Positions 1 to 64,000 of a stretch of 64,000 nt of DNA are shown here, piece by piece. The DNA is from an uncultured delta proteobacterium (GTDB lineage Bacteria > Desulfobacterota > Desulfovibrionia > Desulfovibrionales > Desulfovibrionaceae). The stretch lies in contig LT599018.1 of the NCBI GenBank assembly GCA_900079685.1, positions 2,577,335 to 2,641,334 of the forward strand, in the 5' to 3' direction. The position numbers and the translations under genes are program-made. The notes beneath the pieces are model-generated. The model was not told the DNA's origin, searched no databases, and worked only from the letters and a program-made list of their open reading frames with translations. Position 1 is the first letter of the stretch. Each line of letters starts with the position of its first letter.

Positions 1-918
1 CGCGCGGTGTGTGGGGCGGCTGTACCCGATGACTCCATAAATATCTCTTTCCACAAGGCCTTTGCAGATATGGGGAGTGAAGTAGGCTGCATCAAGGCCT
101 GCGGACTCGACGTTGAAACCAAAACGCTTCCGTTGGCGATCAAGGCGGGAGAGGTAGGGCTGAGAGTCATGCACATTGCCGGGGGTAACGAAACTGTCGG
201 TTATGATGCCGCAGATTCCGTCCACGGTACGGTGATCCAGATAGAAAAAACCCTTGGGTTTGCCCTCGCGCACCATATACCCGCTGTCCGGGTCCGTGGT
301 GCTGACCTTGATTTCCTTGGTTTCCGGAGTCTCATCGCGGGGCGGCAAAGGCTTTTTGCCATGCTTGCGGCGGTCTTCATCAATGTCCCGGTCAAGTTCC
401 TCCACATAATCGCGTACGGATTTGAGCACCTGGGCCTTGTCATATTTTCCCTTGTTGGCACTGGCTTTCAGGTGGGTTGAATCGGTGTACAGCGTTTTGC
501 CGTCCACCATCTTGCGCTTTATGGCCTGGAGCACAATCTCGTCAAAAATTTCCTGGTAAACCGGGCTGTCATTGAAACGCCTGCGGCGGTTTTGGCTGAA
601 GGTGCTGGCGTGGGGGATTTTGTCGGTGAGAGTAAAGCCGAGAAACCAACGATATGCGACATTGACTTCGATTTCGCGAATCAACTGTTGCTCGCTGCGA
701 ATGCCGAACAAATACCCAATAAAAAGCATCTTGAATAGCACAACCGGATCAACTGCCGGCCTGCCGTTATCGGGACAGTATCTATCTTTGACCTTGTCAT
801 AGATGAATCTGAAGTCGATAGCCTTGTCGATTTTACGAAGAAGATGTTCTTTAGGCACGAGTTGCTCGATATATACCAGCTCCATCATGCCTTGCTGTTC
901 GGTTTTGCGCTTTATCAT
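1..918 (-). CDS. IS1182 family transposase (3' truncated by window edge)
   Basis: DDE-type transposase that would move its own insertion sequence. 306 codons are visible from the ATG at 918. The N-terminal part has the family pattern DNGRPAVDPVVLFKMLFIGY followed by a FSQNRRRRF block. A TDSTH motif carries the probable first catalytic Asp, and GLDAAY the probable second. The glutamate-bearing C-terminus is outside the window. It is identical in reading to the copy at the right edge. No strong ribosome binding site precedes the ATG, which is common for weakly expressed transposases. Confidence 0.85.
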   Translation of the reverse strand, partial: MIKRKTEQQGMMELVYIEQLVPKEHLLRKIDKAIDFRFIYDKVKDRYCPDNGRPAVDPVVLFKMLFIGYLFGIRSEQQLIREIEVNVAYRWFLGFTLTDKIPHASTFSQNRRRRFNDSPVYQEIFDEIVLQAIKRKMVDGKTLYTDSTHLKASANKGKYDKAQVLKSVRDYVEELDRDIDEDRRKHGKKPLPPRDETPETKEIKVSTTDPDSGYMVREGKPKGFFYLDHRTVDGICGIITDSFVTPGNVHDSQPYLSRLDRQRKRFGFNVESAGLDAAYFTPHICKGLVERDIYGVIGYSRPTHRA

Positions 919-973
919 GGAGATATAAAAACAAAATCCCGGCTAAAAGGCCAGGACTTTGTCAAGGGTCTGA
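1..973 (-). mobile_element. IS1182-type insertion sequence, left copy, truncated by window edge
   Basis: This segment is the reverse complement of the right edge: position p here pairs with position 63989 minus p there. The match runs to about 973, after which the two copies diverge, so the transposon end upstream of the transposase lies near 973. The 3' half lies outside the window, so the terminal inverted repeats and any target duplication cannot be compared. Confidence 0.85.
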
Positions 974-992
974 GCGGGGGCATGCCCCCGCT
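973..992. repeat. Palindromic repeat, copy 1
   Basis: A 20-bp palindrome (five G, CATG core, five C, flanked by AGC/GCT) sits between the IS end and the 3' end of the chemoreceptor gene. The same palindrome followed by TTTGT recurs at 41878-41897. In both places a GGACTTTGTCAA string lies just before it. Confidence 0.7.
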
Positions 993-1020
993 TTGTGTGC
1001 GTCCGTCTGTCGTGGGTATG

Positions 1021-3420
1021 TTACGCTTTCAGCTTGTCCAGCAAGGAGTTGAGCTCCGTCGCCAGTTCCGCGAGGCTGCGCACGGCCACGTTGGCCTCTT
1101 CCATGCCGCTGGCGGTATCGCCCGCGATACGGTGTATTTCCTCGACGGAGCGGTTGATTTCCTCGCTCGTCGCGCTCTGTTCCTCAGCCGCGGTGGCGAT
1201 GCTGGAAACAACGGCAGCGCTGTGTTCCGCGAAGGCCAGGATCTGGTCCAGGGCCTGGCCGGAGGTTGTGGCGAGCTCGGACGATTTTGCAACCAGCGTC
1301 GCGGCCTGGCTGAAGCGCTGGATGTTCTGCGACGTCGCGGTCTGGATGCCCGTGATGCTGGAGCCGACTTCGGACGTGGCGCTCATGGTTTTTTCCGCGA
1401 GTTTGCGGACCTCGTCCGCCACCACCGCGAATCCGCGTCCTGCTTCACCGGCGCGGGCCGCTTCAATGGCCGCGTTGAGGGCCAGCAGGTTGGTCTGGTC
1501 CGCGATATCGGAAATGACGCCCATCACACTGCCGATGGCTTCCGTCTGGGTGCCCAGGGATTTGATGTTCTCGGCCAGTTCCTGGGAGACCGTGCTGACC
1601 TGGCTTATGGACGTAATCAGCTGGGTGACCAGCGCCGACCCTTCCCTGGCTTTTCCCTGCGTGTTTTCGGCCTGTTCGCGGGCGTCGCCGGCGCTTCTGG
1701 CCACTTCGAGCACGGTCGAGTTCATTTCCTCCATGGCTGTCGCCGTGGAGTTGACCCTGTCACGCTGCACGGCAGTGCCCCTGTTCACCTGCTCCACCTG
1801 GGCGGAAAGCTCTTCGGAAGCGGCCGCCACGCGGTTGGAGATATCCATGGCCCGGTTGGCCACTTCCATGATGGTGCGCTGGGTGCTTTTGATCGCGGTA
1901 AGATCCGTGATGAGCTGCAGGACGGAAAGGAGGTTGCCTTTCTCGTCCAGCATGGGAATGGAGAAATACCCCACGTCCATGGTCTTGCCCTGCGGGTGGG
2001 CGACGGTTTCCCCCCGGCCGGGCCGTTTTGTTTCAACGGCTTTTTTCAGCCCGCAGGTAGCGGTGAAGTAGTCCTCGCGGCCGAAGAGCTGCTGGCAGGT
2101 TTTGCCCTTGTAATCCTCGCCCGCGAGCTCGCGGGCCACTTTGTTCAGGTACGTCGCCTGAAGATCTTTGCCCAGCATGATAACGGGCGAGGGGATGTTC
2201 TCCAGAACGGTGCGGTACCGGGAGAGGATGCCGTTCGTTCCCCGTATCAGCATGGCAAAATCGCCGCTGAACCGGGCCTCGTCGCCCGCGGCGTTGAGTT
2301 CGCCCTTTTCGATTTTTTCTTCAAGGTTTTTGTATTCATGAATAATTTCTTTAAGGGACGCAGGGATGGTACGCAACGCGTCCGCGAGTTTTCCGATTTC
2401 ATCGTTGCGGCGCACGTCAAGGGTGCCATCCAGATGCCCCGCCGCGATTTCGCCGGCGAACACCACGCCCTTGTTGAGGGAGCGCACCACCGGGCGGACC
2501 ACCAGGAACACCAGCAAACTGCCGACCAGGATGGAGCACAGAATGATGATGATGCTCGTCCTGCGCAGCGTATACAGGCCGGAATACACGTCGTCGGTTT
2601 CCGCGCGGATGATCGCCGTGAGGCCGGAACCAGGTTCGGTCTTGTGGTACACGACCACTTCCCTGCCGTCGTTGCCCGTCAACTCCACCGCGCCGTCCTG
2701 CTTCGCGGCGACCCATGCCTTGTAGCTGGAGACGGCGGGCAGGTCCTTGTTGAAAAGCCAGTCCGTATTTTTCGCCATCACCACCAGGCCGTCGCTGTTG
2801 ATGATGTAGGCAAACCCTTTCTCGCCCACCTTGATCGGCCCGACAAAGGCGTTGAAGAAGGGGTCCAGGTCCATGGTCGCATAGACTACGCCCGCGATAT
2901 TGTTGTTTATTTTGATGGGCGAGGAGGCGGCCATGACGGTTTTTTTCACCACCCTGCTGAAGAAAGGCTGGGCGAGAAAGGCGTTCCCCTTGATCGCTTC
3001 CTTGAAGTAGTTCCTGTCGTCGAATTTGTCGCCGATTTTGGAGAGTTCCGGCCGGGACGTCGCGACGACTTTGCCTTCCGTGTCCAGCAGGGTGATGCGG
3101 TCAAAACCGGGGTAGCTGGCTTCGAGGCGCTTGAGGGTCGCCGTGACGGCGGCGAGGCTTTCAGGATTCCCCATGTCGCCTGCGTTGGCGAAAAAGCGCA
3201 GAACCGCTTCGTTGTCCGCCGTTCTGACGATGTTCTGGACGCTGGTGTCCGCCAGGTCGTTGATGGCGCGCACCATGGCCGAGGCTTCGCCTTCCATGTT
3301 GTCGATGAGCGAGGCCCGCAGGCTCTCCGCGGTCTGCCTGTATGCAAGATACCCGCTCAGGCCCATGAAAAGCATGAACAGGCCGATGATGGGCAGAAGA
3401 ATTTTCAGTTGCAGTTTCAT
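1021..3420 (-). CDS. Methyl-accepting chemotaxis protein with Cache, HAMP and PAS domains
   Basis: Transmembrane chemoreceptor of 799 aa that would relay ligand binding to CheA/CheW. A first membrane helix lies near residues 8-27, followed by a roughly 250-residue periplasmic Cache-like sensor. A second helix ([12 protein letters not shown]) near 285-305 leads into a HAMP region, then a cytoplasmic PAS domain around 385-495 ([13 protein letters not shown]), then the signalling domain. The conserved hairpin tip ([20 protein letters not shown]) is near residue 640. The PAS between HAMP and the signalling domain suggests a second, internal input such as redox or haem. ATG is preceded by AAGGGG. 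The gene is monocistronic. Confidence 0.93.
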
Positions 3421-3822
3421 GTGATCCCCTTGCGTTCAAAACGCGTGTTGATTCCCGGCAAATGCCCAGAAAGACGAAGCGCGTATCCGTTCGGCGGCTG
3501 GTTGCCGCAAAAAATCCCCCGGGAGTACGGATGCGCGCACACCAAATAAAGCGAAAAAAACCGTAAAACAGGAAGAATGCCGTGCCCGCGGAAGAGGAGA
3601 GAAAACCCGCGATACCCGTCCTGAGCGGCGGCATTTAGAGACACGCACCGTTCATAAACTAATTAATACAAGATGTCGATTGCGGTGTGAAAGTATTATG
3701 CAAGGTATTTTTGGTCAGTTATAATCTACATCGTCGTTTTTGCGTGTTCCGGACGCAAAATAAAAAAGGGCGGCCCATGCGGGGGCCGCCCTTTTACATG
3801 GCAATGGCCTTCGCCGCGACGC
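3421..3822. other. Intergenic region between chemoreceptor and small protein
   Basis: No convincing gene. It should hold the minus-strand promoter of the chemoreceptor; I could not assign a sigma-70, sigma-28 or sigma-54 box with confidence. The right end holds the terminator listed separately. Confidence 0.5.
3762..3796 (-). terminator. Rho-independent terminator of the small 3823-4032 gene
   Basis: Stem GGGCGGCCC/GGGCCGCCC with a short loop. Read on the minus strand it ends in a run of U residues directly downstream of the small gene. Confidence 0.8.
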
Positions 3823-4032
3823 TTACGCAATCGTGTCCAGCTTGGTGCCTATGCCCGCCGCGCTCAGCACGTCCTTTTGGAACTGGTAGCCGGCGTCGAT
3901 TTTGGGGCCGCTCACGCTCATGGACGTATTCATTTTGTCCAGAGTTTTGCTGATGAGCTGCGCGCCCGTGGTGTCCTTGAGGGCGCTCTGCGTCATGGCA
4001 GCGGCCGCGCCCGCACTTTGTACGGAGTCCAT
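3823..4032 (-). CDS. Small protein, possibly YjfB-like putative motility protein
   Basis: 69 aa, Ala/Ser/Thr-rich N-terminus with a TQSALKDTTGAQLISKTLDKM helix, no signal peptide or membrane segment. The ATG follows a strong GAGGAGG ribosome binding site and the gene has its own terminator, so it is probably expressed. The length and helix pattern resemble the short YjfB-type proteins found with flagellar genes, and a chemoreceptor is next door, but the similarity is weak and the function should be treated as unknown. Confidence 0.6.
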   Translation of the reverse strand: MDSVQSAGAAAAMTQSALKDTTGAQLISKTLDKMNTSMSVSGPKIDAGYQFQKDVLSAAGIGTKLDTIA

Positions 4033-4177
4033 ATGATCCCTCCTCGGGAAATATCCCGAAAGCCTTATCGGACGGCGGCGGGAAAACTTGAGGGACGCGA
4101 TCGCCGCCGTGGCATATTGTTATAAAACGATTCTTCGGCAGGATGTTTCGCCGTTGTGTCCCGCCCGCGCGGCATGC

Positions 4178-4945
4178 TCAGGGCGAAAGGGTCCGGGCTT
4201 CCGGCGTTCTGGCGATGACCGCGACGTCCACCGAGGAGGCGCCCGCCCGCAGCAGCGCATCGGCGGCGCTTTCCAGGGAGGCGCAGGTTGTGGCGATGTC
4301 GTCCGCGAGGAGCAGGCGCATCCCGGCGGCGCCTTTGGCGGCAAAGAGGCCGCGCACGTTGGCCTTGCGCTCGTTCAGGGAAAGGCCCGCCTGGGGACGG
4401 GTGTACCCGGTGCGCCCGAGGAGTTGCGGCATGACGGGCGCGCCGCACTTCGCGGCAAGGGGGAGGGCCGCTTCCAGCGCCTGGTTGAAGCCGCGTTCGC
4501 GCAGGCGGCGGGGGTGGAGCGGCATGGGGACGATGGCGTCGTACGGGCTGACGGTATCCGGCGGGCCCGGGATATCCGGGTGCGCGGCCAGGAGGCGGCC
4601 CAGGAGGTTGCCGAGCGCCAGTTCGTGCCCGTTTTTGAATCGCAGTATCAGGTCGCGCAGTAACCCCTGGTACGCGCCGTGGAAAAAGAAGCGATTCCAT
4701 GGGCGGGGCGCTGCCAGGCAGTTGCCGCAAGGGGCGGGCGGCGCGTCTGCCTGCGCGAAAAGGTTGCCGCAACGCGTGCAATACCCGGCGGTCCGCCGGG
4801 CGAGGGCGGCCGCGCACGAAGGGCAGAGGGTCGCGCCAAAGGGGGTATCCGGGGCTTGCAACGGCACGGGCGTTGCGCAGGATGCGCAGCGCGATTCGCG
4901 CAAGGGGGCCAGGCAGGCCGCGAACCGGCGCGCAAAGCGGAGCAC
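4178..4945 (-). CDS. comF: ComF family phosphoribosyltransferase-like protein
   Basis: 255 aa, the usual length for ComF, linked in other bacteria to DNA uptake during competence. The N-terminal half has four CxxC pairs (CASC, CPSC, CTRC, CGNC between residues about 21 and 78) that make a double zinc ribbon. The C-terminal half is a type I PRTase fold with a PRPP-loop-like LLLADDIATTCAS near 215-228. The start at 4945 lies two bases after the stop of the flavoprotein gene upstream, so they are probably cotranscribed. A comEC homologue occurs at 60 kb, so parts of a DNA uptake apparatus are encoded in the window. Confidence 0.88.
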   Translation of the reverse strand: MLRFARRFAACLAPLRESRCASCATPVPLQAPDTPFGATLCPSCAAALARRTAGYCTRCGNLFAQADAPPAPCGNCLAAPRPWNRFFFHGAYQGLLRDLILRFKNGHELALGNLLGRLLAAHPDIPGPPDTVSPYDAIVPMPLHPRRLRERGFNQALEAALPLAAKCGAPVMPQLLGRTGYTRPQAGLSLNERKANVRGLFAAKGAAGMRLLLADDIATTCASLESAADALLRAGASSVDVAVIARTPEARTLSP

Positions 4946-4947
4946 GG

Positions 4948-5556
4948 CTATTCCTTCGCGCGGGGCAGCGAGGCTTTTATGGTTTCCGCGTACCGGACGA
5001 GGCGGGCGTATTGTTCCGTGTTTTCGCGGAGCGCGTCCGGGCCTTCCAGCCCGTGGAGCGTCAGGGGTTCCGCGAGGTCGTAGCCGAAAAGGTCAAGCCA
5101 GTACCGGAGGGAGAGGAGGCTCCCTTCAAACAGCTTTTGCCCCTGCGGTCTGGCTGCAATAAGAATGATGTGGGCCGTCCGGCGGGGGAAGGGCGTTTCT
5201 TTCCAGGCGTCGCGCAGCATCCACCAGGGCTGGCTTCTGTCGATCAGGGCCTTGAGCTGGGCCGGGACGTGGTAGAAATACACGGGCGCGGCAAGCACGA
5301 GGGCGGATGCCGATTGCAGGGCGTCGAAAAGGGGCGCGCTCTCGTCGCGCGCGGCAAGCGGGCAGGCGAGTTTGTGGCGCGCGCAGTGGCCGCAGGAAAC
5401 GCAGGGCAGAACGGGGTGGTTCCGTAGAAAGGTGACGGACGGCGCGGAAGAATCCGCGCCGTCCATAAGGCTCTGGACAACGCTTATGGCCGTGTCGCTG
5501 TTGCCGCCGCTACGCGGGCTGCACGCCAGCAGCAGGGGGCCGTTCCGTGAGGTCAT
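4948..5556 (-). CDS. Flavodoxin-family / NADPH-dependent FMN reductase-like protein
   Basis: 202 aa. The N-terminus shows the FMN-phosphate loop SPRSGGNS near residues 13-20, and an APVYFYHVPAQLKALIDRS block that is typical of the iron-sulfur-flavoprotein/FMN reductase family. Three Cys in PCVSCGHCARHKLACP (residues about 52-68) are reminiscent of a small Fe-S or redox cysteine cluster. The substrate is unknown. It is immediately upstream of comF, in the same orientation. Confidence 0.8.
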   Translation of the reverse strand: MTSRNGPLLLACSPRSGGNSDTAISVVQSLMDGADSSAPSVTFLRNHPVLPCVSCGHCARHKLACPLAARDESAPLFDALQSASALVLAAPVYFYHVPAQLKALIDRSQPWWMLRDAWKETPFPRRTAHIILIAARPQGQKLFEGSLLSLRYWLDLFGYDLAEPLTLHGLEGPDALRENTEQYARLVRYAETIKASLPRAKE

Positions 5557-5559
5557 GGC

Positions 5560-6174
5560 TCAGGCGGTGACCCAGTGGTTCTCGACCTTTTCCACGCCGA
5601 TGGTGGTTTCCGGCCCGTGGCCGGGGTAGACCACGGTAGCGTCCGGGAGTTTGTAAAGCTTGCCCCGGATGGTCTCGTTTTCCAGCACGGGCCTGCTGCC
5701 GCCGGGCAGGTCGGAACGGCCGGTGTCGCGGTAAAAGAGCACGTCGCCGGAGAACAGGGCGCCCTGGTCCGGGAAATAGAAGGAAAGGCTGCCCGGCGAA
5801 TGGCCCGGCGTGTGGATGACCGTACAGCGCAGCCCCATGAAGGTGGTTTCGCCCGGTTCCAGGTTTTGGTACTCAAAGGGTTCCGTGGGAGGCAGGCCGA
5901 ACCGCGTGCCGGAGGTCGCCTGCAGCAGGAACAGGTCTTCCTTGCACAGATAGATGGGCGCGCCCGTGGCTTTTGCCAGGGGCGCGTTGCCGCCCACATG
6001 GTCGAAATGCAGGTGGGTGTTCAGGATGGCGACCAGGTTAAGCCTGTTGTCGGCGAGATATTTGACCACAGCGGTGGGGTCGCCGCCCGGATCGACGGCA
6101 ACGGCTTCGGAGCCTTCCACCAGGAGATAACAGTTGGTCTCCAGCGGACCCAGGGGAAAAGTATGTACGCGCAT
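5560..6174 (-). CDS. MBL-fold metallo-hydrolase (glyoxalase II-like)
   Basis: 204 aa from the ATG at 6174, preferred over an in-frame GTG at 6180 because GGAG lies five bases before the ATG. The metal site is complete: THLHFDH at residues 53-59, TPGHSPG near 130, SGD near 149 and YPGHGP near 190. The length suits the short glyoxalase II-like hydrolases rather than full GloB. Probable role is hydrolysis of a thioester such as a glutathione-like or CoA conjugate; the exact substrate is not visible. It lies three bases before the flavoprotein gene, so the three genes 6174 to 4178 form one unit. Confidence 0.87.
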   Translation of the reverse strand: MRVHTFPLGPLETNCYLLVEGSEAVAVDPGGDPTAVVKYLADNRLNLVAILNTHLHFDHVGGNAPLAKATGAPIYLCKEDLFLLQATSGTRFGLPPTEPFEYQNLEPGETTFMGLRCTVIHTPGHSPGSLSFYFPDQGALFSGDVLFYRDTGRSDLPGGSRPVLENETIRGKLYKLPDATVVYPGHGPETTIGVEKVENHWVTA

Positions 6175-6347
6175 GCACACTCCGTTTTTTCGGGAAGCCT
6201 ACAATTTTTGGGGATGAAAGGAAAGGGTGTGATACGACGGAGGGGGCGTGCCGGGGCAGGAGAGGGTTTCCGGCCCTGGCACAACTCCCGGCGTTGGCTG
6301 GCGGGGTAAATTGCCTTTCACCTGGCCTTGCGGTACACTCGCGCCCT

Positions 6348-8804
6348 ATGAATACCAAGGACGCCCTCCCCGAGCCGTTTTTGCGCCTTGAGCGCCGCGA
6401 TCTGATCCGCTTTGAACAGCGTCTGCGCAAAAGCCTTGCGCCGTTCATCCCCCATACGGGCTGCACCCTGCATTTTCCCAACCCCCCCGGCGCCGCCGCT
6501 CCGGAGTATCTGCCGGATGAAGAGCGCCTGCTCCTGCCGCTGTATGCGCCGCACGAAAACGGCGGCGATGCCGGATCGCTTCTGGGCGTCTTTGTCGCGC
6601 GCGGCGTCCCGGAAGGGGCGTATCGGGCAGTTTCCGGAAGCTTGCCGGTTATCACGGCCCTGGCCATGGAAAATCTGCAACTCTACAAGGCGGCGGTTTC
6701 CGACGCCTTTACCGGTCTTTTCTCGCGGCAGCACTTTCTGGCCCGCATGGCGGAAGAGGTCCAGGGCACCAGCGATTCGCTGCGGTCGGAGCCTTCCTCG
6801 CGGGAGGTGTCCGACCCGGACGCGGCAAGCGGCCTTGGCGGCGCGTCCCCCTGCCTCGCGGCCCTCGTCATCCGGCTGCACGGGCTGCGCCAGGTCGTGC
6901 GCAAGCACGGGTACACGGCGTCGGAAGACATCCTCGCCCTCCTGGGGCGGGCCTTGCGCGACATCTGCCCGGAACAGGGCACCACGGCCCGGGTAAGCGA
7001 CTACGAACTGGCCGTGCTCATGCCCGCCGCCACCGCCGGGGCCTGCAAACGGTTCGCCGGGACAGTGCTGGAAGAGCTGGGCAAGGTCAGCCTCCCCCAC
7101 GAACTGACGCGCTCGCGGATCAGCGTGACCACGTCCATCGGCTATGCCCTGTACCCGCAGGACATCACCGGGAACGTCTTTCTCAAGCCCGCGCCGGAAC
7201 AGGCCAGAATCCTTTTGCGCAAGGCGCGGCTGGCTGCCGCCCTGGCGGCGGAACGGCTCCTGACCGGGGAGGAGGAACCGGTGCTGGCCTTTGGCCGCAT
7301 CTTGTCCGAAGGGGGCCGGGTGGCGGAAATGCTGCCGCTCTCCAGGGTTACGGTCAGCCTCGGCTCCGCCGTCAACGCGCGCGAAGGGCAGCGGTTTTCC
7401 GTCCGGGCTTCCGGAGGCGGCAAGACCGGAGCGCCCGGGAGCGAGGGCAGGCTGTACAAGGGCGAACTTGTGCTGATCGAGGTGAAGGAAAATTCCTCGG
7501 TCGCGGAGATTCTCCATGAGGCGGACCCTTCCAACGGCATCGCGGCGGGCGATTCCCTGGTGTTGCTGCCGGGCGAGGTCTGGGGCGCGTCGCGCGCCGG
7601 GAGCCTCGCCGGAAGGGACGGGCCCGGGGCGCCGGACCCGGTGACGGGCCTTTTGCGCCACGGGGATTTTCTGGCGGCCTGGTCCGAGGGCAGGGAAAAG
7701 TGCGACGTGTTTTCCCTGGCGCTCTTGCGCCTGCTCCCGCCGGACATGGAAAACGGCGCGGCGGCGAACCTCGCGGGCCAGCCGGACCAGCTCATGGCCG
7801 AGGCGGCCCGTCTGTTCCGCGACCTGTTCGGCCAGGAAATTTCCGGGGGGCGCTACGGGCTTGCCAGCTTCATGGTCTTTCATCCCGGAGCGGACCCGAA
7901 AACGTTGCAACCCAAGTACGAAGAGCTCTGCTCCCTCCTGGCCTCGCGATTCTTTCCCGGACGGGAAGGCGCCTTCGCGGCGGCGGGCCTCGCCGGGTAT
8001 CCGTATCTCGATTTCCGCAAGGCGGACGTCCTGGAAAACTGCCGCAAGGCCCTCGAGTACGGCATATTGCTGCCCGCGCCCCACGTGGGGGTGTTCGACT
8101 CCCTCGCCATGACCATCAGCGCGGACAAGCGCTTCAGCCACGGGGATACGCTGGGCGCCATGACCGAATACAAGCAGGCCCTGCTGGCGGACGACGGCAA
8201 CGCGCTCGCCTGGAATTCCCTGGGCGTGACCCTGGCGCGCCTCGGCCGCCACAACGAGGCCAGGGGGCATTTCGGCCGCGCCGTGGCCCTGGCCCCGGAA
8301 GCCAACGCTTTGTATAATATGGGCTATACCTGCCAGTGTCTGGGCGAGCGGGATGACGCGAAGGCGTTTTACGGGCGGTGCCTGGAAAAAGCGCCCGGCC
8401 ATCTGTACGCCCTGGTCCGCCTCGGCCAGATGGCCGAGAGCGAGGGGGATACCGCCGGCGCCAAAACGCTGTACGACAGGGCGGGGACGGTCCCCGGCGG
8501 CATGGCCGTCACGCGGCGGTGCCTCGCGGGGCTGTGCCTGCGGGAGGGCAAAGCCGAGGAAGCGCGCGAACTTTTGCACGAGGCCCTGGCCCTTGACCCG
8601 CAGAACGCCGTGGCCCTGCAGATGCTGGCGGAACTCTACCTTGACGGCGGGGAGGATGCGGAAGTGGCCGAATCTCTCGCCCGGCAGAGCATCGTGCTCA
8701 GGCCGGAACGCAAAAGCGGCTGGCTGGCGCTTTCCCGCGCTCTGGAAAAAACCGGGCGCTCGCGCGAGGCGCGCGAAGCGCTGATGCGGGCCGGGGCGCT
8801 GTAG
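6348..8804 (+). CDS. Protein with two degenerate GGDEF-like domains and C-terminal TPR repeats
   Basis: 818 aa from the ATG at 6348, chosen because the upstream in-frame extension reads as non-coding. After an N-terminal GAF-like segment there is a DAFTGLFSRQHFLARM block and a diguanylate-cyclase-like fold, but the catalytic loop reads RVSDYELAV instead of GGDEF. A second DPVTGLLRHGDF block around residue 430 has no GGDEF either. From about 590 onward are at least five TPR helices (NALAWNSLGVTLARLGRHNEA). It is probably a catalytically dead c-di-GMP-type domain protein acting as a scaffold or effector. It stands alone on the plus strand. Confidence 0.75.
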   Translation: MNTKDALPEPFLRLERRDLIRFEQRLRKSLAPFIPHTGCTLHFPNPPGAAAPEYLPDEERLLLPLYAPHENGGDAGSLLGVFVARGVPEGAYRAVSGSLPVITALAMENLQLYKAAVSDAFTGLFSRQHFLARMAEEVQGTSDSLRSEPSSREVSDPDAASGLGGASPCLAALVIRLHGLRQVVRKHGYTASEDILALLGRALRDICPEQGTTARVSDYELAVLMPAATAGACKRFAGTVLEELGKVSLPHELTRSRISVTTSIGYALYPQDITGNVFLKPAPEQARILLRKARLAAALAAERLLTGEEEPVLAFGRILSEGGRVAEMLPLSRVTVSLGSAVNAREGQRFSVRASGGGKTGAPGSEGRLYKGELVLIEVKENSSVAEILHEADPSNGIAAGDSLVLLPGEVWGASRAGSLAGRDGPGAPDPVTGLLRHGDFLAAWSEGREKCDVFSLALLRLLPPDMENGAAANLAGQPDQLMAEAARLFRDLFGQEISGGRYGLASFMVFHPGADPKTLQPKYEELCSLLASRFFPGREGAFAAAGLAGYPYLDFRKADVLENCRKALEYGILLPAPHVGVFDSLAMTISADKRFSHGDTLGAMTEYKQALLADDGNALAWNSLGVTLARLGRHNEARGHFGRAVALAPEANALYNMGYTCQCLGERDDAKAFYGRCLEKAPGHLYALVRLGQMAESEGDTAGAKTLYDRAGTVPGGMAVTRRCLAGLCLREGKAEEARELLHEALALDPQNAVALQMLAELYLDGGEDAEVAESLARQSIVLRPERKSGWLALSRALEKTGRSREAREALMRAGAL

Positions 8805-8839
8805 CCCCGGACAGCGGAGCGCCCTCGGCGCGGCATTGC

Positions 8840-9163
8840 CTAGTCGTAGCTGTTGTCGCCCTGGGGGCCGACGTCCGTGAGGAAGACATCCTCCATAATG
8901 GACGTGACGCCGTTGGTCGAACGGATGATGTCCTTTGCGTCCGACAGCTCGTCAAAGTTGCGCAGCTCGCCTTCCATATACACCCTGCCGCCGGAAACGG
9001 TGACGATCAGGGTGCGGGTGTAGTACGGACCCAGTTTCGCGGTGATCTCCTGCTTGAGGGCCGCGTCGCCGGGCGAGGCGAACGGCTGGTGCGCCGCGGC
9101 GCAGGATACGCAGACGGCCAGCACGGCCGGCAGCAACAGCGCGGTAAAGAATCTGAATTTCAT
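8840..9163 (-). CDS. BON-domain periplasmic protein
   Basis: 107 aa from the ATG at 9163, which has a GGAGGT ribosome binding site five bases upstream. Residues 1-25 are a signal sequence with two Cys (CVSCAAA) that only partly fits a lipobox. The rest is one BON domain: KQEITAKLGPYYTRTLIVTVSGGRVYMEGELRN with the expected beta hairpin and SIMEDV. BON proteins bind membranes or attach to outer-membrane assemblies and are often stress related. Transcribed convergently with the GGDEF-TPR gene. Confidence 0.82.
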   Translation of the reverse strand: MKFRFFTALLLPAVLAVCVSCAAAHQPFASPGDAALKQEITAKLGPYYTRTLIVTVSGGRVYMEGELRNFDELSDAKDIIRSTNGVTSIMEDVFLTDVGPQGDNSYD

Positions 9164-9270
9164 GGTACACCTCCGGGTGTATAGTTCCATAATAGCGCAG
9201 AATTCACGGTAGTAAAGGATTTTGACGGCAGCGCGGCGATCATGCGCCGGCGGACAAAGGAGGGGTCTGC

Positions 9271-10059
9271 ATGAAAAATTATAGTTTGAAAAAGGACATT
9301 CTGGCGGGCAAACGTCTGGCCGGCATATGGGCCCAGGCCCCGTGCGAGGAGATCGTGGAAGTCATAGGCTACTCCGGCTATGATTTCGCCGTTGTTGACA
9401 TGGAGCACGGCTGCATCGGCCTGGAGACCGCCGAACGCATGGTGCGCGCGTCCGATGCGGTCAACCTGCCGGTGTTCGTCCGGGTTCTGGACAACCAGCC
9501 CACCATGATAATGAAAGCGCTGGAAACCGGCGCCGCCGGGGTTGTGGTGCCCAACGTCTGCTCCGTCGCGGACGCGGAAAAGGCCGTGAAGGCCGCCAAG
9601 TACGCGCCGCACGGCACCAGGGGCGCCTGCCCCTTTGTGCGCTCCGCCAACCACAACACCATCCCCACGGCGGAGATGATCGCCCAGGACGGCGCCATCA
9701 TCGTGTGTCTGCTCATCGAGGGCACGCAGGCTTTCGCCGATTTTGACGCCATCCTCACAATACCGGGCGCGGACTGCATCATGCTCGGCCCGGTGGACCT
9801 CTCCTTCTCTCTCGGCGTGGGCGGCCGGCTTGACCACCCGAAAGTCAAGGAAGCCATTGCCATGATGGCGAAAAAGGGCAAAGACGCGGGCAAACCCGTC
9901 ATCGCCAACATCTTCCATCCGGACGGCGCCGAAATCCGCAAGCAGGCCGCCGAACTGTACGGCATGGGGGTGAACGCCATCATCTGCAACACGGACAAAA
10001 CCGCGCTCATCGCGGGGATGCTCGCCTTTACCGAGGCTCTGCGCCAGGCCGCGAAATAG
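9271..10059 (+). CDS. HpcH/HpaI aldolase family protein
   Basis: 262 aa, (beta/alpha)8 class II aldolase of the HpaI/2,4-dihydroxyhept-2-ene-1,7-dioic acid aldolase type, which cleaves 4-hydroxy-2-oxoacids with a divalent metal. DMEHG near residue 45, a PNVCSV segment and LIEG...LGPVDLSFSLG near 150-185 match the family's metal and substrate loops. AAGGAGGGG lies eight bases before the ATG. The natural substrate cannot be read from context; the gene is flanked by its own terminator. Confidence 0.88.
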   Translation: MKNYSLKKDILAGKRLAGIWAQAPCEEIVEVIGYSGYDFAVVDMEHGCIGLETAERMVRASDAVNLPVFVRVLDNQPTMIMKALETGAAGVVVPNVCSVADAEKAVKAAKYAPHGTRGACPFVRSANHNTIPTAEMIAQDGAIIVCLLIEGTQAFADFDAILTIPGADCIMLGPVDLSFSLGVGGRLDHPKVKEAIAMMAKKGKDAGKPVIANIFHPDGAEIRKQAAELYGMGVNAIICNTDKTALIAGMLAFTEALRQAAK

Positions 10060-10080
10060 CCCGCGCCGCACGATACCCGC

Positions 10081-10128
10081 CGAAAAACAGCAAAAGCCCT
10101 GCCGGAAGGCAGGGCTTTTGCTGTTTTC
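10081..10128. terminator. Bidirectional terminator between the aldolase and dnaJ
   Basis: Long stem with AAAAGCCCTGCC / GGCAGGGCTTTT as its core and a GGAA loop, flanked by A-rich and T-rich tracts. It can end both the plus-strand aldolase transcript and the minus-strand dnaJ transcript. Confidence 0.85.
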
Positions 10129-10146
10129 GCGCGGCGGGCAAGGCGC

Positions 10147-11262
10147 TCAGTCAAGGCCCATGGCCTTGCCGACTTTTTTGAACATGGTTTTGGCCTTGTT
10201 CAGGGGTTTTTCGGCCTCGGCCTCGGCAAAGGCTTTGAGCAGTTCTTCCTGCTTGGCGGAAAGAGCGGTCGGCGTCAGCACCCGGACTTCCACCAGCAGG
10301 TCGCCCTTGCGGCTGGTGTTGACGATGGGAAGCCCGCCGCCCGCAAGACGGAACACTTCGCCGCTCTGGGTGCCTTTGGGAATTTCCATGCGCATGGGTT
10401 CGTCCAGGCCCGGCACTTCGATGGAATCGCCAAGGGCCGCCTGGACCATGGTGATGTCCTGGGTCAGCAGGAGGTGCGCCCCGTCGCGCTGGAACACGGG
10501 GTCGTCCTCAACCTCGAGAACGACGTACAAATCGCCGGGAGGCCCGCCGTAAATGCCGGGTTCGCCCTCGCCGCGCAGGCGCAGGCGGTTGCCGGAGTCA
10601 ACGCCGGGCGGGATGCGCACGGACAGTTCGCGGGTTTCCTGGATGGTCGTGGCGCCCTTGCAGCGCGGGCAGGGGGTTTTGATGTACTGGCCCGTGCCGT
10701 GGCAGGCGGGGCAGGGTTGGGATATCTGGAAAAATCCCTGGCTGAACCGCACCTGGCCCGCGCCGCCGCACTGGGGGCAGGTTTCCGGGCTGGTGCCGGG
10801 AGCCGCGCCGGAGCCGGAACATTCCGGGCAGGTGACTTTTTTGGGTATTTTCAGGGAGACTTCGTCCCCCTTGGCCGCCTGGCGCAGGGAAATGGTCAAA
10901 TTGTAGCGCAAGTTCGCCCCGGCCTGGGCGCGGGTGCGGGTGCGGCCTGTGGAAAATCCGAACAGGTCGCCGAAAATGTCGCTGAAGTGCGAGAAAATAT
11001 CCTCGTTGCTGGCAAAGGGGCCGAACCCGTTCCCGTTGACGCCCTCATGCCCGAACTTGTCGTAGCGGACGCGTTTTTCCGGGTCGCGCAGCACGTCATA
11101 GGCTTCGGCGGCTTCCTTGAACTTTTGTTCCGCTTCCGCGTCGCCGGGGTTCCTGTCCGGATGGTACTTGAGCGCCATCTGGCGGTAAGACCGTTTTATC
11201 TCGTCGCCGGACGCGGTGCGGGCAACTTCCAGAATTTCGTAGTAATCGCGCTTCATGGACAT
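10147..11262 (-). CDS. dnaJ: Chaperone protein DnaJ
   Basis: 371 aa Hsp40 co-chaperone that stimulates DnaK ATPase. The J domain is at residues 5-70 with HPD at 34-36, then a G/F linker. Four CxxCxGxG zinc motifs (CPECSGSG, CPQCGGAG, CPACHGTG, CPRCKGAT) span about 145-205, the last one slightly diverged (GAT for GxG). The C-terminal substrate-binding domain follows. dnaK and grpE are not adjacent; instead rpoZ lies upstream on the same strand. Confidence 0.95.
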   Translation of the reverse strand: MSMKRDYYEILEVARTASGDEIKRSYRQMALKYHPDRNPGDAEAEQKFKEAAEAYDVLRDPEKRVRYDKFGHEGVNGNGFGPFASNEDIFSHFSDIFGDLFGFSTGRTRTRAQAGANLRYNLTISLRQAAKGDEVSLKIPKKVTCPECSGSGAAPGTSPETCPQCGGAGQVRFSQGFFQISQPCPACHGTGQYIKTPCPRCKGATTIQETRELSVRIPPGVDSGNRLRLRGEGEPGIYGGPPGDLYVVLEVEDDPVFQRDGAHLLLTQDITMVQAALGDSIEVPGLDEPMRMEIPKGTQSGEVFRLAGGGLPIVNTSRKGDLLVEVRVLTPTALSAKQEELLKAFAEAEAEKPLNKAKTMFKKVGKAMGLD

Positions 11263-11370
11263 ATTATAGTTCTTAAAAAACGAAAGTCACGGCAAAGGGT
11301 TTGCGGCGACTTTCGGTTGAGGGCGGGCCTTCGCGCGCACCGCGCGAAAAAACGGCTGCGGAGCCGCTGC

Positions 11371-11604
11371 CTAGTCTTCGTCGGGCTGCACGGGGGACGT
11401 GATCGGGTTGTAGTAGGAGAGGTCTTCGGGCATAACCTTTCCCGCCGCGATTTCGCGCAGCGCGGTAACCACTTCCTTGTTTTTGGAGCCTACAAGGGCT
11501 TCGTAGCCTTCACGATACTGCTGCACGCGTTTGATGGCCATCTGCACAAGCAGAAAGCGGTTGTCCACGCGTTCCTGGCAATCTTCAACGGTAATACGGG
11601 CCAT
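11371..11604 (-). CDS. rpoZ: RNA polymerase omega subunit
   Basis: 77 aa; assists assembly of the beta' subunit. The MARITVEDC start and the [15 protein letters not shown] helix are diagnostic. The start at 11604 is fixed by AAGGAGG upstream; an in-frame start 28 codons earlier reads into the promoter. It is followed by dnaJ after 108 bases containing a weak hairpin, so readthrough into dnaJ is likely. Confidence 0.92.
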
Positions 11605-11678
11605 GGGGGCCTCCTTCAAAAAGAGAATGCCGCACTCGGCGTGCATTGTGCGCGTTATGCGCATTTGGAACAGCAACA

Positions 11679-11705
11679 GATATAGCAAGCCTCAATACCT
11701 GTCAA
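11679..11705 (-). promoter_or_regulatory. Sigma-70-type promoter of rpoZ-dnaJ
   Basis: On the minus strand TTGACA (11705-11700) is followed after 15 bases by TATATC, or after 17 by TATCTG. It lies about 75 bases upstream of the rpoZ start and just after the tyrA stop. Confidence 0.6.
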
Positions 11706-11720
11706 GGCGGTAGTGGCTAC

Positions 11721-12488
11721 CTACTCTTCGAACCAGACCCGCGCCTCGGCGACCATTTTTTCCAGCTCGTCCGGACCGGCGGTTTGCAGCGTCGCGGCGA
11801 GTTCCTTGAGGATGCCGGGGAACAGGGGGTTGGCGGCGCTGAATTCGCCGAACATGGCCGCGCCGCTTGTGAGCTCGCTTCTGGCCGCTTCCAGAAAGCG
11901 CAGGAACGAGGGCGTGACGTAGGGGGCAAGGTTTTCGTGCCTGGCTGCGGCGGAAAAATACGCCGCCGACAAGGCGAAATGCAGGGATTGGGTTATGCCG
12001 ACCGCGCTGTCGTGCTCCGCCGCCGTTGCCGTAAAGGGAACGCAGCCGATTTCGCGGAACAGGGAGGCAACGCGGTCCATGGCCTCGTCCGTGGCGTTTT
12101 TGCCGCGCACCAGGGCTACTTTCCCGCCCGTCTGCCCGTTTTCCGGGCCGAAAAGCGGGTGGGTCCCGACGACGGGGCCGTCAAACCGCTCCTCCATCCA
12201 GCGCATGGGGTTGATTTTCACGGAGCACACGTCCGAGAGGATCTGCCCCTCCCTCAGGTAGGGGCGTATGCGGTCGAGGGTTTCCGGCATGGCGGGCGCG
12301 GGAACGCAGAGCAGAACCACGTCCCCCAGGGGGATGCCGTTGGCGAGATCCCCGTCCCGGAAGGCCGCGCGGCCGGAACCGTCGCGGGTTCTGTTCACAA
12401 CGTGCACGGGGCGGCGTTTTCCCCAGGCCTCATGGAACATGGCGCCCATGCGGCCCCGCGTTCCGACAAGTGTAACGGAAAAATTCAT
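11721..12488 (-). CDS. tyrA: Prephenate dehydrogenase
   Basis: 255 aa; oxidatively decarboxylates prephenate to 4-hydroxyphenylpyruvate for tyrosine. Rossmann loop VGTRGRMG at residues 8-15 replaces the canonical GxGxxG. SDVCSVK and GTHPLFGPENG are the conserved family blocks. It is shorter than two-domain TyrA proteins: no chorismate mutase and no C-terminal ACT domain. Its ATG overlaps the aroA stop by four bases, and it is the last gene of the aromatic operon. Confidence 0.9.
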   Translation of the reverse strand: MNFSVTLVGTRGRMGAMFHEAWGKRRPVHVVNRTRDGSGRAAFRDGDLANGIPLGDVVLLCVPAPAMPETLDRIRPYLREGQILSDVCSVKINPMRWMEERFDGPVVGTHPLFGPENGQTGGKVALVRGKNATDEAMDRVASLFREIGCVPFTATAAEHDSAVGITQSLHFALSAAYFSAAARHENLAPYVTPSFLRFLEAARSELTSGAAMFGEFSAANPLFPGILKELAATLQTAGPDELEKMVAEARVWFEE

Positions 12489-13849
12489 AAATCCTCTGTG
12501 ATGCGCGAATCGGGATGGATCGTCCGCCAGGCCTGCCAGAACGAGGGGAACGATTTGCTCACGCAGCCCGGGTCGTCCAGCATGATCCTATTGTTCACGA
12601 GCTCGAACAGCGCGAGGCTCATGGCCATGCGGTGATCGTTGTGGGCGGAGAATTGGAGCGTCTCCCCGGAGACCGCGGGCGGGGGAGTGATGACCATGGC
12701 ATCGCCGGAGATGGTGATCCGGCAGCCTGTTTTGGCCAGTTCCGCGGTGGGCGCCTGGATGCGGTCGCTTTCCTTGACCCGCAAAGAATCCACTCCCCTG
12801 AGGGTCGTCTGCCCCTCGGCCAGGCAGGCCAGAACCGCGACCGTGGGAACGAGGTCCGGGCAGTGGCTCATGTCGCGCTTGATGCCGCGCAAAGGGCCGG
12901 GGCTGACGGTAACCGCGTTGCCTTTCCATCTGACGGTCGCGCCCATGGCTTCGAGGATGTCGAGGATGGCCCTGTCGCCCTGGATGGAAGCGCGGCGCAG
13001 GTTGGTGACCGTGACCGGGTTCGGCCCGATGGCGCCGGCGGCCAGCAGGTAGGAGGCGCCGCTGTAGTCGCCTTCCACCGCGGCGGTGCTGCCGGTCAAG
13101 GGGCGGTAAGTTCCCCGGCGGATGCTGAAACGGACCGCGCCCGGATAGACGGTTTGCATTTCCCGCCAGTCTGTTTCCACCCATTCCCCGTTTTGGAGGG
13201 TCGCGACGGAAACGCGGCAGCCGGAGTCTTCCATCGTCTGCAACGTCAGGCCGACGTAAGGCCAGGACGCCACCCGCTCCCCGGCGAGGGCGAGGCGCAG
13301 GCCGTTTTCCGCCAGGGGGCCCGCCAGCAGAAGGCCGGACAGGAACTGGCTGGAAATTTCGGTCCGGACCGGCAACCAGGAATCTTCCATCTGAAAAAGT
13401 CCGCGCGCGGTAAGCGTCAGGGGAAGGAAGCCCGGCTCCTTCTGGAAGCGGATTGCCGCGCCGAGGATGGCGAGCGTTTCCAGGAGTTCGGCCATGGGCC
13501 GCTCCTCAAGGCGCGGCGCGCCGTGAATGGCGAAGGAGCCGTTGCCCGCCGCCAACAGCGCCGTGAGGAGCCTGCACGATGTGCCGGATTCCCCCATGAA
13601 GCACGAAACCGGTTTTTCGCGCCCGCCGTGGGGAGGGCCGTCCATGCCGGCGACCGTGTACGCGCCCGGCCCGGTTCTGTCTATGACGACGCCGACCCCC
13701 CGCAGCACCTCGATGGTCCGCGCGATGTCATCGCTTTCCAGCACATGGGAAAGACGCGACGTCCCTCTGGCAAGGGACGCCGTGATCAGTTTCCTGTGTG
13801 AAAAGGACTTGGACGGCGGCGCGGCCACCGTGATGGGCATTTTCCTCAT
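12485..13849 (-). CDS. aroA: 3-phosphoshikimate 1-carboxyvinyltransferase (EPSP synthase)
   Basis: 454 aa; joins PEP to shikimate-3-phosphate. Visible are the N-terminal PPSKSFSHRKLI substrate loop, GESGTSCRLLTALLA in the place of the GNAGTAxR motif (Glu-Ser for Asn-Ala), a RVKESDR motif and NDHRMAMS near the C-terminus. The changes in the GNAGT loop are typical of diverged class II-like enzymes. It overlaps pheA and tyrA by four bases each, giving translational coupling. Confidence 0.93.
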   Translation of the reverse strand: MRKMPITVAAPPSKSFSHRKLITASLARGTSRLSHVLESDDIARTIEVLRGVGVVIDRTGPGAYTVAGMDGPPHGGREKPVSCFMGESGTSCRLLTALLAAGNGSFAIHGAPRLEERPMAELLETLAILGAAIRFQKEPGFLPLTLTARGLFQMEDSWLPVRTEISSQFLSGLLLAGPLAENGLRLALAGERVASWPYVGLTLQTMEDSGCRVSVATLQNGEWVETDWREMQTVYPGAVRFSIRRGTYRPLTGSTAAVEGDYSGASYLLAAGAIGPNPVTVTNLRRASIQGDRAILDILEAMGATVRWKGNAVTVSPGPLRGIKRDMSHCPDLVPTVAVLACLAEGQTTLRGVDSLRVKESDRIQAPTAELAKTGCRITISGDAMVITPPPAVSGETLQFSAHNDHRMAMSLALFELVNNRIMLDDPGCVSKSFPSFWQAWRTIHPDSRITEDL

Positions 13850-15021
13850 GCACCGGAACCTTTCTGCATATATCTCCCGGCGGGGTACGCGCCGAGGATG
13901 CGGAAACTATGGCAGTGTTCGCGGACGATATCAAGTAGGGGGGCATGCTTTGTATCGGTCAGGTCGCAGGAGACGTCGCAAAAGAAGATGTACTTCCAGC
14001 GTTCCAGGTGCATGGGGCGCGATTCGAGCTTGTTCATGTTGACGCCCGCCGCCGCGAAGCACTGCAGCACGTTCGCCAGCGCGCCGGGTTTGTCCGCCAG
14101 GGTGAAGAGAACCGAGGTCTTGACCGCGCCGTCTTCCCCGCTTCCGGCTTGGCCGCTTGCCGGGGCCGGGGCGGGCTCGGGGCCGATGCACACGAAGCGG
14201 GTCCAGTTGTCGCTGGTGTCCTCGATGCTCCGGGCAAGCACGGCGAGGCCCAGGCGCGGGGCAAGGCTGCCGTGCCCCACTGCCGCCGCGTTCCGTTCGG
14301 CGAGCACTTTATGGGCGGCGGCCGCCGTGCTGTCCACGGAAATCAGTTCGGCTTGGGGCAGATTGGCGCGCAGCCACCCGGCGCACTGGCCCAGGGCCTG
14401 CGGGTGGGAGTACACGGTTTTGATACCGGCAAGGGCCGCCTCGCGGGACATCAGACTGTGGCTGATGCGGCTGAACCATTCGGCCTGGATGTGCACGGCG
14501 TGGGCCGCGAAAAGGTCGATGCTCTGCACGATGGTGCCGTGCAGGGAGTTTTCCAGCGGGATAACGCCCAGTCCGCAATCGCGGTTTTCCACGGCCTTGA
14601 AAATGTCGTCAAACCGGGGCATGGCCCAAAAATCCATGGAGTTGCCGAGAAATTCCGTGGCGGCCATGTGGGAGAAGGTGCCCTCCGGCCCCAGAAACGC
14701 CACTTTAAGCGGGTTTTGCAGCGCGCGGGAAGAGGAAAGTATCTCGCGGTAAATAGTCCGCAAATGCGTGCTCGGCAGGGGGCCGCTGTTTTTTTCCAGC
14801 AGCGTTTCCATGAGCAGTTCCTCGCGTTCCGGGCGGAACACGGGGCTGCCCTGTTCGCGTTTTACGGCTCCCGCCGCGAGGCTGGCCGAGGCCCTGCGGT
14901 TGAGCAGTTCCAGAAGGGCGTTGTCAATGGCGTCTATTTCGCGGCGCAGGCCTTCCAGGCCGGACTGCTCGCGGCGGTCGGCGGAAGGAGGCGCCGCCTC
15001 CGTATGGGGTGTGGTATGCAT
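13846..15021 (-). CDS. pheA: Bifunctional chorismate mutase / prephenate dehydratase
   Basis: 391 aa P-protein that makes phenylpyruvate from chorismate. An AroQ-type mutase helix bundle lies at about 22-105 (GLRREIDAIDNALLELLNRR), then the dehydratase from 112 with GPEGTFSHMAA and the catalytic Thr motif NWTRF near 275. A C-terminal ACT domain carries the phenylalanine-binding KLESRP motif, so allosteric inhibition by phenylalanine is expected. It starts one base after the aroB' stop and overlaps aroA by four bases. Confidence 0.95.
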   Translation of the reverse strand: MHTTPHTEAAPPSADRREQSGLEGLRREIDAIDNALLELLNRRASASLAAGAVKREQGSPVFRPEREELLMETLLEKNSGPLPSTHLRTIYREILSSSRALQNPLKVAFLGPEGTFSHMAATEFLGNSMDFWAMPRFDDIFKAVENRDCGLGVIPLENSLHGTIVQSIDLFAAHAVHIQAEWFSRISHSLMSREAALAGIKTVYSHPQALGQCAGWLRANLPQAELISVDSTAAAAHKVLAERNAAAVGHGSLAPRLGLAVLARSIEDTSDNWTRFVCIGPEPAPAPASGQAGSGEDGAVKTSVLFTLADKPGALANVLQCFAAAGVNMNKLESRPMHLERWKYIFFCDVSCDLTDTKHAPLLDIVREHCHSFRILGAYPAGRYMQKGSGA

Positions 15022-15022
15022 G

Positions 15023-16033
15023 TCATTCCTCGGTTATGTCTTCGGTGATCCGGATGCCGAAATGCCTGCCCGCTGTGTCCTTGCGGCACAAGACCTTGTC
15101 GCCTTTTGCCAGGGAAACCACGCTCACGGGGTCGCCGCCGGGCCTGACAAGGTTTATGGTTTCCGCGTTCTGCAGGAAAATCGCGCCTTCCGTCCCGCCG
15201 TCAATCGTCGCTTTTATGAGCAGCATGGGCCGCTTTTCCACCTTGACCCTGCCGATGACCGCTGTTTCGGCCTTTCCGGCGTGGTCCACGATCAGCACGT
15301 CGTCCCCGGCCCGCAGCTCTTCCAGGTAGCGGGTCTTGTCGCCGGGCATGAGCGCGTAGGCGTGCACCGCCCCGGCATTCACCCGGAAGGGGCGCGGCGC
15401 CACGTAGTCGTTATGCTGGGTCTCTGCATTGACGAGAAAGGTGAAAGCCGCGGAATTGCCCACCAGCATGCCCTGGCCCGGGGAAAACCGGGAGAGGGTA
15501 TCCACGCAGACCCTGTGCCCCATGCCAACGGGCGTGACTTCCGTTATGACGGCTTCGCACAGGGACAGGGTTTCGTCCGCCAGGTTCAGGGCGGCGGCGA
15601 TGGCGCTGATCCCGGAAAGGGATTCTTTCGTCACCACCACGGCGTCCACGCCTTTTTCCAGGATGCCGGAGGCGAGCTTCGCTTCCGCCGCGCTCGTGAC
15701 CTCAAGGGCCAGGGTGGCGGCAAGGTCGCTTTTTTGGGCCCGGGCGCTGCTTTGGGCATGGGCCAGCAGATTTTCCACCGGGATGATTTCCCAGCCCTTG
15801 CGGAGCACGACGAGCGGGGCGGTTTTCATGGCTTCCAGCGCCTTGTGTTCGTCTTCCGCTCCGTTAAGGGCGACGAACACGGCCTCGGAACCGGAAAACA
15901 CGTCGCAGCGGGCGAGCGAGGCGGCGGTGGCCACGTGCTCCGCCGGGACGATGAGCCCGGTCGCGCCCCCTTCCAGGGCCAGGGTGACGTCTTCCGCCGC
16001 GTACGGGATGGATGTGAAGTAGAGCGCGCGCAT
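15023..16033 (-). CDS. aroB': 3-dehydroquinate synthase II (archaeal-type AroB')
   Basis: 336 aa from the ATG at 16033 with GAAGGAAT upstream. It catalyses the NAD-dependent oxidative deamination and cyclisation of ADTH to 3-dehydroquinate, the alternative entry to the shikimate pathway used by methanogens and some Deltaproteobacteria. The family pattern is clear: an N-terminal VTLALEGGATGLIVP, VVTKE, GMGHRVCVDTLS and RYLEELRAGD. It is one base downstream of the ADTH synthase gene, its functional partner. Confidence 0.92.
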   Translation of the reverse strand: MRALYFTSIPYAAEDVTLALEGGATGLIVPAEHVATAASLARCDVFSGSEAVFVALNGAEDEHKALEAMKTAPLVVLRKGWEIIPVENLLAHAQSSARAQKSDLAATLALEVTSAAEAKLASGILEKGVDAVVVTKESLSGISAIAAALNLADETLSLCEAVITEVTPVGMGHRVCVDTLSRFSPGQGMLVGNSAAFTFLVNAETQHNDYVAPRPFRVNAGAVHAYALMPGDKTRYLEELRAGDDVLIVDHAGKAETAVIGRVKVEKRPMLLIKATIDGGTEGAIFLQNAETINLVRPGGDPVSVVSLAKGDKVLCRKDTAGRHFGIRITEDITEE

Positions 16034-16034
16034 C

Positions 16035-16835
16035 TTATTCCTTCCCCAGGACTTCCATGGCCTGGTCAACGCTCCAGCCGGCATGCACGATGCCGGAAAG
16101 GGCCTGCACCATCAGGCGGGGCCTGGGATGCTGGAACACGTTGCGGCCTATGGAAATGCCCTTTGCCCCGGCTTTCATGGCGTCGCTGACCATCTGCACG
16201 AAGCCCCTGTTGGACTCGTGCTTGGGGCCGCCCGCGATGAGCACCGGGATGCAGCAGCCTTCCACCACCCGGTTGAAGGAATCCATGTCCCCGGTGTAGG
16301 GCACCTTGACCATGTCCGCGCCCAGTTCCGCCGCCACGCGCGCGCAGTGTGCCACAACCTCGGGCCCGAACGAATTCGGGATCTTCGGCCCCCGCCCGTA
16401 CATCATGACCAGGAGCGGCATGCCCCAGTCTTCCGCGATGCCCGCGATGCGGCCGAGGTCTTCGAGCATGCGCGCTTCCGAGGGATCGCCGAGGTTCACG
16501 TGCATGGAAACGCCGTCCGCGCCGAGCTTGATGGCGTCTTCAACCGTGGCGGTAAGAATCTTGGCGTTGGGATGGGGAGAAAGATCCGTGGAGGAGGAGA
16601 GGTGGAGGATAAGGCCGACGTCGCGCCCGCCCTTGCGGTGGCCGCAGCGGGCCAGGCCCTTGTGGCCGAGCACGGCGTCCGCGCCGCCTTCGGCCACTTC
16701 GCCCACAGCCCGGCGCATGTCCTCCAGCCCTTCAAGGGGCCCGACGGAAACGCCGTGGTCCATGGGCACGATGATGCAGTTCCCGGTCGCCCGGTTCATG
16801 AGCCGTTCCATCCGAATCGCTTTGCCGATATGCAT
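16035..16835 (-). CDS. aroA': 2-amino-3,7-dideoxy-D-threo-hept-6-ulosonate (ADTH) synthase
   Basis: 266 aa class I aldolase-fold enzyme that condenses an aspartate semialdehyde-derived unit with a 6-deoxy-5-ketofructose phosphate to start the alternative shikimate route. Start at 16835 ([13 protein letters not shown]). Conserved parts are [28 protein letters not shown] with the probable Schiff-base lysine, and AGGPK. First gene of the operon and preceded by the attenuator described below. Confidence 0.92.
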
Positions 16836-16919
16836 AACAAGTCCTTTGTTCTGCGGCCAGGGCAGCCGTTGATTGAATGCGTAATCCCGTCCCTTCACCC
16901 GGCTCACGCCGGAAACCGC

Positions 16920-16957
16920 AAAAAAACAGGGCCGCCGGCATGATGCCTGCGGCCCTG
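16920..16957 (-). terminator. Attenuator terminator of the aromatic operon
   Basis: On the minus strand CAGGGCCGCAGGC, loop AUCAU, GCCGGCGGCCCUG (13-bp stem with one internal mismatch), then seven U. It lies between the leader peptide stop and the first gene (start at 16835), so readthrough must be regulated. Confidence 0.85.
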
Positions 16958-16978
16958 GGGTTGCGCTATTGCATGAAT

Positions 16979-17089
16979 CTATGCCGCACATCCCCTCCCG
17001 CAGGCGGTAGAAAAGCCAAAAAAGTAGAAGCCGTAAAAAAATACGGATTCACTCGGATAGCTATACCGGGCGGCGGTGATGTGATGCAT
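16979..17089 (-). CDS. Phe/Tyr-rich leader peptide of the aromatic operon
   Basis: 36-codon ORF starting at the ATG at 17089, with AGGA seven bases upstream. The middle reads [20 protein letters not shown]: five Phe plus two Tyr within ten residues ([10 protein letters not shown]), and two more Tyr just before. The stop is 21 bases before the terminator stem. Its codons for ACC GCC TGC GG provide the sequence GCCTGCGG (16998-17005), which is exactly complementary to CCGCAGGC (16945-16952) in the terminator's first arm. This is the arrangement of pheA/trp-type attenuators. It is probably regulatory and not a stable protein. Confidence 0.85.
16998..17005 (-). promoter_or_regulatory. Antiterminator arm of the attenuator
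   Basis: GCCUGCGG in the leader mRNA, just downstream of the Phe/Tyr codons, can pair over all eight bases with CCGCAGGC at 16952-16945. A ribosome stalled at the Phe run leaves this arm free and prevents the terminator; a ribosome reaching the stop codon covers it. Confidence 0.8.
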
Positions 17090-17125
17090 GGAACAATCCT
17101 TACCGGCGTAATTGCCGTGCAGACG

Positions 17126-17154
17126 AGTTAATAAAGAAAGCAAAACGGTGTCAA
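17126..17154 (-). promoter_or_regulatory. Promoter of the aromatic operon leader
   Basis: Consensus -35 TTGACA at 17154-17149, followed by TATTAA (15-base spacer) or TTAACT (17-base spacer). It lies about 40 bases upstream of the leader peptide ATG. The -35 box is perfect; the -10 choice is uncertain. Confidence 0.7.
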
Positions 17155-17193
17155 GATTTTTTTTGATTTTTCCGTGCAAAATGAGCCGCTACC

Positions 17194-17222
17194 TTGACAT
17201 ATGCGCTCGATACGCCTATAGA
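17194..17222 (+). promoter_or_regulatory. Promoter of rpsD
   Basis: TTGACA, 17-base spacer, TATAGA: a near-consensus sigma-70 promoter. It predicts a 5' untranslated leader of about 160 nt before rpsD. It is divergent from the aromatic operon promoter, with about 40 bp between the two -35 boxes. Confidence 0.8.
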
Positions 17223-17388
17223 AGCCCTTCGCATCGGCCGAAAGGCTGACCTGGCCGTAGGCCCGCTGCCTCCTGAGGCGGCTCCGCGGCAGGAAGAGGG
17301 GAACGGTTCCCGTCTTCCACGCCGGCCCGAGATACTTGTTACGGGCGGCGTATCGCGCTCAATGCAGAGCGCAAGCAAAGGAGTAAAA

Positions 17389-17982
17389 ATGGCTACCAGC
17401 AGAAGTCCCCGTTTCAAATTGTGCCGCCGCCTCGGCGTCAACGTTTCCGGCCACCCCAAGGCCATGAACCGCACCCTTAAAGCCAAGGGCGCCCGCGGCC
17501 AGAAGAAAATGTCGGACTACGGTCTGCAACTTCTGGAAAAGCAGAAAATCAAAGCCTATTACGGCGTGCTCGAACGCCAGTTCGTGCGCTACTACGAAAA
17601 CGCCGCCAAAAGCTCGGACGTTACCGGCCACGCGCTGCTTAAAGCGCTTGAATGCCGCCTGGACAACATCGTGTACCGCCTCGGCATGGCCCGCTCCATC
17701 CGCCAGGCCCGCCAGCTTGTCAACCACGGCCACATCCAGGTCAACGGCAAGAAGGTGGATATCCCCTCCTACGGCCTCAAGGCCGGGGACATGATCCAGG
17801 TGCGCGAAAAATCCCGCAAGAATCCGCTGATTCTGGAAAACTTCCAGGGTTCCGCCGGTATTGGCGTGTCCTATGTGGAAAAGACCGAGGAACTGGGCGG
17901 CAAGCTGCTGCGCATTCCTTCCCGCGATGAAATCCCGGTGGACGTGAACGAAATTCTGGTCATCGAATTGTACTCCAAGTAA
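17389..17982 (+). CDS. rpsD: 30S ribosomal protein S4
   Basis: 197 aa from the ATG at 17389 (AAAGGAG upstream). Primary 16S rRNA-binding protein that nucleates the small subunit. An N-terminal S4 domain is followed by the S4 RNA-binding motif around residues 88-150 ([20 protein letters not shown], then [11 protein letters not shown]). The N-terminus keeps one Cys only (KLCRRLG), so it is the zinc-free form. It stands alone with its own promoter and terminator instead of being in the alpha operon with rpoA. Confidence 0.93.
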
Positions 17983-18004
17983 TCCCGGAGCACGAGAAAA
18001 GAGA

Positions 18005-18041
18005 ACCGCCCGCGTTTGTACGACGCGGGCGGTTTTTTTTG
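18005..18041 (+). terminator. Terminator of rpsD
   Basis: ACCGCCCGCG / CGCGGGCGGT stem with a nine-base loop and an eight-T tail, 23 bases after the rpsD stop. Confidence 0.9.
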
Positions 18042-18066
18042 TTTTCTTTTTCCGGGGCGCCCGGCG

Positions 18067-19113
18067 TCACCGGCCCGCGCGGGCGGCGTCCAGCCGCCGT
18101 AAAAATTCCGGCAGCACCGCCTCCGGCGCCAGGCCCGTCAGGCACGCGATGCCTTTGTCGCAACTGTTCTTGTTGCACGGGCGGCACTCGATGTCGCTGG
18201 CCACATACCCATGCTCCGGCGCGGGAAAGACCCAACCGGAGCTGGTGGCCCCCTGGATTGTCAGGGTCGGCGTTCCCACGGCCACGGCCATGTGGCGCGG
18301 GGCGGAACAGTTGCCCAGCAGCATGGCGGAGGCCTCGATGCAGGCCGCCATTTCCCGTAAGGACAACAGCCTCCCGGCCGGGAGCAGATGGTCCTTTTTG
18401 CCGCTTAAGGCAGCGATTTCCGCCACCACGGCTTCCTCGCCGGGGCCGAAGAGCAGCTGGAACCGCAGGCCGGGCCGTTCAGCCGCCGCCTTTTCCAGGA
18501 GCTCCGCGTAATAGCGGGCGGGCCAGCGCCGCGTTTCCCGCCGGTGGGTGGGGTCAACCGTCACGAGGGTCTGGCCGGGCGAAAGCCCGAGGATTGCTAA
18601 GTGGTCTTTCGCTGCCGCTTTTTCCCCGGGCGTGAGGACGATGAGCGGGCGCTCTCCCTGCCAGGTTATGCCCAGGGGTCCAAGCACGGCGGCCTTCATG
18701 GCCGAGGCGTAGCATTTTTCCGGCTCCGCCCAGTCGGTGTAGAGCCAACGGGTGTACCAGGGCGGGGTCCGGGTCAGCCGGACCGGGGCCTTGGAGAAAT
18801 ACACCACCCAGCGGCAGCGCGGGGTCTGCTGCAAATCCACGACCAGGTCGAAGTTCTCGGCGGCCACGCGGCGGTAATAGGCAACCTCTTTCCAGAGGGA
18901 GGACAGGTCCTTTTTGTCAATGGGCCAGACCCGGTCGCAATAGGGGTTGTTTTCCAGGACCGGCAGGCATTTTTTCTCGGTCAGCACGTGCACGGCGCTG
19001 TCCGGGTAGCGTTTTTTCAGCAGCTCCAGCAGCGGGGTCATTAAAATGACGTCCCCGATCTGCCGCAGCTGGCAGACGAGAATGTTTTTCGGGACAAAGG
19101 TGGCAAGATCCAT
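18067..19113 (-). CDS. Glycosyltransferase family 9 (heptosyltransferase-like)
   Basis: 348 aa. ADP-heptose:LPS heptosyltransferase-type GT-B enzyme, probably adding a heptose to the lipopolysaccharide core. Family marks are the N-terminal LVCQLRQIGDVILMTPLL, a PTHRRETRRWP segment and CSAPRHMAVAVGTPTLTIQG, where the canonical nucleotide-site Gly/Asp are replaced by NCSAPRH. A C-terminal CRPCNKNSCDKGIACL holds four Cys, a feature of the Desulfovibrio-like members. The start at 19113 overlaps the metF stop (TGATG), so the two are coupled. Confidence 0.87.
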   Translation of the reverse strand: MDLATFVPKNILVCQLRQIGDVILMTPLLELLKKRYPDSAVHVLTEKKCLPVLENNPYCDRVWPIDKKDLSSLWKEVAYYRRVAAENFDLVVDLQQTPRCRWVVYFSKAPVRLTRTPPWYTRWLYTDWAEPEKCYASAMKAAVLGPLGITWQGERPLIVLTPGEKAAAKDHLAILGLSPGQTLVTVDPTHRRETRRWPARYYAELLEKAAAERPGLRFQLLFGPGEEAVVAEIAALSGKKDHLLPAGRLLSLREMAACIEASAMLLGNCSAPRHMAVAVGTPTLTIQGATSSGWVFPAPEHGYVASDIECRPCNKNSCDKGIACLTGLAPEAVLPEFLRRLDAARAGR

Positions 19114-19988
19114 CAGGCGATACCGGCTTCCTCGGCGATACGCAGGCACATGCCCGCGCGGTTTAAGGTATAGAGATGGATACCCGGAGCGCCGTTGTCA
19201 ATAAGCCGCCGTATCTGCTCGACCGCGAACCGGATGCCCACTTCCCGCACGGCCTTGGCGCCGCCGGTTTTGTTGGCGTCTTCCAGGGCGAGGTAGAGTT
19301 TGCCGGGGATGTTGGCCCCGCACATCTGCAGGATGCGGCGGATGGATTCCAGGCTCTGGATGGGCAAAATGCCCGGCAGCACCGGCTTGGTCACGCCCAT
19401 GGCCCGGAGCCCTTCGACCAGGGCGAAATACTCGCGCACGTCGAAAAAGAGCTGGGTCACGACAAAATCCGCCCCGGCGTCAAGTTTCGCCTTGGTATGG
19501 AGGATGTCCGAGGAAAAGGACGGCGACTCCGGATGCGCGCCGGGGTACCCCGCGACGCCGAGGCAGATTTCCGGAAATTCCCGCCGCGCAAAGGCGACCA
19601 GGTCGGAAGCGTAGCGGAATTCGCCCGCCTCCCAGGAAAAGCCCTCTCCCTGCGGCGCGTCGCCGCGCAGCGCCATGACGTTGTCAACGCCGATGGTCCC
19701 CAGCTCCCGCAGAAAATCCGCCAGCCGTTCCCTGGTGGCGTTGACGCAGGTCAGATGCGGCATGGGCGTGATGCCCGTTTCCCGTATTTTCGCGGCAACG
19801 GCCAGGGTGTTGTCCTGGCTGCCGCCCCCGGCGCCGTAGGTAACGGACGCGAACAGGGGGTCCAGCGCCTTCAGCTTGTCCACGGCTTCGAAAAAGGCCG
19901 GCCATTCCGCCTTGTCCTTGGGCGGGTAAAACTCCAGGGAATAAAACGGGCGCGTCCGTTCGCGCAACGCATCAATAATTTTCACCAT
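19113..19988 (-). CDS. metF: 5,10-methylenetetrahydrofolate reductase
   Basis: 291 aa TIM-barrel flavoenzyme that makes 5-methyl-THF for methionine synthesis or for one-carbon flow. Visible are the SLEFYPPK start motif carrying the catalytic Glu, VTYGAGG, HLTCVNATRE, ALRGDAP and DFVVTQLFFD, all standard. GAGGT lies just before the ATG. It heads a two-gene unit with the GT9 gene. Confidence 0.93.
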   Translation of the reverse strand: MVKIIDALRERTRPFYSLEFYPPKDKAEWPAFFEAVDKLKALDPLFASVTYGAGGGSQDNTLAVAAKIRETGITPMPHLTCVNATRERLADFLRELGTIGVDNVMALRGDAPQGEGFSWEAGEFRYASDLVAFARREFPEICLGVAGYPGAHPESPSFSSDILHTKAKLDAGADFVVTQLFFDVREYFALVEGLRAMGVTKPVLPGILPIQSLESIRRILQMCGANIPGKLYLALEDANKTGGAKAVREVGIRFAVEQIRRLIDNGAPGIHLYTLNRAGMCLRIAEEAGIA

Positions 19989-20222
19989 GTACCTCTTGCA
20001 TTAGGAATATTCAGAATACGCCGGGCGATGCAGGGCCGCCGCCTTCTCTGTATCCGACCGGCACGCTTGCGGCAAGAACGTACCGTATTGTTTTCCATAT
20101 ATCAAGATATTGTGATGTAGTTGGCCGCCGCATCGGAAATCCGGCCGGCGGCGATTGTTTTCCCGCCCTGTTTGCGGTATTCTCTTTTGGTACGAACAGA
20201 TCCGACGCCGTATGGGGTTTGC

Positions 20223-21215
20223 ATGACGATGTTTCGACCGGTCGCATGGGTATTTTTCTGCCTTTTTCTCCTTGCGGGAGAGGCTTTTGCCTTGGATGAG
20301 GCCGTGCAGTGGCAACCCCTTGAGCCGGGCCTTGACCTTGCCCGCGTGACGGTATCCTTCACGCCGCCCGCCCGGTTGCCAAGCCAGGCTCCAGGTCAGG
20401 TTCAGACTCCGGGCCAGGTAACGGGCGACTCGCCGGGCAGCCCGCCGCAGCAACCGGCGGACCAGTCTTCCACCATGGCTTCCGGGCAAGCTCCGGTTGC
20501 CGCTCCGGCCACGGGCGCGCCCGCGGAGCCGATGGCGGCGGCCACGACAATACTGCGCATCGACCCCGCGAGGTACGCCTTTTCCCTTTACATGGCGTCT
20601 GAAAGCGGCCTGAAAACCCTCGCGGATGTCTGCAAAAGCGAGGGTTTCACGGCGGCCATCAACGCGGGCATGTTCCAGCGCGACGGGTTGACGAACACCG
20701 GGTACCTGCGCAGCCGGACCCACAGCAACAACGCCCACGTGGCCGCCAATTTCGGCGCGTTTTTCGTGGCCGAGCCGGACAACGGCAAACCGCCGCTGGC
20801 CCGTCTCCTGGACAGGCAGACGGATGACTGGGAAACCGCCATCAAACAACACGGCATCGTGCTGCAAAACTACCGGATGGCGACGTCGGGCGGGCGCGTG
20901 CTGTGGAAGCAGTCCGAGCGGTACCACAGCGTGGCCGCCCTGAGCCAGGACGCATCGGGCCGCGTCCTTTTCCTGCTCTGCCCCTCCCCCGTGCCCGCGG
21001 CGGAGTATATGACGGCCCTTCTGAACCTCCCGCTCGGCATCGGCACCGTCATGTACCTGGAGGGCGGGTCCGAAGCCGCGTTGTTCGTCAACGCGGGCGG
21101 GGTCAACGCCGTGGAGGCCGGGCGGCATAGCAGCGGGCTCTGGGGCGGCAGCGCCAGCCTCATGCTGCCCAACGTGCTCGGCATACGCAAAAGAGCGGCG
21201 CCCCCCGCCCCGTGA
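20223..21215 (+). CDS. Phosphodiester glycosidase family (NAGPA-like) secreted protein
   Basis: 330 aa. Signal peptide at 1-24 (VFFCLFLLAGEAFA), a Pro/Gln/Ala-rich spacer at 55-110, then a NAGPA/DUF2233 domain: INAGMFQRDGLTNTGYLR, FGAFFV, YRMATSGG and a final MYLEGGSEAALFVN. Proteins of this fold hydrolyse N-acetylglucosamine-1-phosphodiester-type bonds, and bacterial members act on cell-wall or exopolysaccharide material. The start is uncertain (ATG at 20223 or 20229) because no good ribosome binding site is present. Confidence 0.82.
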   Translation: MTMFRPVAWVFFCLFLLAGEAFALDEAVQWQPLEPGLDLARVTVSFTPPARLPSQAPGQVQTPGQVTGDSPGSPPQQPADQSSTMASGQAPVAAPATGAPAEPMAAATTILRIDPARYAFSLYMASESGLKTLADVCKSEGFTAAINAGMFQRDGLTNTGYLRSRTHSNNAHVAANFGAFFVAEPDNGKPPLARLLDRQTDDWETAIKQHGIVLQNYRMATSGGRVLWKQSERYHSVAALSQDASGRVLFLLCPSPVPAAEYMTALLNLPLGIGTVMYLEGGSEAALFVNAGGVNAVEAGRHSSGLWGGSASLMLPNVLGIRKRAAPPAP

Positions 21216-21407
21216 TCCGCGCGTCCGCTCCCTGATTGCCCCGCCCTTGCCTCCGTCGCTGCATTCCTTTAGTATCCATGGTGTAGTGTCTTAATCCATA
21301 TAATGCACGCGTCTGCTTCTGCCGGACCCCGGCGCGCGGAAAGCCGTGATCGATGCGGGAACCGCCGCTGCCGGATGCGCGCGTATCTTCAACGTGGAGG
21401 AATTGCC

Positions 21408-22343
21408 ATGGCACATGATTACGCAATGACCAAAGTCCGCCGGTCCAGGTTCATCATGCCCGTCCACCAGAAAGAGGCTGTGGAAAAAGCCCATACGCGG
21501 AACGCGGACGCGGTCGTCCTTGACCTGGAGGATACCGTTCCGGCGCCGGAAAAACTCGCCGCGCGGGCGGCCGTCAAGGAGAGCATTCCCCTCGTCCTCA
21601 AAGGGGGGAGCGAAGTCATCGTCCGGGTCAACCACACGCCGGAGCTTTTGCAGGGCGACCTTGAAGGCGCCGTCTGGCCGGGGCTGGGCGCCATATACCT
21701 GCCCAAATGCGAAACGCGCGAAGAGGTGGCGGAAGTGGAAAAGATCATCGCCCGCCTGGAGGTCGAACGCGGCCTTGCGCCCGGCAGCGTTACCATCAAC
21801 GCCGTCATAGAAACGCCGCGCGGCTACCTCAACGCCGAGGAAATCGCGAAGGCCGGCGACCGCGTCGACTCCATCGCGCTCGGCAATGAGGATTTCTGCT
21901 CGACCATCGACCTCATCTCCAGCCCGGAAACGCGGAGCGGCATGCTCGCCGTGCGCATGCACCTGCTTATCGTGGCGAGGGCCTACGGCAAAATTCCCAT
22001 CGGCATGATCGACTCCATGACCGGGTTCGCGGATACCGCCGGGTTTGAGGAAGTGGCCCGCCTCAGCTACAAATACGGGTTCCAGGGGTCGAGCTGCATG
22101 CACCCCAGCAGCGTGGAAATCCTCAACAGATGCTTTACCCCGACGGCCGCGGAGGCGGCGGCGGCCCAGGAGATCATCCGGGTCATGGAGGATGCGATCG
22201 CCAAAGGCGTGGCCGCGGCGTCCCTCGGCGGCAGGATGATCGACATGGTTCACTATAACAAGGCAAAAGCCCTTCTGGCGCGAGTCGAACTTATCGAAGC
22301 GCACGAAGCCCGCAAGCGCAAGGCGCGGGGGACTTCCGCGTAA
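21408..22343 (+). CDS. HpcH/HpaI aldolase/citrate lyase family protein (CitE-like)
   Basis: 311 aa from the ATG at 21408 (GGAGG eight bases upstream). Acyl-CoA lyase fold as in CitE, malyl-CoA or citramalyl-CoA lyases. AVVLDLEDTVP near residue 35 and INAVIETPRGYLNAEEIA near 130 supply metal and CoA-site acidic residues, and GFQGSSCMHPSSVEILN near 225 is the C-terminal family motif. No citrate lyase alpha or gamma subunits are near, so a stand-alone beta-hydroxyacyl-CoA lyase is more likely than citrate lyase. Confidence 0.87.
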   Translation: MAHDYAMTKVRRSRFIMPVHQKEAVEKAHTRNADAVVLDLEDTVPAPEKLAARAAVKESIPLVLKGGSEVIVRVNHTPELLQGDLEGAVWPGLGAIYLPKCETREEVAEVEKIIARLEVERGLAPGSVTINAVIETPRGYLNAEEIAKAGDRVDSIALGNEDFCSTIDLISSPETRSGMLAVRMHLLIVARAYGKIPIGMIDSMTGFADTAGFEEVARLSYKYGFQGSSCMHPSSVEILNRCFTPTAAEAAAAQEIIRVMEDAIAKGVAAASLGGRMIDMVHYNKAKALLARVELIEAHEARKRKARGTSA

Positions 22344-22370
22344 GGCCCTGTCTGAAACCACGCCAAAACG

Positions 22371-22411
22371 CGCCCGGCGGCGGATTCCTTCCTGAAATCC
22401 GCCGCCGGGCG
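22371..22411 (+). terminator. Strong hairpin after the CitE-like gene
   Basis: A perfect 16-bp inverted repeat (CGCCCGGCGGCGGATT and its complement) with a nine-base loop, 28 bases after the stop. It lacks a T run, so termination is likely but not certain. Confidence 0.55.
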
Positions 22412-22450
22412 TGCGGCGTATCTGGGAACGTGTATTTTTTTACTCATCGA

Positions 22451-22939
22451 TTACCTGGCGAAAATAACCTGCAAAATCATATCCTGCGTGAGGCCGAACG
22501 CGCTCCAGGACGCATTTTCCATGTGTTTCAGGATGTACGTGCCGTCGCCCGCGGCATCGCTCCAGATAAGCTCCACGGGGGACCCGGCGGGCCAGTAGTC
22601 GTCCGTCAGTTTGGCCAGGGCCGCTGCCAGTTCTTCCCCTTTCAGCGCGGCCACGCCGTCCGGCAGGGTGAAGGCCGCCGGGTTTTGCGCGGCTTTGGCC
22701 AGAAAGTCTTTCACCGCCCTGTGGTGCGTGGCGTTTGTAATGATGCCGACAAAGATGACGTCGCGTCCCCCGCCGGGATGCGCGGCGGACTTCCATACCC
22801 CGTTGCTGAAGGATTGCTCCATGGCCTGGCCGATGGTCCGGTCGGGATACCGCGCCATTTTCGCGTCCTTCACCACGCCGGCGGGGTCGGAACACGAGCA
22901 TAAAAGCAGTATGCCGAGCAGGCAGAGCAAGCGTTTCAT
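22451..22939 (-). CDS. Lipoprotein of unknown function
   Basis: 162 aa. Signal sequence MKRLLCLLGILLLCSCSDP with a Cys at position 14 or 16 that can serve as lipobox Cys. The remainder is soluble, with RTIGQAMEQSFSNGVWKSA and an acidic C-terminal half; no catalytic motif is recognised. The opening 'tIGqaleqsf.n..W' resembles small exported proteins with a repeating exchange-of-substrate fold, but I cannot assign a family. AGGAGAG lies just before the ATG. Confidence 0.72.
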   Translation of the reverse strand: MKRLLCLLGILLLCSCSDPAGVVKDAKMARYPDRTIGQAMEQSFSNGVWKSAAHPGGGRDVIFVGIITNATHHRAVKDFLAKAAQNPAAFTLPDGVAALKGEELAAALAKLTDDYWPAGSPVELIWSDAAGDGTYILKHMENASWSAFGLTQDMILQVIFAR

Positions 22940-23035
22940 ACTCTCCTACCTTGCTGCTGGTTGCAATGAAGTGAACAATTCACAACCGCCGCAGCATAGG
23001 CGAAACGCGGCGCCGCGGCAAACGCCGCCAACGGA

Positions 23036-23068
23036 AAAGGGCTCACAGATATACTCTGTGAGCCCTTA
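23036..23068 (-). terminator. Terminator of tRNA-Gln
   Basis: On the minus strand GGGCTCACAGA/TCTGTGAGCCC followed by TTTT, located eight bases beyond the tRNA CCA end. It can also serve in the other direction. Confidence 0.8.
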
Positions 23069-23076
23069 AAAATAAT

Positions 23077-23151
23077 TGGCTGGGCTGCATAGACTCGAAC
23101 TATGATTGATGGAGTCAGAATCCATTGTCCTGCCAATTGAACGACAGCCCA
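23077..23151 (-). tRNA. tRNA-Gln (anticodon CTG)
   Basis: 75 nt with encoded CCA. Acceptor TGGGCTG/CAGCCCA, D arm GTTC/GGAC, anticodon stem ATGGA/TCCAT around loop TTCTGAC, T arm CATAG-TTCGAGT-CTATG. Anticodon CTG reads CAG. Confidence 0.92.
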
Positions 23152-23479
23152 ATCCGGGATTGTTTGTATAGAACGGCCGCCAAACCGTCAAGATTTTTCA
23201 GCAGAATGTGGTTTTATTCGCGAGGGATTTTCCGCTGTCTGAAATTGTTTTCCGCTTGACAAAATTTCATGCCTTATATAGCATGTTTTTATCATATTCA
23301 CGATTATTCGTGCCTTTTTTATGCGTTTGCGGCGGGTATTGCAAGCCCCTTTCACGCCTTTTCCGGTCTGAGCCGCCTGTTGCCGGCGGCAGGGCCTGCC
23401 CGCAAGCATTCCGAGCGCGTCCCGCTGCCGGGAAATGCGCTTTTCGCCAGTTTTTCGCCGCGTAAAGGAGCCCGGGAAG
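23152..23479. other. Intergenic region upstream of the IclR-type regulator
   Basis: No gene seen. An AT-rich patch at 23240-23300 contains TTGACA (23256-23261) and TATATA (23275-23280), but the 13-base spacing is too short for a confident promoter. The AT/GC switch suggests the regulator's promoter and operator lie here. Confidence 0.45.
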
Positions 23480-24229
23480 ATGAAAGACAACACCGTCCGC
23501 AGCCTTGAAAGGGGCCTGGCCGTGCTTCAATGTTTCGACCTTGATACGGAAGAACTTTCTCTTTCCCAGATAGCGGAGCACCTGTCGCTGGCGCCGTCAA
23601 CGGCCCTCAGGCTGGCCAGCGCCCTGACCGCCCTCGGTTTTCTGGAAAAAAGCCGCGCCAAAACATATTCCCTGGGCAATAAGGTGTATCTGCTCGGCGC
23701 GGTGGCGCAAAAACACTTCAAGTTGCGCCGCATCATCCTGCCGGTGATGGAATCGTTGCGCAACGCGACGCATGAGGCGGTTTCCCTCTACGCCCTGGTC
23801 GACGGGTACCGCGTCTGCTACGAGCACGTGGAAAGCTTGCTCTCCATGCGGTGCGTGGTCCGGGTGGGGGACCGCTTTCCCCTGTGGGCAGGCGCCGCCG
23901 GCAAATGCCTTCTGGCCTTCGCGGACAAACAGCTTGTGGAAGAACAGATCGCGAAAGCCAGGCCCATTACGGCCACAACCATCCTTGACAGGGAAAAATT
24001 CCTGGCGGAACTCATGCAGATCCGCGACTCCGAGGAGGCCATCAGCCACGGTGAGCGCGAGGAAGGCGTGATCTCCGTCGCCATCCCCATCTTCTCCGCC
24101 AGGAACCAGGTGGATTACGCCCTGAGTCTGGCCGCGCCCGCGAGCCGGTTGGGGGAAGAGACGCTCCGCGAGGTCCTTTTGCGGACCAAGGAAGCGGCCC
24201 GCGCCATCTCGCGCCAGTTATACACCTGA
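23480..24229 (+). CDS. IclR family transcriptional regulator
   Basis: 249 aa. N-terminal winged helix (residues 5-65: NTVRSLERGLAVLQCF, LSLSQIAEHLSLAPSTALRLASAL) and C-terminal IclR effector domain (WAGAAGKCLLAF, SHGEREEGVISVAIPIF). AAGGAG lies ten bases before the ATG. Such regulators usually control catabolic operons in response to small acids; the CitE-like and HpaI-like aldolases in the region are possible but unproven targets. It has its own terminator. Confidence 0.9.
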   Translation: MKDNTVRSLERGLAVLQCFDLDTEELSLSQIAEHLSLAPSTALRLASALTALGFLEKSRAKTYSLGNKVYLLGAVAQKHFKLRRIILPVMESLRNATHEAVSLYALVDGYRVCYEHVESLLSMRCVVRVGDRFPLWAGAAGKCLLAFADKQLVEEQIAKARPITATTILDREKFLAELMQIRDSEEAISHGEREEGVISVAIPIFSARNQVDYALSLAAPASRLGEETLREVLLRTKEAARAISRQLYT

Positions 24230-24285
24230 ACAGTTTCCCGCGAAATTTTTCCTTCTCCCGCGATCGCCGCGGGTAAAGGAAACCC

Positions 24286-24311
24286 AAAAACCCGCCACAC
24301 GGCGGGTTTTT
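24286..24311 (+). terminator. Terminator of the IclR-type gene
   Basis: AAAAACCCGCC / GGCGGGTTTTT with an ACAC loop, 56 bases after the stop. Confidence 0.85.
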
Positions 24312-24382
24312 GAGTTTTCACAAATTTTTGTACCGGCGTTTCGCCGCGCACCGCCCAACGGGGGGTGCCGAAACGCCTAAAG

Positions 24383-24423
24383 AAACAGGGCGGTTTACGG
24401 ACCGCCCGTAAACCGCCCTGTTT
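24383..24423. repeat. Perfect 18-bp inverted repeat
   Basis: AAACAGGGCGGTTTACGG, five-base loop, then its exact complement. It lies in a gene-free stretch (24230-24749) before serS and has no T run. The rest of that stretch holds an AT-rich patch (24470-24530) and a second GC hairpin (24564-24588, CCACCCCGG/CCGGGGTGG). No T-box consensus was seen upstream of serS. Confidence 0.7.
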
Positions 24424-24749
24424 GCAAAAGAAGGAAGGGTACTTTGAATATTGCAAAGCCCGTGCCAATTTCTGGTTAAAATTTATTATATTGTATTTCA
24501 ATTTATTATATGAATTTACTCTTTTCCCTTTGCCTTGTTCCGGTTTAAAAATTTTGCTTCCATTCCACCCCGGATCGGGCCGGGGTGGAAAAAATTTGTA
24601 CCGGGAGCGGTTTCCGTTCCGGGTTTCCGGCCTTCGGCTTTACGGGCTCATCGTTCCGAGAATTGACGGAGGCCTTCTATCGGGCTATCGTCCCTCTTTT
24701 GCGGTTCGGTGTTACGGAACAGACCGCCATTCCACCAAGGGAGACTCCC

Positions 24750-25959
<1,210 letters not shown>

Positions 25960-25963
25960 ATAA

Positions 25964-26061
25964 CCTGGGGGAAGGGGAGAAACCCGCAGGGGCCGAGCCC
26001 CTTTTTTGTAAAAAAGTTTCTCCCCTTCCCCCAAGCCCCCTTCCCCTTTTCAAAAACTTTA
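25964..26061 (+). repeat. Dispersed intergenic hairpin repeat, copy A
   Basis: Begins four bases after the serS stop. Arms CTGGGGGAAGGGGAGAAAC and GTTTCTCCCCTTCCCCCAAG flank a G-rich/T-rich centre, followed by CCCCCTTCCCCTTTTCAAAAACTTT. Shares structure and tail with copies at 33.1, 37.7 and 62.9 kb. It probably also acts as a terminator. Confidence 0.8.
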
Positions 26062-26075
26062 CCGGGTGGATTTTC

Positions 26076-26543
26076 ATGATTTATGGGCTGCTTGCGGATT
26101 GGCAAAGGGACAAGCGATACTTTCCGGCGGTGTTTGACGCGGCGTTCGCGTTTCTTGCGGCAAACGACGCGGCCCTGCTCGCGGACGGCAAGCATCCCGT
26201 TGACGGGGAGCGGCTCTTCGCCTCCGTTGAAAGCCTGCGCACCCAGGACGAACAGATGCGCCGGTTCGAAGCCCATAAAAAATATCTCGATATCCAACTC
26301 CTCCTCACGGGCCGCGAAAAGCACCGCTACGCGCCGAGTCTCGACGGCATGGCCATTACCGAGGACCTTTTGCGGGAACGCGATCTCGCGTTTTACACGC
26401 CGCCCGCGTCTCACAGCGACTTGATCCTCGGCCCCGGCCATTACGCCGTGTATTTCCCCGGCGAGCCGCACTCTCCCTGCTGCGCCGCCACGCCCGGCGG
26501 CGAGGACATTCGCAAAATCGTCTTCAAAATTTTGTGGCCCTGA
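26076..26543 (+). CDS. YhcH/YjgK/YiaL family protein (DUF386)
   Basis: 155 aa, the normal length of this cupin-fold family. The conserved HKKYLDIQLLLTGREK (residues 68-83) and YFPGEPHSPCC (128-138) blocks supply the His/Asp/Glu metal site. Members are tied to sialic acid or sugar metabolism and biofilm traits, and probably bind or isomerise a sugar. There is no sugar catabolic operon next to it here. The ribosome binding site is poor. Confidence 0.87.
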   Translation: MIYGLLADWQRDKRYFPAVFDAAFAFLAANDAALLADGKHPVDGERLFASVESLRTQDEQMRRFEAHKKYLDIQLLLTGREKHRYAPSLDGMAITEDLLRERDLAFYTPPASHSDLILGPGHYAVYFPGEPHSPCCAATPGGEDIRKIVFKILWP

Positions 26544-26697
26544 ACAAAACACCGGCCCGCCTTCACAACCTTTTGGATTGATTATTTCTTTCCACCGGCT
26601 CTGGACGATCCTTTCGTCCTGTCTTATCACATACCGTATGGTGCGTACGCCGTGAGGCTGCGCGTTCATTTTCAAAATCCATCTCAGGAAGATTGCC

Positions 26698-28758
26698 ATG
26701 GCCAAAGCAAAAACACTCAAATTCAAGGCTGAGACCCAAAAGGTACTCAATATCCTGACGCACTCCCTGTACACCAATAGGGAGATTTTCCTGCGCGAGC
26801 TGCTCTCCAACGCTTCCGACGCGCTGGACAAGCTCCGCTTCCTCCAGAGCAAGGGCGAGGAGGTCCGTGATTCCGGCTTGCCGCTCCAGATCAGCATCAC
26901 CGTGGACAAAGACGCGGGCGTGTTGCAAATCGCGGATACCGGCCTCGGTATGACGGAACGGGAACTTATCGATAACTTAGGCACCATCGCCAAATCCGGT
27001 TCCGAGGAATTCCGGAACGCCATGGAAACCGGGGAAAAGGCCCCGGAAGGCGAAGAGACCGGGGAAGGAGTTTCCGGCGAAACGGCCGAGGATTCCGGCG
27101 AAACAGCGACGGCGACCGGTGCGAGCGGGGCGGCTTCCGGTGAGAACGAAGCGCCTTCCGGCACTGCCGCGCCGTCCGCTTCGCAGATTATCGGCCGGTT
27201 CGGGGTGGGGTTTTATTCCGTGTTCATGGTGGCGGACCATGTTGAGGTCATCTCCAAGGCCGCCCAGGGCGACGAGCCGCCCCACGTCTGGACCTCGGAA
27301 GGGATCGGCAGCTTCAGCATCCGGCCTCTGGAAGGCGTGGAAGCGGATACCTACGCGCGCGGCACCGTTATCAGGGCCACGCTCAAAGACGACGCCAAGG
27401 AGTTTCTGCAAGCCTACCGGCTCAAGGACGTCATCCGCAGGCATTCGAATTTCCTGCCCTTCCCCATCAACCTGGAAGGCGAGCAGATCAACACCACGCC
27501 CGCCCTGTGGCGCGAATCCAAATTCGCCATCACGCGGGAGCAGTACAACGAATTTTACACCTACCTGACCCAGGACGACACGCCGCCGCTGGAGGTCATC
27601 CATCTTTCCGTCGACGCGCCGGTCCAGTTCAACGCCCTGATTTTCATCCCGGACGCGGAAGCGGACTATTTCAACGTGCAACGCGACCAGTGGGGGCTTG
27701 ATCTCTACGCCCGCCGGGTGCTCATCGAGCGGGGCAACAAGGAGCTGGTCCCGGAATACCTGGCCTTCCTCAAGGGCGTGGTGGATACCGAGGACCTGCC
27801 GCTCAACATTTCCCGCGAAACCTTGCAGGAAAATGTGGTGCTGCGGAAAATTTCGCAGACCATCGTCAAGCAGGTGCTCTCCCACCTGGAAAAGATGGCC
27901 GCCAACGACAAGGAAAAATACGGCGCCTTCTGGAAGCGCCACGGCAAATACTTCAAGTTCGCGTTCCAGGATTACGCCAACCGCGACAAGGTGGCGCCCC
28001 TGCTGCGGTTTGCCTCGTCCGCTTCGGAAGGGGGTTCGCCCGGGGCTTCGGCTGACGGCGCGACCAGCTTTGACGCATACCTGGAACGCGCCAAACCGGA
28101 CCAGAAGGAGATCTGGTACCTGGCCGCCCCGTCCCTGGAAGCGGCGAAGGTCAACCCGCACATGGAACGCTTCCGCCGCAAGGGCCTTGAGGTGTTGTAC
28201 CTCCTGGAGCCGGTGGACGAGTTCGCCCTGGACAGCCTCGGCAAGTACAAGGATCATCCGTTCCGCGCCGTGGAGCAGGCCGAGGCCAAGGACCTCGACG
28301 CGTTCCCGGATGTGGACGACGCCCGCCCCGAGACAAAAGCCCTCAGCGACGAGGAGAAAACCTCCCTTGACGGCCTGGTGGGACGCATGCGCGCCATTTT
28401 GGGCGACAGGGTCAAGGATATCCGCGTCTCGGAACGCCTTGCCGGGAGCCCGGCTGTTCTGGTCTCCCCGGACGGCGTCAGTTCGTCCATGGAAAAATTG
28501 ATGCGCGTGATGCAGAAAAATGAGGAGATCCCCAAAAAGATCCTGGAAATCAATCCGGATCATCCCCTGTTCCGGAGCATCCTGCGGATTTTCGCCTCCA
28601 GCCCGGAAAACCCCGTCATCGCGGATGTGGTCAACGGCCTCTTTGACAACGTCCTGCTCCTGGACGGGTACCTCGGCGACCCGTACCTCATGGCCGACAG
28701 GAACCTCAAGCTGATGGACAAGGCCGCGTCCTGGTACGCGGATCTGCTTAAAATCTGA
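26698..28758 (+). CDS. htpG: Chaperone protein HtpG (Hsp90 family)
   Basis: 686 aa, longer than the usual 620-630. The N-terminal GHKL ATPase is complete: ELLSNASDALDKLR with the catalytic Glu and Asn, DTGLGM, and GRFGVGFYSVFM. Between SGSEEFRNA and IIGRFGVGF is a low-complexity acidic, Gly/Glu/Thr/Ala-rich insert of about 50 residues (roughly 110-160), in the ATP-lid region. A shorter insert, GGSPGASADGA, occurs in the middle domain near 445. The dimerisation domain is complete. AGGAAG lies six bases before the ATG. Confidence 0.95.
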   Translation: MAKAKTLKFKAETQKVLNILTHSLYTNREIFLRELLSNASDALDKLRFLQSKGEEVRDSGLPLQISITVDKDAGVLQIADTGLGMTERELIDNLGTIAKSGSEEFRNAMETGEKAPEGEETGEGVSGETAEDSGETATATGASGAASGENEAPSGTAAPSASQIIGRFGVGFYSVFMVADHVEVISKAAQGDEPPHVWTSEGIGSFSIRPLEGVEADTYARGTVIRATLKDDAKEFLQAYRLKDVIRRHSNFLPFPINLEGEQINTTPALWRESKFAITREQYNEFYTYLTQDDTPPLEVIHLSVDAPVQFNALIFIPDAEADYFNVQRDQWGLDLYARRVLIERGNKELVPEYLAFLKGVVDTEDLPLNISRETLQENVVLRKISQTIVKQVLSHLEKMAANDKEKYGAFWKRHGKYFKFAFQDYANRDKVAPLLRFASSASEGGSPGASADGATSFDAYLERAKPDQKEIWYLAAPSLEAAKVNPHMERFRRKGLEVLYLLEPVDEFALDSLGKYKDHPFRAVEQAEAKDLDAFPDVDDARPETKALSDEEKTSLDGLVGRMRAILGDRVKDIRVSERLAGSPAVLVSPDGVSSSMEKLMRVMQKNEEIPKKILEINPDHPLFRSILRIFASSPENPVIADVVNGLFDNVLLLDGYLGDPYLMADRNLKLMDKAASWYADLLKI

Positions 28759-28773
28759 CCGGCACCGTATGCG

Positions 28774-28812
28774 CACGAGAAAAACCTCGGGGCAACCCGA
28801 GGTTTTTCTCGT
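28774..28812. terminator. Bidirectional terminator after htpG
   Basis: CACGAGAAAAACCTCGGG and complement around a short GCAA loop, with A- and T-runs on both sides. It serves htpG and the convergent XRE gene. Confidence 0.85.
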
Positions 28813-28848
28813 GTGTACAACCGCACGCGCGCACCGGCGCGCCGCGCG

Positions 28849-29397
28849 TCAAACGCCTTTCCGCGCTGCCGCTTCTTGCCTCTCTTTCGCGATTCGCCTG
28901 AACCGGCGCAGCAGAATGATCGCCGCCCCCAGCAGCGTTACGGCGGCGGCGAGCGTCAGCCGCGTTTCCATTTCGTGGTAGCGGATGTAAAAGGAAAATT
29001 TTTCAAGGTGATTCAGTTGCTTGCCGAGCGCGTACGGCGGGTCGAGAAGGGACTGGACCCAGAGCAGTATGATCCCCAAAAGCCCGGCGGCGGCAAGGGC
29101 TGTTCCCAGGTATGCCCAGTACCCTGGCCTGCTCGCGGCAGTGACCGCTTGCGGCTGCGGTACCGGCGGCGGGGCGGTTTCGTCCGCGTTTTTGTTTTCC
29201 GCCTCGTCTTTCAGGAGATAGTCCGTGGAAACGCCGAAGTACGCGCTCAGGAGCAGGACCTTGTCCAACCCCGGTATGGTCTGGCCGGATTCCCATTTTG
29301 ATATGGACTGGTGGGAAACGTCGAGGGCCGCCGCGAGTTCCTCCTGGGTCACCCCGCGCGCCTTGCGGTTCTGCTGGATTTTCTGGGCAAGGGTCAT
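28849..29397 (-). CDS. XRE-family helix-turn-helix regulator with two C-terminal membrane segments
   Basis: 182 aa from the ATG at 29397. Cro/C1-type DNA-binding domain at residues 3-62 (RKARGVTQEELAAALDVSHQSISKWESG). A Pro-rich linker follows, then two hydrophobic helices (AYLGTALAAAGLLGIILLWV and LTLAAAVTLLGAAIILL). A membrane-tethered HTH protein suggests sensing of envelope state. An upstream in-frame extension to 29565 is GC-rich and unlikely to be translated. Target genes are not visible. Confidence 0.85.
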   Translation of the reverse strand: MTLAQKIQQNRKARGVTQEELAAALDVSHQSISKWESGQTIPGLDKVLLLSAYFGVSTDYLLKDEAENKNADETAPPPVPQPQAVTAASRPGYWAYLGTALAAAGLLGIILLWVQSLLDPPYALGKQLNHLEKFSFYIRYHEMETRLTLAAAVTLLGAAIILLRRFRRIAKERQEAAARKGV

Positions 29398-29679
29398 TGA
29401 TTTCCCGTATCCGGTGGTGGTCTGGCGATGCGCCGCCCCCTTATGTACCCTCAATGCGCCGCGCTGTAAATTCGCGCGCGCGCGTGACGCGCGCATGGCG
29501 TGCCCACCGCGTCCGGCGCGCCCGGCGCGAGGGTGCTTTCCGGTTTCCGTGTACGCCTTGCGCATCCGGCCTCCAGCCGGTGCCCCACCGGCATTCTGGA
29601 CGTTGTCGGGAAATCTTTTGCCCGTGCCCTGCCTGCCCGAAACACCGCCTGGTTTGCGCCGGGGCGCGCGGGTATAAGG
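29398..29679. other. Intergenic region, GC-rich, no gene recognised
   Basis: Holds a run of alternating CG around 29468-29495 and the upstream region of the XRE regulator. Open frames here are short and unlike the neighbouring genes. Confidence 0.4.
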
Positions 29680-29716
29680 AAAAAAAGCGGCAGGCGGGAA
29701 GCGCCTGCCGCTTTTT
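29680..29716 (-). terminator. Terminator of the small secreted protein gene
   Basis: AGCGGCAGGCG / CGCCTGCCGCT stem; the minus-strand transcript ends in TTTTTTT. Confidence 0.85.
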
Positions 29717-29729
29717 CGGGTTCCGCCGG

Positions 29730-29993
29730 TTACTTCTTCAGCTTGGCGGTCCAGTCATCATAGAATGTGCAGATGGCGTCGAGGTTGTTGGCCTGTTGCA
29801 GTTTTGGGAGGTCGTTTTGCATGGCGGCCATGACGTCCTGGTATTTCTTCTGGTCTTTCTGGACGACCTCCATGATGGCCTGCTGGAATGCCTGGGCCTT
29901 GGCGGTCGCTTCTTCGGTGGAGCAGGCGGCCCCGGCATGGGAGGCCGCGCCGAGAGACAGGAGAACAGTGAAGGCGAGAACTTTTTTGAACAT
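29730..29993 (-). CDS. Small secreted protein of unknown function
   Basis: 87 aa. Cleavable signal peptide MFKKVLAFTVLLSLGAASHAGA, then a 63-residue helical domain with two Cys (ACSTEEA, AICTFYDDW) that may form a disulfide. The pattern KAQAFQQAIMEVVQKDQKKYQDVM is amphipathic. It is alone, with AAAGGAG before the ATG and a terminator after, so probably expressed and periplasmic. No family is recognised. Confidence 0.75.
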   Translation of the reverse strand: MFKKVLAFTVLLSLGAASHAGAACSTEEATAKAQAFQQAIMEVVQKDQKKYQDVMAAMQNDLPKLQQANNLDAICTFYDDWTAKLKK

Positions 29994-30510
29994 GAAAAAC
30001 TCCTTTGAAAGTAAATGGGTAGCAGATCCTTAATCGTGCCGCTGTGCGCCCTGTCACGGTCCCCCGCGCACATGACGGTTCGTGTAGCAAAATGGCGCGA
30101 GGGCACAACATAGAGGGCTGTAAATTCGTGCAACCGTGGGTTGCACTGCCTGTTTTTTATGGATTTTTTTGTAATTTTTTCCCGCGGACAGCAAAAAAAT
30201 GAATGAAGGGCCGTGGGCATTTTTTCTTTTCTCCCGCCGGGGCGTCCCGGCGGCGGCAAAAATACACAGACCCCGGCGGCGGGGCGGGCCATGAAAGGGC
30301 GAATTGTGAATGAATTAAATTTTTTATAAAAACAAAGTAATCGTAAAAAAAATTTCTTGAAATATTTTTCTCATGCCCGTATGAAGAAGATGTTGTGGAG
30401 GGTTGTTTTTGTAAAGAATTATTTTTATGGCAGGGTCCATCGTGGAAAATTATTTTTGGAACAAAATTTCCACGCCGCGCCATTGGGGCAGCCATGGTTG
30501 AGGAGGCATT
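29994..30510. other. AT-rich intergenic region
   Basis: About 500 bp without a plausible gene, with a markedly AT-rich stretch at 30297-30450. It includes the candidate promoter listed next and the upstream region of the minus-strand secreted protein. Confidence 0.5.
30357..30385 (+). promoter_or_regulatory. Candidate promoter upstream of the 72-aa protein gene
   Basis: TTGAAA, 17-base spacer, TATGAA inside the AT-rich stretch, about 125 bases before the ATG of the next gene. Confidence 0.5.
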
Positions 30511-30729
30511 ATGTTTGAAGAATCCGGGTTTTTTGACGAGGTCATCATAACCGCTTCGGACGAAGTCTATGCCGACATTTGCGGCAAGGAAGCCGTGGTG
30601 TTGCACGGGTCGCGGGACAAGGACGGCCTCTGGCTTGCCGTGTACGTCCCCGGCGACAAGGTCTGGAAAGTAAAAGCCTGCGACATCGTACCCACAGGGC
30701 GCCGTGTGTTGGCTCCCGCCCTTCCGTAA
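30511..30729 (+). CDS. Small hypothetical protein
   Basis: 72 aa; no signal peptide or membrane helix. It begins MFEESGFFDEVIITASDEVYAD and continues with a GSRDKDGLWLAVYVPGDKVWKVKACDIVPTG beta-rich part. GAGGAGG six bases before the ATG and a candidate promoter upstream argue it is real. A GC-rich hairpin (30735-30772) follows. No family recognised. Confidence 0.65.
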   Translation: MFEESGFFDEVIITASDEVYADICGKEAVVLHGSRDKDGLWLAVYVPGDKVWKVKACDIVPTGRRVLAPALP

Positions 30730-30817
30730 CAAACCGGCGCCCGTGCCGGGCTCTCCCGCCCGGCGCGGGCGCTGTCGGATAGTTCCTCGCGTGTATCCCC
30801 CACCGCGAGGGATGTGA

Positions 30818-30868
30818 CCGGTAACGCGGCAATCGCCCCCGTGTTACCGGTTATCTTGTTTTTACCGG
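30818..30868 (+). terminator. Probable terminator before the DUF1538 gene
   Basis: ACCGGTAAC(GCGG) ... (CCGT)GTTACCGGT stem followed by TATCTTGTTTTT. It separates the small protein gene from the DUF1538 gene. Confidence 0.6.
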
Positions 30869-30961
30869 ACGTGGGCATAAGTGTTTCCGCTCCGGGACTT
30901 CTGTGATAGGGATTCTCATTACCGGCGGCGATATTGCCGGCGGTCATACGAGGAGCACCCG

Positions 30962-32467
30962 TTGATAGCTGATTTTGTCGAAAAATTTAAAGAATCCACG
31001 GTTTCGGTCGTTCCGATAATGGCCATTGTGGTGCTGCTCAGCCTGACCATCGCCCCCCTGGGGGAGGGGCAGCTCCCGCAGTTTCTGGCCGGGGGCGTGC
31101 TGTTGATCCTGGGACTCAGCACGTTTCTGGTCGGCGCGGAAATTTCGATGGTCCCTTTCGGCCAGCGGGTGGGTTCGGCCCTGACGCGCAAGCGCAGCCT
31201 CGCCCTTATGCTGTTCGCGTCCTTCGCCATCGGGTTCGCCATCACCATCGCGGAACCGGACGTGCAGGTTCTGGCGACGCAGGTCTCCGACATCATGCCC
31301 GGTATGGACCGGAACATGCTGCTCATGATGATCGCCGTGGGGGTGGGTATTTTTCTGCTCGTCGGCACCGGCCGCATCGTGCTGCAAATTCCCCTGCGGT
31401 ACCTCCTGATAGGATTCTATATCGCGCTCTTCGGCATGTGCGCCCTGGTGGACGCCGGGTTCGTGGGCGTGGCCTTTGACGCCGGCGGCGCGACAACCGG
31501 CCCCATTACCGTGCCGTTCATCATGGCCATGGGCGTGGGCGTGGCCGCCGCCGGGCGCAGGAAGGAAAGTTCCGACGGGGACGACAGCTTCGGCCTGGTC
31601 GGGCTTGCGTCCATCGGGCCCATTGCCGCGGTGGTCGTGTTCGGGCTCACGTCCGGCAGCAGCATGGCGGAAACCGCCGGCGAGCAGGGCGCATCCGCGG
31701 TCTTGTCCGTGGCGGACGCGTTTTTGTCCGTCCTGCCGCACATCACGCAGGAAATCGCCCTGGCCCTGCTGCCCTTGTTCATTATTTTCATCATCTTCCA
31801 GGTTCTGTTGCTGCGGCTGCCCGCGGAACAGGTAAAACGTATGGTTTTCGGCCTCATCTACGCCTATATCGGGCTGGTGGCCTTCATGACCGGCGTTTCC
31901 GGCGGGTTTTCCCCGGTGGGGAAATCGCTCGGTTTCGCGCTCGGCGCGTATTCGGCCTCCGTCCTCATTCCCGTGGGGTTTGTCCTCGGGGCGGTGGTTG
32001 TCTGCGCGGAACCGGCCGTCTGGATCCTGACCCAGCAGATTGAGGAAATCTCCGGCGGGTACATTCAGCGCAAGATCATGTTCGCGGCCCTTTCCATCAG
32101 CATCGCGGTGGCCGTGGTCTTAGGCATGCTCCGCGTGGTGACCGGCATGAGCATCTGGTACGTGCTCATTCCCGGCTACGCCCTGGCGCTCATGTTAACG
32201 CGGTTCTGCCCGCCGCTCTTCACGGCCATTGCCTTTGACTCCGGCGGGGTGGCCTCCGGCCCCATGGCCACAACCTTTATCCTGTCCCTGACGCTCGGCG
32301 CGTCCGCCGCCTGCGGCGGCAACCCGGCCACCGACGCCTTCGGCATGATCGCCATGATCGCCATGGCGCCGCTCATTACCATCCAGATACTCGGTATGAT
32401 TTTCAACCAGTTGGAAAAACGCCAGAAACAGCGGGAAGCGTTTCGTAAGGGAGACAAAGAATCATGA
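30962..32467 (+). CDS. DUF1538 integral membrane protein, two tandem repeats
   Basis: 501 aa from the TTG at 30962, which has GAGGAG six bases upstream; the in-frame ATG at 30881 lies in the leader. About twelve hydrophobic segments in two homologous halves: the FDAGGATTGPITVPFIMAMG motif in the first half is matched by FDSGGVASGPMATTFILSLT in the second. This inverted or direct repeat with a Gly-rich loop is typical of transporters. The substrate is unknown. Its last four bases overlap the start of the PII-like gene, so the pair is translationally coupled. Confidence 0.85.
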   Translation: MIADFVEKFKESTVSVVPIMAIVVLLSLTIAPLGEGQLPQFLAGGVLLILGLSTFLVGAEISMVPFGQRVGSALTRKRSLALMLFASFAIGFAITIAEPDVQVLATQVSDIMPGMDRNMLLMMIAVGVGIFLLVGTGRIVLQIPLRYLLIGFYIALFGMCALVDAGFVGVAFDAGGATTGPITVPFIMAMGVGVAAAGRRKESSDGDDSFGLVGLASIGPIAAVVVFGLTSGSSMAETAGEQGASAVLSVADAFLSVLPHITQEIALALLPLFIIFIIFQVLLLRLPAEQVKRMVFGLIYAYIGLVAFMTGVSGGFSPVGKSLGFALGAYSASVLIPVGFVLGAVVVCAEPAVWILTQQIEEISGGYIQRKIMFAALSISIAVAVVLGMLRVVTGMSIWYVLIPGYALALMLTRFCPPLFTAIAFDSGGVASGPMATTFILSLTLGASAACGGNPATDAFGMIAMIAMAPLITIQILGMIFNQLEKRQKQREAFRKGDKES

Positions 32468-33141
32468 GTCTTGCCTTCATGCCCGGAAAACTGCTCATCA
32501 GCATGGTGGGCCGCCACAAGGGCGAAAAGTTCGTGTCCATCGCCAAGGCGGCCGGAGCGCGCGGCGGCACCATCCTGTTCGGCCGCGCGGTCGTGGACAA
32601 CAAAATTTTACAGGCCCTTTTCCTGGCCGACGTGCAGCAGGATATCGTCTTCACCCTGATGCGGGACGAAGCGGACGCCGTTATCAGCGCGGTTTGCGCA
32701 ACCTGCCGCGAACAGCCCAAAAAACTGGGCGGCATCGCCTTTGTGCTGGACGTTTCCGGCATGCTCGTCCGCCAGAACCAGAATGCGCCAAAGACCACCG
32801 AGCCCGCCAAGGGCGCGAGGAGCGAAAAAATGGAATCCGGATATACCCTGCTGACGGTTATCGTGAACAACGGCTACGCCGACGACGTTATGGCCCAGGC
32901 CAGAAAAGCCGGGGCGCGCGGCGGCACCATCCTGACCGGGCGCGGCACGGCTTCCGAAGAGGACGTGCAGTTTTTCGGCATCACCCTGGTGCCGGAAAAG
33001 GAAGTGCTCATGATCGTCACGGAAAAGGAACTGGTCACCCCGATCCTTGACGCCATCCGCACGGTGCCGACCCTGGCCGAACCCGGCGGCGGCATCGTCT
33101 ACTCCATGAACGTCGAGGAGTTTATTCTGCTGGGGCAGTAA
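32464..33141 (+). CDS. Tandem PII-like regulatory protein
   Basis: 225 aa made of two PII/GlnB-like domains (residues about 7-105 and 122-222). Each has the phosphate-loop-like AGARGGTI, ILFGRA in the first and ILTGRG in the second, and the first contains KAAGARGGTILFGR. The T-loop Tyr-51 position is not recognisable. PII proteins bind ATP/ADP and 2-oxoglutarate and gate transporters such as AmtB; overlap with the DUF1538 gene makes it the probable regulator of that membrane protein. It is a fused pair rather than the usual single-domain trimer subunit. Confidence 0.85.
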   Translation: MSLAFMPGKLLISMVGRHKGEKFVSIAKAAGARGGTILFGRAVVDNKILQALFLADVQQDIVFTLMRDEADAVISAVCATCREQPKKLGGIAFVLDVSGMLVRQNQNAPKTTEPAKGARSEKMESGYTLLTVIVNNGYADDVMAQARKAGARGGTILTGRGTASEEDVQFFGITLVPEKEVLMIVTEKELVTPILDAIRTVPTLAEPGGGIVYSMNVEEFILLGQ

Positions 33142-33144
33142 ACG

Positions 33145-33245
33145 GCTGGGGGAAGGGGGAACTTTTCTTGAAAGAAAGGGGCGCGGCCCCTCCGGAGTTC
33201 CCCCTTCCCCCAGACCCCCATCCCCTTCCAAAGAACTTCAGTATG
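33145..33245 (+). repeat. Dispersed intergenic hairpin repeat, copy B
   Basis: Three bases after the PII-like stop. CTGGGGGAAGGGGGAACTTTTCTTG, its mirrored CCCCCTTCCCCCAG arm, then CCCCATCCCCTTCCAAAGAACTTCAGTATGG. The tail is nearly identical to copies C and D. Confidence 0.8.
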
Positions 33246-33281
33246 GAGTTGGATGGGACACGCTTGGCGCGTGTCCTTTTT

Positions 33282-33965
33282 TTATGCGCGGAGCCGGGCT
33301 TTACGGTGGGAGCGGGGGATGAGGGCCGTTATTTCCGCATCGGCAAGAGCGCGCATGCCTTCCGCTTTCTCGGGAAGGTTCGCCCGCTGGAAAAACCAGG
33401 GAGCCTTTTTGGGGACGATCGCGGCCATGGCCGGGACGGTTTCGGCCGTCACGAACGGTTCGACGCAGGTGGTGCGCGCCTCGAACGGCACGCTTGATGC
33501 CGCGAGCAGGCGGAGCGTTTCCCGCAGCTTTTCCCCGGCGTTTTCGTCCCGCGTCAGGGCCGGAGCATAGGCCTCCGGGGCGGTCTTCACGTCAACGGCC
33601 ACGTAATTGAGCAGGTGGCCGCGCAGCAGCCGTTCCACCACCTGGGGAAAGGAACCGTTGGTATCCAGCTTGACCTTGTAGCCGAGCGCCTTGGCCTCCC
33701 GGCACAGGAAATCGAGGCCGCTCTGGAAGCAGGGCTCGCCGCCGGAAATGGTTATGCCGTCCAGAAGCCCCTGGCGTTTGCGCAGAAACGCCAGGATGCC
33801 GTCAAGATCCGGCGCGGGCGCGGCACCGGGAAGGGGCGTCTCCGGCATAAGCTGCGCGTTGTGGCAATACGGGCAGTGAAAGTTGCACCCCTGGGTGAAC
33901 GCAAGCGCACTGACAAGGCCGGGAAAGTCGATGGTCGTCAACTTCTGAAACCCGCCGAAGAGCAT
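33282..33965 (-). CDS. nrdG: Anaerobic ribonucleoside-triphosphate reductase activating protein
   Basis: 227 aa radical SAM enzyme that installs the glycyl radical on NrdD. The Fe-S motif CNFHCPYC is at about residues 29-36, followed by GGEP (SAM-binding) near 77. The length fits the family of NrdG activases with an extended C-terminus. It lies 17 bases downstream of nrdD on the same strand. Confidence 0.92.
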   Translation of the reverse strand: MLFGGFQKLTTIDFPGLVSALAFTQGCNFHCPYCHNAQLMPETPLPGAAPAPDLDGILAFLRKRQGLLDGITISGGEPCFQSGLDFLCREAKALGYKVKLDTNGSFPQVVERLLRGHLLNYVAVDVKTAPEAYAPALTRDENAGEKLRETLRLLAASSVPFEARTTCVEPFVTAETVPAMAAIVPKKAPWFFQRANLPEKAEGMRALADAEITALIPRSHRKARLRA

Positions 33966-33982
33966 AGGGGAACCTCAATTGT

Positions 33983-36130
33983 TTAATTCGCCGCGCCCTG
34001 GAGCTCCTGTTGTTCCGGCATGGAGGCCGCGGCGGGCACGGGCACGCCGTACGTCTTGCGGCGCGCGTACTCGGCCTGTTTGCCGTTGTTCCAGCGGTTC
34101 ACGGGCCGAAGGTACCCGACCACGCGGGTATACACTTCCATGGCGTTGCCGCAGGACGGGCACGCGGCGACCTCGCCCTTGTGGTACCCGTGGGCCTGGC
34201 ACACGCTGAACGTGGGAGACAGGGTGAAATAGGGAAGCGTATACTTACCGGTAATTTTACGAACGATATCCCTGACCACGGCGGTATCCGTAATTTCTTC
34301 GCCGATGAACCCGTGCAGGACAGTGCCGCCCGTGTACAGGGGCTGCAAGGCGTCCTGGTGGTCCAGGGCGTCGAAAATATCGTCGGTGTGGTCCACGGGC
34401 AGGTGGGTGGAGTTGGTGTAAAAGGGCGCGGCCCCGGTTTTGACCTGCTCGGTGTTGGCGAAGCGGCAGTCCGGGAAGCGTTTCTGGTCGAGCAGGGCCA
34501 GGCGGTAGCTGGTGCCTTCCGCCGGAGTGGCTTCCAGGTTGAAGAATTCGCCGGTTTCCTCCTGGATGTTTTCCAGAAGCGTGCGCAGGTAGTTCATGGC
34601 GCGCACGGCAAAGGCCTGCCCTTCGGGGGAGGCGATGTCCTTGCCCAACAGGTTCAGGCAGGCTTCGTTCATGCCCACGATGCCGATGGTGGAGAAATGG
34701 TTGGTCCAGAATTTTCCGGTTCTGGCCTTCACGTCGCGCAGGTAGAAGGTGGTGTACGGATAGAGGCCCCCCTCGGTGAAGCGCTCAAGCTCCTTGCGTT
34801 TGATGGTCAGGCTTTCCTTGGCAAGGTGTACCATCTCGGTCAGGCGGGCGAAAAATTCCTGTTCCGTGGCGGCCTGATAGCCGATGCGCGGCAAGTTGAC
34901 GGTCACCACCCCCACGGACCCGGTGAGCGGGTTGGCGCCGAACAGGCCGCCGCCGCGTTTCCGGAGCTCGCGGTTGTCCAGGCGCAGCCGGCAGCACATG
35001 GAGCGCGCGTCTTCCGGCGACATGTCGGAGTTCACGAAGTTGGAAAAATACGGGATGCCGTAGCGGCCGGTCATCTTCCAGATGGCTTCGAACCGCTTGC
35101 CGCCCCAGTCGAAATCCTTGGTGATGTTGTAGGTGGGGATGGGGAAGGTGAAGACCCGGCCCTTGTTGTCGCCCTCCATCATCACTTCGGCAAAGGCCTG
35201 GTTCAGCATGTCCATTTCATGCTGGTAGTCGGCGTAGGTCGTGTCCTGGTCCTTGCCGCCGATGACGACCGGCGTGTTCGCCAGCGTCACGGGCGCGTCC
35301 ATGTCCATGGTGATGTTGGTGAACGGCGTCTGGAACCCGACGCGGGTGGGGATGTTGATGTTGAACACGAACTCCTGCAACGCCTGCTTCACCTCTTTGT
35401 ACGTAAGGCCGTCGTGGCGGATGAAGGGGGCGAGGAGCGTGTCGAAGCTGGACACGGCCTGCGCGCCCGCGGCTTCCCCCTGGAGGGTGTAGAAAAAGTT
35501 GACCAGCTGGCCGAGGGCGGAGCGGAAATGCTTGGGCGGCGCGCTTTCCACGTTGCCCGCGATGCCCTTGAAACCTTCGCGCAGAAGGTCCATGAGGTCC
35601 CAGCCCACGCAGTAGACCGAGAGCAGGTTGAGGTCGTGCAGGTGCAGGTCGCCGTCGCGGTGCGCGTCGCGGATCTTCTGGCCGTAGATGCGGGAAAGCC
35701 AGTACTCGCTGGTGATGTCGGAGGAGATGAAGTTGTTCAGCCCCTGGAGGGAGAAGCCCATGTTGCTGTTCTCGCGGATGCGCCAGTCCAGCTTGCCGAG
35801 GTAGCCCTCCATCAGTTCGATGCCGGCCTTGGAGGCGAGGTTGCGCATTTGGGAGCGCTGGTCGCGGTACAGGATGTACGCTTTCGCGGTTTTGCGGAAG
35901 GGCGAGTCAAGAAGCACCGCCTCGACGATATCCTGCAACTCCTCCACGGCGGGCGGGTCCATGAGGCCCATGTCGCGGGCATAGGCGAGCGCCCGGATGG
36001 TCAGCCGCCGTGCCTCGCGCTCGTCAAATTCCCCGGTGGCCGCGCCGGCTTTGGCTATGGCCGCCGTGATCTTGCCCGCGTTAAAAGGGACGATGTCGCC
36101 GTTGCGTTTGGAAACAGACGTAAAATGCAT
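33983..36130 (-). CDS. nrdD: Anaerobic (class III) ribonucleoside-triphosphate reductase
   Basis: 715 aa from the ATG at 36130, six bases after GGAG. N-terminal ATP-cone (VSKRNGDIVPFNAGKITAAI), then the ten-stranded barrel. A C-terminal zinc site (VCQAHG...CPSCG) and the glycyl-radical loop RVVGYLRPVNRW near 690 are intact, where the Gly is cleaved if oxygen is present. It reduces ribonucleotides to deoxynucleotides without oxygen or B12. A cobalamin riboswitch precedes it. Confidence 0.94.
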   Translation of the reverse strand: MHFTSVSKRNGDIVPFNAGKITAAIAKAGAATGEFDEREARRLTIRALAYARDMGLMDPPAVEELQDIVEAVLLDSPFRKTAKAYILYRDQRSQMRNLASKAGIELMEGYLGKLDWRIRENSNMGFSLQGLNNFISSDITSEYWLSRIYGQKIRDAHRDGDLHLHDLNLLSVYCVGWDLMDLLREGFKGIAGNVESAPPKHFRSALGQLVNFFYTLQGEAAGAQAVSSFDTLLAPFIRHDGLTYKEVKQALQEFVFNINIPTRVGFQTPFTNITMDMDAPVTLANTPVVIGGKDQDTTYADYQHEMDMLNQAFAEVMMEGDNKGRVFTFPIPTYNITKDFDWGGKRFEAIWKMTGRYGIPYFSNFVNSDMSPEDARSMCCRLRLDNRELRKRGGGLFGANPLTGSVGVVTVNLPRIGYQAATEQEFFARLTEMVHLAKESLTIKRKELERFTEGGLYPYTTFYLRDVKARTGKFWTNHFSTIGIVGMNEACLNLLGKDIASPEGQAFAVRAMNYLRTLLENIQEETGEFFNLEATPAEGTSYRLALLDQKRFPDCRFANTEQVKTGAAPFYTNSTHLPVDHTDDIFDALDHQDALQPLYTGGTVLHGFIGEEITDTAVVRDIVRKITGKYTLPYFTLSPTFSVCQAHGYHKGEVAACPSCGNAMEVYTRVVGYLRPVNRWNNGKQAEYARRKTYGVPVPAAASMPEQQELQGAAN

Positions 36131-36746
36131 GCCGTTCTCCATATGAAAATGGGGCGATAATAAAGGAATACACCGCCCCGGACGCAAATCCGGCGCGGAA
36201 AGGGACGTTCGTCCTCATGGCGGGCCGCGCGGCAAAGGCCCCGTGTCGGCGGTCCACTCCTGTCTGACTGTATGGAGCAGGTCTTCCGGCTTGCCGACCG
36301 CGTTTCCGTCTTCCCGGGGTGGTCCCCAGTGACTTTCGGGCCGTTGCTACGGTCCGGGAATGCGGCGGGTATCGGCTTACGGCGGCGGGTCCGCTCCCGC
36401 TTTTAACGGGATTCCCTATTAAGCCTGGTCAATGTCTAAGGCGCTCCATATGGCGCATACTGGCAGACGAAACGAGCCCCTGTCAATGATTGGCGGCTTC
36501 TCCAGAAGGGCTGGGGGACGGGCTTTTTAGCCGATCAGGGCCGGTAATACGTTGGAATAGCGGATAAATATTTTTATATTTTTGTGAATTTTTCTAGATA
36601 AAATATAGAAATCGTGAAAACACTAACGCACCGGGAAGCCCGGCTCGCGGGAAAAACGGCGTGGAGGCTTGCGTTTCGCTGCTGATGCCCATACTATTGC
36701 CCAGGTACTGTGTCTACAGCCATGGCTTTGCCATGACGGAGGTTTT
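36131..36746. other. Intergenic region between nrdD and the Tim44-domain gene
   Basis: 616 bp. The nrdD-proximal half carries the cobalamin riboswitch. The centre (36540-36620) is AT-rich with the imperfect palindrome TTTCTA-N9-TAGAAA at 36591-36611, a possible operator. No convincing NrdR box or further gene was seen. Confidence 0.55.
36270..36432 (-). ncRNA. Cobalamin (B12) riboswitch
   Basis: On the minus strand the sequence shows AATAGGGAATCCCGTTAAAA, GGGAGCGGACCCGCCGCCGTAA, the B12-box-like AAAGTCACTGGGG, then GGGAAGACGG and AAGCCGGAAGACCTGC, in the order of the RF00174 consensus. It lies about 140 bases upstream of nrdD in the same orientation. The box reads GTCACTG rather than the most common GCCACTG. 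Confidence 0.88.
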
Positions 36747-37664
36747 GTGACGAAACGTCTTGTCAGCATGGCGTGCCTTGTTTTGGCCGCCGCTCTTTTT
36801 TGCCTGCACGTTGCCGCTCTTGATGCCGACGCCGCCCGGTTCGGCGGCGGGAAGTCTTTTGGGAGCAAGCCGTCGTATTCGCGCAGCGCGCCCGCCCCGA
36901 GCGGTTCGCAACAGCAGGGCGCGTATGCCAACCGCCAGACCCAGAACCCGGCCAACCCCGCGGCCACGGCGGCCCGGCCCGGCATGGGCTCCGGGTTCCG
37001 CGGCATGATGGGCGGCCTTCTGGCCGGGTCTCTGCTCGGGGCTCTCTTGTTCGGCGGTCCCCATGCCGGGTTCGGCATCATGGATATGGTGCTGGTCGCC
37101 CTGGCGGCGTTCCTGGCGTTGAAGCTCATCAAGCTGTTCATGAGCCGCCGGGCCGCCGGGGAAGGCGCGGGCAACGCCCGCGCGGCGGGGGATTTCACCC
37201 CGCGTCCCGACCCCTGGCAGGGCATGCAGGGCAGCCCGGGCGGCGGTTCGGCGGAACAGCCCGGCCCGTCATCCGGCGGCCCGGATATCCGGCTTGCCGG
37301 GTTTGACCAGGAGGATTTCCTGCGCGGTGCCAAAATGGTGTATGCCCGCTTGCAGGATTCCTGGGACAAGCGCGACGTGGACGATATCGCCACCTTCGCC
37401 ACCCAGGCCATCGTCAGCGAAGTCAGGGCCCAGGCCGAGGCCGACCCCACCCCCTCCACCACCGAGATCATGCTGGTGAACGCCTCGCTCGTTTCCGCCG
37501 AGCGGGACGGTGACGTGGACGTGGCCACCGTGTATTTCGATGTTCTGCTGCGGGAGAACCCGGATGCCCAGGTTCCCAGCCAGGTCCGCGAGTTGTGGCA
37601 TTTCATCCGGCCTTCCGGCTCAACCGAGTCCTGGCGGCTGGACGGCATCCAGCAAGTTGCGTAA
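36747..37664 (+). CDS. Tim44-domain protein
   Basis: 305 aa from the GTG at 36747 (GGAGG upstream; an earlier in-frame ATG lacks one). A signal-anchor segment (LVSMACLVLAAALFCLHVAA) is followed by a Ser/Gly/Pro-rich stretch. A hydrophobic Gly-rich pair of helices (GGLLAGSLLGALLFGG, IMDMVLVALAAFLAL) follows, then a cytoplasmic-facing Tim44-like domain from about 195 (QEDFLRGAKMVYARLQDSWDK). Bacterial Tim44-domain proteins are membrane proteins linked to export or envelope homeostasis; the partner here is not visible. Confidence 0.85.
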   Translation: MTKRLVSMACLVLAAALFCLHVAALDADAARFGGGKSFGSKPSYSRSAPAPSGSQQQGAYANRQTQNPANPAATAARPGMGSGFRGMMGGLLAGSLLGALLFGGPHAGFGIMDMVLVALAAFLALKLIKLFMSRRAAGEGAGNARAAGDFTPRPDPWQGMQGSPGGGSAEQPGPSSGGPDIRLAGFDQEDFLRGAKMVYARLQDSWDKRDVDDIATFATQAIVSEVRAQAEADPTPSTTEIMLVNASLVSAERDGDVDVATVYFDVLLRENPDAQVPSQVRELWHFIRPSGSTESWRLDGIQQVA

Positions 37665-37670
37665 AAGAAT

Positions 37671-37752
37671 GCGGGGAAGGGGGAAACTTTTTTGGAAAAA
37701 AGTTTCCCCCTTCCCCGCGCCCCTTCCCCCTTCAAAAAACTTCAGTGGGGGA
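37671..37752 (+). repeat. Dispersed intergenic hairpin repeat, copy C
   Basis: Six bases after the Tim44-gene stop. GGGGAAGGGGGAAACTTTTTT and its mirrored partner form a long stem; the tail reads CCCCTTCCCCCTTCAAAAAACTTCAGTGGGG. A further GC-rich hairpin (CAGGGGGTCACCCCCTG) lies at 37803-37819 before the next gene. Confidence 0.8.
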
Positions 37753-37866
37753 GAGATATATGTATTCCACCGATTTTATTAACCATGCCCCTCGCTGGGG
37801 TGCAGGGGGTCACCCCCTGCCCGGGGGTACGGGGGCGGGCAGCCCCCGTTGCTACAAAGGACAGTC

Positions 37867-39006
37867 ATGAAACAGCCTGTTTGCGACGCCATTACCTCGT
37901 TTATCGTCATGGATGTTCTGGAAAAGGCCCAGAAACTGGAAAAAGCCGGGAAGCACATCATCCACCTGGAGATCGGCCAGCCGGACTTCACCACCCCGGA
38001 ATGCATCATGGACGCGGCCGCCAAGGCCATGCGCGACGGCCAGACGGGCTATACGCACAGCATGGGCATTCTCCCCCTGCGGGAAGCCCTGGCCGCCTAT
38101 TACGAGCGCGAATACGGCGTAACGGTCTCCCCGGAACGGATCATCGTGACCAACGGCACCTCGGCGGCCATGCTGCTGCTTTTCGCGGTCCTTTTCGACC
38201 ACGGCGGCAGCGCGGTCATGGCGGACCCGACCTACGCCTGCTACGCGAACTTCGTCCTGCACGCGGGCGGGAACGTCATCAGCGTGCCGACCCTGGAGGA
38301 AGACGGCTTCCAGCTGAACGTGGAGGACGTCCGCGCCAAACTGGCGCCGGATACCAAGGCCATCCTGGTCAACTCCCCCTCCAACCCCGGCGGCACCATC
38401 ATCGCGCCCGACGAGTTCAGGGCGCTCTGCGGCATGGGGCCGATGATCGTTTCCGACGAAATTTACCACGGCCTTGTCTATGAAGGCAGGGCGGCCAGCG
38501 TGCTCGAGTTTTCCGACGACGCCTGCGCCCTGGACGGCTTTTCCAAGCGCTACGCCATGACCGGCTGGCGTCTGGGCTGGATGGTCATCCCGGAAAACCT
38601 CGTGCATACCGTGCAGAAGTTGCAGCAGAACTTCATGATCTGCGCCAACTCCATGGCCCAATGGGGAGGCATCGCGGCGCTGGAACAGGCCGGGCCGGAC
38701 GTGGAGCGCATGCGGCTTGAATACGACCGCCGCCGCAAGGTGCTGCTGGCGGGCCTGCGCTCGCTCGGCCTGACGGTCAAGTCCGACCCCGTCGGGGCGT
38801 TCTACGTGCTCGCCAACGCGCGGCACCTCAGCAACGACAGCCTGGCGCTGGCCTTCGACATCCTGGAAAAAGCCGGGGTGGGCGTGGCTCCAGGCATTGA
38901 CTTCGGCCCCGGCGCGGAAGGGTATTTGCGCTTCTCCTACGCCAACTCCGTGGAAAATATCGAGGAAGCCATGCACCGCCTCGGGAAGTATCTGGCAAAC
39001 AGGTAA
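37867..39006 (+). CDS. Class I/II pyridoxal-phosphate aminotransferase
   Basis: 379 aa from the ATG at 37867 (AAAGGA upstream). Fold type I enzyme with ILVNSPSNPGGTI near 170, SDEIYHG near 200 and the PLP Lys motif DGFSKRYAMTGWRLGW near 227-242. It resembles aspartate/aromatic-type aminotransferases of the AspC-like group; the amino donor is not determinable from sequence alone. Since the window carries phenylalanine and tyrosine biosynthesis, final transamination of phenylpyruvate and hydroxyphenylpyruvate is one possibility. Confidence 0.88.
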   Translation: MKQPVCDAITSFIVMDVLEKAQKLEKAGKHIIHLEIGQPDFTTPECIMDAAAKAMRDGQTGYTHSMGILPLREALAAYYEREYGVTVSPERIIVTNGTSAAMLLLFAVLFDHGGSAVMADPTYACYANFVLHAGGNVISVPTLEEDGFQLNVEDVRAKLAPDTKAILVNSPSNPGGTIIAPDEFRALCGMGPMIVSDEIYHGLVYEGRAASVLEFSDDACALDGFSKRYAMTGWRLGWMVIPENLVHTVQKLQQNFMICANSMAQWGGIAALEQAGPDVERMRLEYDRRRKVLLAGLRSLGLTVKSDPVGAFYVLANARHLSNDSLALAFDILEKAGVGVAPGIDFGPGAEGYLRFSYANSVENIEEAMHRLGKYLANR

Positions 39007-39044
39007 CGGTGGGAGAAGGGCCTTTTCCGCCAATCCCCTTATCT

Positions 39045-39076
39045 GCAAAAGAGCTGCTTTCGGGCAGCTCTTTTGC
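39045..39076 (+). terminator. Terminator of the aminotransferase gene
   Basis: GCAAAAGAGCTGC / GCAGCTCTTTTGC stem with a six-base loop, 39 bases after the stop. Confidence 0.85.
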
Positions 39077-39265
39077 ATCGGCGCATGGCGTTCTCACAAT
39101 TCGCTTGTCCGCCATTGAGCCGGCTGAAATTATAGAGTTTTTTAAAAGAATATTTACTGGCAATCCGGGTTGATTGGCAGTAGCATCCGCTCGATTCCGG
39201 CCGCTGGTAACCATGGGGAAACCGGACGGCATCCCGGGATATAACGTCTCCACCGAGGTACTATC

Positions 39266-41692
39266 ATGATGCGTACAGGCACATGTTCCGGATTGTTATT
39301 GCAGCGTGTCCTGCTGGCGGCGCTCTGCTGGTGCGCCTTGGCCCTGGCTCCCGTCAACGGCCCGGCCCTGGCGGCCGAACCCGCCGGGGTGGGTGACGGT
39401 CTTTCATCCATATGGGGCAGCCGGGCCGAAGACATGAGCGCCCTGATCCGGGAAATAGAGGAATTGCGCCGGAACGCCGAAGCGCTGGCCGCTCCCTTGT
39501 CCAAAACGGTGATGGACGCCAGAACCCAGTACACCAGGCTTTCCGGTTTGTTGCAGGCGTCGCGCGAGCACCCGGCCGAGCAGCTTACCCTGGTGCAGCA
39601 GATGCACGTGCTGCACGAGCGCCTGGCACAGAGCGCCGAGCCCCTGGAAAACATCGCCGCGACCATGGGCCGCCGCCTGGAGGAAGTGGGGGCCTTGCGC
39701 GCGGATATGGCGGCTATCGCCAAAGAGGACAGCCAGGCCGGCGCGGAAACCGGGCTTGGCGGCACGGCCTCGCTGGACACGGCGGAAGCCAAGGCTCTGG
39801 GGCTGTATCAGAGCAAGCTGGCTGAAGCGGAGCGCAACCTGAAAGGCGCGTCCACAAGGCTTTCCGCCATCCTGACCCCGGTCCGCTCCATGCAGACCAG
39901 GGTTGAAAGGGCAGTGGCCGGTATTGAGGAAAGCTTGGTCGGCACCTGGGAACAATACTATCTGACCCCCTCGGCCAACAACCTGGACGCGTTGGCCGCC
40001 ACCCCGGCCGTGCTGCTTTCCTGGGCGGCTTCCCTGGAGTCCCGTCTGAGTTTTGCTTACCCGCAGAACGGATCAGGATGGTTTGAGTCCGGCAAGCGGT
40101 TTTTCCTCGGCGTGCTGATTTTCGGCCTGTTGGGCTATCTGGCCGGGCGCGGCGCGCGCGCCTTGCCCGGACGCTGGAACAGAGCCGTGAACACGGCCCT
40201 GGGCCGCCCCTGGGTTCTCTGCGGTCTGGGCCTGTCCGTGATTCTGGCCTCGGCCAACCAGTCCGGCGGGTTTTATTTCGGCTTCATGCTGCTCGGCTCG
40301 CTGTTGCTCATCATCGGGGTGGCGACCGTGAGCTGGCGGCTGCGTAAAGCAGCGGTACCCAGCCTTGAAAATAAGGCCTCGCCGCTCAACCGTATTTACA
40401 TCCCCGCGGCCGTCGGCGTGCTGATGCTTTTCTCGGACCTGCCCACCAGGGTGCTGGGCGTGGTCTGGGGACTGACCATGCTGCTGTTCCTGGTCTTCAA
40501 CATAACCCACCGCCGCGCCCTGGACAGGGAAGGCCTGCCGTTGCTCGAGCGTTTTTCTTACAACAGCGCCTTCTATTTCGCTCTGGCCTCGCTCCTGGTC
40601 AGCCTGGCCGGGTACAGCCGCATGGCCATTCTCCTGTTCATGCTGCTTTTCGCCCTTGTCAACATCGTGACCATGGGCAGCGCCCTGATGGCGCTTCTGC
40701 ACATTCTGGCCGACCGGGTGTGCTCCAGCGAGAAAAGCCCGCTGCTCAACTCCCTGGCCCAGGCCCTGAGCATCCCCGCCGCCTGGATGCTGGCGCTCCT
40801 GTGCGCCCTGCCCTGGCTCTGGGCCGTGCCCGGCGCGCGCTACATGCTGATGCGGTTCTTCTCCATGGGGTACGAGGTGGGCGGCGCCTCGCTGGATTTT
40901 TCCAAAGGGCTCCTCATCCTCATCCTCTTTTTTCTGTTCCGTTCCCTGGCAAGCCTCGGCAAAACCAGCATGGAGCATCTGCCGAACAAAATCCCGCATA
41001 TCGAGCGGGGCGTTATCCCGCCCCTGCGCAATCTGCTGGTGTACGCCATCTGGGCGGTGTTCGGGCTGATGTCGCTCAGCGTGCTCGGCCTTGACTTCAC
41101 CAGCCTGGCTGTTGTGGCCGGCGGTCTGAGCGTGGGCATCGGCTTCGGCATGCAGAATATTTTCAACAACTTGATAAGCGGCCTGATGCTTATTTTCGGG
41201 CGCACCATCCTGGTAGGCGATTTTATTGAATCGGGCGGCGTTTCCGGCACGGTCAAGGAAATCAGCATCAAGTCCACGGTGGTGGAAACCCCGGAACGCG
41301 CCCTGGTGTATCTGCCCAACTCCACGCTCATGGCCGGACAATTCAGCAACCTGACGCGCAACAAGGGCAAGGGCATGGTGCGCCGGACCGTCACCGTGGG
41401 GGTCGCGTACGGCTCGGATACCGCCCTGGTCGCCAGACTGCTGCTGGAAGTGGCGGAAAAGCACGAGCGCGTCTTCAAACACCCGGCCCCGGCTGTTTTT
41501 TTCACTAACTTCGGGGCCAGTTCACTGGATTTCAGCATGAATGTGTTTGTGGATTTCGCCCACGCCGTGGGCACGCTTTCAGACCTGCGTTTCGGCATTG
41601 AAAAGATATTCGCGGAAAACGGCATCGAAATACCGTTCCCGCAGCTCACCATGCACGTTCCCGGCGGGCTGGGGCTCACCGGGCGGGCGTAG
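39266..41692 (+). CDS. MscS-family mechanosensitive ion channel
   Basis: 808 aa; signal peptide about 1-37, then a long periplasmic coiled-coil region with many Arg/Glu/Ala heptads to about residue 265. About eleven membrane helices follow. The MscS core at about 600-790 includes the pore-lining VVAGGLSVGIGFGMQNIFNNLISGLMLIFGR. The length and periplasmic extension put it with the MscK/YbiO-like or DUF3772 large channels rather than short MscS. It releases solutes on hypo-osmotic shock. GAGGTA lies eight bases before the ATG. Confidence 0.9.
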   Translation: MMRTGTCSGLLLQRVLLAALCWCALALAPVNGPALAAEPAGVGDGLSSIWGSRAEDMSALIREIEELRRNAEALAAPLSKTVMDARTQYTRLSGLLQASREHPAEQLTLVQQMHVLHERLAQSAEPLENIAATMGRRLEEVGALRADMAAIAKEDSQAGAETGLGGTASLDTAEAKALGLYQSKLAEAERNLKGASTRLSAILTPVRSMQTRVERAVAGIEESLVGTWEQYYLTPSANNLDALAATPAVLLSWAASLESRLSFAYPQNGSGWFESGKRFFLGVLIFGLLGYLAGRGARALPGRWNRAVNTALGRPWVLCGLGLSVILASANQSGGFYFGFMLLGSLLLIIGVATVSWRLRKAAVPSLENKASPLNRIYIPAAVGVLMLFSDLPTRVLGVVWGLTMLLFLVFNITHRRALDREGLPLLERFSYNSAFYFALASLLVSLAGYSRMAILLFMLLFALVNIVTMGSALMALLHILADRVCSSEKSPLLNSLAQALSIPAAWMLALLCALPWLWAVPGARYMLMRFFSMGYEVGGASLDFSKGLLILILFFLFRSLASLGKTSMEHLPNKIPHIERGVIPPLRNLLVYAIWAVFGLMSLSVLGLDFTSLAVVAGGLSVGIGFGMQNIFNNLISGLMLIFGRTILVGDFIESGGVSGTVKEISIKSTVVETPERALVYLPNSTLMAGQFSNLTRNKGKGMVRRTVTVGVAYGSDTALVARLLLEVAEKHERVFKHPAPAVFFTNFGASSLDFSMNVFVDFAHAVGTLSDLRFGIEKIFAENGIEIPFPQLTMHVPGGLGLTGRA

Positions 41693-41714
41693 CCCTCCGC
41701 AAGCGAGCAACCGT

Positions 41715-41746
41715 AAGGGACGGACCGGGGAACCGGTCCGTCCCTT
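41715..41746 (+). terminator. Terminator of the MscS-family gene
   Basis: AAGGGACGGACCGG / CCGGTCCGTCCCTT perfect 14-bp stem, 22 bases after the stop. The tail is only CTT, so efficiency is uncertain. Confidence 0.7.
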
Positions 41747-41843
41747 CAGACTGATGACAAACCCCGCAAAGCCGAGGTTTGTGAAGGCACGCCCACTCCG
41801 GCGCTTAACGGCGGCAATGAATGCCGCCTACGCCTCCGTGGCG

Positions 41844-41905
41844 GGTTGTTGTCAAAGAGGACTTTGTCAACAACCTCAGCGGGGGCATGCCCCCGCTTTG
41901 TTTTG
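41844..41905 (+). repeat. Hairpin pair including palindromic repeat, copy 2
   Basis: GTTGTTGTCAAAG / CTTTGTCAACAAC imperfect hairpin followed by the AGC-GGGGG-CATG-CCCCC-GCT palindrome (41878-41897) with a TTTGTTTT tail. The palindrome is shared with 973-992. The rest of the gap (41693-42085) is AT-rich toward the next gene, with no other gene seen. Confidence 0.7.
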
Positions 41906-42085
41906 CCCTGTTCCCAAGGGTTTTACCGGAACCGTTGATTCATCTCGAAAACTCTAGAGATTTTTACTCACGCAACATATTGAAATAACAATATATTTTT
42001 CTTTTTTCTTGCAATCTGCAATCACACCCGGTATACACGCTGAAAATTCCCTTCCTTTTCACAAATTCCTCCACAGGAGAGCCAT

Positions 42086-43351
42086 ATGACACGCAAGGAC
42101 CGCACAGAGGGTATTTACAGCCGCCGCGAAGTGCTGGACGAGGGTGAGCGCAAGCAATACTACCTCATTCAGCTGAAGGAACTTCTGAGCTACGCCTACC
42201 GCTACTCGGAAGACGTGAAAAAGCGCTTTGACCGCGCCCAGTTCAACGTGGACAAGCTGAAAACCCTTTCGGACCTCAAACACATTCCCATTCTGAAGAA
42301 AAAGGAACTCATCTTCCTGCAATCCATGGGGCCGCGTCTCGGCGGCTTGTTGACCAAGGACCTCGGCGAGCTCAAACGCGTGTTCCTTTCCCCCGGCCCC
42401 ATTTTCGACCCCGAAGACCGGGCGGACGATTACTGGGGATACACGGAAGCCTTTTATTCCATCGGGTTCCGCCCCGGCGACGTGGCCCAGGTGACGTTCA
42501 ACTATCACCTGGCCCCGGCGGGCCTCATGTTCGAGGAACCGCTGCGCAACCTGGGTTGCGCCGTGGTCCCGGCAGGACCGGGCAACGCCACCACCCAGAT
42601 CGAAATCATGCAGAAACTCCGCGTTTCCGGATACGTGGGCACGCCGAGCTACCTGTTGCACCTGGCCCAGAAAGGCGAGGAAAAGGGCCTTAACCTGCGC
42701 AAGGACCTGTTCCTGGAAGTGGCCTTTGTGACCGGCGAAAAATTCTCGGAAAAGATGCGCAACCAGCTCGAAAAGAAATTCGACCTCATCATGCGCCAGG
42801 GGTACGGCACGGCGGACGTGGGCTGCATCGGCTACGAATGCTTCCACAAGAACGGGTTGCATATCGCCAACCGCGCCTACGTGGAAATCTGCCATCCGGA
42901 TACGGGCATCCCGCTCAAAGACGGCGAAGTGGGCGAAGTGGTGGTTACGGCCTTCAACAAGACCTACCCCCTCATCCGCCTCGCCACCGGCGACCTTTCC
43001 TACATCGACCGCGCGCCCTGCGCCTGCGGCCGCACCAGCCCGAGGCTGGGCAACATCGTGGGCCGGGTGGACACCACCGCCCGCATCAAGGGCATGTTCG
43101 TTTACCCGCACCAGGTGGAACAGGTCATCGCCCGCTTTGAGGAAATCAAGCGCTGGCAGATCGAGGTCACCAACCCCGGCGGCATCGACGAAATGACCCT
43201 GTACATCGAAACCAGCAACTTCAAACGCGAGGAAGACCTGCTGCACCAGTTCCGCGAACGCATCAAACTGCGGCCGGAACTGAAAATCCTGGAGCCCGGT
43301 TCCCTCCCGCCGCAGATCCGTCTCATCGAAGACAAGCGCGTTTGGGATTGA
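42086..43351 (+). CDS. Phenylacetate-CoA ligase-like AMP-binding enzyme
   Basis: 421 aa, similar in length to PaaK. Adenylates a carboxylic acid and joins it to CoA. Family blocks are LKHIPILKKKEL near 65, YGTADVGCIGYEC near 240, the ATP-site TGDLSYID near 308, and GRVDTTARIKGMFVYP near 335, followed by a C-terminal Asp/Arg pair. The catalytic C-terminal Lys region is present but short. Whether phenylacetate is the substrate is unclear because no paa genes are adjacent. GGAGAG lies five bases before the ATG. Confidence 0.85.
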   Translation: MTRKDRTEGIYSRREVLDEGERKQYYLIQLKELLSYAYRYSEDVKKRFDRAQFNVDKLKTLSDLKHIPILKKKELIFLQSMGPRLGGLLTKDLGELKRVFLSPGPIFDPEDRADDYWGYTEAFYSIGFRPGDVAQVTFNYHLAPAGLMFEEPLRNLGCAVVPAGPGNATTQIEIMQKLRVSGYVGTPSYLLHLAQKGEEKGLNLRKDLFLEVAFVTGEKFSEKMRNQLEKKFDLIMRQGYGTADVGCIGYECFHKNGLHIANRAYVEICHPDTGIPLKDGEVGEVVVTAFNKTYPLIRLATGDLSYIDRAPCACGRTSPRLGNIVGRVDTTARIKGMFVYPHQVEQVIARFEEIKRWQIEVTNPGGIDEMTLYIETSNFKREEDLLHQFRERIKLRPELKILEPGSLPPQIRLIEDKRVWD

Positions 43352-43591
43352 GCCCCAAGGGGCATAGCCATTGCACGAAAGCGGGGGCCCCGGCCCCCGC
43401 GCCCCCTGCTCTCTGCCGGGGGCGGCCCAGGGTCCTTCGGGGCCTGAAAAAATATTTCCATGCGGAAGGCGGGAACTGCCCGGCGAAGCAGCGCACCCGT
43501 CCGCATGCAACGACGCGGCGCCCGAAGGGGGCGCCGTGCAACGTGCCGCATCAGCCTCGCTCCGCATACACCGGACTTGAGAACGCACGCC

Positions 43592-44455
43592 ATGCCTGAA
43601 CTGCCGGAAGTTGAAACAATAGCCCGAACGCTCCGCCCGCAGGTGGAAAACCGCGTCATAAGCGCGGTTCGCATCCTGCTGCCCAAAAGCATGGCCGCCG
43701 GAGAACCGCTGCTGCCCATCGTTGTGCCCGCCAGGATTCACGCCGTGCGCCGCCGCGCCAAACTCCTGCTCCTGGACCTTGCCGCCGGGGAATCGCCCGT
43801 TCCCACCCACCTTCTGGCCTTCCACCTGAAAATGACAGGCAAGCTGTTCGTGCACGGCGCGGCGACGGAACCGGACAAACACACCCGCCTGGTCTTTGAG
43901 CTCGCGCCGGACCGGACTTCCCCCGACCACACGGGCCCGGCCGCCCGCCTGTTTTTCGACGACATGCGCACCTTCGGGTACTGCCGCCTCATGCGGCCGG
44001 AGGATCTCGCCTCCTGGCCCTTCTGGACGGCGCTGGGCCCGGAACCCCTGACCCTTGCGCCGGAGGACTTTTCCCGGGCTCTCGGCAGCCGGAAAGGGAG
44101 CATCAAGTCCCTGCTGCTGGACCAGACGGTCATCGCGGGCATCGGCAACATCTATGCGGACGAAGCCTGCTTCCGTAGCGGCATCCACCCGGCAACGCCG
44201 GGCAACCGCCTTTCGGAAGCGCAACGCGCGGCGCTTTTGCATACCGTGCAGGATGTTTTGAACGAATCGATCAAAGAATGCGGCAGTTCCATCCGGGACT
44301 ACCGCGACGCCAACGGCGACGCCGGGGCGTTCCAGAACAGCTTCCGCGTATACGGAAGGGCGAACCAGGCCTGCCTGGTCTGCGGCTCGAAGCTGCAAAA
44401 AACGGTTATCGCAACACGGACCACCGTCTTCTGTCCCCGCTGCCAGAATCCTTAG
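43592..44455 (+). CDS. mutM: Formamidopyrimidine-DNA glycosylase
   Basis: 287 aa from the ATG at 43592, where the catalytic Pro follows the start (MPELPEVETIARTL). It removes 8-oxoguanine and nicks the site. GIGNIYADEACFRSGIHP (near 190) is the helix-two-turn-helix and the C-terminal CLVCGSKLQKTVIATRTTVFCPRC is the single zinc finger. An upstream in-frame ORF from 43460 is not translated in my view because MutM must start with Pro2. It is 240 bases after the ligase, with a GC-rich hairpin between. Confidence 0.94.
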   Translation: MPELPEVETIARTLRPQVENRVISAVRILLPKSMAAGEPLLPIVVPARIHAVRRRAKLLLLDLAAGESPVPTHLLAFHLKMTGKLFVHGAATEPDKHTRLVFELAPDRTSPDHTGPAARLFFDDMRTFGYCRLMRPEDLASWPFWTALGPEPLTLAPEDFSRALGSRKGSIKSLLLDQTVIAGIGNIYADEACFRSGIHPATPGNRLSEAQRAALLHTVQDVLNESIKECGSSIRDYRDANGDAGAFQNSFRVYGRANQACLVCGSKLQKTVIATRTTVFCPRCQNP

Positions 44456-44475
44456 GGACTCAAAGGAAACGCGCC

Positions 44476-45141
44476 ATGACCGAAATGGAATTCTTTCTTG
44501 TCGCAAGCGCCATTATGATTATCGGGGCGGCCCTGCACAGCATTACGCGGAAAAAAAAGACGCACCCCGCGACGAACTGTATCGCCAGGGTCCTGCAAGG
44601 CAAGGCCAATCTCCTCGAGGCCCAGACGGCCGCGGCCATACTCGGCGGCGGCATCCGCCGGTACGCGGAACGGTGCGACATGCCGCCGCTGTTCATCCGG
44701 GCCTGCGGCGATTTGTATGAAGATTTTTTCCCGCCCAGACGCCCGGACCCGAGCCTGCCGTCCAAAACGCAGGCAAACGCCCTGCTGGCGGCCGTTATCA
44801 ACCGTTACTCGGAATCCGGCAACCGCAAGCCCGCGGACGTCAGAGACATCAGGGCCTTCAATCTTTGCGACGGGGCGGGGTTTGGCCTGGCCACCTTCCG
44901 CCGTCTGGCCGAAGTCATCCCGGAGGTGACGTCCATGGCCGGCTCCCTGGCCCCCCCTCCGGACGCCGAGAGCAGGGAAATGTATGCCTCCCTCTACCGG
45001 GAAGCCGGGAGATTGACCAGCCTGCCCCAGGAACTCGTCGAGACGGCCCTGAAAACCCGCCTGGCCGCGATACCCCTTGCCGCTCCGGAGGCCGGGACGG
45101 CCGCCTGCCGGGAAACGCCCGAACCCGGCCCATCCGTGTAA
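44476..45141 (+). CDS. Hypothetical membrane-anchored protein
   Basis: 221 aa from the ATG at 44476. One N-terminal hydrophobic helix (FFLVASAIMIIGAALH) followed by KKKTHP and a soluble helical domain with MPPLFIRACGDLYEDFFPP and DVRDIRAFNLCDGAGFGLATFRRLAE. No known domain recognised. AAAGGAAA lies before the ATG and it follows mutM by 20 bases, so they are probably cotranscribed. Confidence 0.68.
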   Translation: MTEMEFFLVASAIMIIGAALHSITRKKKTHPATNCIARVLQGKANLLEAQTAAAILGGGIRRYAERCDMPPLFIRACGDLYEDFFPPRRPDPSLPSKTQANALLAAVINRYSESGNRKPADVRDIRAFNLCDGAGFGLATFRRLAEVIPEVTSMAGSLAPPPDAESREMYASLYREAGRLTSLPQELVETALKTRLAAIPLAAPEAGTAACRETPEPGPSV

Positions 45142-45208
45142 CCGTTCCTCGCGCAAACGCGCGGGCCTTCGCGGAGCAAAACCCCCTCCGGGAAATTAAG
45201 GAAAAGCC

Positions 45209-45712
45209 ATGCGAACACCGACAATAACCATAGCGCAAGGATACCGGCCCGGCGCCATCGGCCGCATTGCCGAGATGCACGCCGTCTTTTACAGCGCCCA
45301 TGCCGGTTTCGGCCATTTTTTCGAAGGCAAGGTAGCCGCCGGACTCGCAGAATTCACAACCAGGCTGGCCAACCCGCGCAACGCCCTCTGGACGGCCCTG
45401 GACGGAAACCGCATCGTGGGTTCCGTCGCCATTGACGGCGAGGACCTGGGCGACAACACGGCCCACTTGCGCTGGTTTATTCTGGATGACGGGTTTCGCG
45501 GTCGGGGGATAGGCCGCGCGCTGCTGGCCGAAGCCGTCGCGTTTTGCGACCGCTCCGGCTTTGCGGCAACCAGGCTCTGGACGTTCAGCACCCTGCTTGC
45601 CGCCAGAAAACTGTATGAATCGTTCGGGTTCGTTCTGGAACAGGAATACGCCGGGACGCAATGGGGCGAAGAAGTTCTGGAGCAGGTTTTCGCGCGGAAA
45701 AAAGACGGCTGA
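45209..45712 (+). CDS. GNAT-family N-acetyltransferase
   Basis: 167 aa. GNAT core with the acetyl-CoA loop FRGRGIGRALLAEAVAF near residues 95-112 and an LWTFSTLLAARKLYESFGF beta/alpha end. The substrate is unknown. AAGGAAAA lies before the ATG, so it may follow the 44476 gene in one transcript. Confidence 0.88.
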   Translation: MRTPTITIAQGYRPGAIGRIAEMHAVFYSAHAGFGHFFEGKVAAGLAEFTTRLANPRNALWTALDGNRIVGSVAIDGEDLGDNTAHLRWFILDDGFRGRGIGRALLAEAVAFCDRSGFAATRLWTFSTLLAARKLYESFGFVLEQEYAGTQWGEEVLEQVFARKKDG

Positions 45713-45750
45713 CAGGGCCGGGCAACAGGCCCGCCCCGCGCGTGCTTTTT

Positions 45751-46518
45751 CTACAACGCCAATTCCAGCCCCACTGGGCAGTGATCCGACCCCATAATGT
45801 CCGTTTCGATCCAGGCGTTTTTCACGGCTCCCCTGAGTTCCTCGGAAACGAAAAAATAGTCGATCCTCCACCCCACGTTTTTCTCCCGGGCCTTGAACCG
45901 GTATGACCACCACGAGTAGTGATCCGGAACGTCGCCGTGGACGTGGCGGAACGTGTCCACATAGCCGTGGGCCACGAACGTGTCCAGCCAGGCCCGCTCG
46001 ATGGGCAGAAAGCCGGAGGTTTCCTCATTGGCTTTGGGCCGGGCCAGGTCGATGGGGCGGTGCGCGGTGTTGAAGTCGCCGCACACGACGACGGGTTTTG
46101 TTTTGCGCAGCGTTTGCGCGTAGTCGAGGAAGGCGTCGTAATAGCCGAGCTTGTAGGCGAGCCGCTCTTCCCCGGACTGGCCGTTGGGAAAATACACATT
46201 GCAGTAATGGAAGGCGTCGAATTCCATATGGATGAGCCGCCCTTCCCCCTGCCAGGCGGGGTCGGGCAGATCCAGGGTCACGGCCAGGGGCTTCGGACGG
46301 GAAAAAACGGCCACCCCGGAATACCCCTTCTTGACCGTGGACGAGAGCCACGCCGCGTGCATGCCTTCCCGCGCGCGAAGATCGTCCGCGATCTGGGTTT
46401 CGTGGGCTTTGGTTTCCTGCAGGCCGATAATGTCGGCATCGCACGCGCAAAAGGAGTTCCAGCCGGGCTTGCCGGTCACGGCCCGAAAGCCGTTGACGTT
46501 CCAGGATAGTAGTTTCAT
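45751..46518 (-). CDS. xth: Exodeoxyribonuclease III
   Basis: 255 aa from the ATG at 46518 (AGGAGGG upstream). AP endonuclease/exonuclease III repairing abasic sites. Diagnostic parts are MKLLSWNVNGFR, LQETKAHE with the metal Glu, GDFNTAH with catalytic Asp and Asn, and GSDHCPV with the final Asp-His. Usual length for the family. Transcribed toward the GNAT gene; an upstream in-frame extension to 46842 is not credible. mutM is nearby, giving two base-damage repair genes close together. Confidence 0.94.
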   Translation of the reverse strand: MKLLSWNVNGFRAVTGKPGWNSFCACDADIIGLQETKAHETQIADDLRAREGMHAAWLSSTVKKGYSGVAVFSRPKPLAVTLDLPDPAWQGEGRLIHMEFDAFHYCNVYFPNGQSGEERLAYKLGYYDAFLDYAQTLRKTKPVVVCGDFNTAHRPIDLARPKANEETSGFLPIERAWLDTFVAHGYVDTFRHVHGDVPDHYSWWSYRFKAREKNVGWRIDYFFVSEELRGAVKNAWIETDIMGSDHCPVGLELAL

Positions 46519-46681
46519 GGCCCTCCTGTACCAGATTTTACCGGGCCTTCCAATCCCATAAAGTCCATGATAGTTATTCCGAGTATTGGGACAAGGATGG
46601 CGGCATGCGGGCAAAGGCCCGCGCAAGGAGCAGCGTGTTTTTGTGCAGTATGCGTGTGTTAGTAATCCGACAGGTTGATTT

Positions 46682-48283
46682 GTGACGCCTCCCGATCGTT
46701 CTCCCACGGACAATGCCCTGGCCCTCGGCCAAGGCACGTTGGCATCGCGCATTCTCGGCTTCGCCCGGGATGCGGCCATTGCCGCCCTTCTCGGCGGCGG
46801 CTGGATGGCCGACGCTCTTCTTCTCGCCTTCCGGCTGCCCAATTTCGCGCGCTCGCTCCTGGCGGACGGCGCCTTCGCCTACAGCCTCGTGCCCGCCTAC
46901 CGCACGCTGAAAGACCTGGACCCCGAACGGGCCTGGACTTTCGTCCGGTCCATGACGCTCTCCCTTTTCGCGATCTTCGGCTTCCTCGTTTTTATGGGCG
47001 CGGTTTTTTCAGAGCACGTCGCCATTATTCTCGCGCCGGGGTTCCACAACATGCCGGACGTGCTGGCCATGGCTTCCGGCTTCATGGCGCTCTGCCTTCT
47101 CTCCCTGCCGCTGGTTTCCGGCGCGGCCGTCAACTCGGCGGCGCTCATGGCGGAAGGGCAGTTCAACCCGCCGGCCTATGCCTCGGCGGTCTTCAACATC
47201 GTGGTCATCCTGTCCGTGGGGCTGGCGTTCGTTCTCTTCGGCGCCGGGGACGAGCGCGCGCCGTACGTGCTCTGCATCGGAATCATCGCCGCCGGCATGG
47301 TGCAGTGGGGGTACCAGACCCTTTTCCTCCGCCGCCTGGGTTTTTCCCCACGCGGGCCGGTATCCTTCAAAGACCCTGTCTTCACGCGGGCGCTGCGGGC
47401 GCTGCCGCCATCCATCCTCGGGGTGGGCGGCCATCAGGTGAACCTGCTCCTGGCCACGCTCCTGGCCTCCTTCCTGGCGGAAGGCAGCATCAGCGCCCTG
47501 TATTTCGCGGAACGGCTCATCGGGTTCCCGCTCGGCATCATCGGCGCGTCCATGGGGCTGGCGGCCTTGTCCGACCTTTCAAAAATAGCGTCCACCTTCA
47601 GGGGCAGGGCCGGTGATCCCCGGCAGGACCTGCTTGCCGCCAACAGGGCCCTGTTCGCGGAACGCCTGGTCAAATCGAACCGGGTCACGCTCTTTTTCGC
47701 TTTGCCCGCGGCGGTCGGCACGGCCTGCCTTGCCGTTCCCCTGACGTCCGTCATTTTCGGGTACGGCGAGTTCGATAGCGAAGCCCTGCTGCGGACAAGC
47801 AACGCGCTGCTGGCCTATATCGTGGGCCTGCCCGCCCTGGCGCTTATCCGGCCCCTTCTGGCGGGGCTCGGCGCGCTGGACGATACCAAAACCCCCATGC
47901 GGGCGGCGCTTGCGGGGATTATTGCAACAAGCGGCTTCGGCGCGGCGCTGCTTGTTACGGGCGCGGCCTGGGGCCCGGCCCTTGCCGTGTCGCTCGCGGC
48001 CTGGACCAATGCGGCCATTCTCATCCGCGCCCTCGTAAAATCCGGATACCACCCGCTGCCCGGCCTCGCCTGGCCCCTGAAAACCCTGGCCGCCTGCGGC
48101 GTCATGGCCGCTTGCGTCATTGTGTCGGCGGGCTTTTTCCACTCGAACATCGGCAAGGCGGCCACCGTGCCGCTCGGCGTGGCGGCGTATTTCGCGGCGG
48201 CGGCGGTCCTGCGTCTGGAGGAAAGCGCCATGACGTTCCGCATCGCCAAAAAAGCGTTGTGGGAAAAAAGGGAGAAAGCCTGA
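46682..48283 (+). CDS. murJ: Probable lipid II flippase MurJ
   Basis: 533 aa, start GTG at 46682. MATE-like MVF-family exporter that flips lipid II across the inner membrane. About 14 membrane helices, with family signs ALALGQGTLASRILGFARD at the N-terminus and GGHQVNLLLATLLASFLAEGSISALYFAERL near 245. There is no cytoplasmic C-terminal extension. A convergent gene order with the tRNA-His terminator region follows. Confidence 0.9.
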   Translation: MTPPDRSPTDNALALGQGTLASRILGFARDAAIAALLGGGWMADALLLAFRLPNFARSLLADGAFAYSLVPAYRTLKDLDPERAWTFVRSMTLSLFAIFGFLVFMGAVFSEHVAIILAPGFHNMPDVLAMASGFMALCLLSLPLVSGAAVNSAALMAEGQFNPPAYASAVFNIVVILSVGLAFVLFGAGDERAPYVLCIGIIAAGMVQWGYQTLFLRRLGFSPRGPVSFKDPVFTRALRALPPSILGVGGHQVNLLLATLLASFLAEGSISALYFAERLIGFPLGIIGASMGLAALSDLSKIASTFRGRAGDPRQDLLAANRALFAERLVKSNRVTLFFALPAAVGTACLAVPLTSVIFGYGEFDSEALLRTSNALLAYIVGLPALALIRPLLAGLGALDDTKTPMRAALAGIIATSGFGAALLVTGAAWGPALAVSLAAWTNAAILIRALVKSGYHPLPGLAWPLKTLAACGVMAACVIVSAGFFHSNIGKAATVPLGVAAYFAAAAVLRLEESAMTFRIAKKALWEKREKA

Positions 48284-48375
48284 CGCCGTCCGGCTCGCAA
48301 GTTTCTGGACTTTTCCGGCCCCGCAGGGCAAAAAGACAAAAAAGCGCCGGGCCTGTGTGGCGGACGGCGCGGCAA

Positions 48376-48401
48376 TAAAAAAGCCCCGTGTGGCACGGGG
48401 C
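48376..48401 (-). terminator. Displaced terminator of tRNA-His
   Basis: On the minus strand GCCCCGTG-CCA-CACGGGGC then TTTTTT: a perfect eight-bp stem with a U tail. It lies 14 bases beyond the left att site (CCA-like end at 48415), exactly where a tRNA-His transcript would end if the intervening 9.6-kb element were absent. Confidence 0.75.
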
Positions 48402-48414
48402 ATAAAAGTCTTGC

Positions 48415-48429
48415 TGGGGCAATGATGGG
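48415..48429. other. Left attachment site of the integrative element (att)
   Basis: TGGGGC-AATGATGGG, matching 15 of 16 bases at the tRNA-His 3' end (TGGGGCGAATGATGGG, 57989-58004), in the same orientation with one G missing. It marks the inner limit of a roughly 9.57-kb insertion. Confidence 0.65.
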
Positions 48430-48487
48430 ACGCGAACTTGTTGTATAACATGTTGTGATAATATATTTTAAATAAAGCGCTGTTCTA

Positions 48488-48510
48488 TCGATACCAAGGA
48501 TAATACCAAA
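48488..48510. repeat. Integrase arm-type repeats, left end
   Basis: ATACCAAGG (48491-48499) and ATACCAAA (48503-48510) in tandem near the left att. The same hexamer family occurs six times beside the integrase at the other end. Confidence 0.6.
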
Positions 48511-48552
48511 AAAAAATAACGCTGCCCCACAAGCGGGGTCACGTTATTTTTT
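48511..48552. terminator. Terminator overlapping the end of the Bro-N/DinD-like gene
   Basis: AAAAAATAACG / CGTTATTTTTT outer stem with a CCCCAC/GCGGGG inner part. It overlaps the stop codon region of the gene at 48544. Confidence 0.75.
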
Positions 48553-49401
48553 AGCCTGCTCATCTCCGGCAGGCGGAAGAATATGACTACTGCCGGTGAC
48601 CACTTTTTGCCCCGTCTTTTCTTCCAACTCCTTGCGAGCCTGGCGGGCGATGCCGCCGCCGGTCTTTCCGGCCACCGCGTTTTCTTCAAGCCCTGTGGCG
48701 TTCATGCTCTCGGCTATCTGCCGGGTGGAGAGTTCCGCCAGGGCGGTGAAAATCAATTCCGCCTCGGTCATGTGGTCACGCAGGTTCTGGGTTTTCAGCC
48801 CCTTCATGTCTTTGTGCCGCTTCACGCTTACGCCAGACCATTCCTGATGAATGATGTTGGTCAGAATGGCGTATTCCTGCCCCTCTTTGACCTCGTGGTC
48901 TTTCCAGTAGTCAGTGAGCTTGTTCCGGGTTTCCTGGCCCAGCATACGTTGCTCTATCCATTTCTTCGAGCGGCCGTGCTGCTGCCAAAGTTGGCGTGAG
49001 CGATTCAAGGCTATTTCCGGGTCCGCCATTTCCTGAATACGCTCGTATCCCACCTTGGCCAGCCAGAGCTTGATTGGTTCGGCCTTGGGACTCGGCACGG
49101 ACTGAACGAGCCGGAGAAGCGTTTCAGCGCTGGCAACGTCTGTGAGGTATTTCTTACCATCCTGAGCTGTTAGCTTCAGTCGGTGACAATTTGTCACCAA
49201 CTCGCTTCCTTCTTTTTTGAGACGCTCCTTCAGCTTATTCCAATACTTGCGGGCGGTCTGAAAATCCGGTTGCTCCGTGAGTACCTGAATAATGTCAACC
49301 ACAGAGAAAAACCAGGTCTCGGTCTTCTCGTCGTACACCCGGCGGATGTGCTTTTCCTCAAAAACGGCAATGGAGTCTTTCATTCGGGCAATATGAAACA
49401 T
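48544..49401 (-). CDS. Bro-N domain protein with DinD-like C-terminus
   Basis: 285 aa from the ATG at 49401 (a GTG at 49428 is also possible). N-terminal Bro-N DNA-binding domain (MKDSIAVFEEKHIRRVYDEKTETWFFSVVDIIQVLT). The C-terminal part matches DNA-damage-inducible protein D: QEWSGVSVKRHKDMKGL, RDHMTEAELIFTALAELSTRQIAE. Bro-N proteins are usually phage antirepressors and DinD antagonises RecA. This protein joins the two and closes the element. Confidence 0.8.
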   Translation of the reverse strand: MFHIARMKDSIAVFEEKHIRRVYDEKTETWFFSVVDIIQVLTEQPDFQTARKYWNKLKERLKKEGSELVTNCHRLKLTAQDGKKYLTDVASAETLLRLVQSVPSPKAEPIKLWLAKVGYERIQEMADPEIALNRSRQLWQQHGRSKKWIEQRMLGQETRNKLTDYWKDHEVKEGQEYAILTNIIHQEWSGVSVKRHKDMKGLKTQNLRDHMTEAELIFTALAELSTRQIAESMNATGLEENAVAGKTGGGIARQARKELEEKTGQKVVTGSSHILPPAGDEQAKK

Positions 49402-49812
49402 GGTCTCGCTCAAGTCAACGGTGTTCACTATGACTCAGAAAGGCTTGCTCCGCTCAACGCCGAGCAGAACCGCAAGCATTTGGAATTCAGCATTCTTCAA
49501 CAGGCATGGGCCTTGGGCTTCAGCAACCACATCTCGCACACTAACTTTAACTAACAGCCACGCCGCGTGCTCATGGGCTTTTTTGGGCGACTGTGCCTCC
49601 GTGCGCATGACCGCTATCGGAGAGAGCCAGCCTACCCGTTGTGGGTACACCCACTGCCGGGCGCTGGCGGGTGGCTCCGTCCCCTCGACCCCTGGAAGGA
49701 AAAGGCGACCCGGCCTTTGCGTTGAACACCCGCCAGGGGGTGAATAAGCAGCCCCGCAGGGCAGGATGGGAGGGAGCGCACCAAAGAGGTGTGAAGCCAT
49801 GGCAGAAACTGT
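49402..49812. other. Gap inside the element, GC-rich, no gene recognised
   Basis: 411 bp with no credible minus-strand ORF. It contains complementary segments (for example CTGGCGGGTGG at 49665 and CACCCGCCAGG at 49731) and a G-rich 49760-49795 stretch, so an RNA structure or regulatory region is possible. Confidence 0.45.
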
Positions 49813-50112
49813 TTATCGCGGCTCTCCTTTGGATGCCTTGCCGGTGAGAATGGCCACCTGCTCTTTAATGGGCAGGTCGAAAATATTAGGCGCGGGCTTG
49901 CGGCGGCGGTGGCGGCGCGCTGGGGCAGGCCTGACTTCTACCCTGGCAAGTGCCTGCTCAATGTCTGCTAGGCGATACCTGATGCCCTTGCCTCCGATGA
50001 TGGAGAAGTCGAGCTTGGGGACTCCGAGCCGGCTCAGAAGTTTTTCAGCGGCCTCCGGCGTCTTGATGGCCAGATACTCAGCGACCTGTTCTTTGGTCAG
50101 AAGGGATTGCAT
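49813..50112 (-). CDS. Small helix-turn-helix protein, excisionase-like
   Basis: 99 aa from the ATG at 50112, with AAAGGAG eight bases upstream. MerR/excisionase-type helix-turn-helix (LLTKEQVAEYLAIKTPEAAEKLLSRL, YRLADIEQALA), then a very basic tail (PAPARRHRRRKPAP). Likely a DNA-binding accessory factor. Confidence 0.7.
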   Translation of the reverse strand: MQSLLTKEQVAEYLAIKTPEAAEKLLSRLGVPKLDFSIIGGKGIRYRLADIEQALARVEVRPAPARRHRRRKPAPNIFDLPIKEQVAILTGKASKGEPR

Positions 50113-50190
50113 GCGCGGGCTCCTTTGGCTTCCATAAAAATGGCCCCGCTTTATGGGGCAGGGCCGTGGGGTTTCATGCAGCGTGGCCAA

Positions 50191-50547
50191 CTACCTTGAC
50201 GCCCTAATTGCGTCATAGTGCGCGTCTATCTGGGGATGAAGTCCCTTCGGCAGGTCTGACCGGAACCAGAAACGGTATCCGTTATCCGGATTGGTCCGGG
50301 GCTTCGGTAGTTTGTCGGCCGCGATGCGCCGTTCAAGGGTGCTTTTGCTCGTTCCCGTGGCGGCGGCAAGAAAAGACAGCGAGACTTCCAACCTGGCCGG
50401 GGCCGGAGGCGTCTGGGCCGCGGCAGGCACGGCTATATTTTCCAGCATCGTTGCTATCCGGTCAACCTTGGCCGTTAGCTGCTCCAGCATAGTAAGCAGG
50501 CTCATAAGGTAGTCGGCTGTGATGACGGGTATTTGTCGGTTTTGCAT
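50191..50547 (-). CDS. Hypothetical DNA-binding-like protein
   Basis: 118 aa. An N-terminal coiled segment (LTMLEQLTAKVDRIATMLENI) is followed by a helix-turn-helix-like ATGTSKSTLERRIAADKLPKP and GYRFWFRSDLPKG. GGAG lies before the ATG. A terminator precedes it (50568-50599). Confidence 0.65.
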   Translation of the reverse strand: MQNRQIPVITADYLMSLLTMLEQLTAKVDRIATMLENIAVPAAAQTPPAPARLEVSLSFLAAATGTSKSTLERRIAADKLPKPRTNPDNGYRFWFRSDLPKGLHPQIDAHYDAIRASR

Positions 50548-50567
50548 GTTACAACTCCGCTAAAGTT

Positions 50568-50599
50568 GAAAAAGCCCCTGCCGCAATGGCAAGGGCTTG
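50568..50599 (-). terminator. Terminator between small genes of the element
   Basis: AAGCCCCTGCC / GGCAAGGGCTT stem followed by TTTTTC on the minus strand. Confidence 0.75.
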
Positions 50600-50636
50600 G
50601 TATTACGAAGTATCCGATGAAATTATTGCTCTTCCT

Positions 50637-50756
50637 TTACTCTGACAGCTTGTACATGGGTTGCCCATTCAGCAATGGCATATTCTTCGCCGTAGGGATG
50701 GCCTCCATGTGTACCAATACCTCAATAAGTGCCGTCTGGTTCCACAGCCCCCGCAA
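50637..50756 (-). CDS. Possible tiny ORF overlapping the 52-aa gene
   Basis: 39 codons from a TTG at 50756, ending at 50637. It reads LWNQTALIEVLVHMEAIPTA and ends MYKLSE in the frame that follows the 52-aa gene. It looks protein-like but the non-ATG start is weak; it could be a frameshift continuation of its neighbour. Confidence 0.3.
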   Translation of the reverse strand: MRGLWNQTALIEVLVHMEAIPTAKNMPLLNGQPMYKLSE

Positions 50757-50880
50757 CCTTCAGAGTGACTCTGATTCCCGCAGCTCTTGCTCTTTTCAAG
50801 ACTCTGTTCATGATTCTGGTCTGAGCATGAATTTCCTTTGCAATTTCCTTTTTGGTGGTAGCTGAATGAGGTGCACTCAT
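50722..50880 (-). CDS. Small 52-aa protein
   Basis: Too short for the usual ORF cut-off. MSAPHSATTKKEIAKEIHAQ start with a basic helix; GAVEPDGTY end. Its ATG overlaps the stop of the upstream gene by four bases (ATGA), and GGAGG lies at about 50889. Function unknown. Confidence 0.6.
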   Translation of the reverse strand: MSAPHSATTKKEIAKEIHAQTRIMNRVLKRARAAGIRVTLKVAGAVEPDGTY

Positions 50881-51161
50881 AGCCGAACCTCCGGCGCGCA
50901 GTCTGCCAGCTTGTCGGGAAAAATCGCATTAACCTCTGCTGAAAGCTTTTCAACGGTAAGCAACCAAATCCGTAAAGCTCCTTCTTCTTCAAAGGGCACC
51001 ATGTCGGAAGCAAGTTCAGTAGCCATCATCTTATGAAGGCCAGACAGCAGATTGTTTATGATAAGCGCATGTTCTTGCAGGAGGTTAAAGCTCACCGGGG
51101 TATCATTGATATTCCGGTACATTGGAGCGTCTTGGGTTGCTGCGAGAGTTTGTGCCGTCAT
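50877..51161 (-). CDS. Hypothetical protein of the element
   Basis: 94 aa, acidic and helical (LLQEHALIINNLLSGLHKMMATELASD, EGALRIWLLTVEKLSAEVNAIFPDKL). Start ATG at 51161 with GGGAG before it. Coupled by four bases to the 52-aa gene. No family recognised. Confidence 0.6.
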   Translation of the reverse strand: MTAQTLAATQDAPMYRNINDTPVSFNLLQEHALIINNLLSGLHKMMATELASDMVPFEEEGALRIWLLTVEKLSAEVNAIFPDKLADCAPEVRL

Positions 51162-51182
51162 TGTACCACTCCCTCAATTTTT

Positions 51183-51524
51183 TCAGCCCATGCAGGAAGT
51201 TGTGTGCTTTCCGGTTTCCTTCCCCGCCGCGCTGATGTCGTGGCAACCTCTGGTCGTTGCTTGGGTTGTTCCAGGCAACGAGCGCATACTTCGGCAACAG
51301 ACCGCAAAGAGCAATCGCCCAGTCAAAATTTCTTCAATTGAGATATGGCCGGAGCAAACGCCCGCCATTTCTTCATCTGAAAAGCAAAAATCAGGGTGCG
51401 CGTTGCGTATTTCCTTCAAGGTTACGTCCAAACGGTTGATGCCATCGAGCATGCTTTCCCATGTAAGGACACACGGTGACAAAGCCTTTTCAAGCTTCTC
51501 CAGCCTGCTGTTAAGCCTGTTCAT
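51183..51524 (-). CDS. Hypothetical protein, coiled-coil N-terminus
   Basis: 113 aa. MNRLNSRLEKLEKAL coiled start, DVTLKEIRNAHPDFCFSDEE middle, then EEILTGRLLFAV. The last 30 residues (after RSLPG) look poor; another frame over the same bases reads EVCARCLEQPKQRPEVATTS and ends PAWAEKIEGVVQ, so a frameshift or a second overlapping gene is possible. Confidence 0.5.
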   Translation of the reverse strand: MNRLNSRLEKLEKALSPCVLTWESMLDGINRLDVTLKEIRNAHPDFCFSDEEMAGVCSGHISIEEILTGRLLFAVCCRSMRSLPGTTQATTRGCHDISAAGKETGKHTTSCMG

Positions 51525-51529
51525 GGCGT

Positions 51530-51976
51530 TTACCTCTTTGTCTTGCCCTCCAGGGCGGTTATCCGTTTTTCAAGTTCAACCAGTTCAATGGATTTGGCAT
51601 GATTAGCGGCAAGGGAAGAAAGCCCGGCTGCTTCTCCGGCCGTCAGCTTCCCGCTCCCCACGGCACTGATGAGGGCGGCGGTCAGCTTGGGCAAATCTTC
51701 AAGTTGCCTCACCACAGGCAGCTTGACCGACAGCGGCCGTTCCTTACAGGGAGGCAGAAGACGTTCAAGGCAGAGCTTCAGCGCCTGGATATTGCCCTCA
51801 AGGGCCAGTTCCACGGCCTTACGGGTCAAAGCCTCTACCTCTCCGCCAAGAAGGGTTTGGGCGGCAAGTGTGGCTTTGTTCAGCGCGCCCTTGGGTTTGC
51901 CTGCCGGATTGCCGCTTTGCCCCTTCTTGAAACGAGTGGCAGTCTGCTTTTTTCCTGTATTTTCAGATGAACTCAT
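51530..51976 (-). CDS. DUF5681 domain protein
   Basis: 148 aa. The family signature RFKKGQSGNPAGKPKGALNK is near the N-terminus, followed by a helical AVELALEGNIQALKLCLERLLPP segment and a C-terminal coiled coil (IELVELEKRITALEGKTKR). DUF5681 proteins occur in phages and islands and have been compared with terminase small subunits. It overlaps the next gene by 14 bases. Confidence 0.82.
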   Translation of the reverse strand: MSSSENTGKKQTATRFKKGQSGNPAGKPKGALNKATLAAQTLLGGEVEALTRKAVELALEGNIQALKLCLERLLPPCKERPLSVKLPVVRQLEDLPKLTAALISAVGSGKLTAGEAAGLSSLAANHAKSIELVELEKRITALEGKTKR

Positions 51977-52190
51977 TCCGTTTTGCCTCTGCCTGTCCCG
52001 CGTTCACCGATTGGGAAATACTTACCCTGTGGCTGTCGATGTCATCCGCCAAAGCCCATACAGTGCCTCCGGCCTTGAATACCGGGTAGCCGTACCGCAG
52101 CAGGGTTTTACGAGACAGCCCGGTATGAAGTTCAATATCTCCCCAACCGGCCAGCCTTTTCCCGGCCCTGTGTGCGCCCGGTTCGCTCAT
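51963..52190 (-). CDS. Small helix-turn-helix protein
   Basis: 75 aa. GWGDIELHTGLSRKTLLRYGYPVFKAGG is a MerR/AlpA-like DNA-binding helix-turn-helix. Its ATG overlaps the stop of the Bro-N/KilAC gene by four bases (ATGA). Probably a regulator of the element. Confidence 0.7.
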   Translation of the reverse strand: MSEPGAHRAGKRLAGWGDIELHTGLSRKTLLRYGYPVFKAGGTVWALADDIDSHRVSISQSVNAGQAEAKRNEFI

Positions 52191-53050
52191 ATCGCTGCCT
52201 CATGGCCAGCATCTTTCTTGAACAGATTCACAAAGTAGATTTGCCCTTTGCCGGTAAGCTTGGGCGTCTTAGTGATGCGGATGGAGCCGTCCGGGTTATT
52301 GATGGTGCGCTCTTTGATTTCAAAAAACTTCATTTCCATGCTGCGCTGTGTGGGCATGTTGCGGCTGTCGCCGTACTTCATCAGGTAGCCGCGTTCGCGC
52401 ATCCATTCGAAAAGGCGCTTCTGGCCGATGCGGATGCCGTTCTGATGCAGAATCTTGGCGAAGTCGCCCACGAGGATGGAGGTCTGAGAGGCGTCAACGG
52501 CATCAGCGAAAACCACCTTGGGCCGGTCAATAGCGGCCTGTGCTTCCAGGGCCGTGCGGCGTTCCCGTTCTTTTTTGAGGTTCTGCAAAAGCGTGATGGC
52601 CGTGTCAGGGTCGGCAAGCATAGCCTCTACGGTCTGCGGTGTGGCGTACAAGCCGTGGCGACGGATGGAAGGGAGCACCTCCCCGGCAAGCCATTTCTGG
52701 AACGGCAGGGCGCCGGGTTTGTCGGAGCGGGCCAGGAAGAAATACAGCCCCTGCTCGGAAAGGAAGAGCATTTCCCTTTCCTGCACCACACCATTTTCGG
52801 ACCTGGTGTGAATCCGTTTCACCCCCTTCCATTCCTCCGGGACGTGCCCCAGAAGCCGGGCCGGATTGCTGGATTCGGAGTACCCCAGCGCCTCGGCCAC
52901 ATCCCGCGCCGCAAACAGCGGTTCCCCATCGGCTCCGGTGGCAACGCGAATGCTACCGAAGTTCACATTTTCAAAAACGGCCATCCCAGCGTCCATCAAC
53001 ACGGGCATTGCCGCCTGCCCGCCGTAACTGCTTTGGTGTGTCGTGGTCAT
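52187..53050 (-). CDS. Phage antirepressor-like protein (Bro-N and KilAC)
   Basis: 287 aa. Bro-N domain at about residues 25-130 (FGSIRVATGADGEPLFAARDVAEALGY). A C-terminal KilAC/ANT-like domain (VGDFAKILHQNGIRIGQKRLFEWMRERGYL) starts near residue 190. Such proteins relieve repression in temperate phages. Its ATG overlaps the DUF6475-type gene stop by four bases. Confidence 0.85.
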   Translation of the reverse strand: MTTTHQSSYGGQAAMPVLMDAGMAVFENVNFGSIRVATGADGEPLFAARDVAEALGYSESSNPARLLGHVPEEWKGVKRIHTRSENGVVQEREMLFLSEQGLYFFLARSDKPGALPFQKWLAGEVLPSIRRHGLYATPQTVEAMLADPDTAITLLQNLKKERERRTALEAQAAIDRPKVVFADAVDASQTSILVGDFAKILHQNGIRIGQKRLFEWMRERGYLMKYGDSRNMPTQRSMEMKFFEIKERTINNPDGSIRITKTPKLTGKGQIYFVNLFKKDAGHEAAI

Positions 53051-53760
53051 TGTGTCACCCCCGCAATGCTTAATATTTCGCCGATGGAGGCCGGAGCGCC
53101 GTGGCTCCCCCTTTGGGCGGAACCAACGGGCGCAGGTTGCGCTTCAGGCAAGGCCCGCCTTTGGGTTGCTTCCAGAGCTTGTTGCCGCCCAGCTTCCAGC
53201 ACGGCCTGAGCCTTTTCGGGATTGCCTACCAATTTTGGTTGCGGGATGTGCTCAAGAAAGCCGTTGGCGCTGTTCTGAATTTCGAATATCCCGGCCAAAA
53301 CCCCGAATACCTGAACGCCCTGGCGCTTGTATGCGGCCCACGATTTTGCGAAATTGACGCGGAACCATTTTTCGCTTTCTTCAACCCCGCACTCGGCGCA
53401 CATTTGCGCCCAGCCTCCATAGGCCTGCACGATGACCGCCTGAGTCGTGGGGTCGTCAAAGACAACGCTGGCGTACCCGCCATGCCTTCCGATGGCCTGC
53501 AAGACCTTCCCGGCTTCCACCTCGGCGCGGTCTTCAATGCTCCCGCCACCCAGATGTTCAAGAAAGTCTGCCGGGGTCGGCATGGATGTGTATTTCCGGG
53601 TCGCCATGATGGAAAGCGCGGCGCGTTCTACTTCAGGAAATTCAAACTGTTCCAGCATCTTGAATCGCATGGCGATGCCTTGGGCGGTCAGCGTCTGGCC
53701 GTAGCAGTCCGCAACTCCCTGGATAAGTGCGTCAAAGCGGTCAAAATCTTCAGGCTTCAT
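53047..53760 (-). CDS. DUF6475-type phage replication-associated protein
   Basis: 237 aa. Soluble and helical; DRFDALIQGVADCYGQTLTAQ and YTSMPTPADFLEHLGGG near residue 60, then CAECGVEESEKWFRVNFAKSWAAYKRQ. This is the pattern of proteins that sit next to replication initiators in phages. It overlaps the replication gene by 11 bases and the antirepressor by four. The exact role, possibly helicase loading, is inferred from position. Confidence 0.65.
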   Translation of the reverse strand: MKPEDFDRFDALIQGVADCYGQTLTAQGIAMRFKMLEQFEFPEVERAALSIMATRKYTSMPTPADFLEHLGGGSIEDRAEVEAGKVLQAIGRHGGYASVVFDDPTTQAVIVQAYGGWAQMCAECGVEESEKWFRVNFAKSWAAYKRQGVQVFGVLAGIFEIQNSANGFLEHIPQPKLVGNPEKAQAVLEAGRQQALEATQRRALPEAQPAPVGSAQRGSHGAPASIGEILSIAGVTQ

Positions 53761-54895
53761 GGGTCACCTCTTGCTGTGTTGCCTGGTCGCCGAAGAGCAG
53801 GCGCTTTGCCTCTCTCCCGGCCTGCTGGTTCGCTTCCAGCCTTCGCTGCGCCGGGGCCTTCCAAGCCGCTTGTTGCGGCGCGGTACGGGCCTTTGCCGCT
53901 TCCGCTTCCATTTTTGCCGTTAGCTGGTCAAACTTTTCCCGGAGCTTGCCGGGGCTTTGGATATTCGCCCGCCAAAAACTGTCCGAGCAGGCCCACTTGA
54001 TGACCTGAGCTACAAAGCGGGCTTCTTTCATGCGGTCATCGTTGCGTAGAGCCACGTCGAAATCACGCGCCCACTTCTGCAAGTCCGGCTCTTTGAGCGT
54101 TGGCACATTGGTCTTGAGCGTGTCCCGCATGAAGACGGCAAGCCGGTAAGGCTCCGAATCTTCCGGCAGTGATTCAGGCTTCTTTTTTGCCTGCTTCTTC
54201 TCCAGAGAGGCATCCGGAACTTCTTCCGGGTGAATCTCGCTCTGCGCGTCAGGGCCGTCAGGCCCGGACAAAGAGACTGAACGAAGTGAAGTCTCTATCT
54301 CTTCCGGTAAGGTAGGGGAGGGAGAGGAAAGGCAAGGAGAGGAATGGGGCTGGTAAGGAGCTGGGGCCAGCGGGTCGCCAGCGTTCGTCGGGGTCTCGCC
54401 GAGCACCGCCGTGGGGTGCGCCGGGCGGTCGCCAGCGGCCCCTGAGACATCGCCGGGGATTCGCTTGACGTTTGTCATGCGGGAGTAATCCGCCTTTGAG
54501 ATGGCGTTTATTCCCTCATCCTTCAGGCGGTGGTACTCTTCGGGACAGACTTGGCGGAGGCGGGCAAAGCGGGATTTGTCCGCACGGGCCTCAGCTTCTG
54601 CCTGCCAGGGGTTGCGCTCTTCCCAGTTGTGCAGTTGGTAACTGTCAGCCACCGCATCAAGAAGCCGCAGCTCAAGCAACGCGGAAAGGAACGCTCCTTC
54701 CTCCCCAGACCAGTCAGCGACTATTTCAATATCGTCCTTGTCCATGCCTGACAGAACGCCGTCTGGCCTGTTCTGGACAGCCCAGAGCCATAACCTCAGG
54801 AGAGCAAGGAGAGCATCTGCTCCCAGCTTCCGCATGAGCTTTTTGATTTTGGGATGGCTGAAGAAGCCGGTGGAAAGGCGAATGTCTGTGTTCAT
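53750..54895 (-). CDS. Phage replication initiation (DnaD-like) protein
   Basis: 381 aa from the ATG at 54895. N-terminal winged-helix-like region (STGFFSHPKIKKLMRKLGADALLALLRLW), then a Pro/Ser-rich linker. A C-terminal DnaD/O-like DNA-binding block (FDVALRNDDRMKEARFVAQVIKWACSDSFW) is followed by a basic coiled end. It is likely to organise replication of the excised element. Confidence 0.75.
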   Translation of the reverse strand: MNTDIRLSTGFFSHPKIKKLMRKLGADALLALLRLWLWAVQNRPDGVLSGMDKDDIEIVADWSGEEGAFLSALLELRLLDAVADSYQLHNWEERNPWQAEAEARADKSRFARLRQVCPEEYHRLKDEGINAISKADYSRMTNVKRIPGDVSGAAGDRPAHPTAVLGETPTNAGDPLAPAPYQPHSSPCLSSPSPTLPEEIETSLRSVSLSGPDGPDAQSEIHPEEVPDASLEKKQAKKKPESLPEDSEPYRLAVFMRDTLKTNVPTLKEPDLQKWARDFDVALRNDDRMKEARFVAQVIKWACSDSFWRANIQSPGKLREKFDQLTAKMEAEAAKARTAPQQAAWKAPAQRRLEANQQAGREAKRLLFGDQATQQEVTHEA

Positions 54896-54905
54896 GACAT
54901 CCGCC

Positions 54906-55124
54906 TTACTCAACCCCGTTGGCGGCGGCTTGCCGTTCGAGAAAAGCTTCCAGGTCGGAGCGGCGCCAGACAGTGCATCGTGGACTGATTCTGATGCCGG
55001 GCGGAAGCTTCCCCTCGGCATGCCACTTCCAAACAGTGCTGAGCCCTATGTTGAAAAAGGCTGCAACGCCTTTGGCCCGCATGACGCCTTGCGGCGTGGC
55101 GGCGGAAATATTTGCCTGTGACAT
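54906..55124 (-). CDS. AlpA-like transcriptional regulator
   Basis: 72 aa, MerR-type helix-turn-helix: AKGVAAFFNIGLSTVWKWHAEGKLPPGIRISPR then WRRSDLEAFLERQ. Short prophage regulators of this type switch on excision or late genes. It is the first gene of the long minus-strand unit; the AT-rich stretch 55142-55328 upstream should hold its promoter. Confidence 0.78.
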   Translation of the reverse strand: MSQANISAATPQGVMRAKGVAAFFNIGLSTVWKWHAEGKLPPGIRISPRCTVWRRSDLEAFLERQAAANGVE

Positions 55125-55328
55125 AAAGAATCTCCAGCTATAGGTTCACATGGCCTATGCTGGAGACTACAGATTTAAATGAACAAAAAAGTATGAAGTC
55201 TGCGCTCGCCGACTTGTTGTTCGCCGACTTTATATTTTGCCCACTTTTTTATTAACAATTACTCAATATTAGACGGAGAGATAGATTTTGAATTTTGTTT
55301 CTTGCAGATGTTTTGGCAGACTTCTTTT

Positions 55329-56234
55329 CTACTGCTCCGGCACCCTGCCGATATGCTTACGGTCTTTGGGTACCTTTTTCCATTCCTCGCGCACCGTGTC
55401 GCGGTGGAATTTTACGTCGCCAAGGATAGCCTGAACGGCGCGCCCAAAGTGGTCTCTATTGGTTTTGTACTTGTCCCTCACCTGGAAACCGTGTTTTCCT
55501 TGCTCAATTTCTGTTCTGACCGTTTCACAAGCTTGGCGGGTTTGCTTCTGGCGAATGGAATCTTCAACACTGCCGGTGGAATTTGGCGTAGTGGACATCT
55601 GAGACGCTGTTGGCAGAGTATCTATTTTTTGTGTTGTAAAATTTCGTGTATCAAAGTTGTTTGTTTCTGCTGAGGATGCTCCTGGCGGGTGCATCCTGAA
55701 ATATCCAGCTAAAACGTGAACAGCGCCTTCAAAGTGCTTGGCGTCATCGCTGTTCATATCAAAATAGTCGGCACATAGCTTTAAGAAAAAATTCTGATGT
55801 TCATCCTTGATGTAGTCTTGAATATATGCCTTTACACATGATTGATACGATTCACGCCATGGGAAAATAAAAGATGCTACTATTTCACGGCCTGCCAATT
55901 CTGCAAGTTGGGGTAATGGGAATGAATTCGTGTCTTGCAGCTTGAATACATTTTGAGCTGCACTCATCAGCGCTTGCAGGTGTATCCCTGAAATAATGGA
56001 TGCTTCGCCAATAGGAACAAAGGCATTGGCAATCGAACATTGGAAAGGAGCTTGGCCAAGCATACGAGCCAACCTACTCAGGGTGCAAATGTCATCAAGG
56101 AATTGCTTGGCGCATATATCATGTTTTTTCTGTCGCTTTTGCCTTGCAGCGGCGTCAACAGCATTTCTTGGATGAAGGTCGCCCAAAAGGCTCCCACCGG
56201 CAAAGGGGTACGAAAATATATGCGGAATTTTCAT
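55329..56234 (-). CDS. Unrecognised cargo gene of the element
   Basis: 301 aa. No signal peptide or membrane helix. Recognisable stretches are LARMLGQAPFQCSIANAFVPIGEASIISGIHLQAL, YIKDEHQNFFLKLCADYFDMNSDDAKH and a Lys/Arg-rich C-terminus (KYKTNRDHFGRAVQAILGD). Lower GC and more A/T-ending codons than flanking genes. The position between integrase and regulator is a typical cargo or defence slot. I cannot assign a family. Confidence 0.65.
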   Translation of the reverse strand: MKIPHIFSYPFAGGSLLGDLHPRNAVDAAARQKRQKKHDICAKQFLDDICTLSRLARMLGQAPFQCSIANAFVPIGEASIISGIHLQALMSAAQNVFKLQDTNSFPLPQLAELAGREIVASFIFPWRESYQSCVKAYIQDYIKDEHQNFFLKLCADYFDMNSDDAKHFEGAVHVLAGYFRMHPPGASSAETNNFDTRNFTTQKIDTLPTASQMSTTPNSTGSVEDSIRQKQTRQACETVRTEIEQGKHGFQVRDKYKTNRDHFGRAVQAILGDVKFHRDTVREEWKKVPKDRKHIGRVPEQ

Positions 56235-56519
56235 CAGTTGCCTCCTGAAAGGGCATCCTGAAAAAGTTCCCCCGGCAGGCCGTTCAGGTTCGGCTTTTCG
56301 GTGCGGTTAATTACTCCATACCTATCCGGGGAAATTTGTTTTTTCTCCCGGTCGAGCGGAACGTTCGCACAGTCCTTCGCGAAGTGAAGTATACTGTGCT
56401 ATGCTTTTGCCCTCCGCAAAGACCAGAGGCAGACACGTCCGCCATTCCTACGCCACAGGCATTCCCCAGAAGCCTCGCAGAGCGCGCTCAGTTTCCGGAG
56501 GAAACTGGTAAGTGCGCCC
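56235..56519. other. Gap between the cargo gene and integrase
   Basis: No gene seen. It includes a short hairpin CCCTCAC-CGTT-GTGAGGG (56517-56534) overlapping the integrase stop, without a U tail. Confidence 0.4.
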
Positions 56520-57731
56520 TCACCGTTGTGAGGGATTCGCGCTGGCGCGTAATTCATCCAGATAATCGGCCCACTCACTCATCATGCGGCGGCGCTCATC
56601 CAGATATGCAGCACGATTGTATGCTGACCGGATTGCGTCCTGGTCCCCATGGGCAAGCTGTGCCTCGATTACGTCAGGACGGTATCCTTGCTCGTTCAAA
56701 ATGGTAGAGGCCATGGACCGGAAACCGTGTATCGTCATGGTAGTCTTGTCGTACCCCATGCGGCGGAGGGCGTTCAAAAGCCCCACATCGGATATGCAAC
56801 GGCTTGCGCTGAACGAACTGGGGAATACATAGCGCCCGCCACGGGTGTACTTGCCTATTTCCTCCAGGAGTCTGACCACCTGCCGGGCGAGGGGCACCAC
56901 ATGCGGTCTTTTCATTTTCATGCGCACGGCGGGGATTATCCACTCCGCACCGGCAAGATTAATCTCCGTCCATTCCGCCGCCCTGATTTCCCCGGAGCGC
57001 ACAAAAACATACGGCAGGATACGCAGGGCATAAATCATGCTTATGTCGCCAGGATAGGCGTCTATGGCCCGCAGCAGGTGCCCTATTTCCGCCGGGTCGG
57101 TGATAGCCGCATAGTGCCCTCTTTGAATCGGCGGCAATGCCTCCACCAGTCCGGAAGCCACGTCATACTTTACATAGCCGCATAGCCGCGCATACCGGCA
57201 TACTTGCCCGGCAAGCTGCACAAGGCGGTGGGCGGTTTCAATAAAACCGCGCTCTTCGGCATAGCGCACGGCAGCAAGGATATCAGAAGGTTCCAACTGA
57301 GAAAGGGGGATATTCCCAATGCGAGGAAAAAGCTGATTTTCAAGGCGAGAAAGGACTTTTTTCTGATGGGCCGCGGACAGTGCTGTGCTCTTTTTGGCGT
57401 ACCACTCACGCGCCACGGCTTCAAAGGTTGTTCCCTGCTCACGCTCCACGGCCAGGGCGGCGGCCTTGATTTCTTTCTTCTGTTGACCGGGGTCAACGCC
57501 CTTGGCAAGCTGTTCTTTGGCCTCTTCCCGCTTTTGGCGGGCATCCTTGAGGCTCACGGCGGGATATGCGCCGAAACTCAAGGTTTTCTGCTTACCGTTA
57601 AAGCTGTACGCCATTCGCCACAGCTTTCCGCCAGAGGGGGAAACGTGGATATATAGCCCGCCGCCATCGGCCTTTTTTTGAACTTGACCGGTAGCCTTAA
57701 GGCTCCGTAAAAGGGTGTCTGTCAGCTTCAT
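56520..57731 (-). CDS. int: Tyrosine recombinase integrase
   Basis: 403 aa from the ATG at 57731 (GGGACAG upstream). N-terminal arm-binding domain of the P4/DUF4102 type (KLTDTLLRSLKATGQVQKKADGGGLYIHVSPSGGKLWRM), a core-binding helical region, then the catalytic domain. Catalytic residues are visible: R in VRSGEIR, HGFR for the H-x-x-R pair, AHGD and the final SAYNRAAY with the nucleophilic Tyr. It integrates at a tRNA gene, here tRNA-His 258 bases away. Confidence 0.93.
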   Translation of the reverse strand: MKLTDTLLRSLKATGQVQKKADGGGLYIHVSPSGGKLWRMAYSFNGKQKTLSFGAYPAVSLKDARQKREEAKEQLAKGVDPGQQKKEIKAAALAVEREQGTTFEAVAREWYAKKSTALSAAHQKKVLSRLENQLFPRIGNIPLSQLEPSDILAAVRYAEERGFIETAHRLVQLAGQVCRYARLCGYVKYDVASGLVEALPPIQRGHYAAITDPAEIGHLLRAIDAYPGDISMIYALRILPYVFVRSGEIRAAEWTEINLAGAEWIIPAVRMKMKRPHVVPLARQVVRLLEEIGKYTRGGRYVFPSSFSASRCISDVGLLNALRRMGYDKTTMTIHGFRSMASTILNEQGYRPDVIEAQLAHGDQDAIRSAYNRAAYLDERRRMMSEWADYLDELRASANPSQR

Positions 57732-57745
57732 ACTGCTGTCCCTTT

Positions 57746-57886
57746 TTGGTATTTTTGGAAAGACACCTAGATACCAAGATGAGCATAAAAACCTTGGGAG
57801 ATAAAGCAATACGGCTCTTGGTATCCTGTTTTTCAAGCTACCCGCTTTTGAGGGGATACCAAAAGAAGTACCAAGGTTTTTGGTAT
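57746..57886. repeat. Integrase arm-type repeats, right end
   Basis: Six copies of ACCAA/TTGGT-type sites in both orientations: TTGGTAT 57746-57752, ATACCAAGA 57771-57779, CTTGGTAT 57817-57824, GATACCAAA 57855-57863, GTACCAAGG 57868-57876, TTGGTAT 57880-57886. They share the core TACCAA with the left-end pair, as expected of arm sites bound by the integrase N-domain. Confidence 0.65.
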
Positions 57887-57930
57887 ATGTCTATAGGCGT
57901 TGCGAGAGGATGGTGGATTATCAAGACAGG

Positions 57931-57973
57931 AAAAAGAGAAGTCCCGCAAGCCTTTGTAGACTACACGGGACTT
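57931..57973 (-). terminator. Replacement terminator of tRNA-His carried by the element
   Basis: On the minus strand AAGTCCCG ... CGGGACTT with TCTCTTTTT after it, beginning about 16 bases after the tRNA CCA. It restores a termination signal lost when the element separated the tRNA from its own terminator. Confidence 0.65.
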
Positions 57974-57988
57974 TGTGGAATGCTTGTT

Positions 57989-58065
57989 TGGGGCGAATGA
58001 TGGGGGTTGAACCCACGACCCCCTGGGCCACAACCAGGTGCTCTGCCAACTGAGCTACATCCGCC
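57989..58065 (-). tRNA. tRNA-His (anticodon GTG), integration target
   Basis: 77 nt, counting the extra 5' G that pairs with C73, and encoded CCA. Acceptor GCGGATG/CATTCGC, D arm GCTC/GAGC, anticodon loop TTGTGGC. The 3' end (57989-58004) is repeated near 48415. The gene is intact. Confidence 0.93.
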
Positions 58066-58196
58066 GCAAGAGAGAAAAGGACTTACACGTATCCGCGCTT
58101 CTGGTCAAGGACTTATCCCTGAGGATTTTTCCGTTATAAAAAGCGCGCGAAGCCGAACCCGGAAAACCGGGGCGCGGCGGCAATAAAGGAATTTGC

Positions 58197-59450
58197 ATGG
58201 AAAAACTCGTTATTGAAGGCGGCGTCAGCCTCAAGGGAACACTTCCCGTCAACGGCTCGAAAAACGCGTCGCTCCCCATTCTCTTCGCGGCCATCCTCGC
58301 GGACGGCGAAGTCACGTACACCAACGTGCCGCGCCTGCGGGACATCACCACCACCACGAAACTGCTGAATATTCTCGGCTGCCCGGCGGAGCGCAAAGAC
58401 GACGGCTCCATCGTCGTCAAACCCGGCAGCCTTGTGCCGGAAGCGCCGTACGATCTTGTCAAAACCATGCGCGCCTCGGTTCTGGTTCTCGGCCCCCTGC
58501 TGGCCCGGCTCGGCCAGGCCAGGGTCGCGCTCCCCGGCGGCTGCGCCATCGGCGCGCGGCCCGTGGACCAGCACCTTAAAGCCATGGAAAAAATGGGCGC
58601 CGTCTTCGACCTGGAGGACGGCTACATTCTCGGCCGGTGCGCGGAACTGCGCGGCGCGGACATCACCTTTGACATGCCCACCGTGGGCGGCACGGAAAAC
58701 GTGCTCATGGCCGCCGTTCTCGCCAAGGGGGAATCGGTTTTGCGCAACGCCGCCCGCGAGCCGGAAATCACGGACCTCGCCAACTTCCTCATCGCCTGCG
58801 GCGCGAACATCACCGGCCACGGCACGGACGTCATCCACGTGCAGGGCGTCACCTCCCTGTCCGGCACGCAGTACCGCGTCATGCCGGACAGGATCGAAGC
58901 CGGAACCTTCCTTGTCGCGGCGGCCATCACCGGCGGGGAGGTGCTGGTGCAGGACTGCCCCGCCGAGGAATTGACCGCCACCATGGCGAAACTGACGGAC
59001 ATGGGCGTGGTTCTCCAACGGCGGGAAAACGGCGTGCTCGTGAAACGCAACGGCCATTTGCAGGGCGTTGACGTCATGACCCGGCCCCACCCCGGCTTTC
59101 CCACGGACATGCAGGCCCAGCTCATGGCCCTGATGGCCCTGGCTTCCGGTTCAAGCACCGTTGAAGAGACCATTTTTGAAAACCGCTTCATGCACGTCCC
59201 GGAACTCAACCGCATGGGCGCGGACATCAAACTTTCCGGCGGCAAGGCCTTTGTGCGGGGCGTCAAACGCCTTACCGGCGCGCCGGTCATGGCTTCCGAC
59301 CTTCGCGCATCCGCCTCTCTCGTGCTCGCGGGCCTTGCGGCCACGGGCAAAACGGAAGTGCAGCGCATCTACCACCTGGACCGGGGCTATGAGCGGATCG
59401 AGGAACGCTTGACCAAGGTCGGGGCGCGCATCCGCCGGGTACCGGAATAA
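58197..59450 (+). CDS. murA: UDP-N-acetylglucosamine 1-carboxyvinyltransferase
   Basis: 417 aa; first committed step of peptidoglycan synthesis. [15 protein letters not shown] at 20-34, the loop with the fosfomycin-sensitive Cys in [16 protein letters not shown] near 115-130 (Cys, not Asp), and [12 protein letters not shown] near 165. AAGGAA precedes the ATG. It is immediately followed by the lipoprotein and comEC genes, probably one transcript. Confidence 0.95.
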
Positions 59451-59459
59451 GGCGGCGTG

Positions 59460-60179
59460 ATGCAAAAAATTGCCGTTTTCCCCCGGTTTCTTGCCGCCGC
59501 GCTCCTGCTCGCGCTTTTCCTGCCGGCCTTCGCGGGCTGTTCCAAGGAAAACGAGCCGGAAGAACGCCGCGCCTTCATAACGTTCCTGACCGAAAACATC
59601 ACGGCCCGCAAGGGCGTTACCCTGCCGGAAATTTCCCGCAAGGAAGAAAAATCCTTCGGCAAGTATGCCGGCCACTACGCCCTTTTGGCCTCCTTCCAGA
59701 AAGACCTGGCCAGGGAAACGGGCAAAAACGCCGGTGAACTGCTGGCCCTTACCGCGTTTGAAGACCTGGAAGCGGTTTCCAAAGCCGGAAGCTCCCTGAA
59801 AAAGGCCGCCAAGGAAGCGGACACCCTGCGGAAAATCGTCGAGGATCTGCGCGCGAAAGCGGACAAGGAAAAAGCCAAGCTCCCCCTGCCCGGCGACCTC
59901 GCCCCGGTGTACAACGCGGCGTATGACAAGGTCGTCTCCCAACCGGCGGCCGCGTCCGCGAACATGTTTTCCTCGGTGCGGGAAGCCTTTGCCGCCATTC
60001 TCGACCTCCTGGACTTCATCGACACGCACAGCCGGGATATGGAAATACAGGGCAGGAATATCAACCTGAAAAATATCGGCCTCAAGGACGAGCTGGACGC
60101 CAAAATGGCCGCCGTGCGCGAAAAAGCCCTTGAACTCGGCGAGGCCTATGCGGAAATGATGCGGACAATGCTGCAATAG
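59460..60179 (+). CDS. Lipoprotein of unknown function
   Basis: 239 aa from the ATG at 59460. Signal with lipobox-like PAFAGC, then a helical, Lys/Glu/Ala-rich body with repeated KAAKEADTLRKIVEDLRAKAD patterns and a C-terminal NLKNIGLKDELDAKM block. It starts nine bases after murA, hence cotranscribed. No family recognised; the coiled body suggests a periplasmic anchor. Confidence 0.75.
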   Translation: MQKIAVFPRFLAAALLLALFLPAFAGCSKENEPEERRAFITFLTENITARKGVTLPEISRKEEKSFGKYAGHYALLASFQKDLARETGKNAGELLALTAFEDLEAVSKAGSSLKKAAKEADTLRKIVEDLRAKADKEKAKLPLPGDLAPVYNAAYDKVVSQPAAASANMFSSVREAFAAILDLLDFIDTHSRDMEIQGRNINLKNIGLKDELDAKMAAVREKALELGEAYAEMMRTMLQ

Positions 60180-60223
60180 CGTTCGGATTCTTCATATCGG
60201 ATCATCGGCCGGGAGCCTCGCGC

Positions 60224-62890
60224 GTGGCAAACACCTTCACGCCTCCGGAAGCGCCATCATGTCTCCGCTTTTCGCGGGGACCCGCCGCTTGCCGGGAAAC
60301 TGCCGCTCCCCGGCGCGCATCCCCATACAGCCCGCTCCTCTTCCGCCAGGTCTGCCTGCTGGCTGCCTTGGCGGGCATGCTTGCCTGCCGTTTCCCCGGC
60401 CACGGCCTGCTGGCCTGCGCGCTGCTGGCCCTGTTGACGCTCTCCTTCGCCGACTATCGCAAAATCGCGCTGTTCGCGGCCTTTTTCTGCTTCGGGTTCG
60501 TCTTCGCGTTCGCGCGGATGCCCGCCTTCCCGGCAGCCCCGGCCGTGCCCGAATGGGTCAGGACCGCCGTCACGCCCGAGGTTCCATCCGGCGGCGGGGA
60601 AACGGATGGCCCGTTCGAAACCGGCCTGCCGCTGGCGGGGATTGTCGCGGAAAACGACGCCCTCGCGGGCAACCGCTCCCGCCTGCTCCTGGAAAACGTC
60701 CGGACGCCGGGGCAGGAGGCCCCATTGCCGGGCAAACTGGTCCTGACCTGGCAAAACCCGCCGCCGGACATCGCGGGCGCGGGGCCGGGGCAACGGCTGG
60801 CCGCAACGGTGCGTATCCGGGAAATCCGGGGGTTCGCCAACCCCGGCGTCTGGGAGACGGAAAGCTACTGGCGTGACCGGGGCGCGTTTTTCAGAGCCTG
60901 GAGCAGGGACGACGGGACCCGGAACGGCAAAACCCCGCCCTACGTCCTTGAGGGCGAAGCCTCCGCGCTCTGGCGGCTCCGGGGCGCGCTGCAAGAGGCC
61001 ACCCTTGCCGCCCTGGCCGGAAAAAACGGGAACGCGCGCGATATCTCCCAGGCGGGCGCGGTCATCCCGGCGCTGCTTTTCGGCGACCGGTCGTATCTGG
61101 CGCCGGAAACCCTTGACCTCGTCGCCCGGTCCACGCTGGCCCATTCCCTGGCCTTGTCCGGCATGCACCTGGGATTCGCCGCCGGGATCGGCTACGCCGC
61201 CGCGTACTTCCTGAGTTTTCTGTTCCCCTCCCTCTTTTTACGCCTGCCGCGCCAGAAGGCCGGGCTGCTCTGCGCCCTGCCGCTCTGCCTCTGTTACCTC
61301 TGGATCGGCGGCGCGCCGCCGTCCCTTCTCCGGGCCGCGCTGATGCTTCTTTTCTGGGGCGCGCTCCTCTGGATGAACCGGCCCAAGGTCCTCATCGACG
61401 GTCTGCTCTGGGCGGTCGCCCTCATTGTGCTGGTTTCGCCCGCCGCGCTGTTCGATATCCGGCTCCAGCTCTCCGCCGTCAGCGTCGCGGGAATCGGCCT
61501 GGCCGCGCCGCTGCTCGCCGCCCTGGCAGGCAGGCCGCGCGGCCGGGCCCCTGGAAGCGCGGGCTCACGGCTGGGCAGCGGATTACGCCGTCTTGTATCG
61601 GTAGTTCTCGGCATGGCGGCCGTTTCCGTGGCGGCGCAGGCCGCTGTTTTGCCGCTCGTGCTGGACGCTTTCCCCGGCACGGGGCTCTGGTTCCCCCTGA
61701 ACCTTGTCTGGCTGCCCGTTCTCGGCATGTGGGTCATGCCCCTGGCCTTTGCCGGGCTGTTCATGACCGCTCTCGGCCTGCCCGCTGCCGCGTCCCTGCT
61801 GTTCTCTCTGGCCCAGGGCCCCTGCGCCGGGTTGCTCTCCCTGCTCGGGGCCATGGATGCCGCCGGTATCCTCGTCTCTCCCGTCGCGCTCCGCCCGGCT
61901 TTTCCGGCAGCCGCCGGGTACTGGCTTCTGCTGCTGCTGCTCCCGGCGGTGGCCCCGGCGCGCGCCTTCTCCCGCCGCGCGCTCCTGCTGCTCTGCCTGG
62001 GGCTTGGCCTTGCCGCGGGCCCCTCTCTCTACCCCATGCTCGCGGGCAGGCGGGACAGTGTGCAACTGACGCTCATCGACGTGGGGCAAGGCCAGTCCGT
62101 AGCCGTTTCATGGCGCAGCGAAGGCGCACGCGGCAGGCTGCTCCTGGACGGCGGCGGGTTTGCCTCTCCTTTCTTTGACACGGGCCGCCAGGTCGTTTCG
62201 CCCGTGTTGACGGACAACAAGGCCCCGCGCCTCGACTGGATCGTCAACTCCCACCCGGACACGGACCATCTCCAGGGGCTGCTGTTCCCCATGGACGCCT
62301 TCATGCTCGGGCGCGTCGCGTCCGGTCAGAATTTGGGTCAGGATATGGGCCAGGACCCGGAATCCGCCGCCAAGCCGACCCTGGCCGTGCGGCGCCGGGA
62401 TGCCATCCTGCGCCGCCGGGGCATCACGCCGGAGGTCTGGCAGGCCGGGGACGTCATCACCCTCGCCCCGGATCTGTCCCTCCAGGTGCTGCATCCGGCA
62501 CCGGACGGGCAGGCCCTCTCGTCCAACGACAGCGCCTTGGTCCTCCGCCTCGTCTGGCGCGGCAAGCCCCTCGCGCTTATCTGCGGCGATCTGGAACGCA
62601 AAGGCATCAATGCCCTTTTGCAGCGAAAAAGCCCGCTGGAAGCCGACGTGCTCGTCCTCCCGCACCACGGGTCCGCCGGGAGTTTCGCGCCTCAATTGTA
62701 CGACGATGTCGCGCCGCGCCTGGCCCTCGCCGCCTGCGGCTACGCCAACGCCTGGAACTTCCCGGCCCGCAAGGTCCGCGACGCCCTGGCCGTGCGCGCC
62801 ATCCCCCTGGCCACCACCGCCGCCAACGGCCAGATCGCCGTCACCTGGGACGAAACCCTCGCCATGCAAACCCGCTTTGCGCGAGAGTAG
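60224..62890 (+). CDS. comEC: ComEC/Rec2 family DNA uptake channel protein
   Basis: 888 aa, start GTG at 60224. An N-terminal pair of membrane helices and the DUF4131 soluble part to about 250 are followed by the central Competence domain with roughly ten helices (HSLALSGMHLGFAAGIGYAAAYF near 305). A C-terminal MBL-like domain starts near 620 with VGQGQSVAVSW and NSHPDTDHLQG (HxD motif, near 680). Forms the inner membrane channel for transforming DNA. Whether the organism is naturally competent is not shown; comF is 55 kb away. Confidence 0.92.
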   Translation: MANTFTPPEAPSCLRFSRGPAACRETAAPRRASPYSPLLFRQVCLLAALAGMLACRFPGHGLLACALLALLTLSFADYRKIALFAAFFCFGFVFAFARMPAFPAAPAVPEWVRTAVTPEVPSGGGETDGPFETGLPLAGIVAENDALAGNRSRLLLENVRTPGQEAPLPGKLVLTWQNPPPDIAGAGPGQRLAATVRIREIRGFANPGVWETESYWRDRGAFFRAWSRDDGTRNGKTPPYVLEGEASALWRLRGALQEATLAALAGKNGNARDISQAGAVIPALLFGDRSYLAPETLDLVARSTLAHSLALSGMHLGFAAGIGYAAAYFLSFLFPSLFLRLPRQKAGLLCALPLCLCYLWIGGAPPSLLRAALMLLFWGALLWMNRPKVLIDGLLWAVALIVLVSPAALFDIRLQLSAVSVAGIGLAAPLLAALAGRPRGRAPGSAGSRLGSGLRRLVSVVLGMAAVSVAAQAAVLPLVLDAFPGTGLWFPLNLVWLPVLGMWVMPLAFAGLFMTALGLPAAASLLFSLAQGPCAGLLSLLGAMDAAGILVSPVALRPAFPAAAGYWLLLLLLPAVAPARAFSRRALLLLCLGLGLAAGPSLYPMLAGRRDSVQLTLIDVGQGQSVAVSWRSEGARGRLLLDGGGFASPFFDTGRQVVSPVLTDNKAPRLDWIVNSHPDTDHLQGLLFPMDAFMLGRVASGQNLGQDMGQDPESAAKPTLAVRRRDAILRRRGITPEVWQAGDVITLAPDLSLQVLHPAPDGQALSSNDSALVLRLVWRGKPLALICGDLERKGINALLQRKSPLEADVLVLPHHGSAGSFAPQLYDDVAPRLALAACGYANAWNFPARKVRDALAVRAIPLATTAANGQIAVTWDETLAMQTRFARE

Positions 62891-62891
62891 C

Positions 62892-62980
62892 GCCGGGGGA
62901 AGGGAGGACCTTTCTTCCAAGAAAGGTCCTCCCTTCCCCCGGACCCCCTTCCCTCTCCAAAGAACTTCAGTGGGGGGTAG
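62892..62980 (+). repeat. Dispersed intergenic hairpin repeat, copy D
   Basis: One base after the comEC stop. GCCGGGGGAAGGGAGGACCTTTCTTCC and mirrored AGGTCCTCCCTTCCCCCGGAC, then CCCCTTCCCTCTCCAAAGAACTTCAGTGGGGG. Between it and the IS lies a short unremarkable segment. Confidence 0.8.
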
Positions 62981-63015
62981 GTACGCAAACAAAAACGCCT
63001 GCTGGTTTGCAGGCG

Positions 63016-64000
63016 TCAGACCCTTGACAAAGTCCTGGCCTTTTAGCCGGGATTTTGTTTTTATATCTCCATGATAAAGCGCAAAACCGAACAGCAAGGC
63101 ATGATGGAACTGGTATATATCGAGCAACTCGTGCCTAAAGAACATCTTCTTCGTAAAATCGACAAGGCTATCGACTTCAGATTCATCTATGACAAGGTCA
63201 AAGATAGATACTGTCCCGATAACGGCAGGCCGGCAGTTGATCCGGTTGTGCTATTCAAGATGCTTTTTATTGGGTATTTGTTCGGCATTCGCAGCGAGCA
63301 ACAGTTGATTCGCGAAATCGAAGTCAATGTCGCATATCGTTGGTTTCTCGGCTTTACTCTCACCGACAAAATCCCCCACGCCAGCACCTTCAGCCAAAAC
63401 CGCCGCAGGCGTTTCAATGACAGCCCGGTTTACCAGGAAATTTTTGACGAGATTGTGCTCCAGGCCATAAAGCGCAAGATGGTGGACGGCAAAACGCTGT
63501 ACACCGATTCAACCCACCTGAAAGCCAGTGCCAACAAGGGAAAATATGACAAGGCCCAGGTGCTCAAATCCGTACGCGATTATGTGGAGGAACTTGACCG
63601 GGACATTGATGAAGACCGCCGCAAGCATGGCAAAAAGCCTTTGCCGCCCCGCGATGAGACTCCGGAAACCAAGGAAATCAAGGTCAGCACCACGGACCCG
63701 GACAGCGGGTATATGGTGCGCGAGGGCAAACCCAAGGGTTTTTTCTATCTGGATCACCGTACCGTGGACGGAATCTGCGGCATCATAACCGACAGTTTCG
63801 TTACCCCCGGCAATGTGCATGACTCTCAGCCCTACCTCTCCCGCCTTGATCGCCAACGGAAGCGTTTTGGTTTCAACGTCGAGTCCGCAGGCCTTGATGC
63901 AGCCTACTTCACTCCCCATATCTGCAAAGGCCTTGTGGAAAGAGATATTTATGGAGTCATCGGGTACAGCCGCCCCACACACCGCGCGGGTTACCTGCGC
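63016..64000 (+). mobile_element. IS1182-type insertion sequence, right copy, truncated by window edge
   Basis: Inverted relative to the copy at 1-973, and matching it base for base over the shared part. The upstream end is near 63016, where TGACCC-type sequence stops matching. The 3' end lies outside. Confidence 0.85.
63071..64000 (+). CDS. IS1182 family transposase (3' truncated by window edge)
   Basis: 310 codons from the ATG at 63071 with no stop inside the window. Same protein as the left copy: DDE motif pieces TDSTH and GLDAAY visible, catalytic Glu not reached. Reads through RPTHRAGYLR at the edge. Confidence 0.85.
   Translation, partial: MIKRKTEQQGMMELVYIEQLVPKEHLLRKIDKAIDFRFIYDKVKDRYCPDNGRPAVDPVVLFKMLFIGYLFGIRSEQQLIREIEVNVAYRWFLGFTLTDKIPHASTFSQNRRRRFNDSPVYQEIFDEIVLQAIKRKMVDGKTLYTDSTHLKASANKGKYDKAQVLKSVRDYVEELDRDIDEDRRKHGKKPLPPRDETPETKEIKVSTTDPDSGYMVREGKPKGFFYLDHRTVDGICGIITDSFVTPGNVHDSQPYLSRLDRQRKRFGFNVESAGLDAAYFTPHICKGLVERDIYGVIGYSRPTHRAGYLR

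Follow-up and report, generated by a model that had tools for sequence, protein, structure and literature searches.

Known leader-peptide attenuators

Ribosome-mediated attenuation is established for the trp and phe operons. In the enterobacterial attenuators of pheA (pheL) and trp (trpL), a short leader ORF with cognate codons lies ahead of the biosynthetic operon, an antiterminator segment overlaps this leader and an intrinsic terminator follows. A candidate attenuator ahead of an aromatic amino acid operon in a 64-kb stretch of DNA, here called the window, is alike in each of these respects. Unlike pheL and trpL, it carries mixed Phe and Tyr codons, with Trp codons too in relatives; it would control the entry to the archaeal-type aromatic route, and no conserved protecting hairpin was found in it. 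The leader matches none of the amino acid leaders of Rfam. The sensitivity of ribosome-mediated attenuation is treated in PMC1183508.

The closest described element is an entry in Table 7 of PMC1173090 (2005), which places a putative attenuator, drawn from an automatic database, before aroA'-aroB'-aroQ/pheA-aroF-tyrA-[trp] of Desulfovibrio vulgaris. This operon is of the same type, and the element is very probably orthologous to the one in the window. In the available portion of that paper it appears as a listing, without a leader peptide, codon analysis, distribution, isozyme leaders or a TyrA-tail element, and the word "leader" is absent. The initial annotation had stated that the leader was not recognised from the literature. 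This stands for the leader and its codons, of which no description was found, but not for the attenuator as such, given the Table 7 entry. Regulation in delta-proteobacteria is the subject of PMC545781, in which the terms aromatic, trp and leader do not occur; Desulfovibrio likewise does not appear in PMC2965389. In the full-text literature searched (most subscription papers and all preprints lie outside it), neither the leader nor the TyrA tail was found described, nor were the isozyme leaders or Tyr-only and three-aromatic leaders.

Operon and gene neighbourhood

The operon is encoded on the minus strand and begins with ADTH synthase (2-amino-3,7-dideoxy-D-threo-hept-6-ulosonate synthase; 16035-16835), which scores above the cut-off of TIGR01949 at 381 bits. 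It is followed by 3-dehydroquinate synthase II (15023-16033; PF01959, 335 bits, with the NCBIfam DHQS II models below their cut-offs) and by pheA, a chorismate mutase/prephenate dehydratase (13846-15021) of which the prephenate dehydratase passes the NCBIfam cut-off. The last two genes are aroA, encoding EPSP synthase (12485-13849; TIGR01356, 364 bits, passing the NCBIfam cut-off), and tyrA, encoding prephenate dehydrogenase (11721-12488; PF02153, 51.8 bits). TyrA passes the Pfam cut-off for PDH_N only, and the NCBIfam models fall below cut-off. The gene names proposed from the sequence alone were thus supported when checked against NCBIfam and Pfam.

The nearest upstream neighbour is, by sequence, an S4-type ribosomal protein gene with its ATG at 17389, transcribed divergently. 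Elsewhere on the minus strand are a Cobalamin riboswitch (36259-36463; RF00174, 86.7 bits) and an int-alpA RNA (56256-56332; RF02996). A tRNA is found at 57992-58064, and this last region is possibly an integrated element.

Leader, antiterminator and terminator

The putative leader ORF (17089-16979, minus strand) comprises 36 codons and a TAG stop, is preceded by a Shine-Dalgarno AAGGA (17101-17097) and lies between the promoter and the first gene. At its centre, at 17041-17012, is the predicted regulatory cluster of ten Phe/Tyr codons; such clusters are conserved in relatives, and the amino acids are products of the operon, which contains both pheA and tyrA. Across the family, the leader Phe and Tyr codons favour TTT and TAT; the operon's own genes favour TTC and TAC.

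Within the last leader codons lies the antiterminator segment GCCTGCGG (17005-16998), the perfect complement (8/8 bp) of CCGCAGGC (16952-16945) in the first arm of the terminator. The intrinsic terminator (16957-16920) begins after a gap of 21 nt from the leader stop and consists of a 13-bp stem, CAGGGCCGCAGGCATCATGCCGGCGGCCCTG (16957-16927, 9+4 bp), and a U7 run (16926-16920), which ends 84 nt before the ATG of ADTH synthase (16835). It is conserved in relatives ahead of the first structural gene. The ORF with its ribosome binding site and central ten-residue cluster, the fully complementary 8-base segment and the 13-bp terminator with seven U are therefore all present as the initial annotation described them.

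The promoter is the one weak point among the leader elements. The annotated promoter was borne out at its -35 region, an exact TTGACA at 17154-17149; TTGAC is common in relatives: 131 of 139 have it no more than 120 nt ahead of the leader start, compared with 23 of 139 shuffles. The candidate -10 sequence TTAACT (17131-17126), at a spacing of 17 nt, is a weak match (3/6), and a promoter scan of the window called no promoter at the leader. The promoter/terminator scan missed both this promoter and the real terminator. Its terminator call was CCGTA-TTTTTT-TACGG inside the codon cluster, a candidate that was rejected, as it is present in near relatives and was not seen across the family.

On folding, the terminator reaches -25.7 kcal/mol. 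RNA that runs only from the antiterminator to the first terminator arm forms the 8-bp antiterminator (-35.1), and once the second arm is included the terminator wins, at -41.2 for the whole. Only one of the two structures can form at a time, and which one does depends on the segments free to pair when the first arm emerges. The complete leader folds more stably than each of 200 shuffles (z -3.9). A protecting 1:2 hairpin is part of the canonical trp layout but is not universal. A search for one upstream of the antiterminator gave a duplex score of 14.8, only slightly above the 12.8 of shuffled sequence, and identified no conserved helix; the trp arrangement of four segments was thus not recovered. 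In the single-strand fold, a 5' leader segment pairs with the last terminator arm; it was set aside, since by eye this segment is absent from the leader of the sister species.

Conservation across relatives

Under strict thresholds, ADTH synthase was detected in 266 of the 288 family genomes and, at the level of the order, in 321 of 348. Upstream regions were collected from 229 loci, 180 of them unique; at 146 of these 180 (139 distinct), a terminator and a leader ORF containing an aromatic run were found. These leaders come from a wider scan, which took the place of a first one whose tight limits had missed several; the score used to find them rewarded aromatic codons and pairing, and so leans towards the result. 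A fixed rule, devised after the first examples had been seen, called for at least five F/Y/W in ten codons and at least 8 bp of antiterminator pairing. It was passed by 131 of 171 real upstream regions and by none of 180 dinucleotide shuffles, so the leader elements are not due to chance. No leader was found at the remaining 34 of the 180 unique loci, which include some lone paralogues and second tandem copies of ADTH synthase; the latter would share the leader of the first copy.

Further upstream regions differed in character. The third ADTH-synthase copy of one genus (five loci) has no leader and a common upstream TGTATTATG-like box, and a conserved CTTGATTTTTGGA...TTGGCTAGATCA-like block, again with no leader, lies upstream of ADTH synthase in a related family (four loci). 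Among archaeal and other distant ADTH-synthase loci, the apparent aromatic ORFs at three related methanogen-type loci had 5-bp pairing only and no convincing terminator, and were left uncounted.

The pairing of antiterminator and terminator shows compensatory changes, with U-A, C-G, A-U and G-C all occurring at one pair. For this comparison each segment was located by its own motif, in which the central base was unconstrained; this central pair is T-A in 65 cases, C-G in 39, T-G in 14, A-T in 4 and G-C in 1, with 5 mismatches. Among 41 distinct sequences, 90.7% of cells pair, against 34-49% in slid registers, although the alignment is anchored on motifs near the pairing and leans towards this result. 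Cells changed on both sides number 23 in the same 41 sequences, compared with 7.8 in shuffles (0 of 500 as high). The spacings are also conserved. From the start of the last aromatic codon to the antiterminator the median is 9 nt (5-95%: 6-12), from the antiterminator end to the ORF end 18 nt, and from the stop to the terminator 25 nt. These distances place the regulatory codons where a ribosome could free or mask the antiterminator.

Conservation of the ORF and of the antiterminator pairing was the initial annotation's own test of its proposal. Both hold throughout the order and, in modified form, extend to other families of the Desulfobacterota. At ADTH loci of other families across the phylum, an aromatic run followed by a terminator was found in 12 of 23 sampled. 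In several of those outside the order, two tandem hairpins follow the leader, and GGTCTGCCCAC at the leader end pairs with GTGGGCAGACC in the first; these pairings were read by eye, and the pairing calls of the script there concern other segments. The two tandem GCCGTGG/CCACGGC hairpins were recorded after six out-of-order leaders. As the antiterminator sequence differs outside the order, the logic is kept and the sequence is not.

These observations bear on the reading of the element as a chance ORF beside an ordinary terminator that ends transcription from upstream. In its favour, short ORFs occur often and the promoter is an imperfect match, but with the S4-type gene (ATG 17389) divergent, no same-strand upstream gene is seen that would need the terminator. 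The conservation of leader codons and pairing, the covariation and the tracking of operon content by the codons also speak against it, making such a coincidence highly improbable.

Codon content and operon content

The codons of the leader run follow the genes downstream. Where the aromatic operon continues into trpEGDCFBA, Trp occurs in the run of 22 of 23 leaders, as in FYFWYWFSH, and the sole exception comes from a fragmented assembly. Most lone ADTH-synthase paralogues occur in genomes where the main operon is present as well. Their leaders are mostly Phe-only (FFFFFSF) or Tyr-only (YYYYY), and the clear cases are without Trp. Their Phe-rich runs include MHNITARFFFFFSFIRNACGLGVR and similar sequences from several genera, and their Tyr runs include TVSFGPYYYYG and AYAYYYYY; some Tyr leaders pair weakly with their own terminator. 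The difference in Trp between linked operons and 15 clear lone paralogues gives a Fisher p of 1e-9 with relatives treated as independent, which they are not, so that p-values of this kind are only a guide. Four loci that the script classed as lone do contain Trp; contig ends truncate two of them, and the other two neighbour trp genes on the opposite strand.

Unlinked trp operons usually have a leader of their own with WW or WWW and a terminator. Eight such stand-alone leaders, of the forms FWWWR... and GWWWRIRLRGG..., resemble TyrA tails. The leader in the window has no Trp codon, and its genome gave no match to trpE or trpD, with trpB present; the organism is possibly a Trp auxotroph, or the genes may fall in a gap of the 95% complete assembly. 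Trp is found in the leader core in none of four genomes without trpD, as against most genomes with unlinked trpD, which is only suggestive of a loss of Trp codons along with trpD.

The proposal that the mixed codons could sense both end products fits this pattern, as leaders of one specificity stand ahead of single-purpose genes in related genomes. It needs correction in one respect: judged by codon content, the element is one member of a broader system, in which Trp codons are added where trp genes are linked. In E. coli, the DAHP synthase isozymes AroF, AroG and AroH are separate first-step enzymes tuned to Tyr, Phe and Trp. The lone paralogues appear similar to such amino-acid-specific first-step isozymes. 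The E. coli set relies on repressors and allostery; here ADTH synthase takes the place of these enzymes, and leader codons (Phe-only, Tyr-only or mixed) would provide the tuning.

The codon pattern also bears on two other mechanisms. A metabolite- or tRNA-binding riboswitch (T-box-like, or an aromatic-binding RNA) could use the terminator as its output with the ORF incidental, and terminator/antiterminator logic is common to riboswitches. However, no Rfam riboswitch or leader covariance model matched the leader, even at permissive E-values, and the conserved part is an aromatic codon run in one frame that tracks operon content, not an aptamer; a riboswitch is accordingly given very little credence. 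The peptide might instead act in trans, or on the ribosome as an arrest peptide, and not through codon supply. Leader peptides can act in trans, as PMC7298713 describes for peTrpL. Since the rest of the peptide differs from genus to genus and the F/Y/W identity of the run tracks the operon, this too is very unlikely.

A probable Trp sensor in the TyrA tail

The junctions between tyrA and trpE, which lie outside the window, were compared in relatives with linked trp genes. TyrA ends in WWW at 20 of 30 distinct aro-trp junctions, and a terminator follows tyrA at 19 of these 20, usually 24-43 nt past the stop, compared with 2 of the 10 junctions without WWW. At many junctions the terminator arm pairs with the codons that follow WWW or with the first bases beyond the stop, for example GAGAAGTGC/GCACTTCTC, GGGAGCGCG/CGCGCTCCC and TGGGGTGCGGC/GCCGCACCCCG; other pairings are weak or not significant. 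The WWW end of TyrA and the terminator before trpE probably form an internal Trp leader in these operons. TyrA unlinked to trp can end in WWW too, without a terminator, so the tail probably arose first and was used as a leader later.

Proposed mechanism and significance

The element in the window is, with high confidence, a ribosome-mediated transcription attenuator through which the supply of charged Phe- and Tyr-tRNA would set expression of the archaeal-type aromatic operon. This reading is based on the elements, their order, spacing, conservation, covariation and codon content; ribosome stalling, readthrough and the amino acids sensed would follow from them. The ribosome is predicted to translate the leader just behind RNA polymerase. 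With Phe and Tyr plentiful, it would pass the cluster and reach the stop, coming to lie over or against GCCUGCGG (17005-16998). With this segment masked, the terminator stem (16957-16927) would fold and transcription would end. Under a shortage of Phe or Tyr, the ribosome would stall in the cluster and leave GCCUGCGG free to pair with CCGCAGGC, and the polymerase would read on into the genes from ADTH synthase to tyrA. Judged by footprint size, a ribosome at the earlier cluster codons should leave the antiterminator free, and one at the stop should cover or abut it.

This is very probably a genuine, conserved leader-peptide attenuator, of known mechanism and unusual target, first hinted at by the 2005 listing. 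The codon-level evidence, the phylum-wide spread, the isozyme- and operon-matched codons and the probable TyrA-tail attenuator are new here. On comparative grounds, leader attenuators, each with codons matched to its own transcription unit, are likely to govern aromatic amino acid synthesis in the Desulfobacterota. The main operon would respond to Phe and Tyr (and Trp), the lone ADTH-synthase isozymes to Phe only or Tyr only, and the separate trp operons to Trp through Trp-rich leaders. In linked aro-trp operons the Trp sensor would be the C-terminal WWW of TyrA, doubling as the leader peptide of an internal attenuator before trpE.

Leader-peptide attenuation would thereby be extended to the archaeal-type aromatic entry across the sulfate reducers and other Desulfobacterota. 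The findings point to an isozyme system whose signal may be read directly from its codons; they also point to an internal attenuator in which the end of an enzyme gene would supply the sensor codons.
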